The notes beneath the pieces were generated by a model. The model saw nothing but the letters and a program-made list of their open reading frames with translations. It had not been told where the DNA came from and did no database searches. Below are positions 1 to 64,000 of a stretch of DNA of 64,000 nt, in pieces. Every line of letters starts with the position of its first letter. Position 1 is the first letter of the stretch. The translations under genes and the position numbers were made by a program. The stretch is from the NCBI RefSeq assembly GCF_006539165.1, contig NZ_BJMM01000007.1, positions 124,001 through 188,000 on the forward strand, in the 5' to 3' direction. This DNA is from Streptomyces cacaoi. Its GTDB lineage: Bacteria; Actinomycetota; Actinomycetes; Streptomycetales; Streptomycetaceae.

Positions 1-1199
1 CCGTCGAACGTGCCGGTGCCCGTCTTCCAGTTGAGGCCGATACCGAAGACGTCCCGGGCCTCCTTCGTCAGGTCGTCGTCCTTGAGCTTCTTCGCCTGCG
101 TGATGAACGCGGTGTTGCAGGAGCGGGCGAAGCTCTGCGAGAACGTGCCGCCCTTGATGTCGAACTTGTCGAGGTTCTGGAACTTCCAGCCGCCGTACGA
201 GGCGTACTTGGGACACGGGTGCGCCCGGCCCGGCGAGGCCAGCCCCTTGTCGAGCAGCATGGCGCTGGTGACGATCTTCATGGTGGAGCCCGGCGCCAGC
301 GAACCGCGCAGCGCGCTGTTGAAGCCGGTGGCCGGGGAGTTGGCGACGGCCAGGATCTCGCCCGTGGACGGCTTGACCGCCACGACCGACGCCTTGGCCT
401 TGCCCTTGACGGCGTCCTCCGCCGCCGACTGCGCCTTCGCGTCGATCGTCGTCTTCAGCTCGCCCGGCTTCGGCCGCGACAGCTGCTTGAGCACCGGCCC
501 CTGCGTCTTGCCCTTGGCGTCGACGATGCGCGTCTGAAGCCCGGCCGAGCCCTCGGTCTTGTCGCCGTAGCGGCGCCCCAGGTCGTCGATGACATCACCG
601 AGAGTGGGGTGTTCGTCCTTGCTCAGCGGGGAGCCGTTGCGGTCCACCGCGCGCACCGGCGGCGTGCCCGCCTTGTCCGTCCGGATGGACTGCCCCTTCT
701 TCAACTGCGGGTGCAGCACGGACGGCTTCCACTCGACGACGGGCTCGCCGCTGCTCTTGTCCCGGACGACATGGAGGGACGAGCCGTAGTTCAGCACGGC
801 CTTCTGCTTGCCGTAGCTGATCCGGGCCGTGAGCGCGAACGGGACGTCCTCGCCCTTGGCCGCCTGGGGCGTGGCATCCACCGAGGCGGCGTGGCCCTTG
901 CTGCGGAAGTCGGCGAGCGCCTTGGCAGCGGCCTCGGAGTCGTCGGTGCGGTCGGCGGCCTTCTTCAGATCGCCGCTCTTCCAGGCGCCGAGGAACTCCT
1001 TGGCACCGCTGCGTACTTCGGAGGCGCTCAGCGGGCCGGTCTTCACCTCGCGCGGTGCCTTGCCGTCGGCGGCGACGCTGCCCTTGGTGTCACCCCCCTC
1101 GTCGTCATTGCCGACGAAGGCCCACACGCCGGCGCCGGTGAGCCCGACGACGGCGGCGGCCACCCCGCCGATGACGGCCATCTTCTGAGAGTCCCGCAT
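1..1199 (-). CDS. Penicillin-binding protein, class B transpeptidase with NTF2-like domain (3' part missing)
   Basis: Reads leftward off the window edge; about 399 residues are visible. Residues 7-30 form one membrane anchor. Residues about 45-160 look like the NTF2-like (MecA_N) domain, followed by a dimerisation region and the start of the transpeptidase domain. The active-site SxxK motif is STMK with Ser305, and the SxN motif is S-C-N with Ser360; the KTG motif would lie beyond the edge. It should cross-link peptidoglycan outside the membrane. The ATG at 1199 begins directly with the membrane anchor. The next gene on this strand, the mannosyltransferase, lies 617 bases upstream, so this gene probably has its own promoter. 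S. coelicolor carries similar PBPs next to pmt, from memory. Confidence 0.93.
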   Translation of the reverse strand, partial: MRDSQKMAVIGGVAAAVVGLTGAGVWAFVGNDDEGGDTKGSVAADGKAPREVKTGPLSASEVRSGAKEFLGAWKSGDLKKAADRTDDSEAAAKALADFRSKGHAASVDATPQAAKGEDVPFALTARISYGKQKAVLNYGSSLHVVRDKSSGEPVVEWKPSVLHPQLKKGQSIRTDKAGTPPVRAVDRNGSPLSKDEHPTLGDVIDDLGRRYGDKTEGSAGLQTRIVDAKGKTQGPVLKQLSRPKPGELKTTIDAKAQSAAEDAVKGKAKASVVAVKPSTGEILAVANSPATGFNSALRGSLAPGSTMKIVTSAMLLDKGLASPGRAHPCPKYASYGGWKFQNLDKFDIKGGTFSQSFARSCNTAFITQAKKLKDDDLTKEARDVFGIGLNWKTGTGTFD

Positions 1200-1816
1200 C
1201 CGAAATCTGCCCCTCCACCCAGCCTCGGCCCACGCGCCGAGGTCCTGTTGCGAGGCACCCTAGAGCACGCTCATGACAGATCGTGTGCCGGTATGCCCGC
1301 TTGAACCCGAAAACCGGTCGTGAGGCTTCCCAGGTTCACCGGTTCCGGGAGTTCGGGCCGTCGGAAGGAACCGCTCCGCCTGCCCGGAGGGCAGACGCGC
1401 ACCACGGGCCGTCTGGTTCCAGATCTTTGACCATCTCTGAACCCCAGCCCCCGACTTGCCCGATTCCCCCCGCTCCACACCGACACCCCACACCTCACAC
1501 CCCCCGCAACCACCCCCCGGCCCCCCGTTATTCCCACCCACCGCAACAGGCGCGACGACAACCAGCAGGCACCACGCAGCGGGGGTCTCCTAGAGGGGGC
1601 GAAAGCCCCCCCCGACGCCCGGCCGGCGAGGCCAACGGGGAAAGGGGCGAAGCCCCATAACAGGAGCGAAGCGATGAACAGTCAGCAAGGAACAGCGAAC
1701 GTGAGCCCCACTACGCGATAAGGCAAGAACACGCCCGGTGAGGCAAGCAACACCCGGCAAGGCGAGCACACGAAGGAAGAGCAACCACACCGAGGCAGAG
1801 CCGGCGCAGCGCCCCC
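1200..1816. other. Intergenic region with hairpin cluster
   Basis: This gap holds the PBP promoter region and the 3' trailer of the mannosyltransferase. Bases 1440-1580 on the + strand are C/A-rich with few G. At 1595-1610 GGGGGC-GAAA-GCCCCC forms a perfect 6-bp stem closed by a GNRA tetraloop, and at 1644-1656 GGGGC-GAA-GCCCC forms a second one. Bases 1700-1800 carry loosely repeated GGCAAG/ACACCCGG units. No convincing gene is seen; the hairpins may terminate the minus-strand pmt transcript. Confidence 0.6.
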
Positions 1817-3574
1817 TCAGATCCACGTGTCGAACCACATCCGGTGCCGCCACGCCTCCATCGGAATCGTCTGCCCGGTGTAAATGGGCCAGAAGTAGAT
1901 GAAGTTCCAGATGACGAGCAGTACGACGACCCCGGTACCGACGACACCGACGGTCCGCCGTCTGTCCCCGGTGCCGGGCGGCCCGGCCACCGCCCCCGCC
2001 GCCATGGCCACCGCCAGGCACAGGAACGGCAGGAAGACGACGGCGTAGAAGAGGAAGATGGTGCGCTCCTGGTACATGAACCAGGGCAGGTACCCGGCGG
2101 CGACCCCGCACAGGACGGCCCCGGCACGCCAGTCGCGCCGGAAGAACCACCGGTACAGCACGTAGACGAGGGCCGCGCAGGCCACCCACCACAGCACGGG
2201 CGTGCCGAGCGCCAGCACTTCGCGCGCGCACCCCTCGCGGTCCCGGCAGCCGGCCTGCCCGGCCTCGGGCGACTCGTAGAAGTAGGAGACGGGCCTGCCC
2301 AGGACGAGCCAGCTGAAGGGGTTGGACTGGTAGGTGTGCCCCGAGGTGAGGTTGACGTGGAAGTCGTAGACCTCGGCCTCGTAGTGCCACAGGCTGCGCA
2401 GCGGCCCGGGCAGCCAGCCCCAGGGCCCGCCGGCGCCCTCCTCGGCGGCCCAGTTGCGGAAGTAGCCGCCGGAGGTGGCGAACCAGCCCGTCCAGGAGGC
2501 GACATAGGTGACGAGGGCGACGACCGGCAGCGAGAGGAACGCCCAGTAGGAGTCCTTGCGCAGCATGGCGAGGAAGGGGCGGGAGGCGCCCGCGGTGCGG
2601 CGTGCGCCCATGTCCCACAGCACGGTGAGGATCCCGAACGCGGCGAGCACGTACAGGCCGTTCCACTTGGTGGCGCAGGCGAGGCCGAGGCAGAGCCCGG
2701 CCAGCAGCCGCCAGGGCCGCACGCCCAGGCTCGCGCTGTCCCCGATGTGCGCGTCGGGCGCGAGTTCGCCGTCGTGCGGGCCCGTGCCGTCGCCGTCGGC
2801 GACGAGCGGGGGCAGTTTGCGTGCCAGGAGGGCGCGGGTTCTGTCGCGGTCGACGAGGAGGCAGCCGAAGGCGGCCAGCACCCAGAACATGACGACGAGG
2901 TCGAGCAGCGCGGTGCGGCTCATCACGAAGTGCAGCCCGTCGACGGCCATCAGGGCGCCGGCGAGGCAGCCCAGCAGGGTGGAGCGGAACAGCCGGCGCC
3001 CGATGCGGCAGAGCATCAGCACCGAGAGGGTGCCGAGGAGGGCCGTCATGAACCGCCAGCCGAACGGGTCGAGCCCGAAGGCCCATTCGCCCAGCGCGAT
3101 GATCCATTTCCCGATGGGGGGATGGACGACGTAGGAGCCCTCCGGCGAGAGGGGGATGCGCTGCGGATCGTCCAGGATCCGGGCGTTGGCGTCGTCCGGC
3201 CAGGTGCCCTCGTAGCCGTAGTGCAGCAGCGACCAGGCGTCCTTGGCGTAGTACGTCTCGTCGAATATGACGGCGTGCGGCGAGCCCAGCTGCCAGAACC
3301 GCAGCACCCCGGCCACCAGCGCGACCAGCACGGGACCGCCCCAGGCCGCCCAGCGGGCGAACCGGGCCGCGGTCTCGGGCCGCAGCCCGAACAGGGCCGG
3401 CAGCCGCGGGTCGGGCGTGGGGAACGGCGGCAGCAGCCGGTCGCGGACACCGGGGCGCGGGCGGGGGAGGTACCCGAAGCGGCGCAGGCGGGCCTGCCAG
3501 GTGGTCGGCTGCCGGCTGCCGTCCTGCCGCTGCCGCGTGTCCGTCGCGGTGTCGCTGCTCGTCACGCGGGCCAT
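1817..3574 (-). CDS. pmt: Dolichyl-phosphate-mannose--protein mannosyltransferase (GT39)
   Basis: 585 residues, the usual length for actinobacterial Pmt. It transfers mannose from a polyprenyl-phosphate carrier to Ser/Thr of proteins during Sec export. After about 75 hydrophilic residues there are many membrane segments. The first external loop contains FDETYY, the Asp-Glu pair characteristic of the GT39 catalytic site, near residue 104. Later loops contain the hydrophilic catalytic region, and membrane helices run to the C-terminus. The ATG at 3574 is 59 bases from the divergent rsmI start, so the two share a promoter region. In Streptomyces, Pmt is needed for glycoprotein formation and phage receptor function (family knowledge). 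Confidence 0.92.
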   Translation of the reverse strand: MARVTSSDTATDTRQRQDGSRQPTTWQARLRRFGYLPRPRPGVRDRLLPPFPTPDPRLPALFGLRPETAARFARWAAWGGPVLVALVAGVLRFWQLGSPHAVIFDETYYAKDAWSLLHYGYEGTWPDDANARILDDPQRIPLSPEGSYVVHPPIGKWIIALGEWAFGLDPFGWRFMTALLGTLSVLMLCRIGRRLFRSTLLGCLAGALMAVDGLHFVMSRTALLDLVVMFWVLAAFGCLLVDRDRTRALLARKLPPLVADGDGTGPHDGELAPDAHIGDSASLGVRPWRLLAGLCLGLACATKWNGLYVLAAFGILTVLWDMGARRTAGASRPFLAMLRKDSYWAFLSLPVVALVTYVASWTGWFATSGGYFRNWAAEEGAGGPWGWLPGPLRSLWHYEAEVYDFHVNLTSGHTYQSNPFSWLVLGRPVSYFYESPEAGQAGCRDREGCAREVLALGTPVLWWVACAALVYVLYRWFFRRDWRAGAVLCGVAAGYLPWFMYQERTIFLFYAVVFLPFLCLAVAMAAGAVAGPPGTGDRRRTVGVVGTGVVVLLVIWNFIYFWPIYTGQTIPMEAWRHRMWFDTWI

Positions 3575-3633
3575 CGTAGGGATAGCCGGGGCGCTGTGCT
3601 CGGGCGCGTGGCGGGCGCTGCGAGGATGGGCGG

Positions 3634-4482
3634 GTGACTGGAACGCTCGTGCTCGCCGGGACCCCGATCGGCGACCCCTTGGACGCCCCGCCCCGGCTGG
3701 CCGCCGAACTGGCCGCGGCCGATGTCATCGCCGCCGAGGACACCCGGCGGCTGCGCCGGCTGACACGTCAGCTGGAGATCGAGCCGGGCGGCCGGATCGT
3801 CTCGTACTTCGAGGGGAACGAGTCGGCGCGCACACCGGAGCTGGCCGAGGAGCTGGCGGGCGGCGCCCGGGTGGTGCTGGTGACGGACGCGGGCATGCCG
3901 TCCGTCTCGGACCCGGGGTTCCGGCTGGTGGCGGCGGCCGTGGAGCGGGGGGTGCGGATCACGGCGGTGCCGGGCCCCTCGGCGGTGCTGACGGCGCTGG
4001 CGGTCTCGGGCCTGCCGGTGGACCGGTTCTGTTTCGAGGGTTTCCTGCCGCGCAAGCAGGGCGAGCGGCTGGCGCGGCTGCGGGAGGCGGCGCAGGAGCG
4101 GCGCACCCTCGTCTACTTCGAGGCGCCGCACCGGCTGGACGCCACGCTGGCCGCGATGGCGGAGGTGTTCGGCGGCAGCCGGGAGGCCGCCGTCTGCCGG
4201 GAGTTGACCAAGACGTACGAGGAGGTGCGGCGCGGCCCGCTCGACGAGTTGGCCGCGTGGGCGGCCGAGGGGGTGCGCGGGGAGATCACGGTCGTGGTGC
4301 GGGGCGCGGCGCCGCCGGATCCGGGCGCGCTGGGTCCCGCGGATCTCGTCGCCCGGGTCGAGGCCCGCGAGGAGGCCGGTGAGCGGCGCAAGGAGGCGAT
4401 CGCCGCGGTGGCGCGCGAGACGGGCGTTCCCAAACGTGAGGTCTTCGACGCGGTCGTGGCGCGGAAGCACGCGAAGCCGTGA
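3634..4482 (+). CDS. rsmI: 16S rRNA (cytidine-1402-2'-O)-methyltransferase
   Basis: 282 residues, the normal size for RsmI. It uses S-adenosylmethionine to 2'-O-methylate C1402 in the decoding centre of 16S rRNA. The N-terminus LVLAGTPIGDPLD is the signature tetrapyrrole-methylase-fold opening; AAEDTRRLRRL, VTDAGMPSVSDPG and VPGPSAVLTAL are conserved RsmI blocks, and the C-terminus carries the small helical domain. The GTG at 3634 is chosen because the protein begins exactly at the first strand of the fold. It is divergent from pmt. A hairpin at 4503-4522 follows the stop. Confidence 0.95.
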   Translation: MTGTLVLAGTPIGDPLDAPPRLAAELAAADVIAAEDTRRLRRLTRQLEIEPGGRIVSYFEGNESARTPELAEELAGGARVVLVTDAGMPSVSDPGFRLVAAAVERGVRITAVPGPSAVLTALAVSGLPVDRFCFEGFLPRKQGERLARLREAAQERRTLVYFEAPHRLDATLAAMAEVFGGSREAAVCRELTKTYEEVRRGPLDELAAWAAEGVRGEITVVVRGAAPPDPGALGPADLVARVEAREEAGERRKEAIAAVARETGVPKREVFDAVVARKHAKP

Positions 4483-4502
4483 CCGGGGGGCCGCCCGGTG
4501 CA

Positions 4503-4522
4503 CGGCCGGTTGTTCCCGGCCG
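4503..4522 (+). terminator. Hairpin downstream of rsmI
   Basis: CGGCCGG and CCGGCCG form a perfect 7-bp stem with a 6-base loop, 20 bases after the rsmI stop. No U-run follows, as is common in high-GC actinobacteria. Confidence 0.5.
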
Positions 4523-4687
4523 CGGGTAAAAACCTTGCGCGCCGGGGCAAAGAGAACTCCTCGCGGCGACCGGGTTTTCTGACGCCGGAACAAAATCTGC
4601 GCCAATAGAGGGGCAGAGCTGCTGCATTTCTCTCCGACCGGGAGTCCACTGGGAGGCGGGCGTCACCGCCCGGAGAGAGGAGTTGCC

Positions 4688-4981
4688 ATGAAGCACGACG
4701 TCAGCGGCGCACACACCACCGCGGCCCGGACCACGGACCGGACCGCGCACGAGGCGTACTCCTTTGCCTGCATGAAGTGCGGTCACGGTTGGGAGCAGGA
4801 ATACGAAATACGCCACCTCGAATATGCCGACGGGCGGCCGCTGATCGCCTATTACGCCGACGGCGAGCGCGTTCCTTCACCGCTCACCCGGCCCACCTGC
4901 CGCAATTGCGAGGGGCATCTCGTGCGCATCATGCGTTCCGGCCGGGTTTCCACGGCGGAAGCGGCCCAGTTGCACCACTGA
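4688..4981 (+). CDS. Small zinc-ribbon protein
   Basis: 97 residues. A CxxCGHGW knuckle near residues 29-35 and a second CxxC (CRNC) near 73-76 could bind one Zn2+ in a ribbon fold. The rest is polar with no signal or membrane segment. The ATG at 4688 is preceded by a strong GAGAGGAG ribosome site. It resembles short conserved Streptomyces proteins of unknown role. It lies alone between rsmI and tatD in the same direction, with over 90 bases before tatD. The function is unknown; a nucleic-acid or protein-binding zinc ribbon is the only supportable description. Confidence 0.8.
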   Translation: MKHDVSGAHTTAARTTDRTAHEAYSFACMKCGHGWEQEYEIRHLEYADGRPLIAYYADGERVPSPLTRPTCRNCEGHLVRIMRSGRVSTAEAAQLHH

Positions 4982-5078
4982 GTATTTCCCCGGGCATCCG
5001 GGCGGCGTTTTCCGGACGGGTGCGGACGCCGGACGGCCGACCGGAGCGGGCCGCCGGGGCCGCATTATCATCGCGGGC

Positions 5079-5954
5079 ATGTCCACCCCCTCCGCCGACT
5101 CCCCGTCCGCAGCCCGCTCCAAGCCGCGAGCAGAGCAGGAGCCGCCCCCGCTGCCCGAGCCCCTCGCGGTGCCCGTCGCCGACTCGCACACCCATCTGGA
5201 CATGCAGGTGCCGTCCGTCGCCGAGGCCCTCCGCGACGCGGCCTCGGTCGGTGTGACGACGGTGATCCAGGTGGGCTGCGATCTGGAGCGCTCCCGGTGG
5301 GCGGCGGATGTGGCCGCCGACTGGGAGAACGTGTGGGCGGCCGTCGCGCTGCACCCCAACGAGGCGCCCCGGCTGGCGGCCGAGGAGGGTGAGGAGGCGC
5401 TGGACGAGGCGCTCGCCGGTATCGAGAAGCTGGCGGCGCTGCCCCAGGTGCTCGCCGTCGGCGAGACGGGCCTCGACCACTTCCGCACCGGCGAGGAGGG
5501 AAAGGCGGCCCAACAGCGCTCCTTCCGGGCGCACATCGCGCTCGCCAAGCGGCTGAACAAGGCGCTCGTCATCCACGACCGGGACGCGCACGCCGATGTG
5601 CTGCGCATCCTGGACGAGGAGGGCGCCCCCGAACGCACCGTCTTCCACTGCTACTCGGGCGACGCGGAGATGGCGCGGCACTGCGCCGAGCGCGGCTGGT
5701 TCATGTCCTTCGCGGGGAACGTCACGTTCAAGAACGCGCAGCCGCTGCGGGACGCGCTGGCCGTCGCCCCGCCGGAGCTGGTCCTCGTCGAGACGGACGC
5801 GCCGTTCCTCACACCGTCGCCGTACCGGGGGCGGCCCAACGCGCCCTACCTCGTTCCGGTCACGCTGCGGGCCATGGCGGAGACGAAGGGCATGACGGAG
5901 GAGACCCTCGCCCGGCACGTCGCGGCCAACACCGCCCGCGCCTTCGGGTACTGA
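5079..5954 (+). CDS. tatD: TatD family metal-dependent deoxyribonuclease
   Basis: 291 residues with the TatD TIM-barrel motifs in order: DSHTHLD (HxH metal ligands, near residue 34), AVGETGLDHF with the bridging Glu, VIHDRDAH, FHCYSGD and ETDAPFLTP with the final Asp. It should be a cytoplasmic 3'-5' exonuclease or DNA-repair hydrolase. The N-terminal 30 residues are a Pro/Ser/Glu extension not usual for TatD. The ATG at 5079 has TATCAT 8 bases upstream, so the transcript may be nearly leaderless. A strong palindromic terminator follows at 5962-5987. Confidence 0.95.
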   Translation: MSTPSADSPSAARSKPRAEQEPPPLPEPLAVPVADSHTHLDMQVPSVAEALRDAASVGVTTVIQVGCDLERSRWAADVAADWENVWAAVALHPNEAPRLAAEEGEEALDEALAGIEKLAALPQVLAVGETGLDHFRTGEEGKAAQQRSFRAHIALAKRLNKALVIHDRDAHADVLRILDEEGAPERTVFHCYSGDAEMARHCAERGWFMSFAGNVTFKNAQPLRDALAVAPPELVLVETDAPFLTPSPYRGRPNAPYLVPVTLRAMAETKGMTEETLARHVAANTARAFGY

Positions 5955-5961
5955 TTCCACC

Positions 5962-5987
5962 GGCCCGGGGCCGCGCGGCCCCGGGCC
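5962..5987. terminator. 26-bp perfect palindrome after tatD
   Basis: Two 13-base arms (GGCCCGGGGCCGC and its complement) without spacer, starting 8 bases after the tatD stop. It probably ends the tatD transcript and insulates the following rpf gene. Confidence 0.7.
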
Positions 5988-6133
5988 CGAACACCCGAAC
6001 ACCCGGCCACACGGCCGCGGTTCACGACACAGGGTGACCGCCCGACTTTGGATGGTGACGACGGCTCCGCTACAGTCCGCGCCCGCCGGGCCTGTCCGAC
6101 AGGCTCCCACCGGCCGGACCCTTGGAGCGCGCC

Positions 6134-8011
6134 GTGAGCCAGACCCCCACCCTGCCGTACGCCCCGCACGCCTCCTGGGCACAGCGGCCGGGGGACCACG
6201 CACCGGCGCACGAGCCCGTACAGCAGTGGGAGCCCGTACAGCAGTGGCCGGAGGCGTGGGCACAGGAGTGGGGGCGACAGCCGACGCAGTCGTGGTCGTG
6301 GGAGGACGTACGGCCGCCGGAAGAACCCTGGACGCAGCAGTCGGCCCAGCAGTCGGCACAGCAGTCGACGCAGCACGTGCCCCTGCAATCGGCCCAGCAG
6401 CCCACTCGGCAACTCACACAGCAGTGGACGCAGCAGGGGACGCCTCAGGGGGCAGCGCACTGGGCACAGCAGGGGACGCATCAGGGGACACAGCAGGGGA
6501 CACAGCAGTGGGCGCAGTCTCCGGCGCATTCCTGGGCGCGGACCGGGGAGCTGGAACCCGCTCAGCTGTGGTCGCCGTGGTCGCCGTCCGCTGCTGAAGC
6601 CGGGGACGGCGCGGGGCAGTCGGCCGGGCACCGGCTGCGGCCCGGCCCCGCGGAGACGCCGGAGCCCACCATTCCGCTCCCCCGGTTCGACGTCCCTCCC
6701 GTCTGCCCTCCCACCGTGTCCCTGGACACGTCTCCCGTCGCGTCTCCCGTCGTGTCCCCGGGCGCACCCGAGGGCCCGTGCGGGCCCGCGCCCGTTCCCG
6801 TGCCGTACGCGGTGGGCGGGGCGTACGTGCTGCCGCACACGCCTGCCGGCCACCCGACCGCCGGCCGGGCCCACCGTCGCGCGGGCGGCGCACGCCGGGC
6901 CGGGACGCAGAGCCAGGGAGGGGAGGCGTGGCGGCGGCTGGTCCCGCAGGCCGCGGTGGTGGCGGTGCTGGCGGGCGGGACGTCCGCGTTCGTCGCGCAC
7001 GACAAGGCCGTCGAGCTGGACGTCGACGGACAGCGGCACAGCCTGCACACGTTCGCGGGCAGCGTCTCCCAACTGCTCGCGGACGAGGGCGTACGGCCGG
7101 GCGGGCACGACGCCGTCGAGCCGGGCCGCGACGCGCGGCTGGCACACGGCGACACGGTGACCGTCCGCTCCGGCCGGCCCCTCCGGCTCACCCTGGACGG
7201 CCGGGTCCACCGGGTGTGGACGACGGCGGGGACGGTGGGCGGCGCCCTGCGCGAGCTGGGGGTGCGCGCCGCGGGCGCGCGGATCTCGGCCCCGCTCACG
7301 GCGCGGGTCCCGCGCTCAGGGCGCGAGCTGGAGGTGTGGACGGAACGCACCGTCGGCGTCCTGGCCGACGGGCGCGAGCGGCGGGTGCGGACCACCGCGG
7401 AGACGGTCGGGGAGCTGCTGCGCGCGGCCGGGGTGCGGCTGCGCGGCGAGGACACGGCGTCCGTGCCGCTGGACAGCTTTCCGCGCGAGGGGCAGACGGT
7501 CACCGTCATGCGGATCACCGGCGGCGAGCAGGTCCGCGAGGAACACATCCCGTTCACCACCGTCCACCGCGAGGACCCGCGGCTGCGCAAGGGCACCCAG
7601 GTGATCGCGCAGCGCGGCAGGCCGGGGCTGCGGCGGATCACCTACGCGCTGCGGACCGTCAACGGCGTGCGGATGAAGCCGCGGCGCACCGGTGCCGAGG
7701 TGCTGCGCGAGCCCCGTACCCAGGTGGTGCGGGTCGGCACCCGCACCGGGCCGCCCCCGGTCGCGGGCGCCGAGGGGCTCGACTGGTCCGCGCTGGCCCG
7801 CTGCGAGTCGGGCGGCCGCCCCGACGCCGTCGACTCCTCCGGCACCTACGGCGGCCTCTACCAGTTCGACGCCCGCACCTGGCGCGGGCTCGGCGGGAGC
7901 GGCCGCCCGCAGGACGCCCCGGCCGCCGAGCAGACGTACCGCGCGAAGAAGCTGTACGTCGCACGGGGGGCGAGCCCGTGGCCGGTGTGCGGCCGTAAAC
8001 TGTCGCGGTGA
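6134..8011 (+). CDS. Resuscitation-promoting factor, DUF348/G5/transglycosylase-like
   Basis: About 625 residues. The C-terminal ~75 residues are the Rpf transglycosylase-like domain ([13 protein letters not shown] with the catalytic Glu, ending in PWPVCG). Before it lie repeated DUF348 units, each near a TVTV-type strand, and a G5 domain (about 475-550). A single hydrophobic segment ([17 protein letters not shown]) sits near residue 280. This is the RpfB layout: a membrane-anchored muralytic enzyme that cleaves peptidoglycan to aid spore germination and regrowth. The first ~260 residues before the anchor are odd, being a Gln/Trp/Thr-rich tandem-repeat tract. GTG 6134 is chosen for GGAG 6 bases upstream; TTG 6122 is possible. 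The stop overlaps the ksgA start by 4 bases. Confidence 0.9.
6212..6510 (+). repeat. CAGCAG-rich tandem repeats inside the rpf N-terminus
   Basis: A perfect 18-bp tandem pair lies at 6212-6229 and 6230-6247 (encoding EPVQQW twice). It is followed by further CAGCAG-containing units encoding [11 protein letters not shown] and [13 protein letters not shown]. This is a Gln-rich, probably slippage-prone coding repeat tract. Confidence 0.85.
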
Positions 8012-9099
8012 GCGCTGCCCCTTCCCCACCGCACGGCCCCGACGGCCACCCCGGCACCCGTCCCGCACCGGCGGGAGAGGCCGGGTCCGGCACCGCCCCC
8101 GGCGGTGCGGACAACAGCGGCGCGGACAGCGGCGGCGGGGACGGCGGCGCGCTGCTCGGTCCCGCCGAGGTCCGCGAGCTGGCCGCCGCGCTGGGGGTGC
8201 GCCCCACGAAGCAGCGCGGCCAGAACTTCGTCATCGACCCGAACACGGTGCGCCGTATCGTCCGTGCGGCCGGGGTGCGGCCGGACGACGTCGTCGTGGA
8301 GATCGGCCCCGGCCTCGGTTCGCTGACGCTGGCGCTGCTGGAGACGGCCCGCCAGGTGACGGCCGTCGAGATCGACGACGTGCTGGCGGGGGCGCTTCCC
8401 GCGACGGTCGCCGCGCGCCTGCCGGAGCGGGCCGGCCGGTTCACGCTCGTGCACGACGACGCGCTGCGCGTCACCGCGCTGCCGGGCCCGGCGCCGACGG
8501 CGCTCGTCGCCAACCTCCCGTACAACGTGGCCGTTCCGGTCCTGCTGCACATGCTGGCGACGTTCCCCGGCATCGAACGGACGCTGGTGATGGTGCAGTC
8601 GGAGGTCGCCGACCGGCTGGCGGCAGCGCCCGGTTCGAAGGTGTACGGGGTGCCGTCGGTCAAGGCCGCCTGGTACTGCGAGGTGAAGCGGGCCGGCGCG
8701 ATCGGCCGGAACGTCTTCTGGCCCGCGCCGAACGTCGATTCGGGGCTGGTCTCGCTGGTACGCCGCCCGCACCCGCCGCGCACCACCGCTTCCCGCGACG
8801 AGGTCTTCGCCGTCGTGGACGCCGCGTTCGCGCAGCGGCGCAAGACCCTGCGGGCCGCGCTGGCCGGCTGGGCCGGTTCGGGGGCCGCCGCCGAGCAGGC
8901 CCTGCTGGCCGCCGGCGTCTCCCCGCGGGCGCGCGGCGAGTCGCTCACCGTCGAGGAGTTCGCGGCGGTCGCCGAGCACGGCCCCCGGGCCGGTGCCGGC
9001 CCGCGCCCGGAGAAGGAGGCGCCCGGCCCGGCCGGCCGCACGGCCCCGCCGGTCACCGCACACCCAGCACGACAGGACGAGGAGGAGCCCCCCGCGTGA
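8008..9099 (+). CDS. rsmA: 16S rRNA dimethyladenosine transferase RsmA/KsgA
   Basis: 363 residues, longer than the usual ~270-290 because of a ~45-residue Pro/Gly/Ala-rich N-terminal tail and a ~35-residue C-terminal tail. It dimethylates A1518 and A1519 at the 3' end of 16S rRNA. Motifs are GQNFVID, the SAM loop [14 protein letters not shown], and the catalytic NLPYNVAVP. The C-terminal helical domain holds [15 protein letters not shown] 8008 overlaps the rpf stop as GTGA, and its own stop overlaps ispE the same way, so the three genes are probably translationally coupled. Confidence 0.96.
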
Positions 9100-10019
9100 C
9101 CGAGCCCGCCGCCACCGTCACCGTTCGCGTACCGGCCAAGGTCAACGTCCAGCTCGCGGTCGGCGGACCGCGCCCGGACGGATTCCACGACCTGGCCAAC
9201 GTCTTCCTGGCCGTCGGCCTGTACGACTCCGTCAGCGCGACCCCGGCGCCCGCGCCCCGGCTGACCGTCTCGGGCCCGGACGCCGCCCTCGTCCCGCTGG
9301 ACGAGAGCAATCTCGCCGTCCGCGCCGCACGCCTGCTCGCCGACCGGCACGGCCGGGAGCCCGACGTGCATCTGCACATCGCCAAGGACATCCCCGTCGC
9401 GGGCGGTATGGCGGGCGGCAGCGCCGACGCGGCCGGTGCCCTGCTGGCCTGCGACCGGCTGTGGGGCACCCGCACCCCGCACGAGGAACTGCTCGCGCTG
9501 TGCGCCGAGTTGGGCTCCGACGTGCCCTTCAGCCTCACCGGCGGCGCCGCGCTCGGCCGTGGCCGCGGCGAACTGCTCACCCCGCTGGAGACCGGCGGGG
9601 AGTTCCACTGGGTGTTCGCCGTCGCCGACGGCGGGCTGTCCACCCCGGACGTCTACCGCGAGTGCGACCGGCTGCGGCAGGCCGAGGGGCGGGGCGCGGA
9701 CGCCGTCCCGGAGCCCGAACCGGATCCCGCGCTGCTGACGGCGCTGCGCGCCGGGGACGCCGCCGCGCTGGCCGCCTCCCTGCGCAACGACCTCCAGCCG
9801 GCCGCCGTCTCGCTGCGCCCCTCGCTCGCCGAGACCCTGGACGCCGGGCTCGCCGCCGGTGCCCTCGCCGGACTGGTGTCCGGCTCGGGGCCCACCTGTG
9901 CGTTCCTCGTCCAGGACGCCGCCTCGGCCGCCCGCGCCGCGCAGGCCCTGCTCGCCTCCGGCACCTGCCGCACCGCACGCCCGGCGGTGGGCCCGGCGGC
10001 GGGCGCGACGCTCGTCTGA
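9096..10019 (+). CDS. ispE: 4-diphosphocytidyl-2-C-methyl-D-erythritol kinase
   Basis: 307 residues, GHMP kinase fold. IspE phosphorylates CDP-methylerythritol in the MEP isoprenoid pathway. The N-terminus [21 protein letters not shown] holds the substrate-side Lys and conserved GYH-like turn. [18 protein letters not shown] is the ATP-binding glycine-rich loop with the catalytic Asp following, and SGSGPTCAF is the C-terminal GHMP motif. GTG 9096 overlaps the ksgA stop (GTGA). The ksgA-ispE pairing is common in actinobacteria. Confidence 0.96.
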
Positions 10020-10040
10020 GGCCGACGGGGCCGCCGCCCG

Positions 10041-10688
10041 TCAGGCCGTCGGCCCCGGGGGTTCCGCCTCTCCCCGCAGATACCGGCTCATCATGGCGAC
10101 GAGTTCGTTCTCGAAGCGGTCGCGGTCGACGGCGGGTCCGGTGCGGGAGGCGACGTGGTGGACGACCAGTTCCAGCGTGCTCGCGATCAGCACGGCCGCG
10201 GTGGCGGTGTCGGCCACCCGCACCTCGGGGTGGGTCTCCAACACCTCCCGCAGATAGGCGATGTTGGCGTCCTCGTGCTCCTGGACCATCGCCATCACCT
10301 GGGGCGTCCGGGGCGAGCGCTCCGCGAGCACGCGGAGGTACTCCGGCGGCTCGACATGGTTGCCCAGGACGATGCGCACGAACAGCCGCAGTACGGCGTC
10401 GAGCGACTCGGGCAGTTCGCCGGAGCGCACCCGCGCGCCCGCGGCCATGCCCGCGTCGAGGTGCTGCGCCGTCAACTCGGCCAGGATCGCGTCCTTGTTC
10501 GGGTAGTACTGGTACAGCGAGCCGATCGAGATCCCGGCGGCCTCCGCGATCCGGTTGGTGGTGCCCGCGGCGTAGCCGTACTCGGTGAAAACGTGAGCAG
10601 CCGCTCGGAGGATCCGCTGCCGGGTTATCTCGGCCCGGGCCTGTTTCGGCTGTTTGCGGGGCCGCAGCCGCCGCCCGTCCGCTGCCAT
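10041..10688 (-). CDS. TetR family transcriptional regulator
   Basis: 215 residues. The N-terminal helix-turn-helix is evident (RILRAAAHVFTEYGYAAG, IAEAAGISIGSLYQYYPNKD), and the C-terminal half is a TetR ligand-binding/dimerisation domain. ATG 10688 is chosen for a strong AGGAGG 5 bases upstream. It is divergent from the siderophore-interacting protein gene, with an inverted repeat at 10733-10744 between them, so it probably represses that gene and itself. The ligand cannot be inferred. Confidence 0.92.
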   Translation of the reverse strand: MAADGRRLRPRKQPKQARAEITRQRILRAAAHVFTEYGYAAGTTNRIAEAAGISIGSLYQYYPNKDAILAELTAQHLDAGMAAGARVRSGELPESLDAVLRLFVRIVLGNHVEPPEYLRVLAERSPRTPQVMAMVQEHEDANIAYLREVLETHPEVRVADTATAAVLIASTLELVVHHVASRTGPAVDRDRFENELVAMMSRYLRGEAEPPGPTA

Positions 10689-10732
10689 GGCACCTCCTGT
10701 GACGCATCGGGAAAGCGAGTACCGCACAAGGC

Positions 10733-10744
10733 GAGCAATTGCTC
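10733..10744. promoter_or_regulatory. Candidate TetR operator
   Basis: GAGCAATTGCTC is a perfect 12-bp palindrome followed by AT-rich ATAATTATG, inside the 134-bp divergent region between the TetR gene and the siderophore-interacting protein gene. The AT-rich stretch could hold a -10 element, so binding would block it. Confidence 0.5.
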
Positions 10745-10822
10745 ATAATTATGCCCTGACCAGCGAGGACGCCGATGTCACCGGCCTCCTGGTGCCGCGA
10801 TCCACCCGAGAGGCGTGCGGAC

Positions 10823-11638
10823 ATGCCACGAATCCAGCTGCCCGAGACCCGCAGGATGATCAACCTCCGGGTGCACGAGAACACCCGCATCAGCCCGCAC
10901 TTCCGGCGCATCACCCTCGCCGGCCCGGAGCTGGAGCATCTGGAGCACTCCGGCTACGACCAGGGCGTCCGGCTGTTCTTCCCCCGCGAGGGACAGGAGG
11001 ACCTCCGGATGCCCAACCTCGCCGGCAACGCGTGGATGGTCGAGCTGATGCTGCTGCCGAAGAGCCGCAGGCCCTGGGTGCGCAACTACACCGTGCGCCG
11101 GCTGCGGCCCGAACAGCACGAGCTGGACATCGAGTTCGCCGTGCACGGCACGGGCCCCGCCAGCGCCTGGGCCACCCGCGCCCGGCCCGGCGACCCCGCC
11201 GGCATCTTCGACCTGGGCCGCACCTACCTGCCGCCGCGGCACGCCGACCGGCAGCTGCTCGTGGCGGACGAGAGCGCGCTGCCCGCCGTCCTGTCGATCC
11301 TCGACGACGCTCCTCCGTCCCTGCGCGCCGAGGTCTTCCTGGAGGTGCCCGGGACCGACGACATCCGCACCGGCACCGGGCTCGACGCCCGCGAGGGCCT
11401 GCGCATCCACTGGCTCCCGCGGGACGACGATCCCCGCACCCCCTCGATACCGGGGCGCCTGGCGCTGGACGCCGTGCGCCGCGCCGACCTGCCCGAGGCG
11501 CCCGGCTACGCCTGGGTGGCCGGGGAGGCCGGGCTGGCCACCGGGGTGCGCCGCCATCTGGTCGGCGAACGGGGCTGGGCCAAGTCCGACGTCGCCTTCG
11601 TCGGCTACTGGCGCACCGGCCGCTCCTCCCCCGGGTGA
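10823..11638 (+). CDS. Siderophore-interacting protein (FAD-dependent ferric-siderophore reductase family)
   Basis: 271 residues. The N-terminal FAD-binding domain ends with VRNYTVRRL, the RxYTxR FAD motif, and the central HGTGPASAWA block is typical of the ViuB/SIP family. The C-terminal SIP domain follows (LLVADESALPAVLSIL; WVAGEAG). It probably reduces ferric siderophores in the cytosol, releasing iron. ATG 10823 has GAGAGG about 9 bases upstream. It faces the TetR gene and converges with a MarR-like gene only 9 bases downstream. Confidence 0.92.
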   Translation: MPRIQLPETRRMINLRVHENTRISPHFRRITLAGPELEHLEHSGYDQGVRLFFPREGQEDLRMPNLAGNAWMVELMLLPKSRRPWVRNYTVRRLRPEQHELDIEFAVHGTGPASAWATRARPGDPAGIFDLGRTYLPPRHADRQLLVADESALPAVLSILDDAPPSLRAEVFLEVPGTDDIRTGTGLDAREGLRIHWLPRDDDPRTPSIPGRLALDAVRRADLPEAPGYAWVAGEAGLATGVRRHLVGERGWAKSDVAFVGYWRTGRSSPG

Positions 11639-11647
11639 GCCCGCCCG

Positions 11648-12109
11648 TCAGTGGTGCCAGGCCCGCCCACCGGTGTTGTGGATGAACCGCTGCAACGCCT
11701 TCATGGTGACCAGGTACTCCTCGTCGGAGATCCCCGCGTGCCGCTCGGCCCACAACTCGTCCTGGAGCCGCGCCGCCCCGGCGTACAGCTCCTCCCCCTC
11801 GGCCGTGAGCCGCAGCCGCCCTGCGGCGTCCTCGACGAGCCACCCCCGGACGACCGCCTCGTCGATCTCCTCCCCCAACGACCGGTCGCCCACGTCGAGA
11901 TACCCCCGCAGCACCTCGGTCACCTCGCCCCGCGTCCGCCCCTCACCGGCCGACGCCGCGACCCGGGCCAGCACCCACCACTGCGGCTGGCTCAGCCCGA
12001 GCCCGGCGAGCGCCCCGCGCGTCCGCGACACCACGGCCTTCGCCGCGGCCCAGCTCCAGTACCCGATGGGCTGCCGGATCAGTTCCTCATCGCTGTGCGA
12101 GTACTCCAC
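11648..12109 (-). CDS. MarR-like winged-helix regulator
   Basis: About 153 residues. The middle (LSQPQWWVLARVAAS to GWLVEDAAGRLRLTAEGEELY) has the layout of a MarR winged helix with a wing ending in an LTAEG motif, and the C-terminal helix carries LQRFIHNTGGRAWH. GTG 12109 is chosen for GGAG 6 bases upstream; an in-frame start farther up would add 24 unlikely residues. The gene is probably autoregulated through tandem direct repeats at 12158-12179. The target genes and ligand are unknown. Confidence 0.8.
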   Translation of the reverse strand: MEYSHSDEELIRQPIGYWSWAAAKAVVSRTRGALAGLGLSQPQWWVLARVAASAGEGRTRGEVTEVLRGYLDVGDRSLGEEIDEAVVRGWLVEDAAGRLRLTAEGEELYAGAARLQDELWAERHAGISDEEYLVTMKALQRFIHNTGGRAWHH

Positions 12110-12157
12110 GGCCGACTCCCTCGTCCACGGTTCCGACTGCTGACGAGGGAAACCTAG

Positions 12158-12179
12158 AAGTTGAAGCCAAGTTGAAGTC
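12158..12179 (-). promoter_or_regulatory. Tandem 11-bp direct repeats in the MarR-like promoter
   Basis: AAGTTGAAGCC (12158-12168) is followed directly by AAGTTGAAGTC (12169-12179). Their 11-bp period puts both on the same DNA face. On the minus strand the block begins with TTGACT, a fair -35 hexamer, so a bound regulator would cover the promoter. Confidence 0.5.
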
Positions 12180-12235
12180 AACGGCCGCCCGTGCGGCCCC
12201 GGCCGACCCCGCGCCGGACCCGGGCACCCTTCGGC

Positions 12236-13465
12236 TCAGCCCACCACGGCCCGCAGGGCGCGGAGGATCGCCTGGGGCCGGGGGTCGCTGGTGACGGACT
12301 TGTGGAGGGTGTTGGTGACGTAGCCGAGGGCGAGGCCGGACTCCGGGTCGGCCATACCGAGGGAGCCGCCGCGGCCCGGATGACCGAAGGAGCCGGGGCC
12401 GTACATCGGCGCCGCCGGGCCGTGGAGCATGTAGCCGAGGCCGAAGCGGGTGGAGACGAGGAGGACCCGGTCGGGGCCCTCGGACTCCTGGGAGCGGGCC
12501 TGGGTGAGGGTGGCGGGCGTGAACAGCCGCCGGCCCTCGCTCTCGGGCGGCCCGGTCAGCTCCTCTCCCACGGGGCCGATGAGCGCGGCGTAGAAGCGGG
12601 AGAGGGCACGGGCGGTGGCGACGCCGGAGGAGGCGGGGAGTTCGGCGGCGCGGTAGGCGGGGTCGTTCTCGTCGGGGTGCGGGAGCACGACGTCGAAGGC
12701 GCGCCGGGTCAGCGAACCGGGGTCGGCCCAGGCGTCGAGGACGGCCCGCTTGGGGCGGGTCCGTACGGCGCCGCGGGCCGGTGGCGGGGCGGCACCCTCG
12801 GCAACGCGGGCGATCCGGGCGGATCCGGGTGCGGCAGCGGCGGCGGCGACGGCGTCGGGGAGCCCGATCCAGGCGTCGAGGCCGAGGGGACGGGCTATCT
12901 CGTCGGCGAACCAGCGGCCGAGCCCGCGCCCGCCGGTCGCCCTGCGCATCAGTGCGGACAGCAGCCAGCCGTAGGTGTGCGGGTGGTAGCCGTGTGCGGT
13001 GCCGGGTGTCCACTCGGGGGCCTGGGCGGCGAGCGCCCGGGCGGTGTGCGCCCCGTCGAGCAGCTGTTCAGGCGTGAGGGACGTATCGAGCGCGGGCAGT
13101 CCGGCGCGGTGTGCCAGCAGATGGCGGACCAGCACGCGTTCCTTGCCGTTGGCCTTGAACTCCGGCCAGTAGGTGCCGACGGGCGCGTCCAGGTCGAGCT
13201 GGCCGCGCTGGTGCAGCAGATGCGGGACGGCCGCCGCGAGACCCTTGGTTGCGGAGCGGACGACGACCGCGGTGTCCCGTTCCCACGGCGGAGCCGTCGC
13301 GTCGCGCGGGTCGGTGGTACCGCCCCACAGATCGACGACCTTCCGGCCGTCCCGGTGCACGGCCACGGCCGCGCCCGCCTCCCCGAGCTCCTCGAAGTTC
13401 CGTACGAAGGCATCGCGGACGGGTTCGTACCCGTCCGCCACCGTTCCGTGAACGACTGCTGCCAC
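12236..13465 (-). CDS. Serine hydrolase of the beta-lactamase/class C esterase family
   Basis: 409 residues. The nucleophile motif is SATK (S-x-x-K) in VVVRSATKGLAAAV near residue 73, preceded by WGG. The Tyr element is probably GYHPHTYGWL and the third block is FGHPGRGGSLGMADP. No secretion signal is visible, so it is probably a cytoplasmic esterase/EstB-like enzyme rather than a beta-lactamase. GTG 13465 is chosen because the protein then begins at the usual family N-terminus; GGGAG and AAGGA lie just upstream. It is a single gene with about 620 non-coding bases upstream. Confidence 0.88.
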   Translation of the reverse strand: MAAVVHGTVADGYEPVRDAFVRNFEELGEAGAAVAVHRDGRKVVDLWGGTTDPRDATAPPWERDTAVVVRSATKGLAAAVPHLLHQRGQLDLDAPVGTYWPEFKANGKERVLVRHLLAHRAGLPALDTSLTPEQLLDGAHTARALAAQAPEWTPGTAHGYHPHTYGWLLSALMRRATGGRGLGRWFADEIARPLGLDAWIGLPDAVAAAAAAPGSARIARVAEGAAPPPARGAVRTRPKRAVLDAWADPGSLTRRAFDVVLPHPDENDPAYRAAELPASSGVATARALSRFYAALIGPVGEELTGPPESEGRRLFTPATLTQARSQESEGPDRVLLVSTRFGLGYMLHGPAAPMYGPGSFGHPGRGGSLGMADPESGLALGYVTNTLHKSVTSDPRPQAILRALRAVVG

Positions 13466-14087
13466 GCTTCCTTCGCTCCCGTCGACTCCACCGGCGCCGT
13501 ACGCCCGCCGGACACCCGCGCCTTCGCACCCTCGGCCCCCGCACCCCGCCCCGCGCACTCCGGCACCCCGCCCCGCCCGGCCCGCCCCGTGTGACGGGAC
13601 AGCGCCGGGAGTGCGGGGGCCTCCGCTCGCGCGGTCCTCGTCCCGAGCCGTCTCGTGCGTGTCCCCATCGTCCTACGGCGCCGCGGCGGACAGGGCGCGG
13701 GGGTACGGCGTCACCCGGCCCCGCCCGGGCGGACACGCGGCCGGTCGCGCAGGCGTTCGGGCGGGGCGCGGGCGCGTCGGTCGTGGTGGCGGATCCGGTG
13801 GCGCTGGGAGGGTGTCGAGGGTGCCGCGCGCCGGGTCGCACGCGGGCAGGCACCCCCGAGTGCCGCGCACGCCCGTGCGAGATCACAGCGCGGGGAGGCG
13901 GGAGAGTATTCACGAATGACCGGTTTGTGAGTGAGCCGGGTCACTTCCTGACCGGCTGTGGTGCACCTCACCTGCCGTCCCGGGTGACTGTCCGGGCCCG
14001 CCGCGCGTCTGTCCAGACGAAGGGGCAACCCGGTGCGCGCGGTCCCGCGGTGAACAGCCCGGGTGTTCCCGACCCAGAGGAGCAGAT
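13466..14087. other. Intergenic region upstream of serine hydrolase and SsgA-like gene
   Basis: A divergent region of about 620 bases. Frames read here give Arg/Gly/Pro-rich nonsense, and I see no gene. Bases 13905-13990 are locally less GC-rich and could hold the SsgA-like promoter. Confidence 0.5.
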
Positions 14088-14501
14088 GTGTACAAGGTCA
14101 TCGACCACACCGTGCAGGCCCAGCTCATCACCAACCCGCCCACGACCCGGTCCCTCACGCCTGCCCTCCGCTACGACGAGCTGGATCCGCTGGCCGTGCG
14201 CATCGTCTTCCCGCCGGACATCTCCCTGGACGGGGCCGAGGTCTCCTGGGTGTTCGCCCGCGAGCTGCTCGCCGAGGGCCTGCGCGGCCCGGCCGGCGAG
14301 GGCGATGTCCATGTGTGGCCCTGCGGGCTGGAGCAGACGGTGATCGAGCTGCACACCGGGGAGGGCGTCGCCGTGCTGGAGTTCCGCGCGGCGGATCTGT
14401 GGGGCTTTCTCCAGTGCTCCTACGAACTGGTCCCGGCCGGCGGGGAGAGCGCCCGGCTCGATCTGGACGAGGGGCTCGCGAGCCTGCTGCGCGGGGTCTG
14501 A
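14088..14501 (+). CDS. SsgA-like protein (SALP), sporulation and cell division family
   Basis: 137 residues, the normal SALP length. Conserved features are LRYDELDPLAVRIVF, VSWVFARELLAEGL and GDVHVWP in the first two thirds, with an acidic C-terminal tail (DLDEGLASLL). SALPs are restricted to sporulating actinomycetes and control septum placement, peptidoglycan remodelling and spore-wall maturation; SsgB recruits FtsZ. The sequence clearly differs from SsgB, so I give no paralogue name. GTG 14088 has AGAGGAGCAG upstream. It is monocistronic, followed by a direct repeat and the convergent MMPL gene. Confidence 0.9.
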   Translation: MYKVIDHTVQAQLITNPPTTRSLTPALRYDELDPLAVRIVFPPDISLDGAEVSWVFARELLAEGLRGPAGEGDVHVWPCGLEQTVIELHTGEGVAVLEFRAADLWGFLQCSYELVPAGGESARLDLDEGLASLLRGV

Positions 14502-14559
14502 ACCCCTGCCGGGCGGAACCGTACGGCGCTCCGCCCGGCGGTCGCCGCGCTCCCCGGCA

Positions 14560-14622
14560 CCCGGACTTCACCGACGCCACCCGGCACCAGGCGCCCGGAC
14601 TTCACCGACGCCACCCGGCACC
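14560..14622. repeat. Perfect 29-bp direct repeat, period 34
   Basis: Copies at 14560-14588 and 14594-14622 are identical over 29 bases (starting CCCGGACTTCACC), separated by 5 bases. They lie between the convergent SsgA-like and MMPL genes, outside any coding sequence. A recent tandem duplication is the simplest explanation. Confidence 0.9.
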
Positions 14623-14736
14623 CCGGGGCGCACCGGCGTCACCCGGCGACACCGAATGCGTCCGGCCTCCGGACGCACCGGCGCCCCGGGAGCCGTCGGC
14701 CCCCGGGGTCACCGCGTCACCTGTGTCGGTTCGGCG

Positions 14737-16983
14737 TCAGACGCGGGTGTGTTCCGGGCGGCGCTGGGCCGGGATGTGCGGTGCGGGGCCCGGCTGTCCG
14801 TCGCCGAGGCGCTGCCGGAGGCGTTCGCCCTCGACGTCGACGTTCGGCAGGAGACGGTCCAGCCGGCGCGGCAGCCACCAGGCCCGGCGGCCCAGCAGCC
14901 CGAGGACGGCGGGCACGAGCGCCATCCGCACCACGAAGGCGTCGAACAGGATCGCGACGGCGAGGCCGAAGCCCATCATCTTGATCATCGGTTCCGAGGC
15001 GCCGACGAAGCCGGCGAAGACACTGATCATGATGACGGCCGCCGCCGAGACGACCCGGGCGCCCAGCCGGAAGCCGCTGATCACGGCCGCTCCCGGACCC
15101 TCGCCGTGCACATACGCCTCGCGCATCCGGCTCACCAGGAAGACCTCGTAGTCCATCGCGAGGCCGAAGATCACGCCCACCATGAAGATCGGCATCATGC
15201 TCATGATCGGCCCGGTCTGTTCCACGCCGAGCAGCGAGGCGGCCCAGCCCCACTGGAAGACCGCGACGACGGAGCCGAGCGCCGCCAGCACCGAGAGCAG
15301 GAAGCCGAGCGCGGCCTTCAGCGGCACCAGCACCGAGCGGAAGACGAGCATCAGCAGCAGGAACGCCAGCCCGACGACCAGCGCCAGATACGGGATCAGC
15401 GCGTCGTTCATGACCTGGGAGAAGTCGATGGCGACGGCCGTCGAGCCGGACACCAGCAGCTTCACCCCCGTCTCCCACTCGATCTCACCGGCCTGACCGC
15501 GGATCGCGTGTACGACGTCCTCGGTGCGCGCGTCGCTGGGCCCGTACTCCGGGACGGCGGTGAACGTGGCGGTGTCCCCGGCCTTGTTGGGGGTCGCGGG
15601 CGTCACCGCCGCGACGCCGTCCACCCGCTCCAGACGCTTGGTGATCTCGGCGAGCGCGGCCGGTGCGTCCTCCGCGCCGCGGGTGTCGGCGACCCCCGTC
15701 AGCGGGCCGTTGAAGCCGGGGCCGAAGCCGTCGGAGAGCAGGTCGTATGCCTTGCGCTGGGTGGTGCTCTCGGGCTGGTTGCCCTCGTCGGGCAGGCCGA
15801 GCTTCATCGAGCCGACGGGCACGGCCAGCGCGCCGAGCGCCAGCACCGTGGTGACCAGCACCAGGACCGGCCGGCGCAGTACGAAGCCGGCCCAGCGCGC
15901 CCCGGCCTTCGGGCGCTCCCCCGCAGCTCCGGCGGCGGGCGGCGCCCCGGTGAGCGGGTTGGCCTTGCGCACCCGGCGTCCGAAGATCCGCTTGCCGACC
16001 AGGCCGAGCGCGGCCGGCACCAGCGTGAGCGCGACGAGGACGGCGATGACCACGGTGCCGGCCGCGGCCAGGCCCATCTTGGTCAGCACCGGGATGTTGA
16101 CGACCGAGAGCCCGGCGAGCGCGATCACGACCGTCAGCCCGGCGAAGACCACGGCGGAGCCGGCCGTTCCGACCGCGCGGCCCGCGGCCTCCTCGCGTGC
16201 GCGGCCCTCGCTCAGTTCGGCGCGGTACCGGGAGGCGATGAACAGCGCGTAGTCGATACCGACGGCGAGGCCGATCATCATGGCCAGCGTCGAGGTGTTG
16301 GCCGACAGCCCGAGGGTGGCGCCGAGCGCGGCGATCCCCGAGATGCCGATCATGACCCCGATGAGCGCGGTGACCAGCGGCAGTCCGGCCGCGATCAGCG
16401 ATCCGAAGGTCAGGATCAGCACGATCGCGGCGACGGCTATCCCGATGATCTCGGCATTGCCCATGTCGGGCTCGGTGAGCAGCGCGTCCCCACCGGTCTC
16501 GACGGTCAGCCCGGCGTCCCGCGCCTGCTGGGCCGCGTCCTCGATGCCCTCGCGTGTGGCGTCGGTGAGGTCCTGGGCCGGGGCCTTGTAGGTGACCGAG
16601 GTGTAGGCGATGCTGCCGTCCTTGCTGATGGCCCCGCCGCCCTCGAACGGGTCGGAGACCTGCGCGGCCTGGCCGCCGCCCAGCTCGCGGACGGTCTCGC
16701 GCACGGCCTCCTTGTTGCGGGTCGCCGTGATCTTCTCGCCGGTCGGCGCGCGGAAGACCATCCGGGCCGTCGCGCCCTCCGCGTGGGTGTCGGGAAAGCG
16801 TTCCTCCAGCAGGTCGAAGGCCCGCTGCGCCTCGGTGCCGGGCAGGGCGAAGTCGTCGTCGGGCGGTGTCGAGGCGGTGGACGCGCCCACACCGGCCGCG
16901 ACCAGCAGCGCCACCCAGACGAGGGCGACGATGCGGCGGCGCCGGAAGGCGAGCCTGCCGAGCTTGTAGAGAAAGGTGGCCAC
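14737..16983 (-). CDS. MMPL family RND transporter
   Basis: 748 residues with the MMPL layout: one membrane helix near residue 15-35, a large extracytoplasmic domain, five to six helices containing GLAVGIDYALFIASRYR (the Asp-Tyr proton-relay motif), then a second copy with an external domain and FGLAMDYEVFLVSRMRE. It should export a lipid or hydrophobic compound by proton motive force. GTG 16983 is chosen for GGAG 8 bases upstream and because it starts just before the first helix. It is divergent from the tricorn gene, with a possible TetR-type operator at 17182-17197. Confidence 0.93.
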   Translation of the reverse strand: MATFLYKLGRLAFRRRRIVALVWVALLVAAGVGASTASTPPDDDFALPGTEAQRAFDLLEERFPDTHAEGATARMVFRAPTGEKITATRNKEAVRETVRELGGGQAAQVSDPFEGGGAISKDGSIAYTSVTYKAPAQDLTDATREGIEDAAQQARDAGLTVETGGDALLTEPDMGNAEIIGIAVAAIVLILTFGSLIAAGLPLVTALIGVMIGISGIAALGATLGLSANTSTLAMMIGLAVGIDYALFIASRYRAELSEGRAREEAAGRAVGTAGSAVVFAGLTVVIALAGLSVVNIPVLTKMGLAAAGTVVIAVLVALTLVPAALGLVGKRIFGRRVRKANPLTGAPPAAGAAGERPKAGARWAGFVLRRPVLVLVTTVLALGALAVPVGSMKLGLPDEGNQPESTTQRKAYDLLSDGFGPGFNGPLTGVADTRGAEDAPAALAEITKRLERVDGVAAVTPATPNKAGDTATFTAVPEYGPSDARTEDVVHAIRGQAGEIEWETGVKLLVSGSTAVAIDFSQVMNDALIPYLALVVGLAFLLLMLVFRSVLVPLKAALGFLLSVLAALGSVVAVFQWGWAASLLGVEQTGPIMSMMPIFMVGVIFGLAMDYEVFLVSRMREAYVHGEGPGAAVISGFRLGARVVSAAAVIMISVFAGFVGASEPMIKMMGFGLAVAILFDAFVVRMALVPAVLGLLGRRAWWLPRRLDRLLPNVDVEGERLRQRLGDGQPGPAPHIPAQRRPEHTRV

Positions 16984-17297
16984 GTGAGGGTCTCCGGGTC
17001 TCCAGGCGGAACGGACGGACGGGCGGATCGGGCAGACGGACGGGCGGGCGGACGGGCGGGCGGGCCGGCGAAGCACCGGCCGCGGACCGGCGAGCGGACC
17101 TGCGGACGGACCGGCGGAGCCGACCGGCCGAGCGGGGCGCGGGACCGGCGGGCGGGGCCCACCGGCCGACCGGCGCCCGGAACATGAGAGTTCATGTCAA
17201 ACGACGCGGACTCGCAGGAGAACGATGAGTTCCGGCCAGGAAGTGAGGCGCAGGTCACAACTTGCCGGTGCGCTGCGGGCGTCGAACCATGGGAGAG
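16984..17297. other. MMPL/tricorn divergent region with GC repeats and inverted repeat
   Basis: Bases 17010-17170 are an imperfect repeat of CGGACGGGCGG-type units, almost free of A/T. At 17182-17197 ACATGA-N4-TCATGT is a perfect 6+6 inverted repeat, a shape typical of TetR operators. A 14-codon frame (17185-17229) overlaps it but is probably not a gene. Confidence 0.6.
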
Positions 17298-20200
17298 ATG
17301 ACCGAGGACGGCGCGGCCCGCGCATCCCACACGGCGGACCCGGCTCGGCCGGCCCCGCAGGCCCGGGCGGCCGAGGCGGCGCCCGCGGCCGGTGACTACC
17401 TCCGCTATCCGCATCTGCACGGCGACCGGCTCTGCTTCGTCGCCGAGGACGACCTGTGGATCTGCCCGCTGCCCGCGCCGGGCGAGCCCCCGCCGCGCGC
17501 CTGGCGGCTGACGGTCGACCGCACCCGGGTGGCACATCCCCGCTTCTCGCCGGACGGCTCCCTCGTCGCCTTCACGACCTGGCGCAGCCTCGACCCGGAG
17601 ATCCATCTGGTGCCCGCCGAGGGCGGCCCGGCACGGCGGCTGACCCACTGGGGCGCGACCGACACCCGCGTACGCGGCTGGACGCCGGAGGGCGACGTCC
17701 TGGCGGTCGCCTCGCACGGCCAGCCGTTCGCCCACCACGCCTGGTCGTACCGGGTGCCGGTGCACGGGCCCGACGCACCGCCGCCCGGCCGGGACGAGCC
17801 CTCCTGCCCGGGCAGCCGGCTGCCCTGGGGACCGGTCTCCGACATCGCCGTCGGCGAGCAGGCGGGCGAGCGCCGCACCCTGCTGCTGACCGGCACGCCC
17901 CCGCACGAGCCCGCCTCCTGGAAGCGCTACCGGGGCGGGGCGACGGGCCGGCTCTGGCTCCAGGGCGCGCGGCTGCTGCCCGGACTCGAAGGCCATCTGG
18001 AGGCCCCGATGCTGGTCGGGGAGCGGATCGCCTTCCTCTCCGACCACGAGGGCATCGGCAACCTCTACTCCTGTCTGCCGGACGGCTCCGACCTGCGCCG
18101 GCACACCGACCACGCCGACTTCTACGCCCGGCGCGCCGCCACCGACGGGCGCCGGGTGGTCTACCAGTGCGCGGGCGAACTGTGGCTGGTGGACGACTTC
18201 TCGCACACCGCGCGCCCCCGCCGGCTGCGGCTGCGGCTGGGCGGGCCGCGCACCGGGCGGCGCGGCTACCAGATCCCGGCCGCCGCGCACGTCGAGGCGC
18301 TGGCCGTGGACCCGACCGGGCGTGCCAGCGCGGTGGGCGTGCGCGGCAGCCTGTACTGGCTCACCCACCGCGACGGGCCGGCGCGTGCGCTGGCGGACAC
18401 CCCCGGGGTGCGGGTCCGGCTGCCGCGGATGCTGGGCGGCACCGGCCGGATCGCCTATGTGACGGACGCGGAGGGCGCGGACGCGATCGAGATCGCCGAT
18501 CTGCCCCGGGCGACGGCGCCGCGCCCGCCCCGCCGGGTGGCGGCCGGGGCGCTGGGCCGGGTGCTGGAGACGGCCGCCTCCCCGGACGGGAACACCGTCG
18601 CCGTCGCCACGCACGACGGCCGGCTGCTGCTCGTCGACGTCTCCGACACACCGCGCACACCGCTGGACGACGGCAGCGGCGTCGGCGCACCGCTCGAACC
18701 GCCGGACGACGGCGGCGACGACGCGGGGCGGCGCCCGGAGGACGGCGCCGGGCAGGCCGCGGAGGAGCCGCCCGGCGGCATCACCGAGCTGATCCGCTCC
18801 CTGAACGGGCCCGTCGGCGACCTCGCCTGGGCGCCCGACTCCCGCTGGCTGACCTGGGCACACCCGGGCGTCGGCCGCTCGCTCGCCCAGATCAAGATCG
18901 CGAAGGTGCCGGACGGCTGGATCACCGACGTCACCGACGGCCGGTTCGAGGACGAGCAGCCCGTCTTCACCCGCGACGGGCGCTATCTCGCCTTCCTGTC
19001 CTGGCGCGGCTTCGACCCGGTCTACGACGTGCACACCGGGGATCTGTCCTTCCCGCTGGGCTGCCGTCCCTACCTGGTGCCGCTCTCGTCGGCGACGCTG
19101 TCACCGTTCGCGCTCACCCCGGAGGGCCGGCCGGCCGCCGGCGGCATGGATCCGCAGGACCGCACGGGCGACGAGGGGCCGGAGACCACGGTGCTGGTGG
19201 AGACCGAGGGGCTGGCGAACCGGGTGACGCCGTTCCCGGTGACCGCGTCGAAGTACTCGGCCCTGGAACCCGTCGCCGGGGGCGGGGTGATCTGGCTGCG
19301 CTTCCCCATCTCCGGTGCGCTCGGGGAGACCTTCGTGAACCCGGCGGACACCTCGGGCCGGCCCACCCTGGAGCACTTCGACCTCACCACGGCCAAACGC
19401 ACCGAACTGACCAGCGACATCGACTGGTTCGCGGTCAGCGGCGACGGGACCCGGCTCGTCGTCCACGACGAGGGCGACCTGCGCGCCGTGCCCGCCGACG
19501 AGAGCGCCGACGCCAACTCCACCACGCACATCGACCCGCGCCGCATCCTGCACGACGTGGACCCGGCCGCCGAGTGGCGCCAGGCGTACGAGGAGGCGGG
19601 CCGGCTGATCCGGGCGTACTTCTGGGACCCGGGCATGAGCGGCATCGACTGGCGCGGCATCCTCGACCAGTACCGCCCGCTCGTCGAACGCGTGGCCTCC
19701 CCGGACGAGTTCGCCGATCTGCTGCGCGAGGTACTGGGCGAGCTGGGCACCTCGCACGCCTATGTCACCCCGGCCCGGCGCGACGAGGGGCCCCCGCACT
19801 ACCAGCGGCCCATCGGCTTCCTCGGCGCCGACCTGGTGCACACCCCCGAGGGCTGGAAGATCGCCCGCATCCTGCCCGGCAACTCCTCGGACTCCCGGGC
19901 CCGTTCACCGCTGGCCGGGACGCCGGTACGGGAGGGCGCGGTGCTCACCCATGTGGACGCGCGCCCCGTGGACGACGCGGCGGGGCCGGGGCCGCTGCTG
20001 GCCGCGGCCGGCGGGACGACCGTCGAGCTGTCGGTGCGGCAGGAGGGGCCGCGGCGGGTGGCCGCCATGCCGCTGATCGACGAGCGTCCGCTGCGCTACC
20101 AGGACTGGGTCGCACGCCGCCGCGAGGTCGTCCGCGAGCTGAGCGGCGGCAAGTGCGGCTATCTGCACATCCCCGACATGGGCGGCTCCGGCTGGGCCCA

Positions 20201-20777
20201 GTTCAACCGGGACGTGCGGCTGGAGGTGTCCTGGCCGGCGCTGATCGTCGACGTCCGGGGCAACGCCGGCGGGCACATCAGCGAGCTGGTGCTGGAGAAA
20301 CTGACCCGGCACATCCTCGGCTGGGATCTGACCCGCAACGCGCAGCCGGTCTCCTACACGAGCAACGCACCGCGCGGGCCCGTCGTCGCCGTCGCCGACG
20401 AGGCGACCGCCTCCGACGGCGACATGATCATCGCCGCCTTCCGGCTGCTGGGGCTCGGCCCGGTGATCGGCGCCCGGACCTGGGGCGGAGTCGTCGGGAT
20501 GACCGGCCGGCACCGGCTGGTGGACGGCACCGTCATCACCGTGCCGATGAACGCCGCGTGGTTCGACGGCTACGGCTGGTCCGTCGAGAACCACGGGGTC
20601 GCGCCCGACATCGAGGTGCTGCGCACCCCGCTGGACTGGGCCGAGGGCCGCCACTCGGTGCTGGAGACGGCCGTACGCACCGCGCTCGACCTGCTGGAGC
20701 GCCACCCGGCACGCACCCCGCCGGACTACAGCGACGTACCGGACCGCTCCCGTCCGCCGCTGCCGCCCCGGGAATGA
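17298..20777 (+). CDS. Tricorn protease homologue
   Basis: About 1159 residues, close to the usual tricorn length (~1070-1200). It degrades oligopeptides released by the proteasome and acts in the cytosol as a hexamer. The N-terminal ~650 residues hold the beta-propeller repeats (FSPDGSLVAF, AWAPDSRWLTWA, FTRDGRYLAFLSWRGFD). A helical C1 domain, a PDZ-like region and the C2 S41-type peptidase core follow. Likely catalytic residues are His820 in LGTSHAYV and Ser1039 in ATASDGDM, with the downstream Glu in the APDIEVL block. There is a Pro/Glu/Asp-rich insert near residue 465-495. The start is uncertain: ATG 17298, ATG 17289 and TTG 17262 are in frame and none has a clear ribosome site. Confidence 0.92.
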   Translation: MTEDGAARASHTADPARPAPQARAAEAAPAAGDYLRYPHLHGDRLCFVAEDDLWICPLPAPGEPPPRAWRLTVDRTRVAHPRFSPDGSLVAFTTWRSLDPEIHLVPAEGGPARRLTHWGATDTRVRGWTPEGDVLAVASHGQPFAHHAWSYRVPVHGPDAPPPGRDEPSCPGSRLPWGPVSDIAVGEQAGERRTLLLTGTPPHEPASWKRYRGGATGRLWLQGARLLPGLEGHLEAPMLVGERIAFLSDHEGIGNLYSCLPDGSDLRRHTDHADFYARRAATDGRRVVYQCAGELWLVDDFSHTARPRRLRLRLGGPRTGRRGYQIPAAAHVEALAVDPTGRASAVGVRGSLYWLTHRDGPARALADTPGVRVRLPRMLGGTGRIAYVTDAEGADAIEIADLPRATAPRPPRRVAAGALGRVLETAASPDGNTVAVATHDGRLLLVDVSDTPRTPLDDGSGVGAPLEPPDDGGDDAGRRPEDGAGQAAEEPPGGITELIRSLNGPVGDLAWAPDSRWLTWAHPGVGRSLAQIKIAKVPDGWITDVTDGRFEDEQPVFTRDGRYLAFLSWRGFDPVYDVHTGDLSFPLGCRPYLVPLSSATLSPFALTPEGRPAAGGMDPQDRTGDEGPETTVLVETEGLANRVTPFPVTASKYSALEPVAGGGVIWLRFPISGALGETFVNPADTSGRPTLEHFDLTTAKRTELTSDIDWFAVSGDGTRLVVHDEGDLRAVPADESADANSTTHIDPRRILHDVDPAAEWRQAYEEAGRLIRAYFWDPGMSGIDWRGILDQYRPLVERVASPDEFADLLREVLGELGTSHAYVTPARRDEGPPHYQRPIGFLGADLVHTPEGWKIARILPGNSSDSRARSPLAGTPVREGAVLTHVDARPVDDAAGPGPLLAAAGGTTVELSVRQEGPRRVAAMPLIDERPLRYQDWVARRREVVRELSGGKCGYLHIPDMGGSGWAQFNRDVRLEVSWPALIVDVRGNAGGHISELVLEKLTRHILGWDLTRNAQPVSYTSNAPRGPVVAVADEATASDGDMIIAAFRLLGLGPVIGARTWGGVVGMTGRHRLVDGTVITVPMNAAWFDGYGWSVENHGVAPDIEVLRTPLDWAEGRHSVLETAVRTALDLLERHPARTPPDYSDVPDRSRPPLPPRE

Positions 20778-21053
20778 CGCCTGGCTCCGTCCCGGACCCG
20801 GCCCGGATTCCCCGCGTGCGCGACCGGTGTGCCCGTCCGGCGCCGGAGCCCCGCGGTGGGCCACGGCGCCCGGGTCCGGGCCCGAGCCCGGGCCGAAGGC
20901 CGTGCGGGGCCTGTACCGGAACCGGCACCGCGGTCCCGTGCCGCGGTCCGGATCAGGGGTGGCAGCGTTACGGCAAATGCCGGACATGCGAGCTTTGCGA
21001 CCCCGTGCCAGGCTGGAAGAAGCCACCTGAACGCTGTCCCCGAAGGAGTGACG

Positions 21054-21254
21054 ATGGGTCTCTCGGACCAGTTCAAGGACAAGGCCGAACAGCTCCAGAA
21101 CAAGGCCAAGGAAAAGATGGGCGACTCCAAGGAGCAGTCCGGCGAGCAGCGCTCGCAGGGCGGCAAGACCGAGGAGATGAAGGACAAGGCCCAGCAGCAG
21201 GCCAAGGAGCGCACCGGCAACAAGGACACCGGCAAGGGCGGGCACGAGAGCTGA
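21054..21254 (+). CDS. CsbD family stress protein
   Basis: 66 residues, hydrophilic and lysine/glutamine-rich, with DQFKDKAEQLQNKAKEKMGD at the N-terminus matching the CsbD fold. In Bacillus, CsbD is a general-stress (SigmaB) gene of unknown biochemical role. ATG 21054 has GAAGGAG 6 bases upstream. The gene stands alone, with a strong hairpin terminator at 21262-21295. Confidence 0.9.
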   Translation: MGLSDQFKDKAEQLQNKAKEKMGDSKEQSGEQRSQGGKTEEMKDKAQQQAKERTGNKDTGKGGHES

Positions 21255-21261
21255 GCCCCGG

Positions 21262-21295
21262 GGCTCCGGGCCCTGGCACCCCGGGGCCCGGAGCC
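21262..21295 (+). terminator. Terminator of the csbD-like gene
   Basis: GGCTCCGGGCCC and GGGCCCGGAGCC form a perfect 12-bp stem with a 10-base loop, 7 bases after the stop. Confidence 0.75.
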
Positions 21296-21443
21296 TTCGA
21301 GCTCCGCCGTTCCCGCACTGAACGCGCCCTGGGCCCCCGGGAGTCCGCGCCACGACCGGCGTGGCCGCTCCCCGGGGCCCCGGCGTTCTTCCTCGGCTCA
21401 CGCCCCGGCCCGCGCCCCCACGGCGCACGGGCAGGGGCGCCGT

Positions 21444-22331
21444 TCACCGTGCCGCGCGCTCCTTCTCGTCGGCCGCGCCGCCCGCGCCCACCAGGCCGGA
21501 GCCGAGGCCGCGCCCGGTGACGCGGGCGGCAAGGGCCTTCATCTCGCGCTGTCCCAGCGCCCCGCCGATGAGCGACGGCAGATAGCCGCGGACGCCCTGC
21601 ATCCCGCGCAGCCACCACTGCCCGTACACATGCGCGGAACGCCGCTCGATACCGTCGACGAGCCGGTCGACGGCCGGCCCCAGCGGATACGTCCGGTTGG
21701 TCGGCCACGGCAGCCGCTGCCGTGCTTCGCGCAGGGCCTCGTCCCGGTCGGCGCCGCGCACCATGTCGGTGTCCGTCCAGCTGAGATAACCGACCCCGAC
21801 CCCTACCCCGCGGTAGCCGACCTCGGCACGCAGGCTGTGCGCGAAGGCTTCCACGCCGGACTTCGAGGCGCAGTAGGCGGTCATCATCGGCGCCGGAGTG
21901 ATCGCGGCCAGCGAGGCGACCTGGAGGAAGTAGCCGCGCGAGGCCACCAGCGCCGGCAGGAACGCCCGCCCGGTGACGGCGCCGCCGACGAGGTTGACCT
22001 CGATGACCCGCCGCCAGGAGACGGGGTCGGAGTCCATGAACGGGCCGCCGGTGGCCACCCCGGCGTTGGCGACCGCGACGTCGACCTTCCCGAAGCGGTC
22101 CTTCACCTCCGCCGCGACCCGCGCCATCGCCTCGTGGTCCGTGACATCGGCGTGCCACCAGGCGGACTCCGTGTGCAGCCGGGCGCTCACCTGCTCCAGC
22201 TCGTCCGGCTCCAGACCCACCAGCGCGACGTGGGCACCGCGCGCCGACAGCTTCCGTGCCAGCAGCTCGCCGACCCCGCGGGCCGCGCCCGTGACGACCG
22301 CGACCTGCCCCTGAAGGCTCACCCTGCTCAT
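21444..22331 (-). CDS. Short-chain dehydrogenase/reductase
   Basis: 295 residues. The Rossmann start VAVVTGAARGVGELLA carries the TGxxxGxG cofactor loop, NAGVA is the second motif, and AYCASKSGVEAF holds the catalytic Tyr-x3-Lys. The C-terminus has an extension typical of classical SDRs associated with monooxygenase clusters. The ATG at 22331 overlaps the stop of the alpha/beta hydrolase by 4 bases (ATGA), making it the third gene of a coupled operon. It probably reduces or oxidises an alcohol or ketone related to the monooxygenase substrate. Confidence 0.93.
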   Translation of the reverse strand: MSRVSLQGQVAVVTGAARGVGELLARKLSARGAHVALVGLEPDELEQVSARLHTESAWWHADVTDHEAMARVAAEVKDRFGKVDVAVANAGVATGGPFMDSDPVSWRRVIEVNLVGGAVTGRAFLPALVASRGYFLQVASLAAITPAPMMTAYCASKSGVEAFAHSLRAEVGYRGVGVGVGYLSWTDTDMVRGADRDEALREARQRLPWPTNRTYPLGPAVDRLVDGIERRSAHVYGQWWLRGMQGVRGYLPSLIGGALGQREMKALAARVTGRGLGSGLVGAGGAADEKERAAR

Positions 22332-23482
22332 GCGCTCTCCTCCGTGCTGCTCGTCGCCGCTGCCGCACCGGGCCCGGCCGTCCCGGCCGCGCCCGTCCCG
22401 CCGTCCGTCCCGCTCGCCGCCGCGCCGCCGGCCGGACGCGGGAGGTGGTCGCGCACCAGCCCGGCCAGGACGGCGCTCACCGTCTCCGGCTCCTCCAGCG
22501 GCGTCATGTGGCCCCGGCCCGCCAGCTCGTGCACGCCCGCGCAGTGCGGCAGCAGCGCCGCCAGGCGACGGGCGTGCGGCAGCGGGGTCAGACGGTCGTG
22601 GGTGCCGGCCACCACGGCGGTCGGCACCTCCAGCCGCGGCACCCGGGCCGCCAGGTCCAGCCCGGCCAGTACGGCGCCCCAGGCGGCGCGCACCGGCGTG
22701 GGGCAGGCGTGCACGAGGGCCGCGGTCGCCTCGACGGTGTCCGGGCGCGGCGCGCGGCCCAGCGTGCCGTAGGCGAGGGCCTTACGACTGAGCGGTGTGA
22801 CGGGACCGAGCGGGGTACGGGCGTGCAGCAGCAACCGGTGCGCCACCGCGCGCGCCCGCTCGGAGGGGAGCGGGAACACCCGCGCCTGCCCGGGAAGATG
22901 CTGCGCTCCCGTGCTGCACAGCAGCAACGCGGCGGCGTGGGCGCGCAGTCGGGCCCGTCCGGCCGCTGCCATGATCGTCATGCCGCCCAGCGAGTGCCCG
23001 CCGACGACCGCGCGTTCGCCAGGCTCCAGCGCCGTCTCCAGCACGGCGCACAGATCGTCGGCGAGCATCGCGGTGGTGCAGGCCGCCGGCGTCGCCGGGG
23101 CCGGGCTGCGGCCGTGGCCGCGCTGGTCGTAGGCGATGACCCGGTGCCCGGTGGCGGTCAGTTCGCGGATGACCGGCGCCCAGAACAGCGTCGAGCAGGT
23201 CCAGCCGTGCACGAGGACGACCGCCGGAGCGGGCGCACCGCCCGCTGCGGAGCCACCGCCGGGGCCGTACACCTCGACGGGGAAGGCGACGCCGTCGCCG
23301 GAGCGCGCGGTCAGCTCCCGGTCGGGGACCGGCGGCGTGTACCGGCCCGTCAGCCCGCGCGGGGCGGCGACCGCCGGGGCCGCCCCCGCCGTGAGCGTGG
23401 TCGCCGTCCGCGCACCGGCCGGCACGTCGTCGGCGGCCGGGGGTATCGGGGCCGCGTCCAGGGCGCGTGCGGGGCGGCTCAC
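22328..23482 (-). CDS. Alpha/beta hydrolase
   Basis: 384 residues. The oxyanion-hole region is VVLVHGWTCSTLFW, the nucleophile elbow is VGGHSLGGMT (G-H-S-L-G), the acid is probably in AGTHDRLTP, and the His in GRGHMTPLEEP. The first ~75 and last ~35 residues are Ala/Pro/Thr-rich extensions. GTG 23482 overlaps the monooxygenase stop (GTGA), and its own stop overlaps the SDR start. In a Baeyer-Villiger context it would be the esterase that opens the ester product; this is inference from gene order. Confidence 0.92.
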   Translation of the reverse strand: MSRPARALDAAPIPPAADDVPAGARTATTLTAGAAPAVAAPRGLTGRYTPPVPDRELTARSGDGVAFPVEVYGPGGGSAAGGAPAPAVVLVHGWTCSTLFWAPVIRELTATGHRVIAYDQRGHGRSPAPATPAACTTAMLADDLCAVLETALEPGERAVVGGHSLGGMTIMAAAGRARLRAHAAALLLCSTGAQHLPGQARVFPLPSERARAVAHRLLLHARTPLGPVTPLSRKALAYGTLGRAPRPDTVEATAALVHACPTPVRAAWGAVLAGLDLAARVPRLEVPTAVVAGTHDRLTPLPHARRLAALLPHCAGVHELAGRGHMTPLEEPETVSAVLAGLVRDHLPRPAGGAAASGTDGGTGAAGTAGPGAAAATSSTEESA

Positions 23483-25062
23483 CGGGCGTCCTCCGCCGTG
23501 TGGAAGGCCGCCGTCGCCGCGCCCCTGCTGACGCTGCCCGCCAACCGGGGAGCCGCGCGGCCCGGCCCGGCGGCGGCCCGCAGCACCTCGTACTCCTCCA
23601 GCCACACCTCCCGGGTGACCTTGCGGAACTCGCCGGTGGTGCCCGGCCAGACGGCCACGGGGCGGCCCTGCGCGTCCAGGTACCAGCTGGTGCAGCCCGT
23701 CTCCCACACGCTGCCTTCGATGCGCTCCCGCAGCCGGGCGTTGTAGCGGTGCTGTGCGACGGGCCGGACATCCAGCGCGACCCGGCCGCCGGCGCCGCCG
23801 CCCAGGGTGTCCAGCTTGTGCAGATAGTCGACCAGATAGTTCAGCTGTGCCTCGATGATCAGGATCATCGAGCTGGTGCCCAGGCCGGTGTTCGGGCCGA
23901 TGACGAACAGGAAGTTGGGGAACCCCGTCGTCGTCGTGCCGCGCAGCGCGTTCATGCCGTCCTCGGCCCACGACTGCGCCATCGTCCGGCCGTCCGCGCC
24001 CTTGACCAGCTGGGCGACCGGCATGTCGGAGACGTGGAAACCGCTGCAGAAGACGATGGCGTCGACCTCCGCCTCCCGGCCGTCCGCCGACACCAGGGTG
24101 TTGCCCCGGATCTCCGCCAGACCGGAGTCGATCACCCGGGTGTTGGGCTGGGCGAGCGCCGGATAGTAGTCGTCGGACAGCAGGGTGCGCTTGCAGCCGA
24201 CGCGGTAGTCCGGCGTCAGTTTCCGCCGCAGCTGCGGGTCCTTGACGGCCCGCCTCATGTGCAGCGTGGAAACCTTCTCCACCAGGGGGAGCAGATTCGG
24301 ACGGTTCGCAAAGACGTAGGTCTCCAGCTCGCGGACGCCCCACAGCGACAGCCGGCGCAGCTTCTGCGTCAGCGGCCAGCGCGCGTGCAGCTTCTTCTCC
24401 AGGCCGGTGATGCGGCGGTCGCGGCGCGGCAGCACCCAGGCGGGGGTGCGCTGGAAGACGGTCAGCTCGCCGACGACGGGCTGGACGGCCGGGATGATCT
24501 GGATCGCCGAGGCCCCCGTGCCGATGACCGCGACGCGCTTGCCGCGCAGGTCGTAGGAGTGGTCCCAGGTCGCCGAGTGGAAGACCTTGCCGCCGAAGCC
24601 GTCCAGGCCCGGTATGTCCGGCAGCTTCGGCTCGGACAGCGGCCCCGTCGCCGAGACGACGACATCAGCTGTGAGCGGTCCGGCCGAGGTCTCCACCCGC
24701 CAGCACAGCTCCTCGGCGTCCCAGCTCATCTGCTGCACCTCGGTGCCCAGTCGGATGTGCTGCCGCAGCCCGAAGGTGTCCGCGACCCGCTCCAGGTACT
24801 CCCGGATGTCCGGCTGGGGCGAAAAGGAGCGCGGCCACTCGGCGTTGGGCGCGAAGGAGAACGAGTACAGATGTGACGGGATGTCGCACGCGCACCCCGG
24901 ATAGGTGTTGTCGTACCAGGTGCCGCCCACGGAGTCCCTGCGCTCCAGGACGACGAAGTCCGTCTCTCCCGCCCGGCGCAGCCGGACCGCGGCCCCCAGG
25001 CCGCCGAATCCGGATCCGATCACCGCCACCCGTACGTGCTCCTGCTCGTGCTCGGCCGCCAT
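23479..25062 (-). CDS. Flavin-containing (Baeyer-Villiger type) monooxygenase
   Basis: 527 residues. Two Rossmann motifs are seen: GSGFGGLG near residue 15 for FAD and GTGASA near 190 for NADPH. Between them, FGGKVFHSATWD matches the Baeyer-Villiger fingerprint FxGxxxHxxxW(P/D). GTWYDNTYPGCACD is the typical FAD-side segment of BVMO/FMO enzymes. It would insert oxygen next to a ketone carbonyl, giving an ester for the neighbouring hydrolase. ATG 25062 has GGGAGG 7 bases upstream. It is the first gene of a three-gene operon, divergent from a MerR regulator. Confidence 0.93.
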   Translation of the reverse strand: MAAEHEQEHVRVAVIGSGFGGLGAAVRLRRAGETDFVVLERRDSVGGTWYDNTYPGCACDIPSHLYSFSFAPNAEWPRSFSPQPDIREYLERVADTFGLRQHIRLGTEVQQMSWDAEELCWRVETSAGPLTADVVVSATGPLSEPKLPDIPGLDGFGGKVFHSATWDHSYDLRGKRVAVIGTGASAIQIIPAVQPVVGELTVFQRTPAWVLPRRDRRITGLEKKLHARWPLTQKLRRLSLWGVRELETYVFANRPNLLPLVEKVSTLHMRRAVKDPQLRRKLTPDYRVGCKRTLLSDDYYPALAQPNTRVIDSGLAEIRGNTLVSADGREAEVDAIVFCSGFHVSDMPVAQLVKGADGRTMAQSWAEDGMNALRGTTTTGFPNFLFVIGPNTGLGTSSMILIIEAQLNYLVDYLHKLDTLGGGAGGRVALDVRPVAQHRYNARLRERIEGSVWETGCTSWYLDAQGRPVAVWPGTTGEFRKVTREVWLEEYEVLRAAAGPGRAAPRLAGSVSRGAATAAFHTAEDAR

Positions 25063-25108
25063 GCCGCGCCTCCCGGGTTCTCGCGTACTGCCGTGTGCGC
25101 TCCCGCGC

Positions 25109-25174
25109 GCCGTTTTCCGCGCACAGCTGTGCCGTTCTCCGGCCACAGCTGTGCCGTTTTCCGTGCACTGCTGT
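25109..25174. repeat. Three 22-bp tandem repeats containing ACAGCTGT
   Basis: Units at 25109-25130, 25131-25152 and 25153-25174 share GCCGTTYTCCG-N3-CA(C/-)AGCTGT-type sequence. The first two end in the palindrome ACAGCTGT and the third in the degraded ACTGCTGT. They lie in the leader region of the monooxygenase operon, 47-112 bases upstream of its start. They could be a regulator array or a recent duplication. Confidence 0.85.
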
Positions 25175-25207
25175 CGCTGGTTCCCGTGCGCCTCAGCGCC
25201 GCGAACC

Positions 25208-25227
25208 GTGCCAGTAATCACTGGCAC
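25208..25227. promoter_or_regulatory. Perfect inverted repeat, candidate MerR operator
   Basis: GTGCCAGT-N4-ACTGGCAC: perfect 8-bp arms with a 4-base spacer in the MerR/monooxygenase divergent region. Its total length of 20 bp fits MerR-type dyads. Confidence 0.6.
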
Positions 25228-25251
25228 TGTCGGGAGCGTAAAGCAGCGGAA

Positions 25252-25263
25252 TACCCATGGGTA
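25252..25263. promoter_or_regulatory. 12-bp palindrome TACCCATGGGTA
   Basis: A second perfect palindrome, 25 bases beyond the first dyad in the same divergent region. It may be a distinct operator for another regulator. Confidence 0.45.
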
Positions 25264-25336
25264 GGGGTGCGGCGCAGGAAAGTTACCGCCGGTTGCACCC
25301 GCACGCGGCGGTGCCGGCTGCGCCTAGGCTGAGGGC

Positions 25337-26395
25337 GTGGTGAGCTCGAACGAACGACGGAATCGGACCCGGCCGACCGGCCAGGACACCCCACCGGGGA
25401 CGAAGCCGGAGCCGGCCGCCAGGCAGAAGGCGCCCGGCCGTACGCAGCAGACGTCGCGGGAGAAGGGACGGCCCGCCGGACGGAACGGGTCCCCGGGCGG
25501 TGCAGCCGGGGGCCGCGGACGGGAGTTGCGGGCGGCCGAACTGGCCGAGGCCGCGGGCATCACCACCCGCACCCTCCGCTTCTACCGCGAACGCAGACTG
25601 CTGCCCCCACCGCGCCGCGAGGGCCGTATCGCCTGGTACGACGAACACCATCTCGCGCGGCTGCGCACCATCACGGCGCTGCTCGCCCGCGGACACACCC
25701 TCGGCGGCATCGCCGATCTGCTCGCCACGTTCGAGAAGGCCCGGGACGCACGGGACGCCGCCGAGGTCATGGGCCTGGGCGGCGCCCTGTCCACCCCGTT
25801 CTCGGAGGAGACCCCGGTGCGGCTCAGCCCCGAGCAGCTGGCCGACTACTTCGGCGACGAGGTCACCGTCGACAACCTCGCGGCCTCCCTGGACATCGGC
25901 TATGTCGCGGTCGACGGCGACCAGTTCGTGCACACCAGCCGCCGGCTCCTGGAAAGCTCGGCCGAACTGGTCGCCAAGGGCGTCCCGCTGGCCGCCGTCC
26001 TGGACGCCGGCCGCGAACTGCGCCGCAGGACCGACGACATCGCCGCACTCTTCGCCGGCCTCTTCCGCGCCCATCTGCTGCCGCACCGGCAGGCCGCGGG
26101 CGAGGAGGCGGTGGGCGAGCTGCTCGCCCGGGTCGCCCCGATAGCCAAGCAGGTCATCGAGGCCGAACTGGGCCTGGCCCTGGACCGCCGCGTCCGCGCC
26201 GAACTGGCCGACTGGGCACAGCAGTCGGAACACGGAGGCGAGTGCGCACAGCAGTCGGAACACGGAGCCGAGCACGCACAGCAGTCGCAGTACGGAGGCG
26301 AGCGGGCACAGCAGCCGGAACACAGCGGCGAGCGGGCACAGCAGTCGCGGCAGGAGGCCGACGGCGGGCCGGGCCCCGGCGGTCAGTCCCCGTAG
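25337..26395 (+). CDS. MerR family transcriptional regulator with repeat tail
   Basis: 352 residues. After about 60 residues of Arg/Pro/Gly-rich leader, the MerR helix-turn-helix appears as LRAAELAEAAGITTRTLRFYRERRLLPPP and RIAWYDEHHLARL, followed by a helical effector domain to about residue 290. The last 60 residues are five 10-residue repeats (AQQSEHGGE type), unusual for MerR. GTG 25337 lies 7 bases after TAGGCT, a good -10, suggesting a leaderless transcript. It probably controls the divergent monooxygenase operon. Its 3' end overlaps the convergent exonuclease gene by 13 bases. Confidence 0.9.
   Translation: MVSSNERRNRTRPTGQDTPPGTKPEPAARQKAPGRTQQTSREKGRPAGRNGSPGGAAGGRGRELRAAELAEAAGITTRTLRFYRERRLLPPPRREGRIAWYDEHHLARLRTITALLARGHTLGGIADLLATFEKARDARDAAEVMGLGGALSTPFSEETPVRLSPEQLADYFGDEVTVDNLAASLDIGYVAVDGDQFVHTSRRLLESSAELVAKGVPLAAVLDAGRELRRRTDDIAALFAGLFRAHLLPHRQAAGEEAVGELLARVAPIAKQVIEAELGLALDRRVRAELADWAQQSEHGGECAQQSEHGAEHAQQSQYGGERAQQPEHSGERAQQSRQEADGGPGPGGQSP
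26216..26365 (+). repeat. Five 30-bp tandem repeats in the MerR gene
   Basis: Five in-frame 30-bp units start at 26216, 26246, 26276, 26306 and 26336. Each begins GCACAGCAG, or GCACAGCAGCCG in the fourth, and encodes a 10-residue AQQ(S/P)EHGGE-like unit. High nucleotide identity indicates recent expansion. Confidence 0.9.
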
Positions 26396-27186
26396 ACGAC
26401 GGTCACCGGCGCGTGATCGCTCCACCGCTCGTCATGCGTGGCGGCCCGCTCCACGTACGCCTTGACCGCGCGGCCGGCGAGCCCCGGGGTCGCCATGTGG
26501 TAGTCGATGCGCCAGCCGCTGTCGTTGTCGAACGCGCGCCCCCGGTACGACCACCACGAGTACGGCCCCGCGACCTCCGGGTGCAGCGCCCGCACGACGT
26601 CCGTGTAGCCGCCGTCCGCCGGGTCGAGGACGCCGGAGAGCCACTCCCGCTCCTCGGGCAGGAAGCCGGAGTTCTTGCGGTTGGCGCGCCAGTTCTTCAG
26701 ATCCGCCTCCTGGTGCGCGATGTTCCAGTCGCCGCAGACCAGCACCTCGCGCCCGGCAGCGGCCGCCCGCACCCGCAGCTCCCGCAGATACGGCAGGAAC
26801 GCGGCCATGAAGCGCTCCTTCTCGTCCTGCCGTTCCGTGCCGACCTCCCCGGACGGCAGATAGAGGCTGGCGACGGTCAGCCCGGGCAGATCCGCCTCGA
26901 CGTAGCGGCCGGAGTCCTCGAACTCGGCCGTACCGAAGCCCACCCGCACCGCGTCCGGCTCCCTGCGGGTGAGCAGCGCCACACCCGCCCGGCCCTTCGC
27001 CGAGGAGGGTGCGTAGACGGCGTGCCAGCCCTCGGGCTCCCGTACCGCGTCGGCGAGCTGGTGCGACTCGGCACGGACCTCCTGGAGGCAGACCACCTCC
27101 GCGTCCGTGGCCGTCAGCCACTCCACGTACCCCTTCTTGGCCGCGGCCCGCAGACCGTTGACGTTGACCGTTGTCACCTTGCGCAA
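26383..27186 (-). CDS. xth: Exodeoxyribonuclease III
   Basis: 267 residues. The EEP nuclease motifs are present: TTVNVNGLRAA with the metal-site Asn, VVCLQEVRAE with the catalytic Glu, GDWNIAHQE with Asp/Asn, and WRIDYHM plus WSDHAPV, the terminal Asp-His pair. It removes 3' blocks and cuts abasic sites in base-excision repair. The start is TTG 27186, with GGGAG 6 bases upstream; a longer reading would add 27 atypical residues. It converges with and slightly overlaps the MerR gene. Confidence 0.95.
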   Translation of the reverse strand: MRKVTTVNVNGLRAAAKKGYVEWLTATDAEVVCLQEVRAESHQLADAVREPEGWHAVYAPSSAKGRAGVALLTRREPDAVRVGFGTAEFEDSGRYVEADLPGLTVASLYLPSGEVGTERQDEKERFMAAFLPYLRELRVRAAAAGREVLVCGDWNIAHQEADLKNWRANRKNSGFLPEEREWLSGVLDPADGGYTDVVRALHPEVAGPYSWWSYRGRAFDNDSGWRIDYHMATPGLAGRAVKAYVERAATHDERWSDHAPVTVVYGD

Positions 27187-27359
27187 GACGTGCTCCCAGC
27201 AGTGAACGAACCCCGTGCACCCTACGGCGTCCGCGCCCGCCGGAACCCGTCCGGACGGCCCCCGCACCGGACCGGGCGCCTGTGGCGTTCGTCTCGCCGT
27301 CCTCCCGCACCGCCCGGAATCCGATCGGTCACCTGTACGAGCCGCCGTACCATGCAGGG

Positions 27360-27857
27360 ATGCAGATCCTCCCCGTCCCCTTCGACCACCCGGACGCGCT
27401 GAAGCTCAACGGGATCGTGCTCCAGGAGTACGCGGAGCGGTACGGCGACCCGGAGGGCGACGTCACCGTGCTCACCCCGGAGATGTTCCGTCCGCCGCAG
27501 GGCCTGTACCTGCTCGCCTACGACGAGCACCACAGGCCCGTCGCCACGGGCGGCTGGCGGTCGATGGAGGCCGGGGAGGAGAACTACGCGGACGGCGACG
27601 CCGAGCTGAAGCGCATGTTCGTCGTGCGTGAGGCGCGCGGCCAGGGCCTCGCGCGGCGGATTCTCGCGCTGCTGGAGGAGGACGCCCGGGCGGCGGGCCG
27701 CACCCGCATGGTGCTGGAGACCGGCATCGAACAGCCGGAGGCGATCGCCCTGTACACCTCGTCCGGCTACACCCCGGCCCCCGAGAAGTTCGGCCTCTAC
27801 CGCTTCGAGGACGAGAGCCGCTGCTTCATCAAACCGCTCACCCCCGGCAACCGGTAA
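27360..27857 (+). CDS. GNAT family N-acetyltransferase
   Basis: 165 residues. The acetyl-CoA loop is VREARGQGLARRILALLEE (R/Q-x-x-G-x-G/A), preceded by the strand ELKRMFV, with IALYTSSGYTP in the typical C-terminal GNAT region. The substrate is unknown. ATG 27360 has AGGG just upstream, and the reading begins at the first GNAT strand. It is divergent from xth, with about 170 bases between starts. Confidence 0.93.
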   Translation: MQILPVPFDHPDALKLNGIVLQEYAERYGDPEGDVTVLTPEMFRPPQGLYLLAYDEHHRPVATGGWRSMEAGEENYADGDAELKRMFVVREARGQGLARRILALLEEDARAAGRTRMVLETGIEQPEAIALYTSSGYTPAPEKFGLYRFEDESRCFIKPLTPGNR

Positions 27858-28178
27858 ACACCCGCTCCCTCCCGGTACGACCCCGCCCGCGCACACCCGA
27901 CGCCGCCGCCCTCAGCAAAGGCGTCTCCCACCGCGAACGGCCGGTGGCCCCTCCCTTCACGACCCGGCGCGCGCACGTCGGCTCCACAACCGCGAACGCC
28001 CCGCCCGCCGCCGCGGCTCCTCGTGCTGCCCCGGCGCCGCCGCAGCCGTCCTCCGCCCACCCCGGGCCCGCACCCGCGCCCCCGCGCGCCCGCACACAGC
28101 CGCACCCCCCGCCCGCACTAACAACAACGGAAGACGAACAACTCCAAAACCCTAACGGTTAGTGTTACGCTCGCCGGC
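27858..28178. other. C-rich intergenic region with operator-like palindrome
   Basis: About 320 bases, strongly C-rich and G-poor on the + strand up to 28150. I see no gene. CTAAC-G-GTTAG at 28152-28162 is a perfect 5+5 dyad 16 bases before the oxidoreductase start, overlapping the likely -10 region. Confidence 0.55.
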
Positions 28179-29072
28179 ATGAAGAAGGTGACCTTCGCCG
28201 AGTTCGGCGGCCCCGATGTCCTCCGCCTCACAGAGACCGAGAAGCCCGAACCCGGCCCCGGCCGGATACGTATCGCCGTACGGGCAGCGGGCGTGAACCC
28301 CGCGGACTGGCGCATCCGCGAGGGCCAGAAGCTCGGCGCCCACCCGGTGGAGCTGCCCTCCGGCCTCGGACTGGACGCCGCCGGCGTCGTGGACGCGATC
28401 GGTGCGGGCGTCGAAGGCGTCGGCATCGGCGACCGCGTCTTCGGCGAAGGCCACAGCACCTACGCCGAGTTCGCCGTCCTGACCGCCTGGGCGCCCCTGC
28501 CCGACGGCCTGTCCTTCGAGGAGGCGGCCGGCTACCCCTCCGTGATGGAGACCGCGCTGCGCATCCTCCGCGAGGTCGGCGTACAGCCCGGCCGGACGCT
28601 GCTGGTCAGCGGCGCTTCCGGAGGGGTCGGCTCCGCCGTGCTGCAAATCGCCCGGGCACGCGGCATCACCGTGATCGGCACGGCGGGAGCCGCCAATCAG
28701 GACTATCTGCGCGGCCTCGGCGCCCACGCCACGACCTACGACGAAGGCTGGGTCGAGCGGGTGCGGCGGTTCGGCCCCATCGACGCCGCGCTCGACCTGG
28801 CCGGCTCGGGTGTGATCCCCCAGCTCGTGGAACTCACCGGGGACCCCGGCGCGGTCGTCTCCATCGCCGACCTCGGCGCACCGGACCACGGCGTCCGCTT
28901 CTCCGGCCAGGCCGGCAGCGTGCCGGACGCGCTCGCCGAGACCCTCCGCCTTCTCGCCGACGGACAGCTCCACATCCCGGTCACGCGGACCTACGCCCTC
29001 GCCGACGCCGCCACCGCGCACGCCGACAGCCGCGCCGGCCACACCCGCGGACGCCGCGTCCTGGTCGTCTGA
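28179..29072 (+). CDS. NADP-dependent quinone oxidoreductase / zinc-independent MDR alcohol dehydrogenase
   Basis: 297 residues, medium-chain reductase family. The N-terminal domain contains AAGVNPADWRIREG, typical of the quinone-oxidoreductase branch, with no zinc-ligand Cys cluster. The Rossmann loop is LLVSGASGGVGSAVLQIA. It probably reduces quinones or enones with NADPH. ATG 28179 lies just downstream of a dyad (28152-28162) that may be a repressor site; no regulator gene is adjacent, so it may be controlled from elsewhere. Confidence 0.92.
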   Translation: MKKVTFAEFGGPDVLRLTETEKPEPGPGRIRIAVRAAGVNPADWRIREGQKLGAHPVELPSGLGLDAAGVVDAIGAGVEGVGIGDRVFGEGHSTYAEFAVLTAWAPLPDGLSFEEAAGYPSVMETALRILREVGVQPGRTLLVSGASGGVGSAVLQIARARGITVIGTAGAANQDYLRGLGAHATTYDEGWVERVRRFGPIDAALDLAGSGVIPQLVELTGDPGAVVSIADLGAPDHGVRFSGQAGSVPDALAETLRLLADGQLHIPVTRTYALADAATAHADSRAGHTRGRRVLVV

Positions 29073-29151
29073 CCCGGCCCCTGCCGCCCTGCCCGCCCCA
29101 CTCGCCCCGCCGGTCTCCTGCCCCGGGCCGCCGTTCCTGCGAAAGCCCCGG

Positions 29152-29946
29152 TCACCAGTCGGCCGGGGCCTCGGCGTCCTCCCAGATGCCCGCACCGGCC
29201 GCCGGGTCACGGTGCACGCGGGCCGCCCGCGCCGCCTCGGCGATCCCCGCCTTCTCCACGGCGATCACCCGGAGCCCGTCCGGCGCCCCGGCGTCCTCCC
29301 CGGGCGGCTCCTCGTCCGCCTCCGCCAGGCCGAGCCGCACGCCCAGCTCCCGGCCGGGCGGCAGTTCGACGACGACGGACGGCACATCGGCGGCGAGCGC
29401 GGCGGCGATCCGCTCCCCCGCGGGCGGCAGCGCCACACACCGCGCGAGATCGTCGAAGACCCCGTTCGCGTCGCCCCGCAGCACCTGCCCGCCCGTCGTC
29501 GTCACATACGCGACGGAGTGCGTCCGACGGCGCACGGTGGCGAGGTGCTGCGCCATGCGGATGCCGATGTCGTGCACCGATTCCTCGGCCCGCTCCAGCA
29601 GTTCGGCCCGCACCCGCACCGCACGCAGCGCCTCCTCCAGCGTGAGCAGCCCGGCGGTCACGGCGGCGGCGAAGCCGCCCAGGCCGTAGCCGGCGACCAC
29701 GTCCGGGGTGACGCCCTCGTCCTCGGTCAGCGCCCGGGCACCGGCGACCCCGGCCGTCAGCAGCGCCACATGACGGGCCACCTCGGACTCCTCCAGGGCC
29801 GCCGCGGTGTCCAGTTCGGCGACGCCGCCCGGGTGTGCCCACTCCGCCTCGGCCAGGACGGTCGCGGCGGCAGCGGTGTCGGGCAGCCTGTGCAGCATTC
29901 CGGCTCGCTGTGCACCCAGGCCGGGGAAGAGAAAGGCGATGCTCAT
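29152..29946 (-). CDS. Acyltransferase-fold protein lacking the catalytic serine
   Basis: 264 residues. The N-terminus MSIAFLFPGLGAQRAGM is the canonical start of malonyl/acyl-transferase domains (FabD, MdcH, PKS AT). The region that should hold the G-H-S-x-G nucleophile elbow reads VVAGYGLGGFAAAV: Ser is replaced by Gly and the preceding His by Tyr. The second half retains AT-like strand order (VAYVTTTGGQVL, VVELPPGREL). It is free-standing with no carrier protein or ketosynthase near it. It may be a malonate decarboxylase-related paralogue turned into a non-catalytic or regulatory protein. It is divergent from the SMR gene. Confidence 0.75.
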   Translation of the reverse strand: MSIAFLFPGLGAQRAGMLHRLPDTAAAATVLAEAEWAHPGGVAELDTAAALEESEVARHVALLTAGVAGARALTEDEGVTPDVVAGYGLGGFAAAVTAGLLTLEEALRAVRVRAELLERAEESVHDIGIRMAQHLATVRRRTHSVAYVTTTGGQVLRGDANGVFDDLARCVALPPAGERIAAALAADVPSVVVELPPGRELGVRLGLAEADEEPPGEDAGAPDGLRVIAVEKAGIAEAARAARVHRDPAAGAGIWEDAEAPADW

Positions 29947-30088
29947 GGGATCAGCCTGGCCCGATCCCGCCGTCGCGCGCCAGTGGCGTCCGCCGGTACG
30001 CCGCCCCCGGATGCCGTACGCCCCGCCTGGACAGAAGGTGGGGGTACCGAGCGAACACGAGCGACATATGAGACCGGAGGGATCACGG

Positions 30089-30409
30089 ATGGGCCTGGCG
30101 TGGGCGGTACTGATCGTGTCGGGGTGTCTGGAGACGCTGTGGGCGACAGCGCTGGAGGCGTCGAAGAACTTCCACCGGCTGGGGCCGTCCCTGCTCTTCC
30201 TGGTGTCCCTGGCGGGCAGCATGGCGGGGCTCTCGTACGGGGTGACGCACATTCCGCTGGGCACGGCCTACGCGGTGTGGGTGGGCATCGGCGCGGTCGG
30301 AACGGCGGTCTACGGCATGGTCGCGCTGGGTGATCCGGCGTCCGTGGCCCGGATCCTGTGTCTGCTGCTGATCGTCGGCGGGGTGGTCGGCCTCAAGCTC
30401 ATCCACTGA
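30089..30409 (+). CDS. SMR family exporter, SugE/Gdx-like
   Basis: 106 residues in four membrane helices. LIVSGCLETLWATALE holds the central Glu of SMR transporters in helix 1, and PLGTAYAVWVGIGAVGTA is characteristic of the family. It resembles SugE/Gdx, the guanidinium/H+ antiporter, more than EmrE. It would assemble as a dual-topology or paired dimer. The ATG at 30089 has GGAGG 8 bases upstream. I could not recognise a guanidine riboswitch in the 142-base leader. Confidence 0.9.
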   Translation: MGLAWAVLIVSGCLETLWATALEASKNFHRLGPSLLFLVSLAGSMAGLSYGVTHIPLGTAYAVWVGIGAVGTAVYGMVALGDPASVARILCLLLIVGGVVGLKLIH

Positions 30410-30517
30410 CCCTCGGCCGCGGGTCACTCGACGGGGGGCGTCCCGGCCGCCCGAGCCGGACCCCGACCGGCCCGACCGGCCTGACCGGCAGGAGCGGCGT
30501 GCGCGCGGCGACGAGCC

Positions 30518-31411
30518 TCAGCTGTCGCCCGCGCGCGCCGTCCGGCCCGCGGGCCGGTGCACGGAGAGCGTGAACGACGCGGTCACGGCCCGGGGTTCAC
30601 CGAGAGCGGCGACGCGCTCCCTCAGCTCGCCGGCGTCCAGATGGTGCGCGGCCGGGCCCATCAGCGCGAGGTTCTCGATGTCCTGCGCGGACAGCCGCAT
30701 CGCGTACTCCAGCTGTGTGGAGCTTTCGGGAACGAAACGGTCCTCCAGGGTGCGCTGGAGACGCTCCTCCTTGGCGGGGTCGATCTCCAGCAGCCCCAGT
30801 TCCCCGCGCAGTTCAGCGAGGTGCCGCACGGTCGGCGTGACGACGAGGAGCGCGCCGGAAGGCCGCAGCACCCGGCGGAACTCGGCACCGTTGCGCGGTG
30901 CGAACACATTCAGCACGAGATCGACGGCGGCATCGCGCAGCGGGAACGGCTGCCACACGTCCCAGCTCGCCGCCCCCGCGCGGTCGTGCGCCCGGGCCGC
31001 GCGCCGCAGCGCGTACACCGAGGCGTCCAGCCCCAGCCCCACCGCCTCCGGGACGGCGTCCAGGACCGCCGCGAGGTAGTGCCCGGTCCCCGCTCCGGCG
31101 TCCAGCACCGTGCCCCGCGCCGGGCACAGTTCCCGGGCGGCGTCGGCGAGCGCGGTGGCCAGCGGCGCGTAGTGGCCCGCATCGAGGAAGTCCGCCCGCG
31201 CCCGCACCATGTCGGCGGAGTCCGCAGGTGCTGCCCGCTTCCCGCCGCCGAGCAGACCGATGTAGCCCTGCTTCGCCGTGTCGAAGGTGTGCCGCTGCGG
31301 GCAGCGCAGCGTCCTGCCCTCCGGCGCGAGCCGCTGCCCGCACAGGGGACAGCGGACGACGTCCAGCAGACGGATCCACGGTGTGCGGACCCCCGCGGCG
31401 GGCTCGGGCAT
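30518..31411 (-). CDS. 23S rRNA guanine-N1 methyltransferase, RlmA/TlrB family
   Basis: 297 residues. The N-terminal zinc site is CPLCGQRL...LRCPQRHTFD (two CxxC/CxxxH pairs), characteristic of RlmA(I/II), followed by KQGYIGLLGGG. The SAM loop is VLDAGAGTGHYLAAV. Such enzymes methylate G745 or G748 in 23S rRNA; TlrB confers tylosin resistance. The sequence does not show which base is modified. ATG 31411 has GAGGAAACG upstream. It lies downstream of the mycothiol-family gene in the same direction. Confidence 0.9.
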   Translation of the reverse strand: MPEPAAGVRTPWIRLLDVVRCPLCGQRLAPEGRTLRCPQRHTFDTAKQGYIGLLGGGKRAAPADSADMVRARADFLDAGHYAPLATALADAARELCPARGTVLDAGAGTGHYLAAVLDAVPEAVGLGLDASVYALRRAARAHDRAGAASWDVWQPFPLRDAAVDLVLNVFAPRNGAEFRRVLRPSGALLVVTPTVRHLAELRGELGLLEIDPAKEERLQRTLEDRFVPESSTQLEYAMRLSAQDIENLALMGPAAHHLDAGELRERVAALGEPRAVTASFTLSVHRPAGRTARAGDS

Positions 31412-31425
31412 GTGCGTTTCCTCGG

Positions 31426-31433
31426 ACAGCTGT
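31426..31433. repeat. ACAGCTGT octamer (one of ten copies)
   Basis: A palindromic octamer just upstream of the RlmA-like start. Other exact copies begin at 25123, 25145, 31962, 32248, 40510, 44921, 48627, 48879 and 50143. Confidence 0.9.
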
Positions 31434-31520
31434 CGATGTGCGGAACGGCCGGTCGCCCCGCGCACGCCCCGCCGCCAGATTACCGCCGCCGTTCCCCTCC
31501 CCCGCCGGGCGTCCGGACGG

Positions 31521-32180
31521 TCAGCCGTCCCCCGGGCCGCCCCGCCCCGCGGCATCCCGCGGCGCCCCGCGCACGAACCGCCGCGCGCCCTCGCCCCGCA
31601 GCAGGCCCTCGGGCAACGTACGGCCGAACGCCAGCAGCAGAAGATCCTGGCCGGCCCCGTGCACCGGCGGACCGCTGCCGAACGTCCAGTCGAGATCGTC
31701 GGCGCGGAGCGTGACCCCCTCCAGCTGAGCGCCGAAAAACCTCGCGCTCCTGGGTGTGACGTTCTCCAGCAGCAGCCGCACCCGCTCCGGCGGCACCCTG
31801 CGCCGGTGCCCGAGCGGGACGGTGATGTCCAGGCCGTGGACGACGTCGTGCCCCAGTGCGGCGACGAGACCGCCGACGGGCGGCTTCCACGGATGGTGCG
31901 CGTTGTCCCGCAGCGCCGCGGCGAGCGCGGCCGGCGTGAGGGCCGCGGCATCTCTGCGCGCACAGCTGTCCGTCATCCGGTGCAGCCGGCCACGGGCCGC
32001 TGCCAGCTCCCTCAGCATCCGCGGCAGCGGAGTACGGAAACCGAACGACATGTGCGCGGCGACCTCACGCACCCGCCACCCCGCGCACAGCGACGGAACG
32101 TCCCAGTCGCCGTCGGACAGCCCGTCCAAGACCTCGGCCAGCTCGGTGCGTTCGGCAGCTGTCGCACTCGTGATGTCCAT
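31521..32180 (-). CDS. Maleylpyruvate isomerase-family (DinB-like, mycothiol-dependent) protein
   Basis: 219 residues. VPSLCAGWRVREVAAHMSFG is the standard N-terminal block of the actinobacterial maleylpyruvate-isomerase N-domain (TIGR03083-like), with the metal His in VAAHM. HDVVHGLDI carries the other two metal His positions. Members bind a divalent metal and use mycothiol or act on unknown substrates. ATG 32180 has GGGAG 5 bases upstream. It is divergent from a LysR regulator, which may control it. Confidence 0.88.
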   Translation of the reverse strand: MDITSATAAERTELAEVLDGLSDGDWDVPSLCAGWRVREVAAHMSFGFRTPLPRMLRELAAARGRLHRMTDSCARRDAAALTPAALAAALRDNAHHPWKPPVGGLVAALGHDVVHGLDITVPLGHRRRVPPERVRLLLENVTPRSARFFGAQLEGVTLRADDLDWTFGSGPPVHGAGQDLLLLAFGRTLPEGLLRGEGARRFVRGAPRDAAGRGGPGDG

Positions 32181-32366
32181 CGCCGCTCCCTCTCCCGTGA
32201 CCGACGACCGTCCCGGCCACCGACCGCTCTCGCGCCTCGTCCGCAGCACAGCTGTCCGGCCCCGGACCGGCTCGCGTGCGCGCAACCAGCGTCCCCAGCT
32301 GTGGGGCCATAAGTCCAAGAGCGGTCTGTTCTCGGTCTCAGAAGCGCGAGTTATAGCCTGCCGGGC

Positions 32367-33209
32367 ATGGACCTGCGTCAGCTGCGCTACTTCCTCACCG
32401 TGGTCGAAGAGGCCAACTTCACCCGCGCAGCAGAGCGGTTGCACCTCGCACAGCCCGGCATCAGCGCACAGATACGCCGACTGGAGCGGGAACTGGGCCA
32501 ACAGCTGCTGGAGAGATCGGGCAGGGGAGTACGGGTCACCGAAGCGGGCGCAGCTGTTCTGCCGTACGCACGCGCCGCGTTGGAGGCGGCCGAAGGGGTC
32601 CGGCAGACGGCGGGCGAATTCGCCGGTCTGCTGCGCGGCCGGGTCCGGGTGGGCGTGGTGTCCGGCGTCGCCGCCGTCTCCGGAACGGCCGCCGAAGGAC
32701 TCGATGTCGCGGGCGTCCTGGCGGACTTCCACGACGCGCACCCGCGGGTGGACATCCACCTCACCGAGAACACCTCCGAGCGGATGCTCGCCGCCCTGCG
32801 CGACGGCGAACTGGATCTCGCGCTGCTGGGACTGGCCGACGAGAAGCCTCCGCCGGGCACCGCGGCCGTCTGCGTCCTCGACCACCCCCTGGCGGCCGCC
32901 GTGTCCCCCGACGACCCCCTCGCCGCCGTGGCCCCGCGTCCCGTCCCGCTCGACGCGCTGCGCGAGCGCTCCCTGATCTGCCTGCCGCACGGCACCGGGA
33001 TCCGCGGCGCGCTCGAACGTGCCTGCGCCGCGGCCGGGTTCCGGCCCCGCGTCGCCTTCGAGGCGGCCGCCCCGCCGCTGCTGGCCCGGCTCGCGGCACG
33101 CGGACTCGGCGTCGCCGTGCTACCGGACGTGCCCGCGGAGACCGCCGGCGCGCTGGGGCTGCGCACCGTCCCGCTCGACGCCCCCGGCTGCGGGGCCGTA
33201 TCTCCCTGA
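32367..33209 (+). CDS. LysR family transcriptional regulator
   Basis: 280 residues. The N-terminal winged helix is clear (LRQLRYFLTVVEEANFTRAAERLHLAQPGIS), followed by the periplasmic-binding-protein-like effector domain. The conventional LysR arrangement puts its target divergent, here the maleylpyruvate isomerase-family gene. The 186-base intergenic region has an ACAGCTGT octamer at 32248 and CCCCA-N4-TGGGG at about 32296-32309. The effector is unknown. Confidence 0.92.
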   Translation: MDLRQLRYFLTVVEEANFTRAAERLHLAQPGISAQIRRLERELGQQLLERSGRGVRVTEAGAAVLPYARAALEAAEGVRQTAGEFAGLLRGRVRVGVVSGVAAVSGTAAEGLDVAGVLADFHDAHPRVDIHLTENTSERMLAALRDGELDLALLGLADEKPPPGTAAVCVLDHPLAAAVSPDDPLAAVAPRPVPLDALRERSLICLPHGTGIRGALERACAAAGFRPRVAFEAAAPPLLARLAARGLGVAVLPDVPAETAGALGLRTVPLDAPGCGAVSP

Positions 33210-33580
33210 CATGGCGTACCGGCGGTCCCTCCGGCCCGGCTGCCCGCGCCCTGCTGGCCCGGATGTGCGCCGCGTTCCCACCCGCACACCCGGTCGGCCG
33301 GGGCTCGTTCTCCTGACCGACACCGGGCCCCCACACGGCCCAATCATCACGAAAACCCCATGCTCATAAGTCTGAGTACTCGGCTCGGGGGTTTCCGCTC
33401 CCTGGGGCATTCGTTGACGATTTGGATCCGACACGGTCATCACGGGCATCAGCCGCATACCGCAGCTTCTCCCCTGAAGCCCCTCCCGCACGGACTGTTG
33501 CGCGGCCACCCTCCCCGGGCGGACGACCGCCGGCTCCGCACGCCCCCGCGTGAACGCGTCCAGGAGAAGAGAGTTCCGCC
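33210..33580. other. Upstream region of the DUF2637-like gene
   Basis: A gap of about 370 bases. It contains the 8-bp palindrome GAGTACTC near 33375. TTGACG, 17 bases later followed by TCATCA, lies near 33413-33441 and is a possible weak promoter. Short frames here do not look coding. Confidence 0.45.
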
Positions 33581-34342
33581 GTGACCGAGACCTCACACAC
33601 CTACGTCACGTACGTGCCCCGCGCCACCTTCGGCATGCCCGGTACCAGGACACCGCGCGAGCCCGATGCCGGGGCCACGCCGGACCCCTCGCTCTTCCGT
33701 GACGGTCTCGCCGCCCCGCCCCACCCCTCTCCGGAGGAACCACCGGACCTGGACGCCGAACTCGCCTACTTCCTCGACACCGTCGAGCAGCCCGCCCTCG
33801 TGGACGCACCGGCCGACGGCCTCGGCCGGCCCCGGCACCGCAAGGACACCGCCCTCGAACGCCTCCGCGAGAGCAACCCGGCCGGCCTGTCCTGGCGCAG
33901 CATCCTGAGTTCCTTCACGGTCACGCTCACCGCGCTGATCGTCGTCCTCGTCAGCTTCCTCGGCGCGCAGGCGTCCTACCCACCGCTGTACGACCTGGCG
34001 GACGACATCGCCCCGCCGGGCGTCGCACACGCCTGGCCCATGCTGATCTACGCGCCCTGGCTGGCCGCGACGCTCTCCATCCTGCGGACCCGCGTCTACC
34101 GCCGCCGCACCGTGCACTCCTGGCTCGTGGTGCTCTTCTTCGCCGCGCTCGCCTCGGCCCTGTGCGTCGCCGAGGCACCGTCCACCCCCGCCGGGATGGC
34201 CGTCGCCGGGCTGCCGCCCATCACCGCACTGCTCTGCTTCCACCAGCTGGTGCGCCAACTGGACCTGATCCCGGGCCCGATGGCGACCTCCCGGCACGCC
34301 CGCCCCACCCGGGGCTCCCACCGCCACAAACCGCCCCGCTGA
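33581..34342 (+). CDS. DUF2637-like membrane protein
   Basis: 253 residues. About 110 soluble Pro/Asp-rich residues precede four hydrophobic segments between residues 110 and 235 (FTVTLTALIVVLVSFLGAQ; WPMLIYAPWLAATLSI; SWLVVLFFAALASALCV; GMAVAGLPPITALLCF). Streptomyces genomes carry many such proteins, some plasmid-linked (SpdB-like), with unknown role. GTG 33581 is chosen since it precedes the conserved-looking N-terminus. No neighbour clearly shares its function. Confidence 0.78.
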   Translation: MTETSHTYVTYVPRATFGMPGTRTPREPDAGATPDPSLFRDGLAAPPHPSPEEPPDLDAELAYFLDTVEQPALVDAPADGLGRPRHRKDTALERLRESNPAGLSWRSILSSFTVTLTALIVVLVSFLGAQASYPPLYDLADDIAPPGVAHAWPMLIYAPWLAATLSILRTRVYRRRTVHSWLVVLFFAALASALCVAEAPSTPAGMAVAGLPPITALLCFHQLVRQLDLIPGPMATSRHARPTRGSHRHKPPR

Positions 34343-34809
34343 CCTGCCGCCCCCACCAGAACCGTTTCTCCGGGCCCCCTCCCGGCCCCCGCGAGAACCG
34401 TTTCCCCGGCACCCCGAGTCCGTCGGCCCCCACCACAGGCCGACGGCCTCCCCCTGCCCGAACCACAACCTCCCCACAAACAACACGCCTCACCGCACCA
34501 ACCCCGGCCGGAACCCCCACCTCCGGGCACCTCCCGGACACCACACCACCCGACCGGCCCCCGACCGCGCGCCAACACCTCTCCAGGCACCGGAGTCCCC
34601 GCACCACACGACCTTCGACCAGCCCAACCTCGGCTCCACACAACGGACTTCGTCGTCCGACCGACCTCGCCCTGGACGCCGAAGCCCCGCCCCAGGCGCA
34701 GCCCCCACCGCCCCAGCAACGCCCCGGAGCCTGCACTCAACGGCGCACACCCGAACCTCGCACCCCCCACACCGCGCCTCGCCCCACCCGCACGCCCCCC
34801 ACGCCGCAC
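34343..34809. other. C/A-rich, G-poor convergent intergenic region
   Basis: 467 bases between convergent genes. A 16-base near-repeat AGAACCGTTTCYCCGG occurs at 34358-34373 and 34394-34409. From 34440 to 34800 the + strand is nearly pyrimidine plus A with few G. I see no gene. Confidence 0.6.
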
Positions 34810-35940
34810 TCACCCCCTCCGCCGACTCCCCTCCCGCCCCTCTCCCCGGCCTTCTCCGTAGCCGCCGCCCTCCTCGTAACCCCCTCCGTCGCCTTCGTCG
34901 CCTTCCTCGTCGAACTCGTCCCCGTCGTCGTCGAATCCGCCCCCGCCCCTGTCCCCGCGGTCGTCCCCCTCGCCTGAGCTTCCCGCGCCCTCCCCGCTCT
35001 CCCCGTCCCCCTCGTTCTCCTCCTCCAGCGCCTGTTCATGGCTGCGCACGACCTCGCCGTCCCGGATCTCCCCGCGCCAGCCCTCCGGCTCCTCCTCGGC
35101 GCCCAGCGAGACGTAACGCTGGAAGTGCTTGAGGTCCAGCCGCAGCCGGCGCCCCTGCGCGCGCCACAGGTTGCCGGTCTTTTCGAAGAACCCGGCCGGT
35201 GTGTACTCGACGACGACCACGATGCGGGTGAGCCGGGGAGCCAGCTCGTGGAAGGAGACGACGCCGTGCGTGGTGCCCTTGTCGCCTTCCGACGTCCATA
35301 CGATCCGGTCGTCCGGCACCTGCTCCTGAACGGTCGCCTTCCAACTCCTGTTGGAGAAAGCGATCTTGAGCTTCCAGTCCGACTCCGTCCCGTCCCCGCC
35401 CCCGCCGTCGTCGCCGTCACCGCCGCCGTCCCCGTCGTCCGAACGGCGGGCGTCCACAACGCCCTTCATGAAGTCGCTGAAGTTCTCGAACTCGGTCCAG
35501 TGGTTGTAACAGGTGCGCAGTGGCAGCCCGATGTCGAGCGTCTCGACGATGTTCGTGACCTTCTTGTCGCCCGCTTTCCCCGCCCCTCCCCCGCCTCCGC
35601 CTCCGCCGAGCCCCATCGCGGCCTTCGCCGTACCCCCCACGTTCTCCTTGACGTTCGCCTTCACGCTGTCCTTGACGCCCTCCAGCTTTCTGCCGCCCTC
35701 GTCCGTGACGGCCTTCACCGGAGACTCCCCCTGGAGGACCCGCGCGCCCGCCCGGGACACGGCGCCCCCACCGCCCGCCGCCTCGCTGAGCCGCTCGGTC
35801 ACCTCGGCGACCTTGCCCTCCGCCGCCTTCACATACCGCCCGGCTCGCGCCCGCGCATACCCCTTGAGCGCCTCCCCCAGCTTGCTCACACCCGATCCGG
35901 CCGCGCCCTGGGAGCCGTTCCCGTCGCTCTTCTCCGGCAT
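34810..35940 (-). CDS. SRPBCC (START-like) protein with low-complexity tail, gas-vesicle-cluster type
   Basis: 376 residues. An N-terminal helical, Lys/Ala-rich region (about 1-105) and a Gly run lead into an SRPBCC domain from about 125 to 290 (VTNIVETLDIGLPLRTCYNHWTEFENF; AGFFEKTGNLWR; RRLRLDLKHFQRYVS). A ~20-residue Asp/Gly run is inserted inside that domain near 175. The last ~70 residues are Gly/Glu/Asp. Very similar SRPBCC proteins occur in Streptomyces gas-vesicle clusters (GvpZ-like, from memory). The ATG at 35940 is 4 bases after the upstream gene's stop, so the two form an operon. The SRPBCC pocket suggests a hydrophobic ligand; the function is unknown. Confidence 0.8.
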   Translation of the reverse strand: MPEKSDGNGSQGAAGSGVSKLGEALKGYARARAGRYVKAAEGKVAEVTERLSEAAGGGGAVSRAGARVLQGESPVKAVTDEGGRKLEGVKDSVKANVKENVGGTAKAAMGLGGGGGGGGAGKAGDKKVTNIVETLDIGLPLRTCYNHWTEFENFSDFMKGVVDARRSDDGDGGGDGDDGGGGDGTESDWKLKIAFSNRSWKATVQEQVPDDRIVWTSEGDKGTTHGVVSFHELAPRLTRIVVVVEYTPAGFFEKTGNLWRAQGRRLRLDLKHFQRYVSLGAEEEPEGWRGEIRDGEVVRSHEQALEEENEGDGESGEGAGSSGEGDDRGDRGGGGFDDDGDEFDEEGDEGDGGGYEEGGGYGEGRGEGREGSRRRG

Positions 35941-35943
35941 GGC

Positions 35944-36816
35944 CTAACCCTCCTGCCCGGCGTCGCCCGCCGATCCCTGACCGGTACCGCGGTCCGCCGA
36001 CCCCGGCCGCCGCTCCCGCACACCCGGCCGCTCCGGAGGCTTCGGCCTGGCGGGTCTGCGCGGCGCGCGCCCCGCAACCCCGTCCCGCTCCCCGGCCGAG
36101 GACGCCCGCGACGGCCGTTCGGTGCGGACGGCCCCGGAGCGGGCCCGCGGCTCGGCACGCCGCCGCTGCTGCCGCTCCGCCGCCGACGAACGCCCCTCCC
36201 GCACCCGCTGCCGTTCCCCGCCGGGCCTCCGCTCCCGCTCACCCCGCTCCTCGTCCTCCCCGGCGTCCGAGCGCCCGCCCCGTCCTCGGCCCCGGTCCTC
36301 GTCCGGCTCCTGCTCGTCGGGCTCCTCACTCCGCCGGCGCTCTTCGGGCTCCTCGTCCCGCTCGCGATCGTCGCGCCCCCGCCCGGCCCGCTTCCCCCGG
36401 TCCGGCTCCGCCTCGGGCTCCTCGCCCTCGTCGGCCTGTTCCTCCGGACGCTCCAGCTCCCGGGTCCGGGCCATCAGCGAATCCGCGAAGGCGTCCACCT
36501 TGCGGTTGACGGAGGCCGACACCGCCGCCCTCCCCGCACTCAGCAGCTCGCCCCGCACCTGGCGGCTCAGCCGGCCCAGCGCGGACCCGGACTTCCCGTC
36601 CCGCGACGGGCCACCGTGTTTGCCGTGCCTGCCGTGCCCGTCGTCTTCGTGCTGCTCCTGCTGCTCGTGCCGCCGTGACCTGCTGTACAGCTTCTTGCTC
36701 GCGAGGTAGGCGGCCATACCGAGCGCGGCCTTCGTCCGTCCGCCGCGGCCCAGCAGATATCCGCCGATGAGGCTGGTGGCCAGCGCGGTCGACGTGCTGG
36801 ACGACTTGTCCGTCAT
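35944..36816 (-). CDS. Low-complexity protein with hydrophobic N-terminus, gas-vesicle-cluster type
   Basis: 290 residues. Residues 8-40 contain ATSLIGGYLLGRGGRTKAAL, weakly hydrophobic and glycine-rich. Residues 40-150 form a basic helical region including GRLSRQVRGELLSAGRAAVS. The remaining half is Arg/Glu/Asp/Pro repeats and is almost certainly disordered. The layout resembles the GvpY-like protein often paired with the SRPBCC protein (recollection, not a search). ATG 36816 has GGAGGGA about 7 bases upstream. It is co-transcribed with the SRPBCC gene and divergent from the 11-mer repeat gene. Confidence 0.7.
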   Translation of the reverse strand: MTDKSSSTSTALATSLIGGYLLGRGGRTKAALGMAAYLASKKLYSRSRRHEQQEQHEDDGHGRHGKHGGPSRDGKSGSALGRLSRQVRGELLSAGRAAVSASVNRKVDAFADSLMARTRELERPEEQADEGEEPEAEPDRGKRAGRGRDDRERDEEPEERRRSEEPDEQEPDEDRGRGRGGRSDAGEDEERGERERRPGGERQRVREGRSSAAERQQRRRAEPRARSGAVRTERPSRASSAGERDGVAGRAPRRPARPKPPERPGVRERRPGSADRGTGQGSAGDAGQEG

Positions 36817-37030
36817 GTGCGCGTCCCTCCTGGAGACCTGCGACCAGTCTGCGGAGCCCCGGCGGATACCGCGCGACCTGCTCGCCTGTCCGGGGAACCC
36901 CCCGCTCTCCGCGCGCGTACCGCCCACGCGGCGACAGATGCCCGTGCCCGCTCTACGGTGGAAAGTACGGAATGCCAGATGAGCAGCTATCCGTACCGAG
37001 GGTCGGAATCCACGACAGCGAGGCCGTGCC

Positions 37031-38125
37031 ATGAACCAGGACTACGGCGAGACCGGCGAACCCGACGAGACCGGTACCGCGGCGGCATCCCGCCCGGCCG
37101 ACGACCGGGGCCCTGTGCAGCGGGCCGGAAACCGCTCCAGGCCGGAGAGGGCCGACGCCCGCGGGGAGCCCGCCGAGGACACCCGCGAGGAGCCCGCCGA
37201 GGGCGAACTCCTCCCCACCGGGGACCAGCCCGCACGGGACCCGGACGTGCTCCTCGACGTCCCCCTCCTGGAGGTCGACGAGATCAACTTCGAGGTGGAG
37301 GACCTCCGCGCCCGGGTCTCCCTCCAGGCCGAGGTCCTCGACCTGCTCAAGCTCAACGTCGGAGCCGACGCGAGCCTGGGCCGGGTCCAGCTGGAGATCA
37401 AGGGCGTCCGCGCGCAGGCCCTGCTGAAGGTGCGGCTGGACAACGTCGCCCGGATCATCGACCGCGTCCTGCGCACCATCGACCACAATCCGCAGATCCT
37501 GGAGCAGATCACCAGCGGCGTCGGCTCCGCCGTCCAGGAGGTCGGCAGCGGCGCCCGGCACGCCGTCGGCGAACTGGGCCGGGGCGCGGGCGAGGCCGTG
37601 GAGGACATCGGCGGCGGCGCGGGCGAGGCCGTCCAGGAGGTCGGCAAGGGCGCGGGCGGCGCGGTCGAAGAGGTCGGACGGGGAGCCGGCGGAGCCGTCG
37701 AAGAGGTCGGCAAGGGCGCGGGCGAGGCCGTCGAGGACGTCGGCGAGGGCGCGGGCGGCGCGGTCCACGAGGTGGGCAGCGGAGCCGGCACGGCGGTCGA
37801 GGAGGTGGGCGGCGGCACCGGCGAGGCCGCCGGCCGCATCGGCGCCGGAGCGGGCGAAGCGGTCGAGGACACGGGCAAGGGCGTCGGCAAGGCAGCGGGA
37901 GACGTGGGCGAGGGCGCGGGCAGCGCCACCGAGGCGGCCGGAAAGGGCGCGGGCAAGGCAGCGGGCGCGGCCGGCGACACCGTACGCGAGACGGGCGGCG
38001 CCGCGGCCTCGGCCGCCGAGGACACCGTCGGCAAGGCGGGCGAATCAGCCGGGGCGGGCGGCGCGGGCAGGGCCGCCCGCAAGACGGTCCGCAAGGCCAC
38101 CCGGCGCAAGCAGGAGCCGCCCTGA
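37031..38125 (+). CDS. Conserved helical domain protein with 11-residue repeats
   Basis: 364 residues. A disordered acidic N-terminus (1-70) precedes a conserved block at about 75-160 (VLLDVPLLEVDEINFEVEDL; LLKVRLDNVARIIDRVLRTI) that recurs in Streptomyces proteins of unknown function. Residues 165-330 are about 15 copies of an 11-residue unit of the form VGKGAGGAVEE. Such 11-mer Gly/Ala/charged repeats recall LEA proteins and alpha-synuclein, which form helices on membranes or on drying. The C-terminus is Lys/Arg-rich. The ATG at 37031 gives the only full reading. It is divergent from the SRPBCC pair. Confidence 0.8.
   Translation: MNQDYGETGEPDETGTAAASRPADDRGPVQRAGNRSRPERADARGEPAEDTREEPAEGELLPTGDQPARDPDVLLDVPLLEVDEINFEVEDLRARVSLQAEVLDLLKLNVGADASLGRVQLEIKGVRAQALLKVRLDNVARIIDRVLRTIDHNPQILEQITSGVGSAVQEVGSGARHAVGELGRGAGEAVEDIGGGAGEAVQEVGKGAGGAVEEVGRGAGGAVEEVGKGAGEAVEDVGEGAGGAVHEVGSGAGTAVEEVGGGTGEAAGRIGAGAGEAVEDTGKGVGKAAGDVGEGAGSATEAAGKGAGKAAGAAGDTVRETGGAAASAAEDTVGKAGESAGAGGAGRAARKTVRKATRRKQEPP
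37500..37990 (+). repeat. 33-bp in-frame repeats encoding the 11-mer
   Basis: Degenerate 33-base units of the type GGCGCGGGCGAGGCCGTSGA recur in frame through this stretch. Neighbouring copies near 37640-37750 are the most alike. Confidence 0.8.
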
Positions 38126-38158
38126 ACTCCCGGCGCGGCACCGGAGGATCAGCCGGCC

Positions 38159-38470
38159 ACGGCCGACGAGTCCCCGGAATCGGCCCCGCCCGACATCGAG
38201 TTCACCGCCTCGGTACGGACCAACAGCCTCCGCTTCCCGGCCGAACCGCAGACTGAGGTCACCTTCCACGGCACCCCGGGCCGCCACTCGGTCTCCCGCA
38301 GCACCCGGGTCCACCTACCCGAACGGGTAGCCGCCGGCGTCGAGTACCGCGACGCCCGCATCGACTACACACTCGCCACGAAACTCACCGGCACCGAAAC
38401 CACAACAACCCACGACGCCACCGAACAACACCCCGACCCCGACCCCGACGACGGGAACCAGCATCCCTGA
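38159..38470 (+). CDS. Small conserved-looking protein without a canonical start codon
   Basis: About 103 residues in the same frame as the preceding gene, after its TGA at 38123. The reading (PDIEFTASVRTNSLRFPAEP; GRHSVSRSTRVHLPERVAAG; YRDARIDYTLATKLTG) looks like a genuine beta-rich domain that I associate with small stand-alone Streptomyces proteins. No ATG, GTG, TTG or CTG lies in frame between the TGA and the domain. The best candidate is ACG 38159, 11 bases after GGAGG, giving (M)ADESPESAPPDIEF. Options are an ACG start, readthrough of the upstream TGA, or a gene killed by an ATG-to-ACG change. The C-terminus is Thr/Asp/Pro-rich. Confidence 0.55.
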   Translation, partial: TADESPESAPPDIEFTASVRTNSLRFPAEPQTEVTFHGTPGRHSVSRSTRVHLPERVAAGVEYRDARIDYTLATKLTGTETTTTHDATEQHPDPDPDDGNQHP

Positions 38471-38499
38471 CGGCCCGGCCAGGCCCCGGAAACAACAAA

Positions 38500-38530
38500 G
38501 GTCCCGGTGATCGTATTGATCACCGGGACC
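38500..38530. terminator. Bidirectional terminator between tRNA-Ala and the repeat-protein gene pair
   Basis: A perfect 13-bp stem (GGTCCCGGTGATC) with loop GTATT. On the minus strand it is followed by CTTTGTTGTT, giving a classical U-rich tail for the tRNA transcript. Confidence 0.85.
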
Positions 38531-38569
38531 TCATCGACCGCACTTGAGCAGACTCAAGCCGATCCGCTG

Positions 38570-38643
38570 TGGACCTGAGGGGATTTGAACCCCTGACCCT
38601 CTCGTTGCGAACGAGATGCGCTACCGGACTGCGCTACAGGCCC
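38570..38643 (-). tRNA. tRNA-Ala(CGC)
   Basis: 74 bases with a complete cloverleaf and discriminator A. The acceptor arm GGGCCTG pairs with CAGGTCC and includes G3-U70, the alanine identity pair. The anticodon stem TCTCG/CGAGA encloses TTCGCAA, anticodon CGC, reading GCG codons. The T-arm is AGGGG-TTCAAAT-CCCCT. CCA is not encoded. A terminator lies 40 bases downstream. Confidence 0.97.
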
Positions 38644-38715
38644 TTGCGACGTGTGAAACCTTAGCACCATCGCCCGGCCGTGAGGAAATCCGTTCCTGTG
38701 CTGGTCACAGTGGGG

Positions 38716-40083
38716 TCATTCGTTGGCGGCGCGCGGGCGGTCCTCGTCCCCGCGGGCCTCGGGGTCCTCGTACTGGTCGAAGAGCGGGGTGCGGCTGCGG
38801 TCGCGCGGGCGGCGGGGCCGGCCGGCGCGGTCCGCTGGGGGCGTACGCCGGGGCTCCGGGGCGGCGGACGGCACGGTGCTGGAGCGGGCCGAGCTCCAGG
38901 TGTCCGGGGCCTCCAGGTCGACACCGCGCGTGGAGCGGGGCGCGACGGGGGCGCTCACATAGGTCGGCAGCGGCACGGGGACGGGCTCCCAGCCCTCGCC
39001 CTCGGGGTGTTCGCGGCGCGGGGCGCGCTGCTGGTCGACCCACTCGGCGTGGTCGGTCTGCTCGACGACGGCCCGCCGCTCGGCCGCCTCCTGCTCCTCG
39101 GCGCGAGGGCGCGCGGCCTCCCGCGGTTCGTCGGGTGCCTCGGCGAGCGGCTCGGTGTCGGGACCGGCGTAGGGGTCCGCCTCGGCTCGGGGGGCGCGGT
39201 CGCCGCGCGCGGGGCGCTCGGAGCGTCCGCGCGCGTGCCGCTGGGCGGGGCGGGCAGGAGCGTCGCCGTGGTGAGGTGCCTCACGCCGCGCGCCCCCCTC
39301 GGGTGCTCCGCCGCCGGGCGGCCGTCCCTCTCTGCGGCGCCGCGCCAGTTCCTCGGCCCGGCGGCGGTCCATGAGGGCGGCGAACCGGCGGCGCTCCTGG
39401 GCCCGCAGATAGACGATGTAGGCGCTCAGCAGCGCGGCGGGCACGGCGGGAGCCCACAGCAGCGCGACCCCGCCGACGGCGGCGACGACGGCGCCGGCGG
39501 TGAAGGCGAGGAAGAGCACCATCGTCGTGCGGCGCCGGCGGGCGAGGAGCTTGGCACGCTTCGCCTGCCGGGAGAGCTTGGCGTCCGCCCGCTCGGCGTC
39601 CGTCTCCGGGGTGTGCGCGCCGGGCCGCGCCGGACCGCCGGGACCGGCCGCTTCCGCGGTCCTGGAACGGGCCGGCGCCCTGGGGTCCCGGTCCGAGCGG
39701 GGCCGGTGCACCTGCGTCGGCGCTTCCGAACCGGGCGGTTTCACCATCGTCTTGGGGTCGGCGAAGGCCCGGACGTCCACCGTGGTGTCGGGCTCGTCCG
39801 GCTCGCTGCGGTACGCGTCGTCGTCGGGGGCGCCGGGTTCCGCGCGGGCGTCCGGCGCGGAGAGACCGTCCGCCTCCCGTGCGGCGCGCGCCGCACGCCG
39901 CTCCGCGTCCTTCGCGTAACGGCGCTCCATGCCCGCCTTGCCGGACAACAGCCGGATGGCGGTACTGAAGCGTTCCGTCGGACGGGCCTCGTTGAGCTCG
40001 TCCTGCCTGCGGAGCCACATCGGCACCAGATAGGCGGCCCAGGCCCCGACGATGACTGCGTAGATGAGGCCACTGCTGCTCAC
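38716..40083 (-). CDS. sepX: SepX/GlpR-type divisome membrane protein
   Basis: 455 residues. SSSGLIYAVIVGAWAAYLVPMWLRR at the N-terminus is the membrane helix plus basic flank diagnostic of the actinobacterial GlpR/SepX family. It is followed by RFSTAIRLLSGKAGMERRYAK, a long disordered acidic/Pro segment, a two-helix hairpin near 185-240 (MVLFLAFTAGAVVAAVGGVALLW; AVPAALLSAYIVYL) and a long disordered C-terminus. SepX is needed for Z-ring stability in Streptomyces, and GlpR is the membrane receptor of the gephyrin-like protein Glp in Corynebacterium (literature). GTG 40083 is chosen over 40089. The glp homologue is 2 kb upstream on the same strand. Confidence 0.85.
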   Translation of the reverse strand: MSSSGLIYAVIVGAWAAYLVPMWLRRQDELNEARPTERFSTAIRLLSGKAGMERRYAKDAERRAARAAREADGLSAPDARAEPGAPDDDAYRSEPDEPDTTVDVRAFADPKTMVKPPGSEAPTQVHRPRSDRDPRAPARSRTAEAAGPGGPARPGAHTPETDAERADAKLSRQAKRAKLLARRRRTTMVLFLAFTAGAVVAAVGGVALLWAPAVPAALLSAYIVYLRAQERRRFAALMDRRRAEELARRRREGRPPGGGAPEGGARREAPHHGDAPARPAQRHARGRSERPARGDRAPRAEADPYAGPDTEPLAEAPDEPREAARPRAEEQEAAERRAVVEQTDHAEWVDQQRAPRREHPEGEGWEPVPVPLPTYVSAPVAPRSTRGVDLEAPDTWSSARSSTVPSAAPEPRRTPPADRAGRPRRPRDRSRTPLFDQYEDPEARGDEDRPRAANE

Positions 40084-40250
40084 CCTCACACGGTAGAGGG
40101 GATTGCATGAGCCCATCTGCCAAACAGGGCGGTGTGTCGCACGATCTGGCTGATCTCTCGAACTTTTTTTGTGATTGCCCGTACGGAACGTCGCGGAATG
40201 TGCTCGTCGAATGACTGTGAGGGGGCCATTCGGTGAGCAATATCGAACAT
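40084..40250. promoter_or_regulatory. AT-rich leader of sepX
   Basis: An unusual AT-rich island. TCGAACTTTTTTTGTGATT (about 40157-40175) and TCGAACATTTATTTTATT (about 40243-40260, running over the neighbour's TAA stop) are similar and 86 bases apart. This is the likely sepX promoter region and terminator of the acetyltransferase gene, and a plausible nucleoid-protein target. Confidence 0.5.
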
Positions 40251-40883
40251 TTATTTTATTCCAGTGGAGCGACCCGGCCGGGCCTCCCGCCAGCGGTTCA
40301 GCAGACCTTCCGGCACCTCCTCCACCGTCAGTGCGAAGACCAGATGGTCACGCCACGCACCGTCGATGTGCAGATAGCGCGGGCGCGTGCCTTCCGAACG
40401 GAAGCCGAGTTTCTCCACCACCCGCCGGCTGGGCGCGTTCTCGGGCCGGATGCACACCTCGATACGGTGCAGCCCCACCGCGCCGAAACAATGATCGACG
40501 GCGAGCGCCACAGCTGTCGGCATCACGCCACGTCCGGCGACCGAGCGATCGATCCAGTACCCGATATGGCCGGAACACATCGAGCCCCAGGTGATTCCCG
40601 CCACGGTGAGCTGCCCCACCAGCCGGCCCTCGTACTCGACCACGAACGGGAGCATCCGGCCCGCGTGCGCCTCCGCACGCAGATGACGCACCATCTGCCG
40701 GAACGTCGGGCGCCGGGGCGGCAGATGGCCCGGCGGAGCGGGCGGGATGGTGGCCTCCCAGGGGCGCAGCCAGTCCCGGTTGCGCTGGTTGACCTCGCGC
40801 CAGGCCCGCTGGTCACGCAGCCGTATGGGGCGGAGGGCCGTGGGGCCGTCCGCCAGTTCGGCAGGCCACGGAGCGGCGTTCAG
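40251..40883 (-). CDS. GNAT acetyltransferase, RimJ/RimL-like, CTG start
   Basis: About 210 residues. The conserved reading begins ELADGPTALRPIRLRDQRAW and continues through the GNAT core (GQLTVAGITWGSMCSGHIGYW; AGRGVMPTAVALAVDHCF; NAPSRRVVEKLGFRSEG). The only ATG in frame (40694) would cut off the first strand and helix, 63 residues. CTG 40883 overlaps the mogA TGA as CTGA, exactly like the ATGA/GTGA overlaps elsewhere, with GGGGAAG about 6-7 bases upstream. It probably acetylates a protein N-terminus or amine. It ends with TAA, rare in this DNA. Confidence 0.82.
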   Translation of the reverse strand: MNAAPWPAELADGPTALRPIRLRDQRAWREVNQRNRDWLRPWEATIPPAPPGHLPPRRPTFRQMVRHLRAEAHAGRMLPFVVEYEGRLVGQLTVAGITWGSMCSGHIGYWIDRSVAGRGVMPTAVALAVDHCFGAVGLHRIEVCIRPENAPSRRVVEKLGFRSEGTRPRYLHIDGAWRDHLVFALTVEEVPEGLLNRWREARPGRSTGIK

Positions 40884-41485
40884 CGAAGGTCTTCCCCTCT
40901 GGGTTCGCCGGGGTCCTCGGGAGAGGCACCGGACGCGGGGTGGTCACCACCGTGGATCTGGTCGACGGCGTGCGGCAGCAGGCGGGCCAGCACCGCGAGC
41001 CCGTCCTTCACGCCGCCCGTCGAGCCCGGCAGGTTCACGATCAGCGTGCGCCCGGAGACGCCTGCCGTGCCACGCGAGAGGGCCGCCGTGGGCACCTTCG
41101 GCACCCCTTCGGCGCGGATCGCCTCGGCGATGCCGGGGATCTCGTAGTCCAGCACCCCGCGGGTCATCTCCGGTGTCTGGTCGGTGGGCGAGATACCGGT
41201 GCCGCCCGTGGTGACGACGACTGCGTAGCCGGACTCCACCGCCTCGCGCAGCGCCCTGCCGACCGGCTGACCGTCCGGGACCACCACGGGCCCCTCCGCC
41301 GCGAAACCCATCGCGCTCAGGCCCTCGACCAGCAACGGCCCGCCGCGGTCCGGGTAGACGCCGCCTGCCGCGCGGTTCGAGGCCGTGACCGCCAGGGCCC
41401 GGTAGCGGCCCGTACCGGACTCCAGCGGGCCCGTCGCGAACCCGGTGTACGGCTCGTCGGGGGTCTGCTGCTGGGGGCTGCTCAC
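40880..41485 (-). CDS. Molybdopterin adenylyltransferase MogA/MoaB-like
   Basis: 201 residues. It adenylates molybdopterin before Mo insertion. Motifs are ALAVTASNRAAGGVYPDRGG, VVTTGGTGISPTDQTPE (the TGGTG nucleotide loop) and IVNLPGSTGGVKDGL. The first ~30 and last ~25 residues are Pro/Gln- or Glu/Gly-rich tails. GTG 41485 overlaps the moaC stop (GTGA), and its own stop overlaps the CTG start of the acetyltransferase. MogA and MoaB cannot be separated from sequence alone. Confidence 0.92.
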   Translation of the reverse strand: MSSPQQQTPDEPYTGFATGPLESGTGRYRALAVTASNRAAGGVYPDRGGPLLVEGLSAMGFAAEGPVVVPDGQPVGRALREAVESGYAVVVTTGGTGISPTDQTPEMTRGVLDYEIPGIAEAIRAEGVPKVPTAALSRGTAGVSGRTLIVNLPGSTGGVKDGLAVLARLLPHAVDQIHGGDHPASGASPEDPGEPRGEDLR

Positions 41486-41988
41486 CTGTCCTCCTCGCTC
41501 GTCGGACGCCGCCGGTTCCAGTCTCCGGACTTGCCGCCCGTCTTCTCCTCGACACGTACGTCCGTGATGGTGGCGGACTTGTCGACGGCCTTCACCATGT
41601 CGATGACCGTCAGGGCGGCGACCGTAACCGCGGTGAGGGCCTCCATTTCGACGCCTGTGCGGTCCGTCGTGCGCACCCGGGCCGTGATCTCGACCGCGTC
41701 GTCGGCGAGCGCGAGATCGACCTTGACGCCGGAGAGCGCGAGGGGATGGCACAGCGGAATCAGATCCGGCGTCTTCTTGGCGCCCATGATGCCCGCGATC
41801 CGCGCCGTGGCCAGCGCGTCCCCCTTGGGAACGCCCTCGCCGCGCAGCAGTTCGACCACACGGGGCGTCACCAGCACACGCCCGGTGGCGCGCGCGGTCC
41901 GCGCGGTGACGTCCTTCGCCGAGACGTCGACCATCCTGGCCGCGCCGGACGCGTCGACATGCGTGAGGTGCTGCTGCGGGCTGGTCAT
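41482..41988 (-). CDS. moaC: Cyclic pyranopterin monophosphate synthase MoaC
   Basis: 168 residues, normal length. It makes cPMP in the first step of molybdenum cofactor synthesis together with MoaA, which is not in this window. Motifs are LTHVDASGAARMVDVSAK, AGIMGAKKTPDLIPLCHPL with the active-site His, GVEMEALTAV and TVIDMVKAVDK with the catalytic Lys. ATG 41988 has GGGGAG just upstream; an in-frame upstream ATG would add 11 residues. It is coupled to mogA by a 4-base overlap. Confidence 0.96.
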   Translation of the reverse strand: MTSPQQHLTHVDASGAARMVDVSAKDVTARTARATGRVLVTPRVVELLRGEGVPKGDALATARIAGIMGAKKTPDLIPLCHPLALSGVKVDLALADDAVEITARVRTTDRTGVEMEALTAVTVAALTVIDMVKAVDKSATITDVRVEEKTGGKSGDWNRRRPTSEEDR

Positions 41989-42093
41989 GGCTCTCCCCGG
42001 TCCTGTGCTGTGCCCCGACACGGTACCGGCAGGGCCCCTCGGCCGGACCGGCGCCCGACGACGGCCCGAGGGACCCTGCCCGTACCGCTGACG

Positions 42094-43431
42094 TCAGTCC
42101 AGCGGGACGACCGTCACGCTCTCGCCCGGTGAGACCTCCGTCGTCTTCTCCGGGATGTCGATGAGCGCGTTGGCCTGCGCCAGCGAGGCGATCAGATGGG
42201 AGCCCGAACCGCCGACCGCGCGCACCGTGCCCGTCTCACCGGGCTGCGCGGGCGGCGTGTAGAGGCCGCGCAGGAACTGCCGCTTGTCCAGCGGTGATTC
42301 CAGCCGCTCGGTGCCCTCCAGATGTGCCGGTACGGCGCGGCGCCGGGCCGGGTCGTGGCCCATCATGGCGCGCAGGGCGGGGCTGACGAACAGCTCGAAG
42401 GAGACGTAGGCGCTCACCGGGTTGCCCGGCAGGGTCAGGATCGGCGTGCGGTCGGGGCCGATGAGGCCGAAGCCCTGCGGCTTTCCGGGCTGCATGGCCA
42501 GCCGGCGGAACTCGACCCCGCCCGTGGCGCCGTCGGACCGCCCCTCCTGCTCCGCTCCGAACGAATCGACCTGCGAGAGCGCTTCCTTGACGACGTCGTA
42601 GGCGCCGACGCTGACGCCCCCGCTGGTGACGATCATGTCGGCGCGGATCAGCTGGTCCTCGATCGTCGAGCGGAGCGTTTCCGCGTCGTCGTCGACGGAG
42701 CCGACGCGGTAGGGGATCGCGCCCGCGTCGCGTGCCGCCGCGGTCAGCACGAAGCTGTTGGAGTCGTGGATCTGGCCGGTCTCCAACGTCTCGCCGGGTG
42801 GCACGAGTTCGCTGCCGGTCGACAGGACGACCACACGCGGGCGGGGGCGCACCTTGACCGCGCCGCGCCCGATGGCCGCCAGCAGCCCGATCTGCGGGGG
42901 GCCGAGGACCGTGCCGGCGGTCAGCGCGACCGTTCCCGGCTGCACATCGCTGCCGCGGGCCCGCACGTGCTGACCGGGAACGACCGGGCGGTGGACGCGG
43001 ACCTCGCCGCTCGCGCCGCCGGCGGACAGGCTCCGGGCCGTCATGCCGTCGACGGCGCCGCCGCCCAGGCCGCCGTCGGTCCACTCGACCGGAACGACGC
43101 CCTCCGCGCCCGGCGGGATCGGTGCACCGGTCATGATGCGGGCCGCCTGGCCGGCGGCGACCGTCGGCGGTTCACCGCTGCCGGCGGCCACGTCACCGAT
43201 CACGGTGAGCACGGCGGGGAACTCCTCGCTCGCGCCCTGCACATCGGCGAGCCGGACGGCGTATCCGTCCATCGAACTGTTGTCGAAGGGCGGGAGGGCC
43301 GTGGGCACGATGACGTCCTCGACCAGGACGCAGCCCTGCGCGTCCAGCAGCTTCAACTCGATGGGTTCGAGGGGGCGGATGCTGCGGAGGATGTCCTCCA
43401 GGTGCTCATCGACCGACCAGGTCCTGCTCAA
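42094..43431 (-). CDS. glp: Gephyrin-like molybdopterin molybdotransferase (MoeA/Glp)
   Basis: 445 residues, full MoeA layout: domain I/II (PPFDNSSMDGYAVRLAD; ARIMTGAPIPPGAEGVVPVE), the MogA-like domain III (VVLSTGSELV; VTSGGVSVGAYDVVKEAL; LPGNPVSAYVSFE) and domain IV. It inserts molybdate into adenylylated molybdopterin; the Corynebacterium Glp paralogue binds FtsZ and the GlpR receptor. Position next to galU and close to sepX/glpR supports the Glp assignment. TTG 43431 is chosen because the protein then begins SRTWSVDEHLEDIL. It lies 4 bases after the galU stop. Enzymatic and divisome roles cannot be separated by sequence alone. Confidence 0.88.
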   Translation of the reverse strand: MSRTWSVDEHLEDILRSIRPLEPIELKLLDAQGCVLVEDVIVPTALPPFDNSSMDGYAVRLADVQGASEEFPAVLTVIGDVAAGSGEPPTVAAGQAARIMTGAPIPPGAEGVVPVEWTDGGLGGGAVDGMTARSLSAGGASGEVRVHRPVVPGQHVRARGSDVQPGTVALTAGTVLGPPQIGLLAAIGRGAVKVRPRPRVVVLSTGSELVPPGETLETGQIHDSNSFVLTAAARDAGAIPYRVGSVDDDAETLRSTIEDQLIRADMIVTSGGVSVGAYDVVKEALSQVDSFGAEQEGRSDGATGGVEFRRLAMQPGKPQGFGLIGPDRTPILTLPGNPVSAYVSFELFVSPALRAMMGHDPARRRAVPAHLEGTERLESPLDKRQFLRGLYTPPAQPGETGTVRAVGGSGSHLIASLAQANALIDIPEKTTEVSPGESVTVVPLD

Positions 43432-43435
43432 TGGC

Positions 43436-44338
43436 CTACATCTCCTCGGTGACGTAACTGCGCAGCCAGGCCCGGAAGTCGGGCCCGAGGTCCTCACGTT
43501 CGCACGCAAGCCTGACGATGGCACGCAGATAGTCCCCGCGGTCACCGGTGTCGTAGCGGCGCCCCTTGAAGACGACGCCGTGCACCGGGCCGCCCAGCGA
43601 CTCGTCGGACGCGAGCGCCTGGAGCGCGTCGGTCAGCTGGATCTCCCCGCCGCGTCCGGGCCGGGTCTTGCGCAGCACCTCGAAGACGCCGGGGTCGAGC
43701 ACGTACCGGCCGATGATCGCCAGGTTGCTCGGGGCCTCCTCGGCCGACGGCTTCTCCACGAGGTCGGAGACGTGCACCACGTCGTCGTCCCCGGTCGGCC
43801 GCGCCGCTGCGGCACCGTAGAGGTGGATGTGGTCCGGGTCGACCTCCAGCAGAGCGATGACGCTGCCGCCGTACTGCTCCTGGACCTCGATCATGCGCGC
43901 CAGCAGCGGGTCCCGCGGATCGATCAGGTCGTCACCGAGCAGAACGGCGAACGGCTGATCGCCGACGTGCGGGGCGGCGCACAGGACGGCGTGACCGAGC
44001 CCCCTGGGATCGCCCTGGCGCACATAGTGCATGGTGGCCAGATCGCTGGACTCCTCGACCCGGGCGAGCTTGGCCGCGTCGCCCTTGTCGCGCAGCACCT
44101 GCTCCAGCTCGTAGTTGCGGTCGAAATGGTCCTCCAGCGGGCGCTTGTTGCGGCCTGTGACCATCAGGACATCGGAGAGACCGGCGGTGACGGCTTCTTC
44201 GACCACATACTGGATCGCGGGCTTGTCGACCACCGGCAGCATCTCCTTGGGAGTGGCCTTGGTGGCGGGCAGGAACCGGGTGCCCAGGCCGGCGGCCGGC
44301 ACGACGGCCTTGCTGATCCGAGTACGGGTAGTAGTCAT
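43436..44338 (-). CDS. galU: UTP--glucose-1-phosphate uridylyltransferase
   Basis: 300 residues, typical GalU. KAVVPAAGLGTRFLPATKATPKEMLPVVDKP is the nucleotide-binding loop (residues 10-40), ALLGDDLID is the metal-binding region, and EKPSAEEAPSN and GRYVLDPGVFEVL follow. It makes UDP-glucose for cell-wall glycopolymers and trehalose. ATG 44338 is divergent from fthC with 90 bases between. It heads the galU-glp-moaC-mogA-acetyltransferase group. Confidence 0.97.
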   Translation of the reverse strand: MTTTRTRISKAVVPAAGLGTRFLPATKATPKEMLPVVDKPAIQYVVEEAVTAGLSDVLMVTGRNKRPLEDHFDRNYELEQVLRDKGDAAKLARVEESSDLATMHYVRQGDPRGLGHAVLCAAPHVGDQPFAVLLGDDLIDPRDPLLARMIEVQEQYGGSVIALLEVDPDHIHLYGAAAARPTGDDDVVHVSDLVEKPSAEEAPSNLAIIGRYVLDPGVFEVLRKTRPGRGGEIQLTDALQALASDESLGGPVHGVVFKGRRYDTGDRGDYLRAIVRLACEREDLGPDFRAWLRSYVTEEM

Positions 44339-44428
44339 GTCCGGAACGATAACCGCTGGCTTGCGGGGAAAGATAAACGTCCGGTGAGTTTGTTGCGATA
44401 TGCGGACATGGGAAAGGTTTGACCCCAC

Positions 44429-45040
44429 ATGACCCGCCAAGAGGCGCCTGACCAGGGTAATAAGCGCACGTTGCGACGCGATGTCCTCGCGGCGAGGGCG
44501 ACGTTGACCGCAGATGACCTCACAGAAACCGCCGACGCGCTGACGCGGCACGTCCTGCGGATGCCCGAGGTACGCGAGGCGGCCGGCGTCGCCGCGTACG
44601 CGTCCGTGGGCACCGAACCGGGCACCGGGCCACTGCTGGAGGCCCTCCACGCGCGCGGGGTACGCGTCCTGCTGCCGGTGCTGATGGACGACAACGACCT
44701 GGACTGGGCCGTCCACGAGGGCACCGAATCCCTGGTACCGGCCGGACGCGGGCTGCGCGAGCCCTCCGGGCCGCGGCTGGGACCGCGGGCGGTGACAGAT
44801 GTGGACGTGGTGCTGCTGCCCGGCCTGGCCGTGGACGCACGCGGGCTGCGGCTGGGCCGCGGAGCCGGCTGCTACGACCGCGCCCTCAGCCGCGCGTCCG
44901 CCGCGCCCCGGCCGCCTTTCACAGCTGTGCTGCTGCACGAGGGCGAAGTCGTCGACCACGTACCGGGCGAGGCCCACGACCGCTCCGTCGACGCCGTGGT
45001 GACACCGGCCGGAGTGCGCTACTTCCGCCACGAGCGCTGA
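44429..45040 (+). CDS. 5-formyltetrahydrofolate cyclo-ligase
   Basis: 203 residues. It converts 5-formyl-THF to 5,10-methenyl-THF with ATP. The N-terminus NKRTLRRDVLAARATL carries the basic ATP/folate-binding segment, followed by VAAYASVGTEPGT, and LLPGLAVDARGLRLGRGAGCYDRAL is the conserved C-terminal block with the Gly-rich loop. The ATG at 44429 is divergent from galU, as in other streptomycetes. Two hairpins follow before the convergent penicillin acylase-family gene. Confidence 0.95.
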   Translation: MTRQEAPDQGNKRTLRRDVLAARATLTADDLTETADALTRHVLRMPEVREAAGVAAYASVGTEPGTGPLLEALHARGVRVLLPVLMDDNDLDWAVHEGTESLVPAGRGLREPSGPRLGPRAVTDVDVVLLPGLAVDARGLRLGRGAGCYDRALSRASAAPRPPFTAVLLHEGEVVDHVPGEAHDRSVDAVVTPAGVRYFRHER

Positions 45041-45052
45041 ACCGCCGCGCGG

Positions 45053-45082
45053 GGAAAACTTCCGCATCTGCGGCAGTTTTCC
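45053..45082 (+). terminator. Hairpin after the cyclo-ligase gene
   Basis: GGAAAACT pairs with AGTTTTCC, and inside it CCGCA pairs with TGCGG around a 2-base TC loop, with one T/C mismatch. It starts 12 bases after the stop. Confidence 0.55.
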
Positions 45083-45112
45083 GACGTCCGCCTCTGTGGC
45101 GGTTCTCCGACA
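45061..45112. repeat. Imperfect 26-bp tandem repeat
   Basis: Units 45061-45086 and 45087-45112 match at 21 of 26 positions (TCCGC-TCTG-GGC-GTT-TCCGAC pattern). The GTTYTCCG core resembles the repeats at 25109-25174. Confidence 0.7.
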
Positions 45113-45116
45113 GCAG

Positions 45117-45148
45117 AGCTCCCCCGCACCGGGTGGTACGGGGGAGCT
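45117..45148. terminator. Shared terminator of convergent genes
   Basis: AGCTCCCCCG and CGGGGGAGCT form a perfect 10-bp stem with a 12-base loop, between the cyclo-ligase and penicillin acylase-family genes. Confidence 0.7.
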
Positions 45149-45187
45149 GCGTTCTCCGGGGCCGACGGGGCGACCGTCCGCCGCCGT

Positions 45188-48010
45188 CTACGGGGTGAGC
45201 GCCATCTCGTCCTCAGCGGCCTTCTTGACGGCCTTCTCACTGGACGGCCACTTCAGCAGCTCGCCCTTGGCCCATTTGTCGGTCTGGTCGGTGTAGTGCT
45301 CGTTGTAGGCGTGGCCGGACGCCCCGGTGAGGTTGATCCAGCGGGAGTTGTCGAGGTCGCTCAGGTCGACGACCATCCGCATCGACGGCACCCAGGTGAC
45401 GTCGTACCCGCCTGCCGCGTTCCAGCCGGTCGCGTTGACCGCCGCCTCACCGCCGCCGAGGTCCCAGGGACCGCGGTTGAGCAGCCACTGCACGACGCCC
45501 GGGCCTTCGGTGCCGAGTGTCTGGTTCTTCAGCATCAGACGGTGCAGCCGGCCCCAGCTCCAGGTGTCGATGTCCTTGCCCAGCTTGGAGGTCAGCTCCC
45601 AGCGCGCGTCCTTCATGGCGTGCGCGAGCAGGTCGTCACGGTTCTTGTCGCCGGCCCGGCGCGCGGAACCCTGGGTCTTCCACCACTCGCTGTCCTGCTT
45701 CTTGATGAGCCGGCGGACGACCTCGAACCACCGGTCGCCGCCGTCGGGCTGTGCCGTGTCCGGGGAGCGCTGGCCGCACTCGCGCACCAGGCGGGCGTTC
45801 CCGTCCAGATCGTCGAGCGGCCCGGAGTCGTCGGACGGGGGCACGCTGAGGCACTCGCCCTTGACCCGCAGCTCCTTCGGCAGCTTGTCGCCGAAGGCGA
45901 GCTTCAAAAGATTGCGCCAGACGGCGTTGAAGTAGGCCGCGGAAGCCGAGTCGGAGTCCTGGGTGTAGTCCCAGCCCTCCAGCAGCTTCTGCGCCTCGCG
46001 CACATACGGGTCGTCGATCTCGATCTTCAGCAGATACGGCACCAGCAGCTTTGCGATCTCACTGCTGTTGTCCATCTGCATGGTCTCCATGTCACCCATG
46101 GAGATCTTCCCGCCGTCCTTGATCTTCGACTGGATGAGGTCGTTGATGCGCTGGCTGCGCGCGCCGTAGCCCCAGTCGTCGGTCAGCAGATACGGGTACT
46201 TGTCGCGGTCCACCACGGCCTGGTTGGCGGTGACGATGTAGCCGCGCTGCGGGTTGTACTCCCACGGCAGCGCGCGCTGCGGGACGTACCCCTTCCACCG
46301 GTAGCGGGGGTCCCAGCCGGGCGCCGGGTAGCGTCCGTCGCCCGCCCCGCGCACGGGGATACGTCCGGGCGCCTGGTAACCGATGTTGCCTTTGGTGTCC
46401 GCGTAGATGAGGTTCTGGGACGGCACGGCGAACTCCTGGGCCGCCTTGCGGAACTCCCTGAAGTTGCGCGACTTGTCGATCTGGAAGACCGCGTCCATGG
46501 TCTTCGACGGCTCCAGGGCGGTCCAGCGCAAGGAGACGGCGTAGCCGTCGCCGCGGTCCGGGGCCTGGGTGTCCACCGGCGCCTCGTCGCCGACCTTGCG
46601 CAGCTCGGTGTCGCGGTCGGAGATGATCGGCCCGTTGTTGGTCTCCCGCACGGTGATCTTCCGGCTCTTGCCGCCGGCGACCTTGATGGTCTCCTCACGG
46701 GTGCGGTACGGCACCTGCTTGCCGTCGTACAGGTAGTGCCCGTCCTTGAGCTTCTCCAGGTACAGGTCGGTCACATCGGCGCCCAGGTTCGTCAGGCCCC
46801 AGGAGATGTCCTGGTTGTGGCCGATGACGACGCCGGGCATGCCGGAGAAGGTGAACCCGGACACGTCGAACGGGCACGAAGCGTCCACCGTCCGGCAGTG
46901 CAGCCCCATCTGATACCAGACGGACGGCAGTTGGGGCGCCAGATGCGGGTCGTTGGCGAGCAGCGGCTTGCCGCTCGTCGTGTACTTACCGGACACCACC
47001 CAGGAGTTGGAACCGATACCGCTGCCGTTCGGGCCGAGCAGCCCCGGGATCCTGTCGAGCTTGTCGGCGACCTGCCCCAGCTGTGTGTGCGCCCCCTGAG
47101 CGGCCCCTCCGGGCGTCGTCGCGCCACCGGAGCCGGCCGGGGTGCCCGCCGCGCCGCCCGCGCCTTCCGAGGTACCCGTACCGGCCGTCCCGGTGCCGTT
47201 GCCGGGCTGCGTCGAACCGCCCGTGCCCGGAGCGCCCTGGGTGCCGGACGTGTCCGCCTCGGACTTCGGGTCGAACTCCTTGGTGGCCGGGTCCACCGCG
47301 CCCTTGTCGACGATGGGCTTGTTGCGGTCGTACGGGTAGGACGGGTAGAGGTCCTCGATCTGCTTCTTGGTCAGCCGGCTGGTCATCAGCGCGCGGTCGA
47401 CCTCGTCGGTCATGTTGCCGCGCAGGTCCCAGGCCATCGCCTTGAGCCAGGCGACCGAGTCGACGGGCGACCATTTCTCGGGCTCGTACCCCTTGCCGGC
47501 TATGTCGAGGGCCTTGTACTCGACGGAGAGCGCCGAGCCCTTGTGGTCCTTCAGATAGGCGTTGACGCCGGCGGAGTACGCCTTGAGGAAGTCTTTGGTC
47601 TTCCGGGGGAGTTGCTCGTACTCCTTCTTCGCCACCTCGCGCCAGCCCAGCGTCCGCAGGAAGGCGTCGGTCTCGACCTGGTCGGCGCCGAACATCTCCG
47701 ACAGCCGCCCGGCCGTCATGTGGCGCCGGACGTCCATCTCCCAGAAGCGGTCCTGCGCCTGGACGTAGCCCTGGGCCAGGAAGAGGTCCTCGGACTTCTC
47801 GGCGTAGATCTGCGGGATACCGCTCCCGTCGCGCTGCACGCTGACCGGCGACGCGAGGCCCTTGATCTTGAGCGAACCCGTGGTCTGCGGAAACGAGTCC
47901 CGCACGGTGCTGATACTCCAGTAGGTGCCTCCCCCGATGCCTGCCACAAGTAGCAGCACGACTGCGATCACGATCAGACGGGCGCGTCGCGAGGACTTCT
48001 TGGCGGGCAT
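45188..48010 (-). CDS. Penicillin acylase family (Ntn-hydrolase) protein, secreted or membrane-anchored
   Basis: 940 residues. A membrane anchor or signal lies at 11-32 (LIVIAVVLLLVAGIGGGTYW). The A-chain region (SGIPQIYAEKSEDLFLAQGYVQAQDRFWEMDVRR) is typical of penicillin/cephalosporin acylases. A ~65-residue Gly/Thr/Ala-rich linker (about 260-325) precedes the probable autocleavage point GIGSNSW, which would expose Ser334 as nucleophile. The B-chain contains LANDPHLAPQLPSVWYQ and GVVIGHNQDISWGLTN. Such enzymes hydrolyse amides, including acyl-homoserine lactones or beta-lactam side chains; the substrate here is unknown. ATG 48010 is the only start next to the signal. Confidence 0.92.
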   Translation of the reverse strand: MPAKKSSRRARLIVIAVVLLLVAGIGGGTYWSISTVRDSFPQTTGSLKIKGLASPVSVQRDGSGIPQIYAEKSEDLFLAQGYVQAQDRFWEMDVRRHMTAGRLSEMFGADQVETDAFLRTLGWREVAKKEYEQLPRKTKDFLKAYSAGVNAYLKDHKGSALSVEYKALDIAGKGYEPEKWSPVDSVAWLKAMAWDLRGNMTDEVDRALMTSRLTKKQIEDLYPSYPYDRNKPIVDKGAVDPATKEFDPKSEADTSGTQGAPGTGGSTQPGNGTGTAGTGTSEGAGGAAGTPAGSGGATTPGGAAQGAHTQLGQVADKLDRIPGLLGPNGSGIGSNSWVVSGKYTTSGKPLLANDPHLAPQLPSVWYQMGLHCRTVDASCPFDVSGFTFSGMPGVVIGHNQDISWGLTNLGADVTDLYLEKLKDGHYLYDGKQVPYRTREETIKVAGGKSRKITVRETNNGPIISDRDTELRKVGDEAPVDTQAPDRGDGYAVSLRWTALEPSKTMDAVFQIDKSRNFREFRKAAQEFAVPSQNLIYADTKGNIGYQAPGRIPVRGAGDGRYPAPGWDPRYRWKGYVPQRALPWEYNPQRGYIVTANQAVVDRDKYPYLLTDDWGYGARSQRINDLIQSKIKDGGKISMGDMETMQMDNSSEIAKLLVPYLLKIEIDDPYVREAQKLLEGWDYTQDSDSASAAYFNAVWRNLLKLAFGDKLPKELRVKGECLSVPPSDDSGPLDDLDGNARLVRECGQRSPDTAQPDGGDRWFEVVRRLIKKQDSEWWKTQGSARRAGDKNRDDLLAHAMKDARWELTSKLGKDIDTWSWGRLHRLMLKNQTLGTEGPGVVQWLLNRGPWDLGGGEAAVNATGWNAAGGYDVTWVPSMRMVVDLSDLDNSRWINLTGASGHAYNEHYTDQTDKWAKGELLKWPSSEKAVKKAAEDEMALTP

Positions 48011-48563
48011 CTCTGTCCTTCGAGGGGCAGCGGACCTTGGTCTCGACGACCGGCGGGAGCCGATTCGTACGGAGCAACCATAGGCCGAGCGCCCCACTGC
48101 CCGGACAGCGAGTCACCGACTGCACAACCCAGGGCCGGGCATATTCAAGTGATGGTAAATTGTTAGCCACCCAAACGATTTTGGGATTCCCCCTGTGCAC
48201 TCCTCCCCTGGGGCGCATCATGGGCACAGCGTTAAGAAGTCGTTAGGAAGACATCAGGAGGCCGTCAGGGAGAGCCAGTTGCGCACCCACGCGCCCCGTC
48301 GGCCGTGCGCCGTGTCCGCGACCTCCCGCTGTGCCCGTCATGCACAGCGGGCGCCACGCACACCGGACCGCACGCCCCTCGGCGCCGTGTGCCCACAGAT
48401 GACGCAGCACAGCAGGTACTGCCCTCGGCCGGGCACCGCGCTGCGCACACCCCCACCGGCACCGTCCGTTCGCGTACCGCGGCGGCCCCGTGCCCGCACC
48501 GCCCGCACCGACCGGCACACCTCGTGCACAAGGAGAGAAGCCCCCGGGAGAGAGGACCGCGCC
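48011..48563. other. Divergent region upstream of acylase and antiporter genes
   Basis: 553 bases. Bases 48130-48260 are locally AT-rich and probably hold promoters. At 48325-48351 CCCGCTGTGC-N7-GCACAGCGGG is a perfect 10-bp hairpin in the antiporter leader. I see no gene and no recognised riboswitch. Confidence 0.5.
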
Positions 48564-50072
<1,509 letters not shown>

Positions 50073-50082
50073 CCGGCCGTCC

Positions 50083-50114
50083 GTTGCCCCGGGCCGGCGC
50101 CGGCCCGGGGCAAC
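50083..50114. terminator. 32-bp perfect palindrome after the antiporter
   Basis: Sixteen-base arms (GTTGCCCCGGGCCGGC and complement) without spacer, 10 bases after the stop. It is a very stable hairpin and the probable terminator. Confidence 0.75.
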
Positions 50115-50488
50115 CCCGGGGCAACGGAGTCCTCGTCGGCCGACAGCTGTGCGCCCGCGCACCGCCAACCGCCTGCTGGGCACGTCCGGGCATCTTCCGG
50201 CACAGCTGCGGACGTTCGGGAGGCGCCGCTGTCCCTTCCGCACAGAAACCGAACGCCCCCGGTCTCACCGCCGCGTTTTCCGACAGGGCGAAAAGCCCGT
50301 TATCCTCATTGCGGAAAGATGCACCCCAACTCTGTCTGATGCAGAGCTGGCGCGACCGCTCGGCGGCCACGGTCCGGAGGCACACCCCGCACCCGGAGCA
50401 GGTGGTATCTACCCCGGTCCTGCGCGAGAGGACAGCTCTCGGCGCGTCACCCGTGACACGCGCTACCAGGCGGCAGAAAGGCCCGGCC
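50115..50488. other. Upstream region of the MFS gene
   Basis: About 375 bases with ACAGCTGT at 50143, ACAGCTGC near 50203 and an AT-richer stretch near 50270-50330 (GTTTTCCGACAGGGCGAAAAGC), the likely promoter. No gene is seen. Confidence 0.45.
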
Positions 50489-51820
50489 GTGGAATCCCCG
50501 GCCACCACGAAAGACACCGCGAGCCGCACGCAGCGGCCGGAAGGACGCCCCGGATACGGGCAGCTCCTGCGCACCGACGGCGCGTGGTCCTTCCTCCTCC
50601 CCGGATTCCTCGCACGCCAGCCCTACGCGATGCTGACGATCAGCATCGTCCTGCTGGTCGAACACACGACAGGCTCCTTCGGCCTGGCCGGCGCCGTCTC
50701 GGCGACCGCCGGTATCGCGATGGCGCTCCTGGCGCCCCAGAGCGGCAAACTGGCCGACCGCTTCGGCCAGGGCGCCGTTCTGGTGCCGCAGGTGTTCCTG
50801 CACGCGCTGACCATCGCTGCGCTCATCACCGTCGCATCGACGGACGCTCCGCTGTGGAGCCTCTTCGTCGCCGCCGTCCCGGCGGGAGCCACGGCACCGC
50901 AGATCAGCCCGATGGTGCGGGCCCGGTGGGCGGCCCGGCTACAGGGCTCCCCGCTGATGACCACAGCTGCGGCCTTCGAGTCGGTGACGGACGAGTTCAC
51001 CTTCGTGGTGGGGCCCGTCCTGGCGACGGCCCTGTGCACCGGGGTGCACCCGGCAGCCGGTCTGATCGCGGAAGCAGCCGTCTCCCTCGTCGGCGGACTG
51101 ATCTTCGCCGCACAGCGCCGCACACAGCCGGCCAGCGCCCGGGCGGGCGACGCACCGGAGAGCGCCCGTTCCGACCAGGCCCGCCCGCAGTCGGCGCTGG
51201 CGGTGCCCGGGGCACGGGTCCTGGTGGTCGCGGTGCTCGGGATCGGCATGGTCTTCGGCGGGATGCAGGTCTCGCTGACGGCGTTCACCGAGTCGATCGG
51301 CCGTCCCGGCATCAACGGACTGATGTACGGGGCGTTCGCGGCGGGCAACATGCTGGCCGCCGTGGCCGTGGGCGCCATCCGGTGGAAGCGCGGCCCGCAG
51401 ACCCGGCTCCTGGCCGGCTACCCGGCCCTCGTCGTGGCCGCCGCACTGGTCGCCGGGACAGCCCAGCTCGACCCGTGGGTCCTCGTCCTGGGGGCCCTGG
51501 GCACGCTGACCGGCCTGTGCATCGCCCCGTGCATGATCACCAGCTTCACCCTGATCGAGACCCTCGTGCCGGCCGGAGCCCGCACGGAGGCGTTCACCTG
51601 GCTGACCGGCGCGATCGCCCTGGGCCAGGCGACGGGCTCGACGGTGGCGGGACAGCTCGCCGACCGTTCCGGCGCCGGCGCCGGGTTCCTCGCCCCGTTC
51701 GCCGGAACGGCGCTCGCCCTCGTGGTGGTCCTCATCTTCCGGAAGGCGCTGCACACGCCGCACAGCGGGCTCGTGGCAGCGCGTGGGGTCGGTCACCGAA
51801 CGACCGTCACGGTGGACTGA
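50489..51820 (+). CDS. MFS transporter
   Basis: About 443 residues with 12 predicted membrane helices. GKLADRFGQGAVL between helices 2 and 3 is the MFS motif A variant, and a charged loop of about 30 residues (QPASARAGDAPESARSDQAR) separates the two halves. It is probably a drug or metabolite exporter; the substrate is unknown. GTG 50489 is chosen for AAAGG 7-8 bases upstream; in-frame starts farther up would add about 50 Arg/Thr-rich residues. Confidence 0.88.
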   Translation: MESPATTKDTASRTQRPEGRPGYGQLLRTDGAWSFLLPGFLARQPYAMLTISIVLLVEHTTGSFGLAGAVSATAGIAMALLAPQSGKLADRFGQGAVLVPQVFLHALTIAALITVASTDAPLWSLFVAAVPAGATAPQISPMVRARWAARLQGSPLMTTAAAFESVTDEFTFVVGPVLATALCTGVHPAAGLIAEAAVSLVGGLIFAAQRRTQPASARAGDAPESARSDQARPQSALAVPGARVLVVAVLGIGMVFGGMQVSLTAFTESIGRPGINGLMYGAFAAGNMLAAVAVGAIRWKRGPQTRLLAGYPALVVAAALVAGTAQLDPWVLVLGALGTLTGLCIAPCMITSFTLIETLVPAGARTEAFTWLTGAIALGQATGSTVAGQLADRSGAGAGFLAPFAGTALALVVVLIFRKALHTPHSGLVAARGVGHRTTVTVD

Positions 51821-51826
51821 CACACG

Positions 51827-51853
51827 GGGAATGCTGCACTATGGAGCGTCGTT
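51827..51853 (+). promoter_or_regulatory. Predicted SigR promoter of the FmdB-like gene
   Basis: GGGAAT (51827-51832), an 18-base spacer and GTT (51851-51853) match the Streptomyces SigR consensus GGAAT-N18-GTT. It lies in the 68-base gap before the FmdB-like gene, immediately against a CIRCE-like dyad. Confidence 0.7.
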
Positions 51854-51878
51854 AGCACTCAACAAGTGAGAGTGCCAG
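51852..51878 (+). promoter_or_regulatory. CIRCE-like element (HrcA operator)
   Basis: TTAGCACTC-N9-GAGTGCCAG compared with the CIRCE consensus TTAGCACTC-N9-GAGTGCTAA: left arm 9/9, right arm 7/9. It overlaps the SigR -10 and the presumed transcription start, and its right arm touches the ribosome site of the FmdB-like gene. Confidence 0.7.
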
Positions 51879-51888
51879 GAGGAAGAAC

Positions 51889-52260
51889 GTGCCGACCTAC
51901 CAGTACCAGTGCACCGACTGCGGCGAGGGCCTCGAAGTCGTGCAGAAGTTCTCGGACGACTCGCTCACCGAGTGCCCCAGCTGCGAGGGACGCCTGAAGA
52001 AGGTGTTCTCGGCCGTCGGCATCGTCTTCAAGGGCTCGGGCTTCTACCGCAACGACAGCCGCGGCTCGTCGTCCAGCAGCAGCTCCGGCTCCTCCGGCTC
52101 GTCGTCCTCGGACAGCTCGTCCAAGAGCGGAGGCGACTCGGGTTCGAGCGACTCCTCGTCCTCGTCCTCGTCGACGAGCTCCTCCTCGGACTCGTCCTCC
52201 AGCAGCTCCAAGAGCTCGTCCGACAGCAAGAGCTCGACCAAGGCAGCAGCCTCGGCCTGA
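51889..52260 (+). CDS. FmdB-type zinc-ribbon protein with Ser-rich tail
   Basis: 123 residues. The first 60 (PTYQYQCTDCGEGLEVVQKF, LTECPSCEGRLKKVFSAVGIVFKGSGFYRND) are the FmdB putative regulatory domain with CxxC pairs for one zinc. The last ~60 are almost only Ser, Gly, Asp and Lys in short runs, probably disordered. FmdB proteins are common but their role is unclear. GTG 51889 has AGGAGGAAG upstream. The upstream SigR promoter and CIRCE-like dyad suggest thiol-oxidation and heat-shock control, which fits a zinc-thiolate protein. mtnP follows in the same direction. Confidence 0.9.
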   Translation: MPTYQYQCTDCGEGLEVVQKFSDDSLTECPSCEGRLKKVFSAVGIVFKGSGFYRNDSRGSSSSSSSGSSGSSSSDSSSKSGGDSGSSDSSSSSSSTSSSSDSSSSSSKSSSDSKSSTKAAASA

Positions 52261-52419
52261 GCGCCCCAGCGGCCCGACCGCCCCGGCACCGCGGAAGCTG
52301 TCCGCTCACCGGGGCGCGGGGCCCTGAGCCCGAGCGCGCGAGCGGTCCGGCCCTCCCCCGTCCGCACACCTGTACCCGCGCACTGCCCGGGCACGGACGA
52401 GGGCCCTAGGCTGAGCCGC

Positions 52420-53256
52420 ATGAGTGAACAGGCAGAGATCGGCGTCATCGGCGGTTCCGGGTTCTACTCCTTCCTCGACGACGTGACGGAGATCACCGTC
52501 GAGACCCCCTACGGACCGCCGAGCGATTCCCTGTTCCTCGGGGAGACGGGCGGCCGCCGCGTCGCCTTCCTCCCCCGGCACGGCCGCGGCCACCACCTGC
52601 CCCCGCACCGCATCAACTACCGCGCGAACCTCTGGGCCCTCCGCTCCGTAGGCGTGCGCCAGGTGCTCGGCCCCTGCGCCGTCGGCGGGCTCCGCCCCAA
52701 GTACGGCCCCGGCACACTCGTCGTCCCCGACCAGCTGGTGGACCGCACGAAGGGCCGCACCCAGAGCTACTTCGACGGCGAACCGCTCCCGGACGGCACC
52801 GTTCCGCCCGTCATCCACGCCACCTTCGCCGACCCGTACTGCGAAACGGGACGCGATGCAGCGCTGCGTGCCGCCCGCGGACGGGCCTGGGAAGCCGTCG
52901 ACGGCGGAACCATGTGCGTCATCGAGGGCCCCCGCTTCTCCACCCGCGCCGAATCCCGCTGGCACGCCGCCCAGGGCTGGGACGTCGTCGGCATGACCGG
53001 CCACCCCGAAGCCGTCCTCGCCCGTGAACTGGGCCTGTGCTACGCCTCGTTGGCGCTGGTGACGGACCTCGACGCAGGCGCGGAAACCGGAGACGGCGTG
53101 TCCCACGAGGAGGTTCTGCGGGTGTTCGGGGAGAACATCGCCCGGCTCCGGGACGTCCTCTTCGACGCGGTACGCCACCTGCCCGCCTCCGACGCACGCG
53201 CTTGCCACTGCGACGCGGCGCTCGGCGGGCAGGACACGGGCTTCGCACTCCCCTGA
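52420..53256 (+). CDS. mtnP: S-methyl-5'-thioadenosine phosphorylase
   Basis: 278 residues, type 2 nucleoside phosphorylase fold. It splits methylthioadenosine into adenine and methylthioribose-1-phosphate. Motifs are IGVIGGSGFYSF, FLPRHGRGHHLPPHRINYRANLWAL with the phosphate-binding RHG, EGPRFSTRAES and GMTGHPEAVLARELGLCYASLALVTDLDAG. MTA and MT-inosine specificity cannot be fully separated from sequence. ATG 52420 begins directly before the first strand. It may be co-transcribed with the FmdB gene 160 bases upstream. Confidence 0.94.
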   Translation: MSEQAEIGVIGGSGFYSFLDDVTEITVETPYGPPSDSLFLGETGGRRVAFLPRHGRGHHLPPHRINYRANLWALRSVGVRQVLGPCAVGGLRPKYGPGTLVVPDQLVDRTKGRTQSYFDGEPLPDGTVPPVIHATFADPYCETGRDAALRAARGRAWEAVDGGTMCVIEGPRFSTRAESRWHAAQGWDVVGMTGHPEAVLARELGLCYASLALVTDLDAGAETGDGVSHEEVLRVFGENIARLRDVLFDAVRHLPASDARACHCDAALGGQDTGFALP

Positions 53257-53631
53257 GCACGCCCTCCGGTTTCCGCCCGCTTTCACCGGGATCCGACCGC
53301 GAGCAGACTGCGAGCTGAGCCGTTCCGCCTCGCCTCACCTCGCCTCCGGACCGTCTCTTCCGACTTCGGGGGCGCCTGCCTGCCACCGACGCCGGCGGGG
53401 CACGCCTGGGCCCGATCGCCCGCAGCGCGGGCCCGGTGAGCCGGTGAGCCGGTGAGCCGATTCTCGCCCGGGCAGGAGCGGCCAGGGCCGGGATTCACGC
53501 TCGCGAGTGACGAGGTTTTCCACAGCCGCCCGCTCATCCACAGAATTCGGCGGCGTTCAGCAGGAATCGCCGGGTCGGGGCACCTTGGCGCACGAGACCT
53601 GAACCAAGCGGCTTCCTCGCGATGGCTGGTG
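53257..53631. other. Intergenic region with short repeats
   Basis: 375 bases. CCGGTGAG is tandemly repeated three times at 53433-53456. TTTTCCACA (53516-53524) and TCATCCACA (53534-53542) resemble DnaA boxes. No gene is convincing here. Confidence 0.5.
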
Positions 53632-54210
53632 GTGACCGCCGTGCCCCGAACCGGACCTCGACCCCACTCCCCGGGCCCTTCTCCCGCCCGTGCTGCTCCT
53701 CGCGCCCCTGTCCCCGGTTTCGCACCGATCCGGCCGCCGGGAGGGCGACGGCGCCTGCTGCGACGCGGAACCGCCGGGCGACGCAGGGCCTTCGCTGCTG
53801 CCCTTGCCGTCTGCACTGCCGGGCTCGCCACCACGGCTCCCGGCTGGAGCGACCGCTCGGCCGTCGGTCACGACGCGAGCACCGGCACCGACCCGGGCGA
53901 TGAGAGATCTGTCACACCGCGGGCTTCCGCTGAATCTCCGGTGTCGGCACCGATCCGGATCGCAGACGCCGCCACAGTCCGCTTGTTGAGCCCGGGCGAC
54001 TGCGTCGACGTGCTCATGATCGGTTCCGAGGACACTTCTGCCCGGGTCGTGGCCTCGTCTGTCCGAGTGGCCCATGTGCCGAAGTCCGGCGACACTGGGC
54101 CGGGCGACGGAGCCGACGGAGCGCTGATCGTGGTCTCGGTGCCACGGCGGACGGCGACGGTCCTCGCCGGGGCGGCAGCCGACTCCCGGCTGGCGGTGAC
54201 CCTGTGTTGA
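53632..54210 (+). CDS. SAF-domain (RcpC/CpaB-like) membrane-anchored protein
   Basis: About 192 residues. A Pro/Arg-rich N-terminus (1-55) is followed by one hydrophobic segment (AFAAALAVCTAGLATTA) and an external C-terminal domain (about 115-192) with LLSPGDCVDVLMIG and ARVVASSVRVAHVPK, resembling the RcpC/SAF beta-clip of pilus-assembly CpaB proteins. No pilus genes are nearby; in streptomycetes such a gene commonly precedes mscL (recollection). GTG 53632 or GTG 53641 could start it; neither has a strong ribosome site. Confidence 0.72.
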   Translation: MTAVPRTGPRPHSPGPSPARAAPRAPVPGFAPIRPPGGRRRLLRRGTAGRRRAFAAALAVCTAGLATTAPGWSDRSAVGHDASTGTDPGDERSVTPRASAESPVSAPIRIADAATVRLLSPGDCVDVLMIGSEDTSARVVASSVRVAHVPKSGDTGPGDGADGALIVVSVPRRTATVLAGAAADSRLAVTLC

Positions 54211-54369
54211 TCCCCAACGGGTCCCGTGGCCTGCCCCGCCGTGCCCGCCGGTCCACCCCTCCCGGCCGCGCGAACGCCCCTCGGTGCTCACGCCTGCCGC
54301 TCGGTCCGTGCTCCGTCCGCCTCCCGTTCGCCGAAACCGTCGTCACATGGTTCTGGAAGAGGCTGTCCG

Positions 54370-54909
54370 TTGAGCACTACGACTCCGCCCCCGGAGAAGA
54401 AGAGCATCCTGGCCGGGTTCAAGGAATTCCTGATGCGCGGCAACGTGGTCGAGCTGGCCGTTGCCGTCGTCGTCGGAGCCGCCTTCAGCAAGATCGTCGA
54501 TGCTGTCGTGCAGGGCTTCATCAACCCGCTGGTCGGTGCCATCGGGACGCAGGACCTGGACAAGTACCACTCCTGCCTGAAGGGCTCGTGCAAGGTGGGC
54601 CCGGACGGCACGACAACCGGAGTGCTGCTCAACTGGGGCCCGGTGCTCAGCGCCTCGCTGACGTTCCTGATCACGGCAGCGGTCGTGTACTTCCTGATGA
54701 TCCTGCCCATGAACAAGTACAAGGAGCGGCAGGCCGCGAAGGCGGAGCCGGTGGAGGTGCCCAAGACCGAGGTCGAGCTGCTGACCGAGATCCGCGACGC
54801 GCTGATCACCCAGCGCACGGCGGAGGACGAGCCCGGCTCCCAGGCTCAGGCCACCGTGGCGCCGCAGCGCGAAGGCGGCGTGAGCACGGAGAAGCAGACC
54901 GACGCCTGA
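54370..54909 (+). CDS. mscL: Large-conductance mechanosensitive channel
   Basis: 179 residues, longer than the usual ~130-150 because of a charged C-terminal tail (GSQAQATVAPQREGG). ILAGFKEFLMRGNVVELAVAVVVGAAFSKIVDAVV is the N-helix plus TM1 with the glycine-rich gate, and the second helix is SLTFLITAAVVYFLMILP. It releases solutes on hypo-osmotic shock as a pentamer. TTG 54370 is chosen: GAGG lies 7-8 bases upstream and the protein begins STTTPPPEKKS. Confidence 0.94.
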   Translation: MSTTTPPPEKKSILAGFKEFLMRGNVVELAVAVVVGAAFSKIVDAVVQGFINPLVGAIGTQDLDKYHSCLKGSCKVGPDGTTTGVLLNWGPVLSASLTFLITAAVVYFLMILPMNKYKERQAAKAEPVEVPKTEVELLTEIRDALITQRTAEDEPGSQAQATVAPQREGGVSTEKQTDA

Positions 54910-55135
54910 CGGCGTCCGGGCGGCTGTCCACATGGGCCGAAGCGGCCCGGGTGGTGGGCCGCCGGTGCCGGCGAGCAGCGCCCGCGGCCGTCTGCGGGCA
55001 GCCGTGTCCGGCCGTACGGAGCGGGGCAGGGCCCTGGTCCGCGCGTCACCACGACAGCCGCGGTCCTCAGCCTGCCGACCCCGCGGAGGGCCGGCACCGG
55101 CCGCGCGGGCTGGCGGCCGCTGTCCGTCGTCCGGC

Positions 55136-55372
55136 TCAGATGTGGTGCGGGGGCTTCTCGTCGAGGAATCGGCGCAGGTCGGCGTCGGCCCCCTCCGCCC
55201 GGCCGTCCGTACCTTCGCCCCAGCCCCGGTCGGTGTCGTCCCCGGAGGGGCGGCTCAGCGGATCGTCGAAGATCAACGAGGCCGGCGCCCCACGGCGCCC
55301 GCTCTGCCCGTCCGCCGGGCCGCTGGTTCCCTCGTCGCCGCGGTCGTCGGCGGTCTTCGGATCGGCGTTCAT
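55136..55372 (-). CDS. Small acidic conserved protein
   Basis: 78 residues, hydrophilic. The C-terminus (ASLIFDDPLSRPSGDDTDRGWGE...ADLRRFLDEKPPHHI) matches a short family I recall from many Streptomyces genomes, of unknown function. Start ATG 55372 has no strong ribosome site. ATG 55414 (MDTSGLATRS) inside the palindrome at 55407-55427 is an alternative that would make it leaderless or nearly so. It converges with mscL and is divergent from the P1 peptidase gene. Confidence 0.75.
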   Translation of the reverse strand: MNADPKTADDRGDEGTSGPADGQSGRRGAPASLIFDDPLSRPSGDDTDRGWGEGTDGRAEGADADLRRFLDEKPPHHI

Positions 55373-55406
55373 GCTGCAAGCGTACGACCGGGTGGCGAGG
55401 CCACTG

Positions 55407-55427
55407 GTATCCATGCTCCATGGATAC
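55407..55427. promoter_or_regulatory. Perfect 9-bp inverted repeat over a start codon
   Basis: GTATCCATG-CTC-CATGGATAC. The right arm contains the ATG (55420) of the P1 peptidase. By symmetry the left arm gives a minus-strand ATG for the divergent small gene. Confidence 0.7.
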
Positions 55428-56526
55428 TCACGACGCCTTGGCCGCACGCCCGCTGCGGGACGCTCTGACGGATGTCCCGGGCCTGTGTGTGGGTCATGCA
55501 CAGCGCACGGAGGACGGCTGGCTGACGGGCACGACGGTGGTGCTGGCCCCGCCGGACGGCGCGGTAGCGGGTGTGGACGCCCGGGGCGGCGCCCCGGGCA
55601 CCCGGGAGACCGACGCGCTGGACCCGCGCAATTTCGTCGAACGCATCCACGCCGTGGTCCTCAGTGGTGGCAGCGCCTTCGGGCTGGATGCCGCATCCGG
55701 CGTGATGAGCTGGCTGGAGGAGCAGGGCCGCGGTGTGCCCGTCGGCCCGGAGCCCTCCCAGGTGGTCCCGTTGGTGCCGGCGGCCGTTGTCTTCGACCTG
55801 GGCCGGGGCGGTCGGTGGATGGCGCGACCGGACGCGGCGCTCGGCAAGGAAGCCGCACAGGCAGCGGCCGACTCCGGCTCCGGTGCTGCCGTGCCGGAGG
55901 GCTGTGTCGGTGCGGGGACGGGTGCGGTTGTCGGCGGACTGAAGGGCGGCATCGGCACGGCCTCCGTGACGCTGGCCTCGGGCGCGGTCGTCGGCGCACT
56001 GGTCGTCCTCAACGCCGCCGGTTCCGCGACGGACCCGGACACGGGCGCCCTGTACGGGGAGCTGACCGGAGGACGTCCTCATCTGCCCACACAGGACGAG
56101 CACACCGAGGCGCAGATGCTTCTCGCCGAGGCCCGCGAGGAGACCGCACGCCGGACCGCCGGCACCCTGCGGCCCCCGCTCAACACGACACTCGGCGTCC
56201 TGGCGACCGACGCGATACTCACTCGGCCGCAGGCACAACGGCTGGCCGGCAGCGCACACGACGGGCTGGCTCGCGCCGTCCGGCCGATACACCTGATGCA
56301 CGACGGGGACGCGTTCTTCGCGCTGTCGACGACGCAACGTCCGCTGGCGGAGGGCGAGTTCAACGAAATCCTGGCGGCCGGGGCGGACGCGGTGTCCCGA
56401 GCGGTGGTCAAGGCAGTACGGGCAGCGGAGGGCGTGGACGGCCCGGGAGGGGTCTTCCCCGCGTACCGGGATCTGTACAGCTCACCGGGCACGGACACGG
56501 CGGAACCCTGTCTGCCGGAGGACTGA
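55420..56526 (+). CDS. P1 family (DmpA-like) N-terminal nucleophile peptidase
   Basis: 368 residues. LTDVPGLCVGHAQ opens the fold. VVLSGGSAFGLDAASGVMSWLEEQGRGVPVG and AGTGAVVGGLKGGIGTAS are hallmark P1/S58 blocks, and PLNTTLGVLATDA holds the probable autocleavage point with Thr as the new N-terminal nucleophile. Relatives are aminopeptidases or amidases acting on short or beta-peptides. The ATG at 55420 lies inside an inverted repeat, so the transcript may be leaderless or start-site occluded. It is a single gene, convergent with fruA. Confidence 0.92.
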   Translation: MDTHDALAARPLRDALTDVPGLCVGHAQRTEDGWLTGTTVVLAPPDGAVAGVDARGGAPGTRETDALDPRNFVERIHAVVLSGGSAFGLDAASGVMSWLEEQGRGVPVGPEPSQVVPLVPAAVVFDLGRGGRWMARPDAALGKEAAQAAADSGSGAAVPEGCVGAGTGAVVGGLKGGIGTASVTLASGAVVGALVVLNAAGSATDPDTGALYGELTGGRPHLPTQDEHTEAQMLLAEAREETARRTAGTLRPPLNTTLGVLATDAILTRPQAQRLAGSAHDGLARAVRPIHLMHDGDAFFALSTTQRPLAEGEFNEILAAGADAVSRAVVKAVRAAEGVDGPGGVFPAYRDLYSSPGTDTAEPCLPED

Positions 56527-56606
56527 CGCCTCCCACGGGACCGCGCGTTCCGGTCCTGCCCCTCCGACCGCCCGCATCGTCACCGCGCCGCCCGGCGGCC
56601 CGGCGC

Positions 56607-58841
56607 TCAGCTCCCCGCGGCCGCGGTCGCCCGGTCCCCTGCTTCCCCGGCTGCCGAGGGCCGTGCGGACTGGAGGGCGTTCCCGGCGCCTGCGTTCCGT
56701 TCGTCCCCAGTGGTGTGGACGTCGTCCGGCTGCTTACGCAGGCTCTTGAGGAACACCACAACCGCCGCGGCGACGAGGGTTCCGGCGGCGACGGCAACGA
56801 GGTACAGCAGCGGAGCGCCGATCAGCGGGACGACGAACACGCCACCGTGCGGCGCCCGCAGAGTGTTCTCGAACGTCATGGAGAGTGCGCCGGTGACGGC
56901 TCCGCCCGCCATGGAGGCGGGGATGACCCGCAGCGGGTCAGCCGCGGCGAACGGGATGGCGCCCTCGGTGATGAAGGAGGCCCCGAGCACCCAGGCAGCC
57001 TTGCCGTTCTCCCGTTCGGCGTGGTTGAAGAGCTTCCCCCGCACCGTGGTGGCCAGCGCCATGCCCAGTGGCGGCACCATGCCCGCTCCCATCGCGGCGG
57101 CCATCACCATCAGGCTGCCGTTGCCGGGGTCGGCGCTGGCGATACCGCCGGTGGCGAAGGCGTAGGCGACCTTGTTGACCGGTCCGCCCAGGTCGAAGCA
57201 CATCATCAGACCGATCAGCAGCCCGAGCAGCACCGCGTTGGTGCCGGTCAGCCCGCCGAGCCAGTCGGTCATGGCCTTCTGCGCCGCGGCGATCGGCTTG
57301 CCGACGACCAGGAACATCAGCACGCCGACGATCACGGAGGAGACCAGCGGGATCACGACCACCGGCATGATGCCGCGCAGCACAGCCGGGATACGCACCT
57401 GCTGGATCGCGGCGACGACGCCACCGGCGAGCAGACCGGCGACGAGGCCGCCCAGAAACCCCGCGTCGATCTCCACGGCGAGGGCGCCACCCACAAAACC
57501 GGGCACGAGACCCGGCCGGTCCGCCATGCCGTAGGCGATGTACCCGGCGAGCACCGGCACGAGGAAGCCGAACGCGAGATTCCCGGTCTGGTTGAGGAGC
57601 GCGGCCCAGCTGTGGGCCTCCGTCCACACGAAGTGGTCGGCGACGGACTTCGCCTCGGTGATCTCGTAGCCGCCCAGGGCGAAGGAGAGCGCGATGAGGA
57701 GCCCACCCGCGGCGACGAAGGGAACCATGTAGCTGACCCCGGTCATCAGCCATGTGCGCAGCCGAGTACCGAACCCGTCACCCTCCCCGCCTGCCTGGCT
57801 CATGGGGACGCCTGCCCCCTCCCCCGGCCCGACCGCGACCTCCCCGCGCTCGGCCTTGGCACGGGCTTCGGCGACGAGTTCGGCGGGCCGGTTGATGGCC
57901 GCCTTCACCCCCACGTCCACCGTGGGCTTACCGGCGAACCTTTCCCGCTCCCGGACCTCCACATCGTGGGCGAAGATCACGGCATCGGCCGCCGCGATGA
58001 GAGCCGGGTCGATGCGCGCGAACCCGGCGGACCCTTGGGTTTCGACGGTGATCTCGACATTCCCGCCGCTCTCCTCAGCGGCCCGTTCCAAGGACTCGGC
58101 GGCCATGTAGGTGTGCGCGATACCTGTCGGACAGGAGGTGACGGCGACGACGCGGAACAGCGGTCCTCCGGCGTTCTTCTGTGCCCCTTCCTCCATGGAG
58201 GGGTGCTTGCCCTCGCCGGATGCCTCCGCCGCGCGGTCCGCCGTCTGGCTCGTGCGCTGCGCCGGCAGTGCGGACCGGGCAGCGGCCGACTCCGCCGATT
58301 CACCGGACGGCTCCGGAGGGGCAGCCGGACTGGAGGCGCCGGTCTCTGAGGCACTGCTCCCGGCCTCGCCGCCGGACGCGACGAGCTCCGCGAGGTCGTC
58401 GGCGTCGCCACGTATGAGGGCCGCCGCGGTGCGGGGATCGCTGACCTGCCGGAGAGCAGCGGTGAACTCGGGAACGGCGAGGCTGCGGGCGAGCGACGAC
58501 AGAATGCTCAGGTGGTCGCTGTCCGCCCCGGCAGGAGCAGCGATGAGGAAGACCAGATCGGCGGGGCCGTCGTCCGCGCCGAAGTCGACGGGGTCGGCGG
58601 CACGTCCGAAGGCCAGACTCGGCTCGGTGACGTGTTCGCTCCGGCAGTGCGGAATCCCGATGCCGCCCTCCAGTCCCGTCGGCATCTGGGCCTCGCGCGC
58701 GGCCACGTCGGAGAGGAACCCCTCCAGGTCCGTGACCCGCCCGGATGCCACGAGAAGCTCCGCGAGTTGGCGGGTGGCGCTGTCCTTGGTGTCCGCGGAC
58801 AGGTCGAGTTCGACCAGCTCCTCGGTGATCAACTGGCTCAT
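56607..58841 (-). CDS. fruA: PTS fructose transporter subunit IIABC
   Basis: 744 residues. EIIA is at about 5-145 with phospho-His in GGIGIPHCRSEH. An Ala/Ser/Glu linker of ~75 residues follows, then EIIB at about 228-325 with phospho-Cys in VVAVTSCPTGIAHTYMAAE, another linker, and EIIC from about 360 with 9-10 helices (MCFDLGGPVNKVAYAF). It imports fructose as fructose-1-phosphate. ATG 58841 shares one base with the fruK stop (TGATG) and has GGAG 8 bases upstream, so it is translationally coupled. It is the last gene of fruR-fruK-fruA. Confidence 0.97.
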   Translation of the reverse strand: MSQLITEELVELDLSADTKDSATRQLAELLVASGRVTDLEGFLSDVAAREAQMPTGLEGGIGIPHCRSEHVTEPSLAFGRAADPVDFGADDGPADLVFLIAAPAGADSDHLSILSSLARSLAVPEFTAALRQVSDPRTAAALIRGDADDLAELVASGGEAGSSASETGASSPAAPPEPSGESAESAAARSALPAQRTSQTADRAAEASGEGKHPSMEEGAQKNAGGPLFRVVAVTSCPTGIAHTYMAAESLERAAEESGGNVEITVETQGSAGFARIDPALIAAADAVIFAHDVEVRERERFAGKPTVDVGVKAAINRPAELVAEARAKAERGEVAVGPGEGAGVPMSQAGGEGDGFGTRLRTWLMTGVSYMVPFVAAGGLLIALSFALGGYEITEAKSVADHFVWTEAHSWAALLNQTGNLAFGFLVPVLAGYIAYGMADRPGLVPGFVGGALAVEIDAGFLGGLVAGLLAGGVVAAIQQVRIPAVLRGIMPVVVIPLVSSVIVGVLMFLVVGKPIAAAQKAMTDWLGGLTGTNAVLLGLLIGLMMCFDLGGPVNKVAYAFATGGIASADPGNGSLMVMAAAMGAGMVPPLGMALATTVRGKLFNHAERENGKAAWVLGASFITEGAIPFAAADPLRVIPASMAGGAVTGALSMTFENTLRAPHGGVFVVPLIGAPLLYLVAVAAGTLVAAAVVVFLKSLRKQPDDVHTTGDERNAGAGNALQSARPSAAGEAGDRATAAAGS

Positions 58842-59806
58842 CACACGGCTCCGTTGACGTTGTGGGACAAGGGGAGATCGAAGGGAACGTCGGTGGTCAC
58901 GGTGACCGTTTCCGGACGGATGTCCCGCGGAGTGGGCATCCGGCTCCCGGGAAGCTGGACTGCTGCCGCCCCGTGGGCGATGGCGGACGCAAGCGCCTCC
59001 TCGCGCCCTCCGCCGGCTGTGAGAAAACCCGCCAGCGAAGCGTCACCGGCGCCGACATCGCTGCGGACGGTGGCAACAGGCGCGCTGGCGAACCACGTCC
59101 CGCTGTCGTCGACGAGGAGTTGACCCGTGGCGCCGAGGCTCGCCAGCACGGCCCCCGCACCGGCCTCGCGCACTTGGTGGGCCGCCTTGACCGCGTCCTG
59201 CACGGTGGCCAGAGAGCGACCGGCGAACTCCGCCAGTTCCTCGGCATTCGGCTTGACCACATCAGGCCGGGCAGCCAGCGACGCCGCAAAGGCCGAGCCG
59301 GAAGTGTCGACAGCGACACGCACACCTTCGGTGCGGCTACGCGCGACGAGGTCTGCGTACCAACTGGAGGGGACGCCGCGGGGAAGGCTGCCGCAGCACA
59401 CCAGCCAGGTGGCACCGCAGTTGACCGCCTCAGCCGCGGCGGCCTCCAGCAGCGCCCGCGACTCGTCGGCAGTGAGTTCCGGCCCGGGCGCATTGACCTT
59501 GGTGAGCGCCCTACCCGGCTCAGTGAGCGAGATGTTCACGCGGGTGGATCCGGCAACGGGAACGCCAGACACCTCGACGCCCAGTTCCGCCAGCAGTTGG
59601 GTGAGCAACGCTCCCTCGGGCCCGCCCACAGGAAGAACGGCGACGGTGGCGTGCCCGGCAGCGGCCACCGCACGCGAGACGTTGACGCCCTTCCCGCCGG
59701 GGTCGACACGGTCACCGTCGGCCCTCAGCACCCCGCCCGGCACGAGGGCCGGGATCTCGTAGGTGCGGTCGAGGCTGGGGTTGGGGGTGACGGTCAGGAC
59801 GGTCAT
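58841..59806 (-). CDS. fruK: 1-phosphofructokinase
   Basis: 321 residues, PfkB family. VTPNPSLDRTYEI and VDPGGKGVNVSRAVAAAG form the N-terminal sugar-binding motif; VRSDVGAGDASLAGFL is the catalytic GAGD motif near residue 250. It converts fructose-1-phosphate to fructose-1,6-bisphosphate. ATG 59806 follows the fruR stop by 43 bases and gives the standard N-terminus MTVLTVTPNPS. Confidence 0.97.
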   Translation of the reverse strand: MTVLTVTPNPSLDRTYEIPALVPGGVLRADGDRVDPGGKGVNVSRAVAAAGHATVAVLPVGGPEGALLTQLLAELGVEVSGVPVAGSTRVNISLTEPGRALTKVNAPGPELTADESRALLEAAAAEAVNCGATWLVCCGSLPRGVPSSWYADLVARSRTEGVRVAVDTSGSAFAASLAARPDVVKPNAEELAEFAGRSLATVQDAVKAAHQVREAGAGAVLASLGATGQLLVDDSGTWFASAPVATVRSDVGAGDASLAGFLTAGGGREEALASAIAHGAAAVQLPGSRMPTPRDIRPETVTVTTDVPFDLPLSHNVNGAV

Positions 59807-59849
59807 GAACGGGATCCAGTCGTTGCGGTGGTGCGGGTCGGAAGACAGG

Positions 59850-60611
59850 TCAGACGCGTTTGACCTGGGGCCCCTGCCCCTCGATCTCGCGTACGGCCTC
59901 GGGCCCGAGACCTGTGTCGGTGATGAGGAGGTCGACACGGGAGAGGTCGCCGAAGCGGGCGAAGTGTTCCTGCCCGGCCTTCGAGGAGTCCGCGAGGAGA
60001 ACGATCCGACGGGCGGCGGCCATCATCGTGCGCTTCACCGCGGCTTCGGCCAGATCGGGAGTGCTGAGCCCACCGGCAGCGGAGAAGCCGTTGGTGGCGA
60101 GGAACAGCACATCGGCGTTGAGCTCGCCGTAGGTACGCAAGGCCCAGGCGTCGACGGCGGCACGGGTCCGGTTGCGGACACGTCCCCCGACGATGTGCAG
60201 ATCGATGCCCGGGTGGTCGGCCAGCCGAGCGGCAGTGGGGAGAGCATGCGTGACCACCGTCAGCTCCGCATCCATGGGGATGGCCATGGCGAGGCGGGCG
60301 GTCGTGCTGCCTGCGTCGAGCACGACGCTGCCGTCCACGGGCAATTCGTCCAGCGCCGCGCGGGCGATGCGTTCCTTCTCGTCGGTGGCGGCCGACTCCC
60401 GGGCTGCCAGGTCGGGCTCGAAACCGGTCCGACCGGCCGGGATGGCGCCACCGTGTACCCGTCGGACAAGGCCCGCCTTGTCCAGCGCCTTGAGGTCGCG
60501 ACGCACCGTTTCCGCTGTGACGTCGAACTCGGCCGCCAGAGAGACCACATCGACTCTGCCGTCCTGCTCGGCAAGCCGGACGATCTCCTGCTGACGCTCA
60601 GGTGCGTACAT
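59850..60611 (-). CDS. fruR: DeoR family regulator of the fructose operon
   Basis: 253 residues. The helix-turn-helix is at the N-terminus (MYAPERQQEIVRLAEQDG; FDVTAETVRRDLKALDKAGLVRRVHGGAI) and the DeoR sensor domain follows (VVLDAGSTTARLA; VLFLATNGFSAAGG). It probably represses the operon and senses fructose-1-phosphate. ATG 60611 is the conventional start; ATG 60632 would add seven residues. ACATGTT occurs in both 60608-60614 and about 60686-60692, a possible autoregulatory site. Confidence 0.93.
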   Translation of the reverse strand: MYAPERQQEIVRLAEQDGRVDVVSLAAEFDVTAETVRRDLKALDKAGLVRRVHGGAIPAGRTGFEPDLAARESAATDEKERIARAALDELPVDGSVVLDAGSTTARLAMAIPMDAELTVVTHALPTAARLADHPGIDLHIVGGRVRNRTRAAVDAWALRTYGELNADVLFLATNGFSAAGGLSTPDLAEAAVKRTMMAAARRIVLLADSSKAGQEHFARFGDLSRVDLLITDTGLGPEAVREIEGQGPQVKRV

Positions 60612-61100
60612 GTTGTTTTGAGCCCGCTCCATGCCCGACTGTGTGGTTTCAGGGGGAGGCTAGGCCTCCAGAGGTGGAAAGTAAACATGTTCGGACGGAG
60701 TTGCCGAGGAGGAGCGAGAGCCGACCTGGTCCGGCGCTCGAAGGTGATCGAGTCATGCGGCTCAGCTGAAGTCCATGTCGGCGCAGGGTGCCCGGAGCCG
60801 CTGAAGGGGCGGGTGCTGCCGCCCCTGCCCGGGCCCGACTGGCACCAACGCCGATGTCTCCCCTGCTCGCGGTCGTCGGCAGATCGGCAGGTACCGAAGC
60901 GGAGACTCCAACCCGCCGGCCGTCGGACCCGGCTCAGTCGACTCCGGGCAAGAGGCCGAGCCAGCCGGAGGAACGCTCATGTTCCGGATGGGCAAGATCG
61001 GAGCCGCCGTACGGAGCGGGATCCAGTGCGGTTTTCACCCGCTCAGGAGGGGGCCAGGCTGCCCTGCTCGCCGTTCGGGCCTGGGACTCGGGCATGCAAA
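60612..61100. other. Intergenic region between hrdD and the fructose operon
   Basis: About 490 bases. It holds the fruR promoter region, a small GGAGGC-TAG-GCCTCC hairpin (60655-60669), and a short frame at 60979 (MFRMGKIGAA) with GGAGGAAC upstream that I do not trust as a gene. S. coelicolor has extra genes at this position, from memory. Confidence 0.45.
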
Positions 61101-61135
61101 GAGCCCCGGCGCTCGGGGGGAATGCGCCGGGGCTC
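61101..61135 (-). terminator. Terminator of hrdD
   Basis: GAGCCCCGGCGC and GCGCCGGGGCTC form a perfect 12-bp stem with an 11-base loop. On the minus strand TTTGC follows. It is 41 bases after the hrdD stop. Confidence 0.85.
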
Positions 61136-61176
61136 GGTCTCGGGGGTGGGCGGGGGGACCGGGAAAGAGGGCGGGG

Positions 61177-62193
61177 TCAGGCCGCCTCGTCGAAGCCCGT
61201 GTCATGAGCCATCTTCTTCAGTTCGAGCAGGGCGTGCTTCTCGATCTGGCGGATCCGTTCGCGGGTGAGGCCGTGCTGCTTGCCCACCTCGGTGAGCGTG
61301 CGCTCCCGGCCGTCGACCATGCCGTAGCGGGCCTTGATGATGGAGGCCGTACGGTCGTCGAGGCGGCTGATGAGGTCGTCGAGCTCTTCCCTGCGCAGGA
61401 CGGTGAGGACGGACTGCTCGGGGGAGTCGGCGGAGGTGTCCTCCAGGAGGTCGCCGAACTGGGTCTCGCCCTCGTCGTCCACCGACATGTTGAGGCTGAC
61501 CGGGTCGCGTGCCCAGTCGAGGACGTCGGTGACGCGCTCGGCGGTGGAGTTCAGTTCCTGGGCGATCTCCGCGGGCTCCGGGTCCCGGCCGTGCTCACGG
61601 TTGAACTCGCGCTGAACCCTGCGTATGCGGCCGAGTTCCTCGACGAGGTGGACGGGCAGCCGGATGGTGCGCGACTGGTCGGCGATGGAGCGGGTGATGG
61701 CCTGGCGGATCCACCACGTCGCGTAGGTGGAGAACTTGAAGCCCTTGGTGTAGTCGAACTTCTCCACAGCGCGTACGAGTCCCGCGTTGCCTTCCTGGAT
61801 GAGGTCCAGCAGGGGAAGGCCGCTGCGCGGGTAGCGGCGGGCGACGGCCACGACGAGACGGAGGTTCGACCTGATGAATACGTCCTTGGCGCGCTCCCCC
61901 TCGGCGACGAGCGCTTCGAGTTCCGCGCGGTCGGCCTTGGCACTGGGCGAGTCCTCAGCGGGGGGCTCCTCCAACCCGTCCAGGATCCGGCGGGCGTACA
62001 CACCCGCCTCGATGGCGAGCGAGAGGTCTACTTCCTTGGCCGCGTCGAGCAGCGGAGTCCGGGCGATCTCGTCGAGATACATGCCGACCAGGTCGCGGTC
62101 CGCGACTTCGCTGCCTGCGGCGCGAACACTGCTTGCCGTGTCGGAGACACCGGTCGTGTTCTCCTGACGACGGGCGACGGCACGGGTTGCCAT
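61177..62193 (-). CDS. hrdD: RNA polymerase sigma factor, group 2 (HrdD-like)
   Basis: 338 residues. Region 1.2 is [21 protein letters not shown]. Region 2 reads [57 protein letters not shown], near-identical to principal sigma factors. Region 4.2 ends [29 protein letters not shown]. The long acidic region 1.1 of HrdB is missing, so it is a group 2 sigma. Synteny next to fruRKA and the SigR promoter (62273-62299) both match S. coelicolor hrdD. ATG 62193 has AAGGGAG upstream. Confidence 0.92.
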
Positions 62194-62272
62194 GCGTGCT
62201 CCCTTGCGAGTGGTCTGAAACTGGCCTGGTGGCTGATGGACACTCCCCGAGTGCCCGCCTTGCGTAGATCTC

Positions 62273-62299
62273 AACGGCTGGAATCCGGACTAAATTCCC
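62273..62299 (-). promoter_or_regulatory. SigR promoter of hrdD
   Basis: Read on the minus strand: GGGAAT (62299-62294), an 18-base spacer and GTT (62275-62273), an exact consensus match. It lies about 80 bases before the hrdD start. hrdD is an established SigR target in S. coelicolor. Confidence 0.9.
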
Positions 62300-62719
62300 A
62301 ACTCGCGCAACATTTTTCGGATCATGCAGTACCCTGCACGCTTCACATCGGGGTCACTGCCCGGTCCCCGCGCAGAAGTGCTGGTCGGAGCGGTGTGCGG
62401 ACCGTCCCGGAGCATCGGCGGCTCGACGGGGAGGCGTCTTCTTCGACGACCTTCACCTGTCTAGACGGTGCGGGCGGCCCGTTGGTTGCCTGATCCGGCC
62501 CTCGGAAGCCGCACGTGCCCGGTCGCGGGGCGCGGAGTCCTCCCTGAGGCCGGGGCCCTGCCCGCCCCCGCCCCTCGGATCACCGCCGCGCCCGCGCTCC
62601 GGTTTGCGTGCCGCGCCCCTCCGACCGGCGTGAGCCGTTCTGCGCCGCGCCCCCCGGAGGCGCCGATACGGGACTCCGCAACCCAACGACTACTGTGCGT
62701 GGTCGTTTGCAGTCATGGA
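62300..62719. other. Region upstream of hrdD
   Basis: Non-coding to my reading. Bases 62290-62335 are AT-richer (part of the promoter). The rest is Arg/Pro-rich in every frame, with no motif I recognise. Confidence 0.4.
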
Positions 62720-62761
62720 GAACGGGCGGGCCCGCACGGTGTGTGCGCGGCCCGCCCGTTC
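62720..62761 (-). terminator. Terminator of the DHA2 MFS gene
   Basis: GAACGGGCGGGCC and GGCCCGCCCGTTC form a perfect 13-bp stem, with an inner CGCAC/GTGCG stem. It lies 67 bases after the MFS stop on the minus strand. Confidence 0.85.
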
Positions 62762-62827
62762 CGGCGTTCCGTGGCGCCGCCGCCCGCCCGCGCCGACGCG
62801 GCGCGGGGTCGGGTGCGACGGGCCGGA

Positions 62828-64000
62828 TCAGTGCATCGCCACCAGCACGGGCTCCGCGTCCCCGGCGGCGTCACCGGACGTGGCCGCGCCGTCCGTCTTC
62901 GCCGCGGAGCCGCCGGGGCCGCGGGTGTTGACGAGGACGGTCACGAGCGCGGCGGACACCAGCAGGATGCCGACGGCCCACCAGATCGCGGAGGTGTAGC
63001 CCTGCACCATGGCCTCCAGCTTCAGCATCTGCTGTGCGGGCTTACTGGTGGCCTCCGCCATGTGGGAGGCCACGTAGGAGGTGGTGGCGCTGGCCGCGAT
63101 GGTGTTGAGGAGCGCGGTGCCGATGGCGCCGCCGACCTGCTGCGAGGTGTTGGCCATCGCGGAGGCGACACCCGCGTCGCTGGACCGCACGCCGAGCGTG
63201 GCCAGGGACATGGCGGGCATGAAGGCCGTACCGAGGCCCAGGCCGAGCATCAGTTCGGCGGGGAGGATCAGCGCCGGGTAGGAGCTGTCGACCTGTAGCT
63301 GGGTCAGCAGCAGCATGCCGCCCGCGGCGAGGACGAAGCCGGGCGCCATCAGCAACCGCGGCGGTATCCGCGTCATCAGACGGGCACCGATCTGCGTGGA
63401 CCCGGTGATCATCCCGGCCACCATCGGCAGGAAGGCCACACCCGTCTTGACGGGCGAGTAGCCCTGCACGATCTGCAGGTAGTAGGTGAGGAACAGGAAC
63501 AGGCCGAACATCGCGATCGTGGCGAGACCCAGCGAGAGGAAGACACCACCACGGTTACGGTCGGTGACCACTCGCAGCGGCAGCAGCGGCGCCCGCACCT
63601 TGGATTCGACGAGGGCGAACGCGGTCAGGAGCACCGCGGCGGCGACGAACATCCCGATGGTGCCGCCCTCGCTCCAGCCGTCCGTCTCGGCGCGGGTGAA
63701 GCCGTAGACGAGGGAGACCAGGCCGAGCGTCGAGAGGACGACGCCGGGGATGTCCAGCGCGGAGCGGTTCCGTGTCACGGAGGGCTCGCGGACGACGAGG
63801 ACGGCGCCGAGAGCGGCGATCACGGCGAACGGGACGTTGACGTAGAAGGTCCAGCGCCAGTCCATGTACTCGGTCAGGACGCCGCCGAGGATGAGGCCGA
63901 TGGCGCCGCCGCCGCCGGCGATGGCGCCGTAGATCCCGAATGCCTTGGCGCGCTCCTTGCCGTCGGTGAACATGACGGCGAGCAGGGAGAGCGCGGCCGG
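62828..64000 (-). CDS. DHA2 (EmrB/QacA) MFS exporter, 5' part missing
   Basis: About 390 residues of the C-terminal part are visible; the frame stays open at the right edge. GKERAKAFGIYGAIAGGGGAIGLILGG with MDWRWTFYVNVPFAV is the helix 4-6 signature (motif C and the WRWxFxxN block) of 14-helix drug:H+ antiporters. The C-terminus ends in an Ala/Asp-rich tail. It probably exports drugs or an unknown metabolite; a TetR partner may lie beyond the edge. Confidence 0.93.
   Translation of the reverse strand, partial: PAALSLLAVMFTDGKERAKAFGIYGAIAGGGGAIGLILGGVLTEYMDWRWTFYVNVPFAVIAALGAVLVVREPSVTRNRSALDIPGVVLSTLGLVSLVYGFTRAETDGWSEGGTIGMFVAAAVLLTAFALVESKVRAPLLPLRVVTDRNRGGVFLSLGLATIAMFGLFLFLTYYLQIVQGYSPVKTGVAFLPMVAGMITGSTQIGARLMTRIPPRLLMAPGFVLAAGGMLLLTQLQVDSSYPALILPAELMLGLGLGTAFMPAMSLATLGVRSSDAGVASAMANTSQQVGGAIGTALLNTIAASATTSYVASHMAEATSKPAQQMLKLEAMVQGYTSAIWWAVGILLVSAALVTVLVNTRGPGGSAAKTDGAATSGDAAGDAEPVLVAMH

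Follow-up and report, generated by a model that had tools for sequence, protein, structure and literature searches.

We find that the region upstream of an FmdB-family gene in a 64,000-nt stretch of the Streptomyces cacaoi genome (hereafter the window) is very probably the control region of the Streptomyces orthologue of ruc, in which HrcA gates a SigR promoter interlocked with a housekeeping-like promoter, and whose product would be a chaperone that is active when oxidised. That two regulators converge on this one control region is well supported. Directly visible in the DNA are the elements themselves, the way they are spaced and conserved, and the genes encoding HrcA and SigR (Table 1). The original prediction had placed a GGGAAT-N18-GTT motif ahead of an FmdB-like gene, with a CIRCE-like dyad beginning inside its -10 element, and this description was correct to the base.

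Table 1. Features of the control region and adjoining genes, numbered by position in the window.
Feature	Position	Strand	Sequence, basis or remark
Second-promoter -35-like element	51813-51818	+	TGGACT; TKGAC pattern in relatives; putative function
Stop codon of upstream MFS (transporter) gene	51818-51820	+	Overlapped by TGGACT
SigR -35	51827-51832 (core 51828-51832)	+	GGGAAT, core GGAAT; consensus match, kept in Streptomycetaceae
Second-promoter -10-like element	51837-51842	+	CACTAT; in SigR spacer, 18 nt after TGGACT; putative function
SigR -10	51851-51853	+	GTT; 18 nt after GGGAAT; its TT forms operator bases 1-2
CIRCE (predicted HrcA operator)	51852-51878	+	TTAGCACTC-AACAAGTGA-GAGTGCCAG; 16/18 CIRCE arm bases
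Shine-Dalgarno	51877-51883	+	AGGAGGA; first two bases are the last two of the CIRCE right arm
GTG start of ruc orthologue	51889	+	10 nt after dyad
ruc orthologue, FmdB-family zinc-ribbon protein, 123 aa	51889-52260	+	PF09723, TIGR02605
S-methyl-5'-thioadenosine phosphorylase gene, downstream neighbour	52420-53256	+	Profile scan

Membership of the HrcA/CIRCE system is recognised by a TTAGCACTC-N9-GAGTGCTAA dyad at a promoter, and such a dyad occupies 51852-51878, where it is the sole match in the window to the CIRCE consensus at three or fewer mismatches; 100 shuffles of the sequence gave none. The GGAAT/C-N18-GTT promoter that defines SigR/SigH targets lies at 51828-51853. By itself the promoter motif is weaker evidence than the dyad, since GGGAAT-N16-20-GTT occurs five times in the window against 0.44 expected. 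A scan of 51700-52500 returned no terminator-like site and no strict sigma-70-like promoter. Elsewhere in the window, a GGAAT-N18-GTT motif at 62273-62298 on the minus strand stands 79 nt before an ORF for an HrdD/SigB-like principal-type sigma factor (62193 downwards). The hrdD gene is described as a SigR target in S. coelicolor (PMC9205884), and this second site therefore serves as a useful internal check of the SigR motif. The third GGAAY-N18-GTT of the window is at 8537, also on the minus strand.

The genome containing the window (8.44 Mb) carries the exact inner dyad GCACTC-N9-GAGTGC in five places, which the flanks and profile scans of neighbouring proteins assign to groES-groEL1 (two sites upstream), groEL2, hrcA-dnaJ and ruc (one site each). 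With one mismatch allowed, the inner dyad was found in 32 places versus 27 for the control, so that one-mismatch dyads are not above chance and only the exact ones are informative. A scripted search for GGAAY-N17-19-GTT with its start no more than 300 nt from any other exact CIRCE site of this genome returned nothing, and the SigR-CIRCE composite occurs in it once. The ruc site thus has the same dyad as the rest of the Streptomyces HrcA/CIRCE regulon (groES-groEL1, groEL2 and hrcA-dnaJ) in the same genome, whereas those sites are without a SigR motif; it has GGAAT-N18-GTT in common with the S. coelicolor SigR regulon, but its -10 element is embedded in a repressor operator. Both regulators are encoded in the same genome, with hrcA matched by TIGR00331 at 335 bits (cut-off 197) and SigR by TIGR02947 at 359 bits (cut-off 251.55). 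An RsrA-like ORF, recognised by eye from an HxxxCxxC stretch in its translation, adjoins sigR. A GGAAT-N18-GTT motif stands 359 nt ahead of the sigR match, which fits autoregulation of this gene.

The encoded protein matches Zn_ribbon_8 (PF09723) at 57.9 bits and TIGR02605 (FmdB family zinc ribbon protein) at 74.6 bits, and it is the only protein of this genome with a PF09723 match. Its N-terminal zinc ribbon places cysteines at residues 8, 11, 29 and 32, the positions mutated in M. tuberculosis Ruc (C8S C11S and C29S C32S; PMC7448276), and is followed by a C-terminal tail of 64 residues, 44 of them serine, a composition that may indicate disorder. A search for solved structural relatives returned none up to E = 1. 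The gene is the orthologue of M. tuberculosis Rv0991c/Ruc, which is described as a zinc-coordinating, disordered protein that upon oxidation becomes a chaperone and promotes folding by the Hsp70 system (PMC7448276). The original prediction had called the protein one of unknown function; as the orthologue of a redox-regulated chaperone (PMC7448276), it can no longer be described in that way. Downstream of the methylthioadenosine phosphorylase gene, 53452-54909 holds an ORF that resembles RcpC/CpaB, with a Pfam score short of the cut-off, and then mscL, and ORFs resembling these two by eye also lie 3' of ruc at loci L258 and L259.

In M. tuberculosis, ruc is repressed by HrcA and induced by SigH, the SigR orthologue, through overlapping binding sites (PMC7448276). 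It is one of four genes reported there as HrcA-repressed (PMC7448276), the targets of this repression being listed elsewhere as groES, groEL1, groEL2 and Rv0991c (PMC8223512). Rv0991c appears with a value of 40.3 +/- 12.2 in a table of SigH-dependent genes, in a paper that gives the SigH consensus as GGAAYR-N17-18-GTT (PMC4803200); for SigR the consensus is stated as GGAAT-N18-GTT (PMC2375139) or GGAAT-N18-19-GTT (PMC9205884). The Streptomyces locus has in common with M. tuberculosis ruc the protein family, Cys 8/11/29/32 and a SigH/SigR-type promoter overlapping an HrcA operator, and its product is serine-rich like Rv0991c, which is so named in PMC4803200. Unlike M. tuberculosis ruc, it adds the interlocked TGGACT-N18-CACTAT and merges the right arm of the dyad with the Shine-Dalgarno sequence. 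The register may differ as well, since in three family f4 genomes taken as Mycobacterium-like (L195, L196 and L214) the GTT abuts the dyad, starting 3 nt before it with no sharing of its TT, a comparison that is drawn from these genomes and not from the M. tuberculosis promoter itself.

Because M. tuberculosis ruc is described as HrcA-repressed and SigH-induced, the composite that was first noticed is the Streptomyces form of a published arrangement. The predicted fusion of a SigR-type promoter to an HrcA operator is borne out by the presence of sigR, the RsrA-like ORF and hrcA, by the conserved geometry described below and by this parallel. The idea of an HrcA that strays from chaperones was rejected on the basis of the M. 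tuberculosis HrcA targets and the CIRCE of hrcA-dnaJ in this genome, and with it went the surprise that the original prediction attached to HrcA acting outside chaperonin genes. The arrangement mostly extends known biology, its novelty being limited by the published orthologue; the stacking of housekeeping-like and SigR promoters over one HrcA operator and the change of sigma factor by family may be new. Neither stacked promoters over an HrcA operator nor a sigma swap across families was found in the literature searched, mostly at title level, and our searches returned no paper linking SigR, HrcA, CIRCE and Streptomyces. In the portions of the Streptomyces papers that were searched, genes of the SCO318x/SCO319x range (guessed from hrdD = SCO3202) were not found, and within SCO31x PMC2375139 names only SCO3162; HrcA is named in two of these papers, not together with the ruc orthologue.

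Conservation was assessed in a named set comprising the best 80 of 499 loci in a protein search, picked by similarity of the protein and not of the promoter; the closest named relatives of the protein belong to Streptomyces. A dyad with at most three mismatches lies upstream in 79 of these 80 loci, the exception being Aeromicrobium (L086), and 67 of the 80 have GGAAY-N17-19-GTT near the dyad. For the 69 named loci counted as Streptomycetaceae from record titles, the dyad is present at two or fewer mismatches in all 69 and GGAAY-N17-19-GTT sits on top of it in 66. GGAAA replaces GGAAY in L026, L062 and L073, all named Streptomycetaceae, and also in L255. Across 88 distinct Streptomycetaceae stretches, no variation occurs at the 18 arm positions of the dyad. 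The original prediction had held that absence of the dyad or of the SigR hexamers in close relatives would count against it; when the upstream regions of these orthologues were compared, the dyad was kept in all 69 and the SigR motif in all but three.

The gene itself is widespread. At E <= 0.001 the Ruc N-terminus found a match in 292 of the 296 class genomes, in 60/60 of the order to which S. cacaoi belongs, in 61/61 of the order of genome G070 and in 57/61 of family f4, with the caveat that some matches are weak (e.g. G351 and G407) and perhaps represent another FmdB protein. The f4 genomes with no such match are G297, G322 and G338 (genus g107, 2.3-2.9 Mb) and G291. Upstream regions were taken from the best-scoring loci plus picks among the matches listed, mostly one or two per genus, in a non-random sample that spans 36 of 54 numbered families. 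After dropping L096 (a copy of the window) and excluding L001-L006 and L087-L094 (other sites or genes of the S. cacaoi genome), 262 loci were scored, and in 251 of them a dyad with at most four mismatches precedes the ruc orthologue. The 11 misses are L086, 4/5 loci in f22, 1/1 in f5, two in f4 (one with five mismatches), 2/5 in f43 and 1/2 in f49, and 35 of the 36 families have at least one ruc locus with the HrcA operator. Nine ruc orthologues are without an upstream CIRCE (L086, L101, L127, L137, L146, L163, L212, L232 and L235); since four of these belong to f22 and one to Aeromicrobium, HrcA control seems to have been lost in parts of the class. Ten further genomes of f25 and f29 stand outside the 262-locus counts. 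One of their loci (L312) was not recognised as ruc by the script; among the nine that were, a dyad at four or fewer mismatches is present in seven, with zero mismatches in L308, L310 and L311, and missing from L316 and L317. None of these nine ruc loci has the SigR motif.

The sigma input under this operator is less uniform. GGAAY-N17-19-GTT overlaps or abuts the dyad at 108 of 230 distinct dyad sites, and 100 of the 108 use a single register, with an 18-nt spacer and GTT beginning one base before the dyad. Tallied by family over 261 loci (L216, the second copy of one genome, was dropped, and named loci were counted apart), the overlapping motif is found in 29/30 loci of the family of S. cacaoi (f1), 23/50 of f4, 3/4 of f41, 1/2 of f42, 1/13 of f15 and 1/4 of f16, and in none of the remaining 30 families of the sample, many of which were represented by a single locus. 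In f43 (3/5), f4 (2/50), f33 (1/2) and f41 (1/4), a SigR motif was seen instead at 9-20 nt upstream of the dyad. At sites where no SigR motif overlaps the dyad, TTGAC or TGGAC lies 27-32 nt before it in 46 of 122, compared with 1.5% of shuffles, and 44 of the 46 are at -29 or -28. The fuller pattern TKGAC-N17-20-YANNAT, which looks like a housekeeping promoter, occurs at 6/9 named and 35/83 remaining non-SigR sites (out of 234 distinct sites overall), and for 36 of the 41, base 1 of the dyad is also the final T of YANNAT. At over half of the non-SigR sites, neither promoter type is clearly recognisable. These distributions suggest that the operator is the constant part, and that the promoter abutting it is SigR-type or housekeeping-like (TGGACN-N18-CANNAT) depending on the family.

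Within Streptomycetaceae the two promoter types appear to be combined. TKGAC-N17-20-YANNAT, ending 9-10 nt before the dyad, is present at 86 of 86 distinct sites (shuffles, approximately 0.001 per locus), and at 82 of them the SigR promoter is interlocked with this housekeeping-like one ahead of a single operator; the four sites that are without GGAAY carry it too. The spacer between TGGACT and CACTAT is 18 nt in the window and 17 nt in most relatives, and across the 88 distinct stretches the four fixed bases of CANNAT (C, A, A, T) show 98-99% conservation. Its -10 element sits 10 bp, or about one helical turn, further upstream than in the non-SigR families. We consider this second promoter probably real in Streptomycetaceae. 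The original prediction of one promoter is therefore probably incomplete, given the interlocked element at all 86 sites.

The composite itself was searched as GGAAY-N18-GTTNGCACT-N10-GAGTGCY in the 296 genomes of the class. It occurs in 35 of them, once each, including 30 of 31 Streptomyces, and in 32 of the 35 cases it lies 11-27 nt before a listed ruc start. The occurrence at L257 was set aside, as it adjoins, by eye, an antisense groES-like frame. At L260 (f25) and L261 (f29) the composite precedes hsp20 genes (PF00011). Among 78 f29 genomes it is found in two, L261 and L307, the latter again before hsp20, and in none of the remaining 76. The three hsp20-linked composites, from three genera and two families, share the same register. 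One genome with an hsp20 composite (G233) has a ruc locus with a dyad and without a SigR motif (L315).

We infer how binding, start sites, induction and protein activity in Streptomyces would fit together as follows. In unstressed cells HrcA bound to CIRCE would cover the SigR -10 element and the predicted start site and keep the gene off, a repression that has been demonstrated for the M. tuberculosis orthologue (PMC7448276), and from the dyad it would block both holoenzymes. Heat or unfolded protein would lift HrcA, while thiol oxidation would free SigR from RsrA to drive GGAAT-N18-GTT. TGGACT-N18-CACTAT probably gives expression whenever HrcA leaves, with SigR adding more under oxidation, and the oxidised protein would then prevent aggregation of unfolded proteins and help DnaK to refold them. 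In M. tuberculosis, an hrcA mutant has abundant Ruc at 37 C and still more after heat shock, and a second transcription start of ruc has been placed 19 nt ahead of the depicted one (PMC7448276). With a mutant that is high when unstressed and higher with heat shock, and with two starts, these data are better fitted by HrcA gating of two or more promoters than by a strict need for both signals.

If only the SigR promoter and CIRCE were real, then TGGACT and CACTAT would be a by-product of the end of the transporter gene and of the close kinship of Streptomyces, an explanation that we regard as unlikely while giving it more weight than any other alternative. Part of the conservation of TGGACT may indeed be coding, because the element extends over the 3' end of the transporter ORF: at 77 of the 86 distinct sites TGGAC runs into the stop TGA of the transporter gene, giving TGGACTGA, and 89 of the 90 loci that have this sequence keep the upstream frame open. 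In Streptomycetaceae the second promoter also reaches just 7 of 12 when compared with TTGACA/TATAAT, the strict sigma-70 scan of 51700-52500 does not report it, and it is absent in f4, a family that likewise has the SigR composite and where the TKGAC pattern was found at 0/48 sites and a looser sigma-70 score at 5/48, close to shuffles. However, TGGAC is kept where TAA or TAG follows (4/86) and where no stop is the directly following triplet (5/86), and the CANNAT half is non-coding and conserved above most of the remaining spacer. The like element at non-SigR ruc sites (6/9 named, 35/83 remaining) is followed by varied triplets. Furthermore, at each of the three f41 sites with a SigR motif a sigma-70-like pair that scores at least 8 of 12 is present too, and L303 (family f42) has both promoters nested in a different register.

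A different question is which sigma factor reads the SigR-type promoter. Were it read mainly by another ECF sigma of the SigR/SigE group, with HrcA control as proposed, the genome would offer candidates, as the SigH_actino profile has 15 matches in it, one of them above cut-off, and SigR promoters are reported to be capable of remaining active without sigR (PMC6767563). Against this, the site fits the SigR consensus and not the SigE core, described as AAC/TC (PMC6767563), and the M. tuberculosis orthologue is SigH-dependent (PMC7448276, PMC4803200), which makes this exchange of sigma factors improbable. If the promoter-like string and the dyad had come together by chance, the five GGGAAT-N16-20-GTT strings of the window would help to explain it, but both elements and their register are conserved across Streptomycetaceae, and the reversed composite pattern gave 0 matches in the 296 genomes. 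We rejected this explanation, whose probability we judge to be negligible, on the shuffled controls for the dyad (0 in 100) and for SigR overlap (12 of 9600 shuffled upstream sequences had the motif, under a wider placement window), together with conservation of the composite.

The reading of an HrcA-gated SigR promoter interlocked with a housekeeping-like one can be widened to the ruc region in general, as a fixed HrcA operator whose sigma inputs are swapped or stacked, so that one repressor gates two competing holoenzymes. This wider proposal, which we hold to be evenly balanced, takes in the -10 element on operator base 1 in many families, the shift in Streptomycetaceae and the hsp20 composites. 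For the biology of these bacteria, the result carries the M. tuberculosis circuit into Streptomyces, whose harmless laboratory strains allow deletion and assay of sigR, hrcA and ruc, and it points to an HrcA operator that stays fixed at ruc while the sigma input differs among families. The interlocked promoter would provide a testable reason for the published rise of Ruc in unstressed M. tuberculosis on loss of HrcA alone, although f4, the kind of family that contains M. tuberculosis, did not show the same element.
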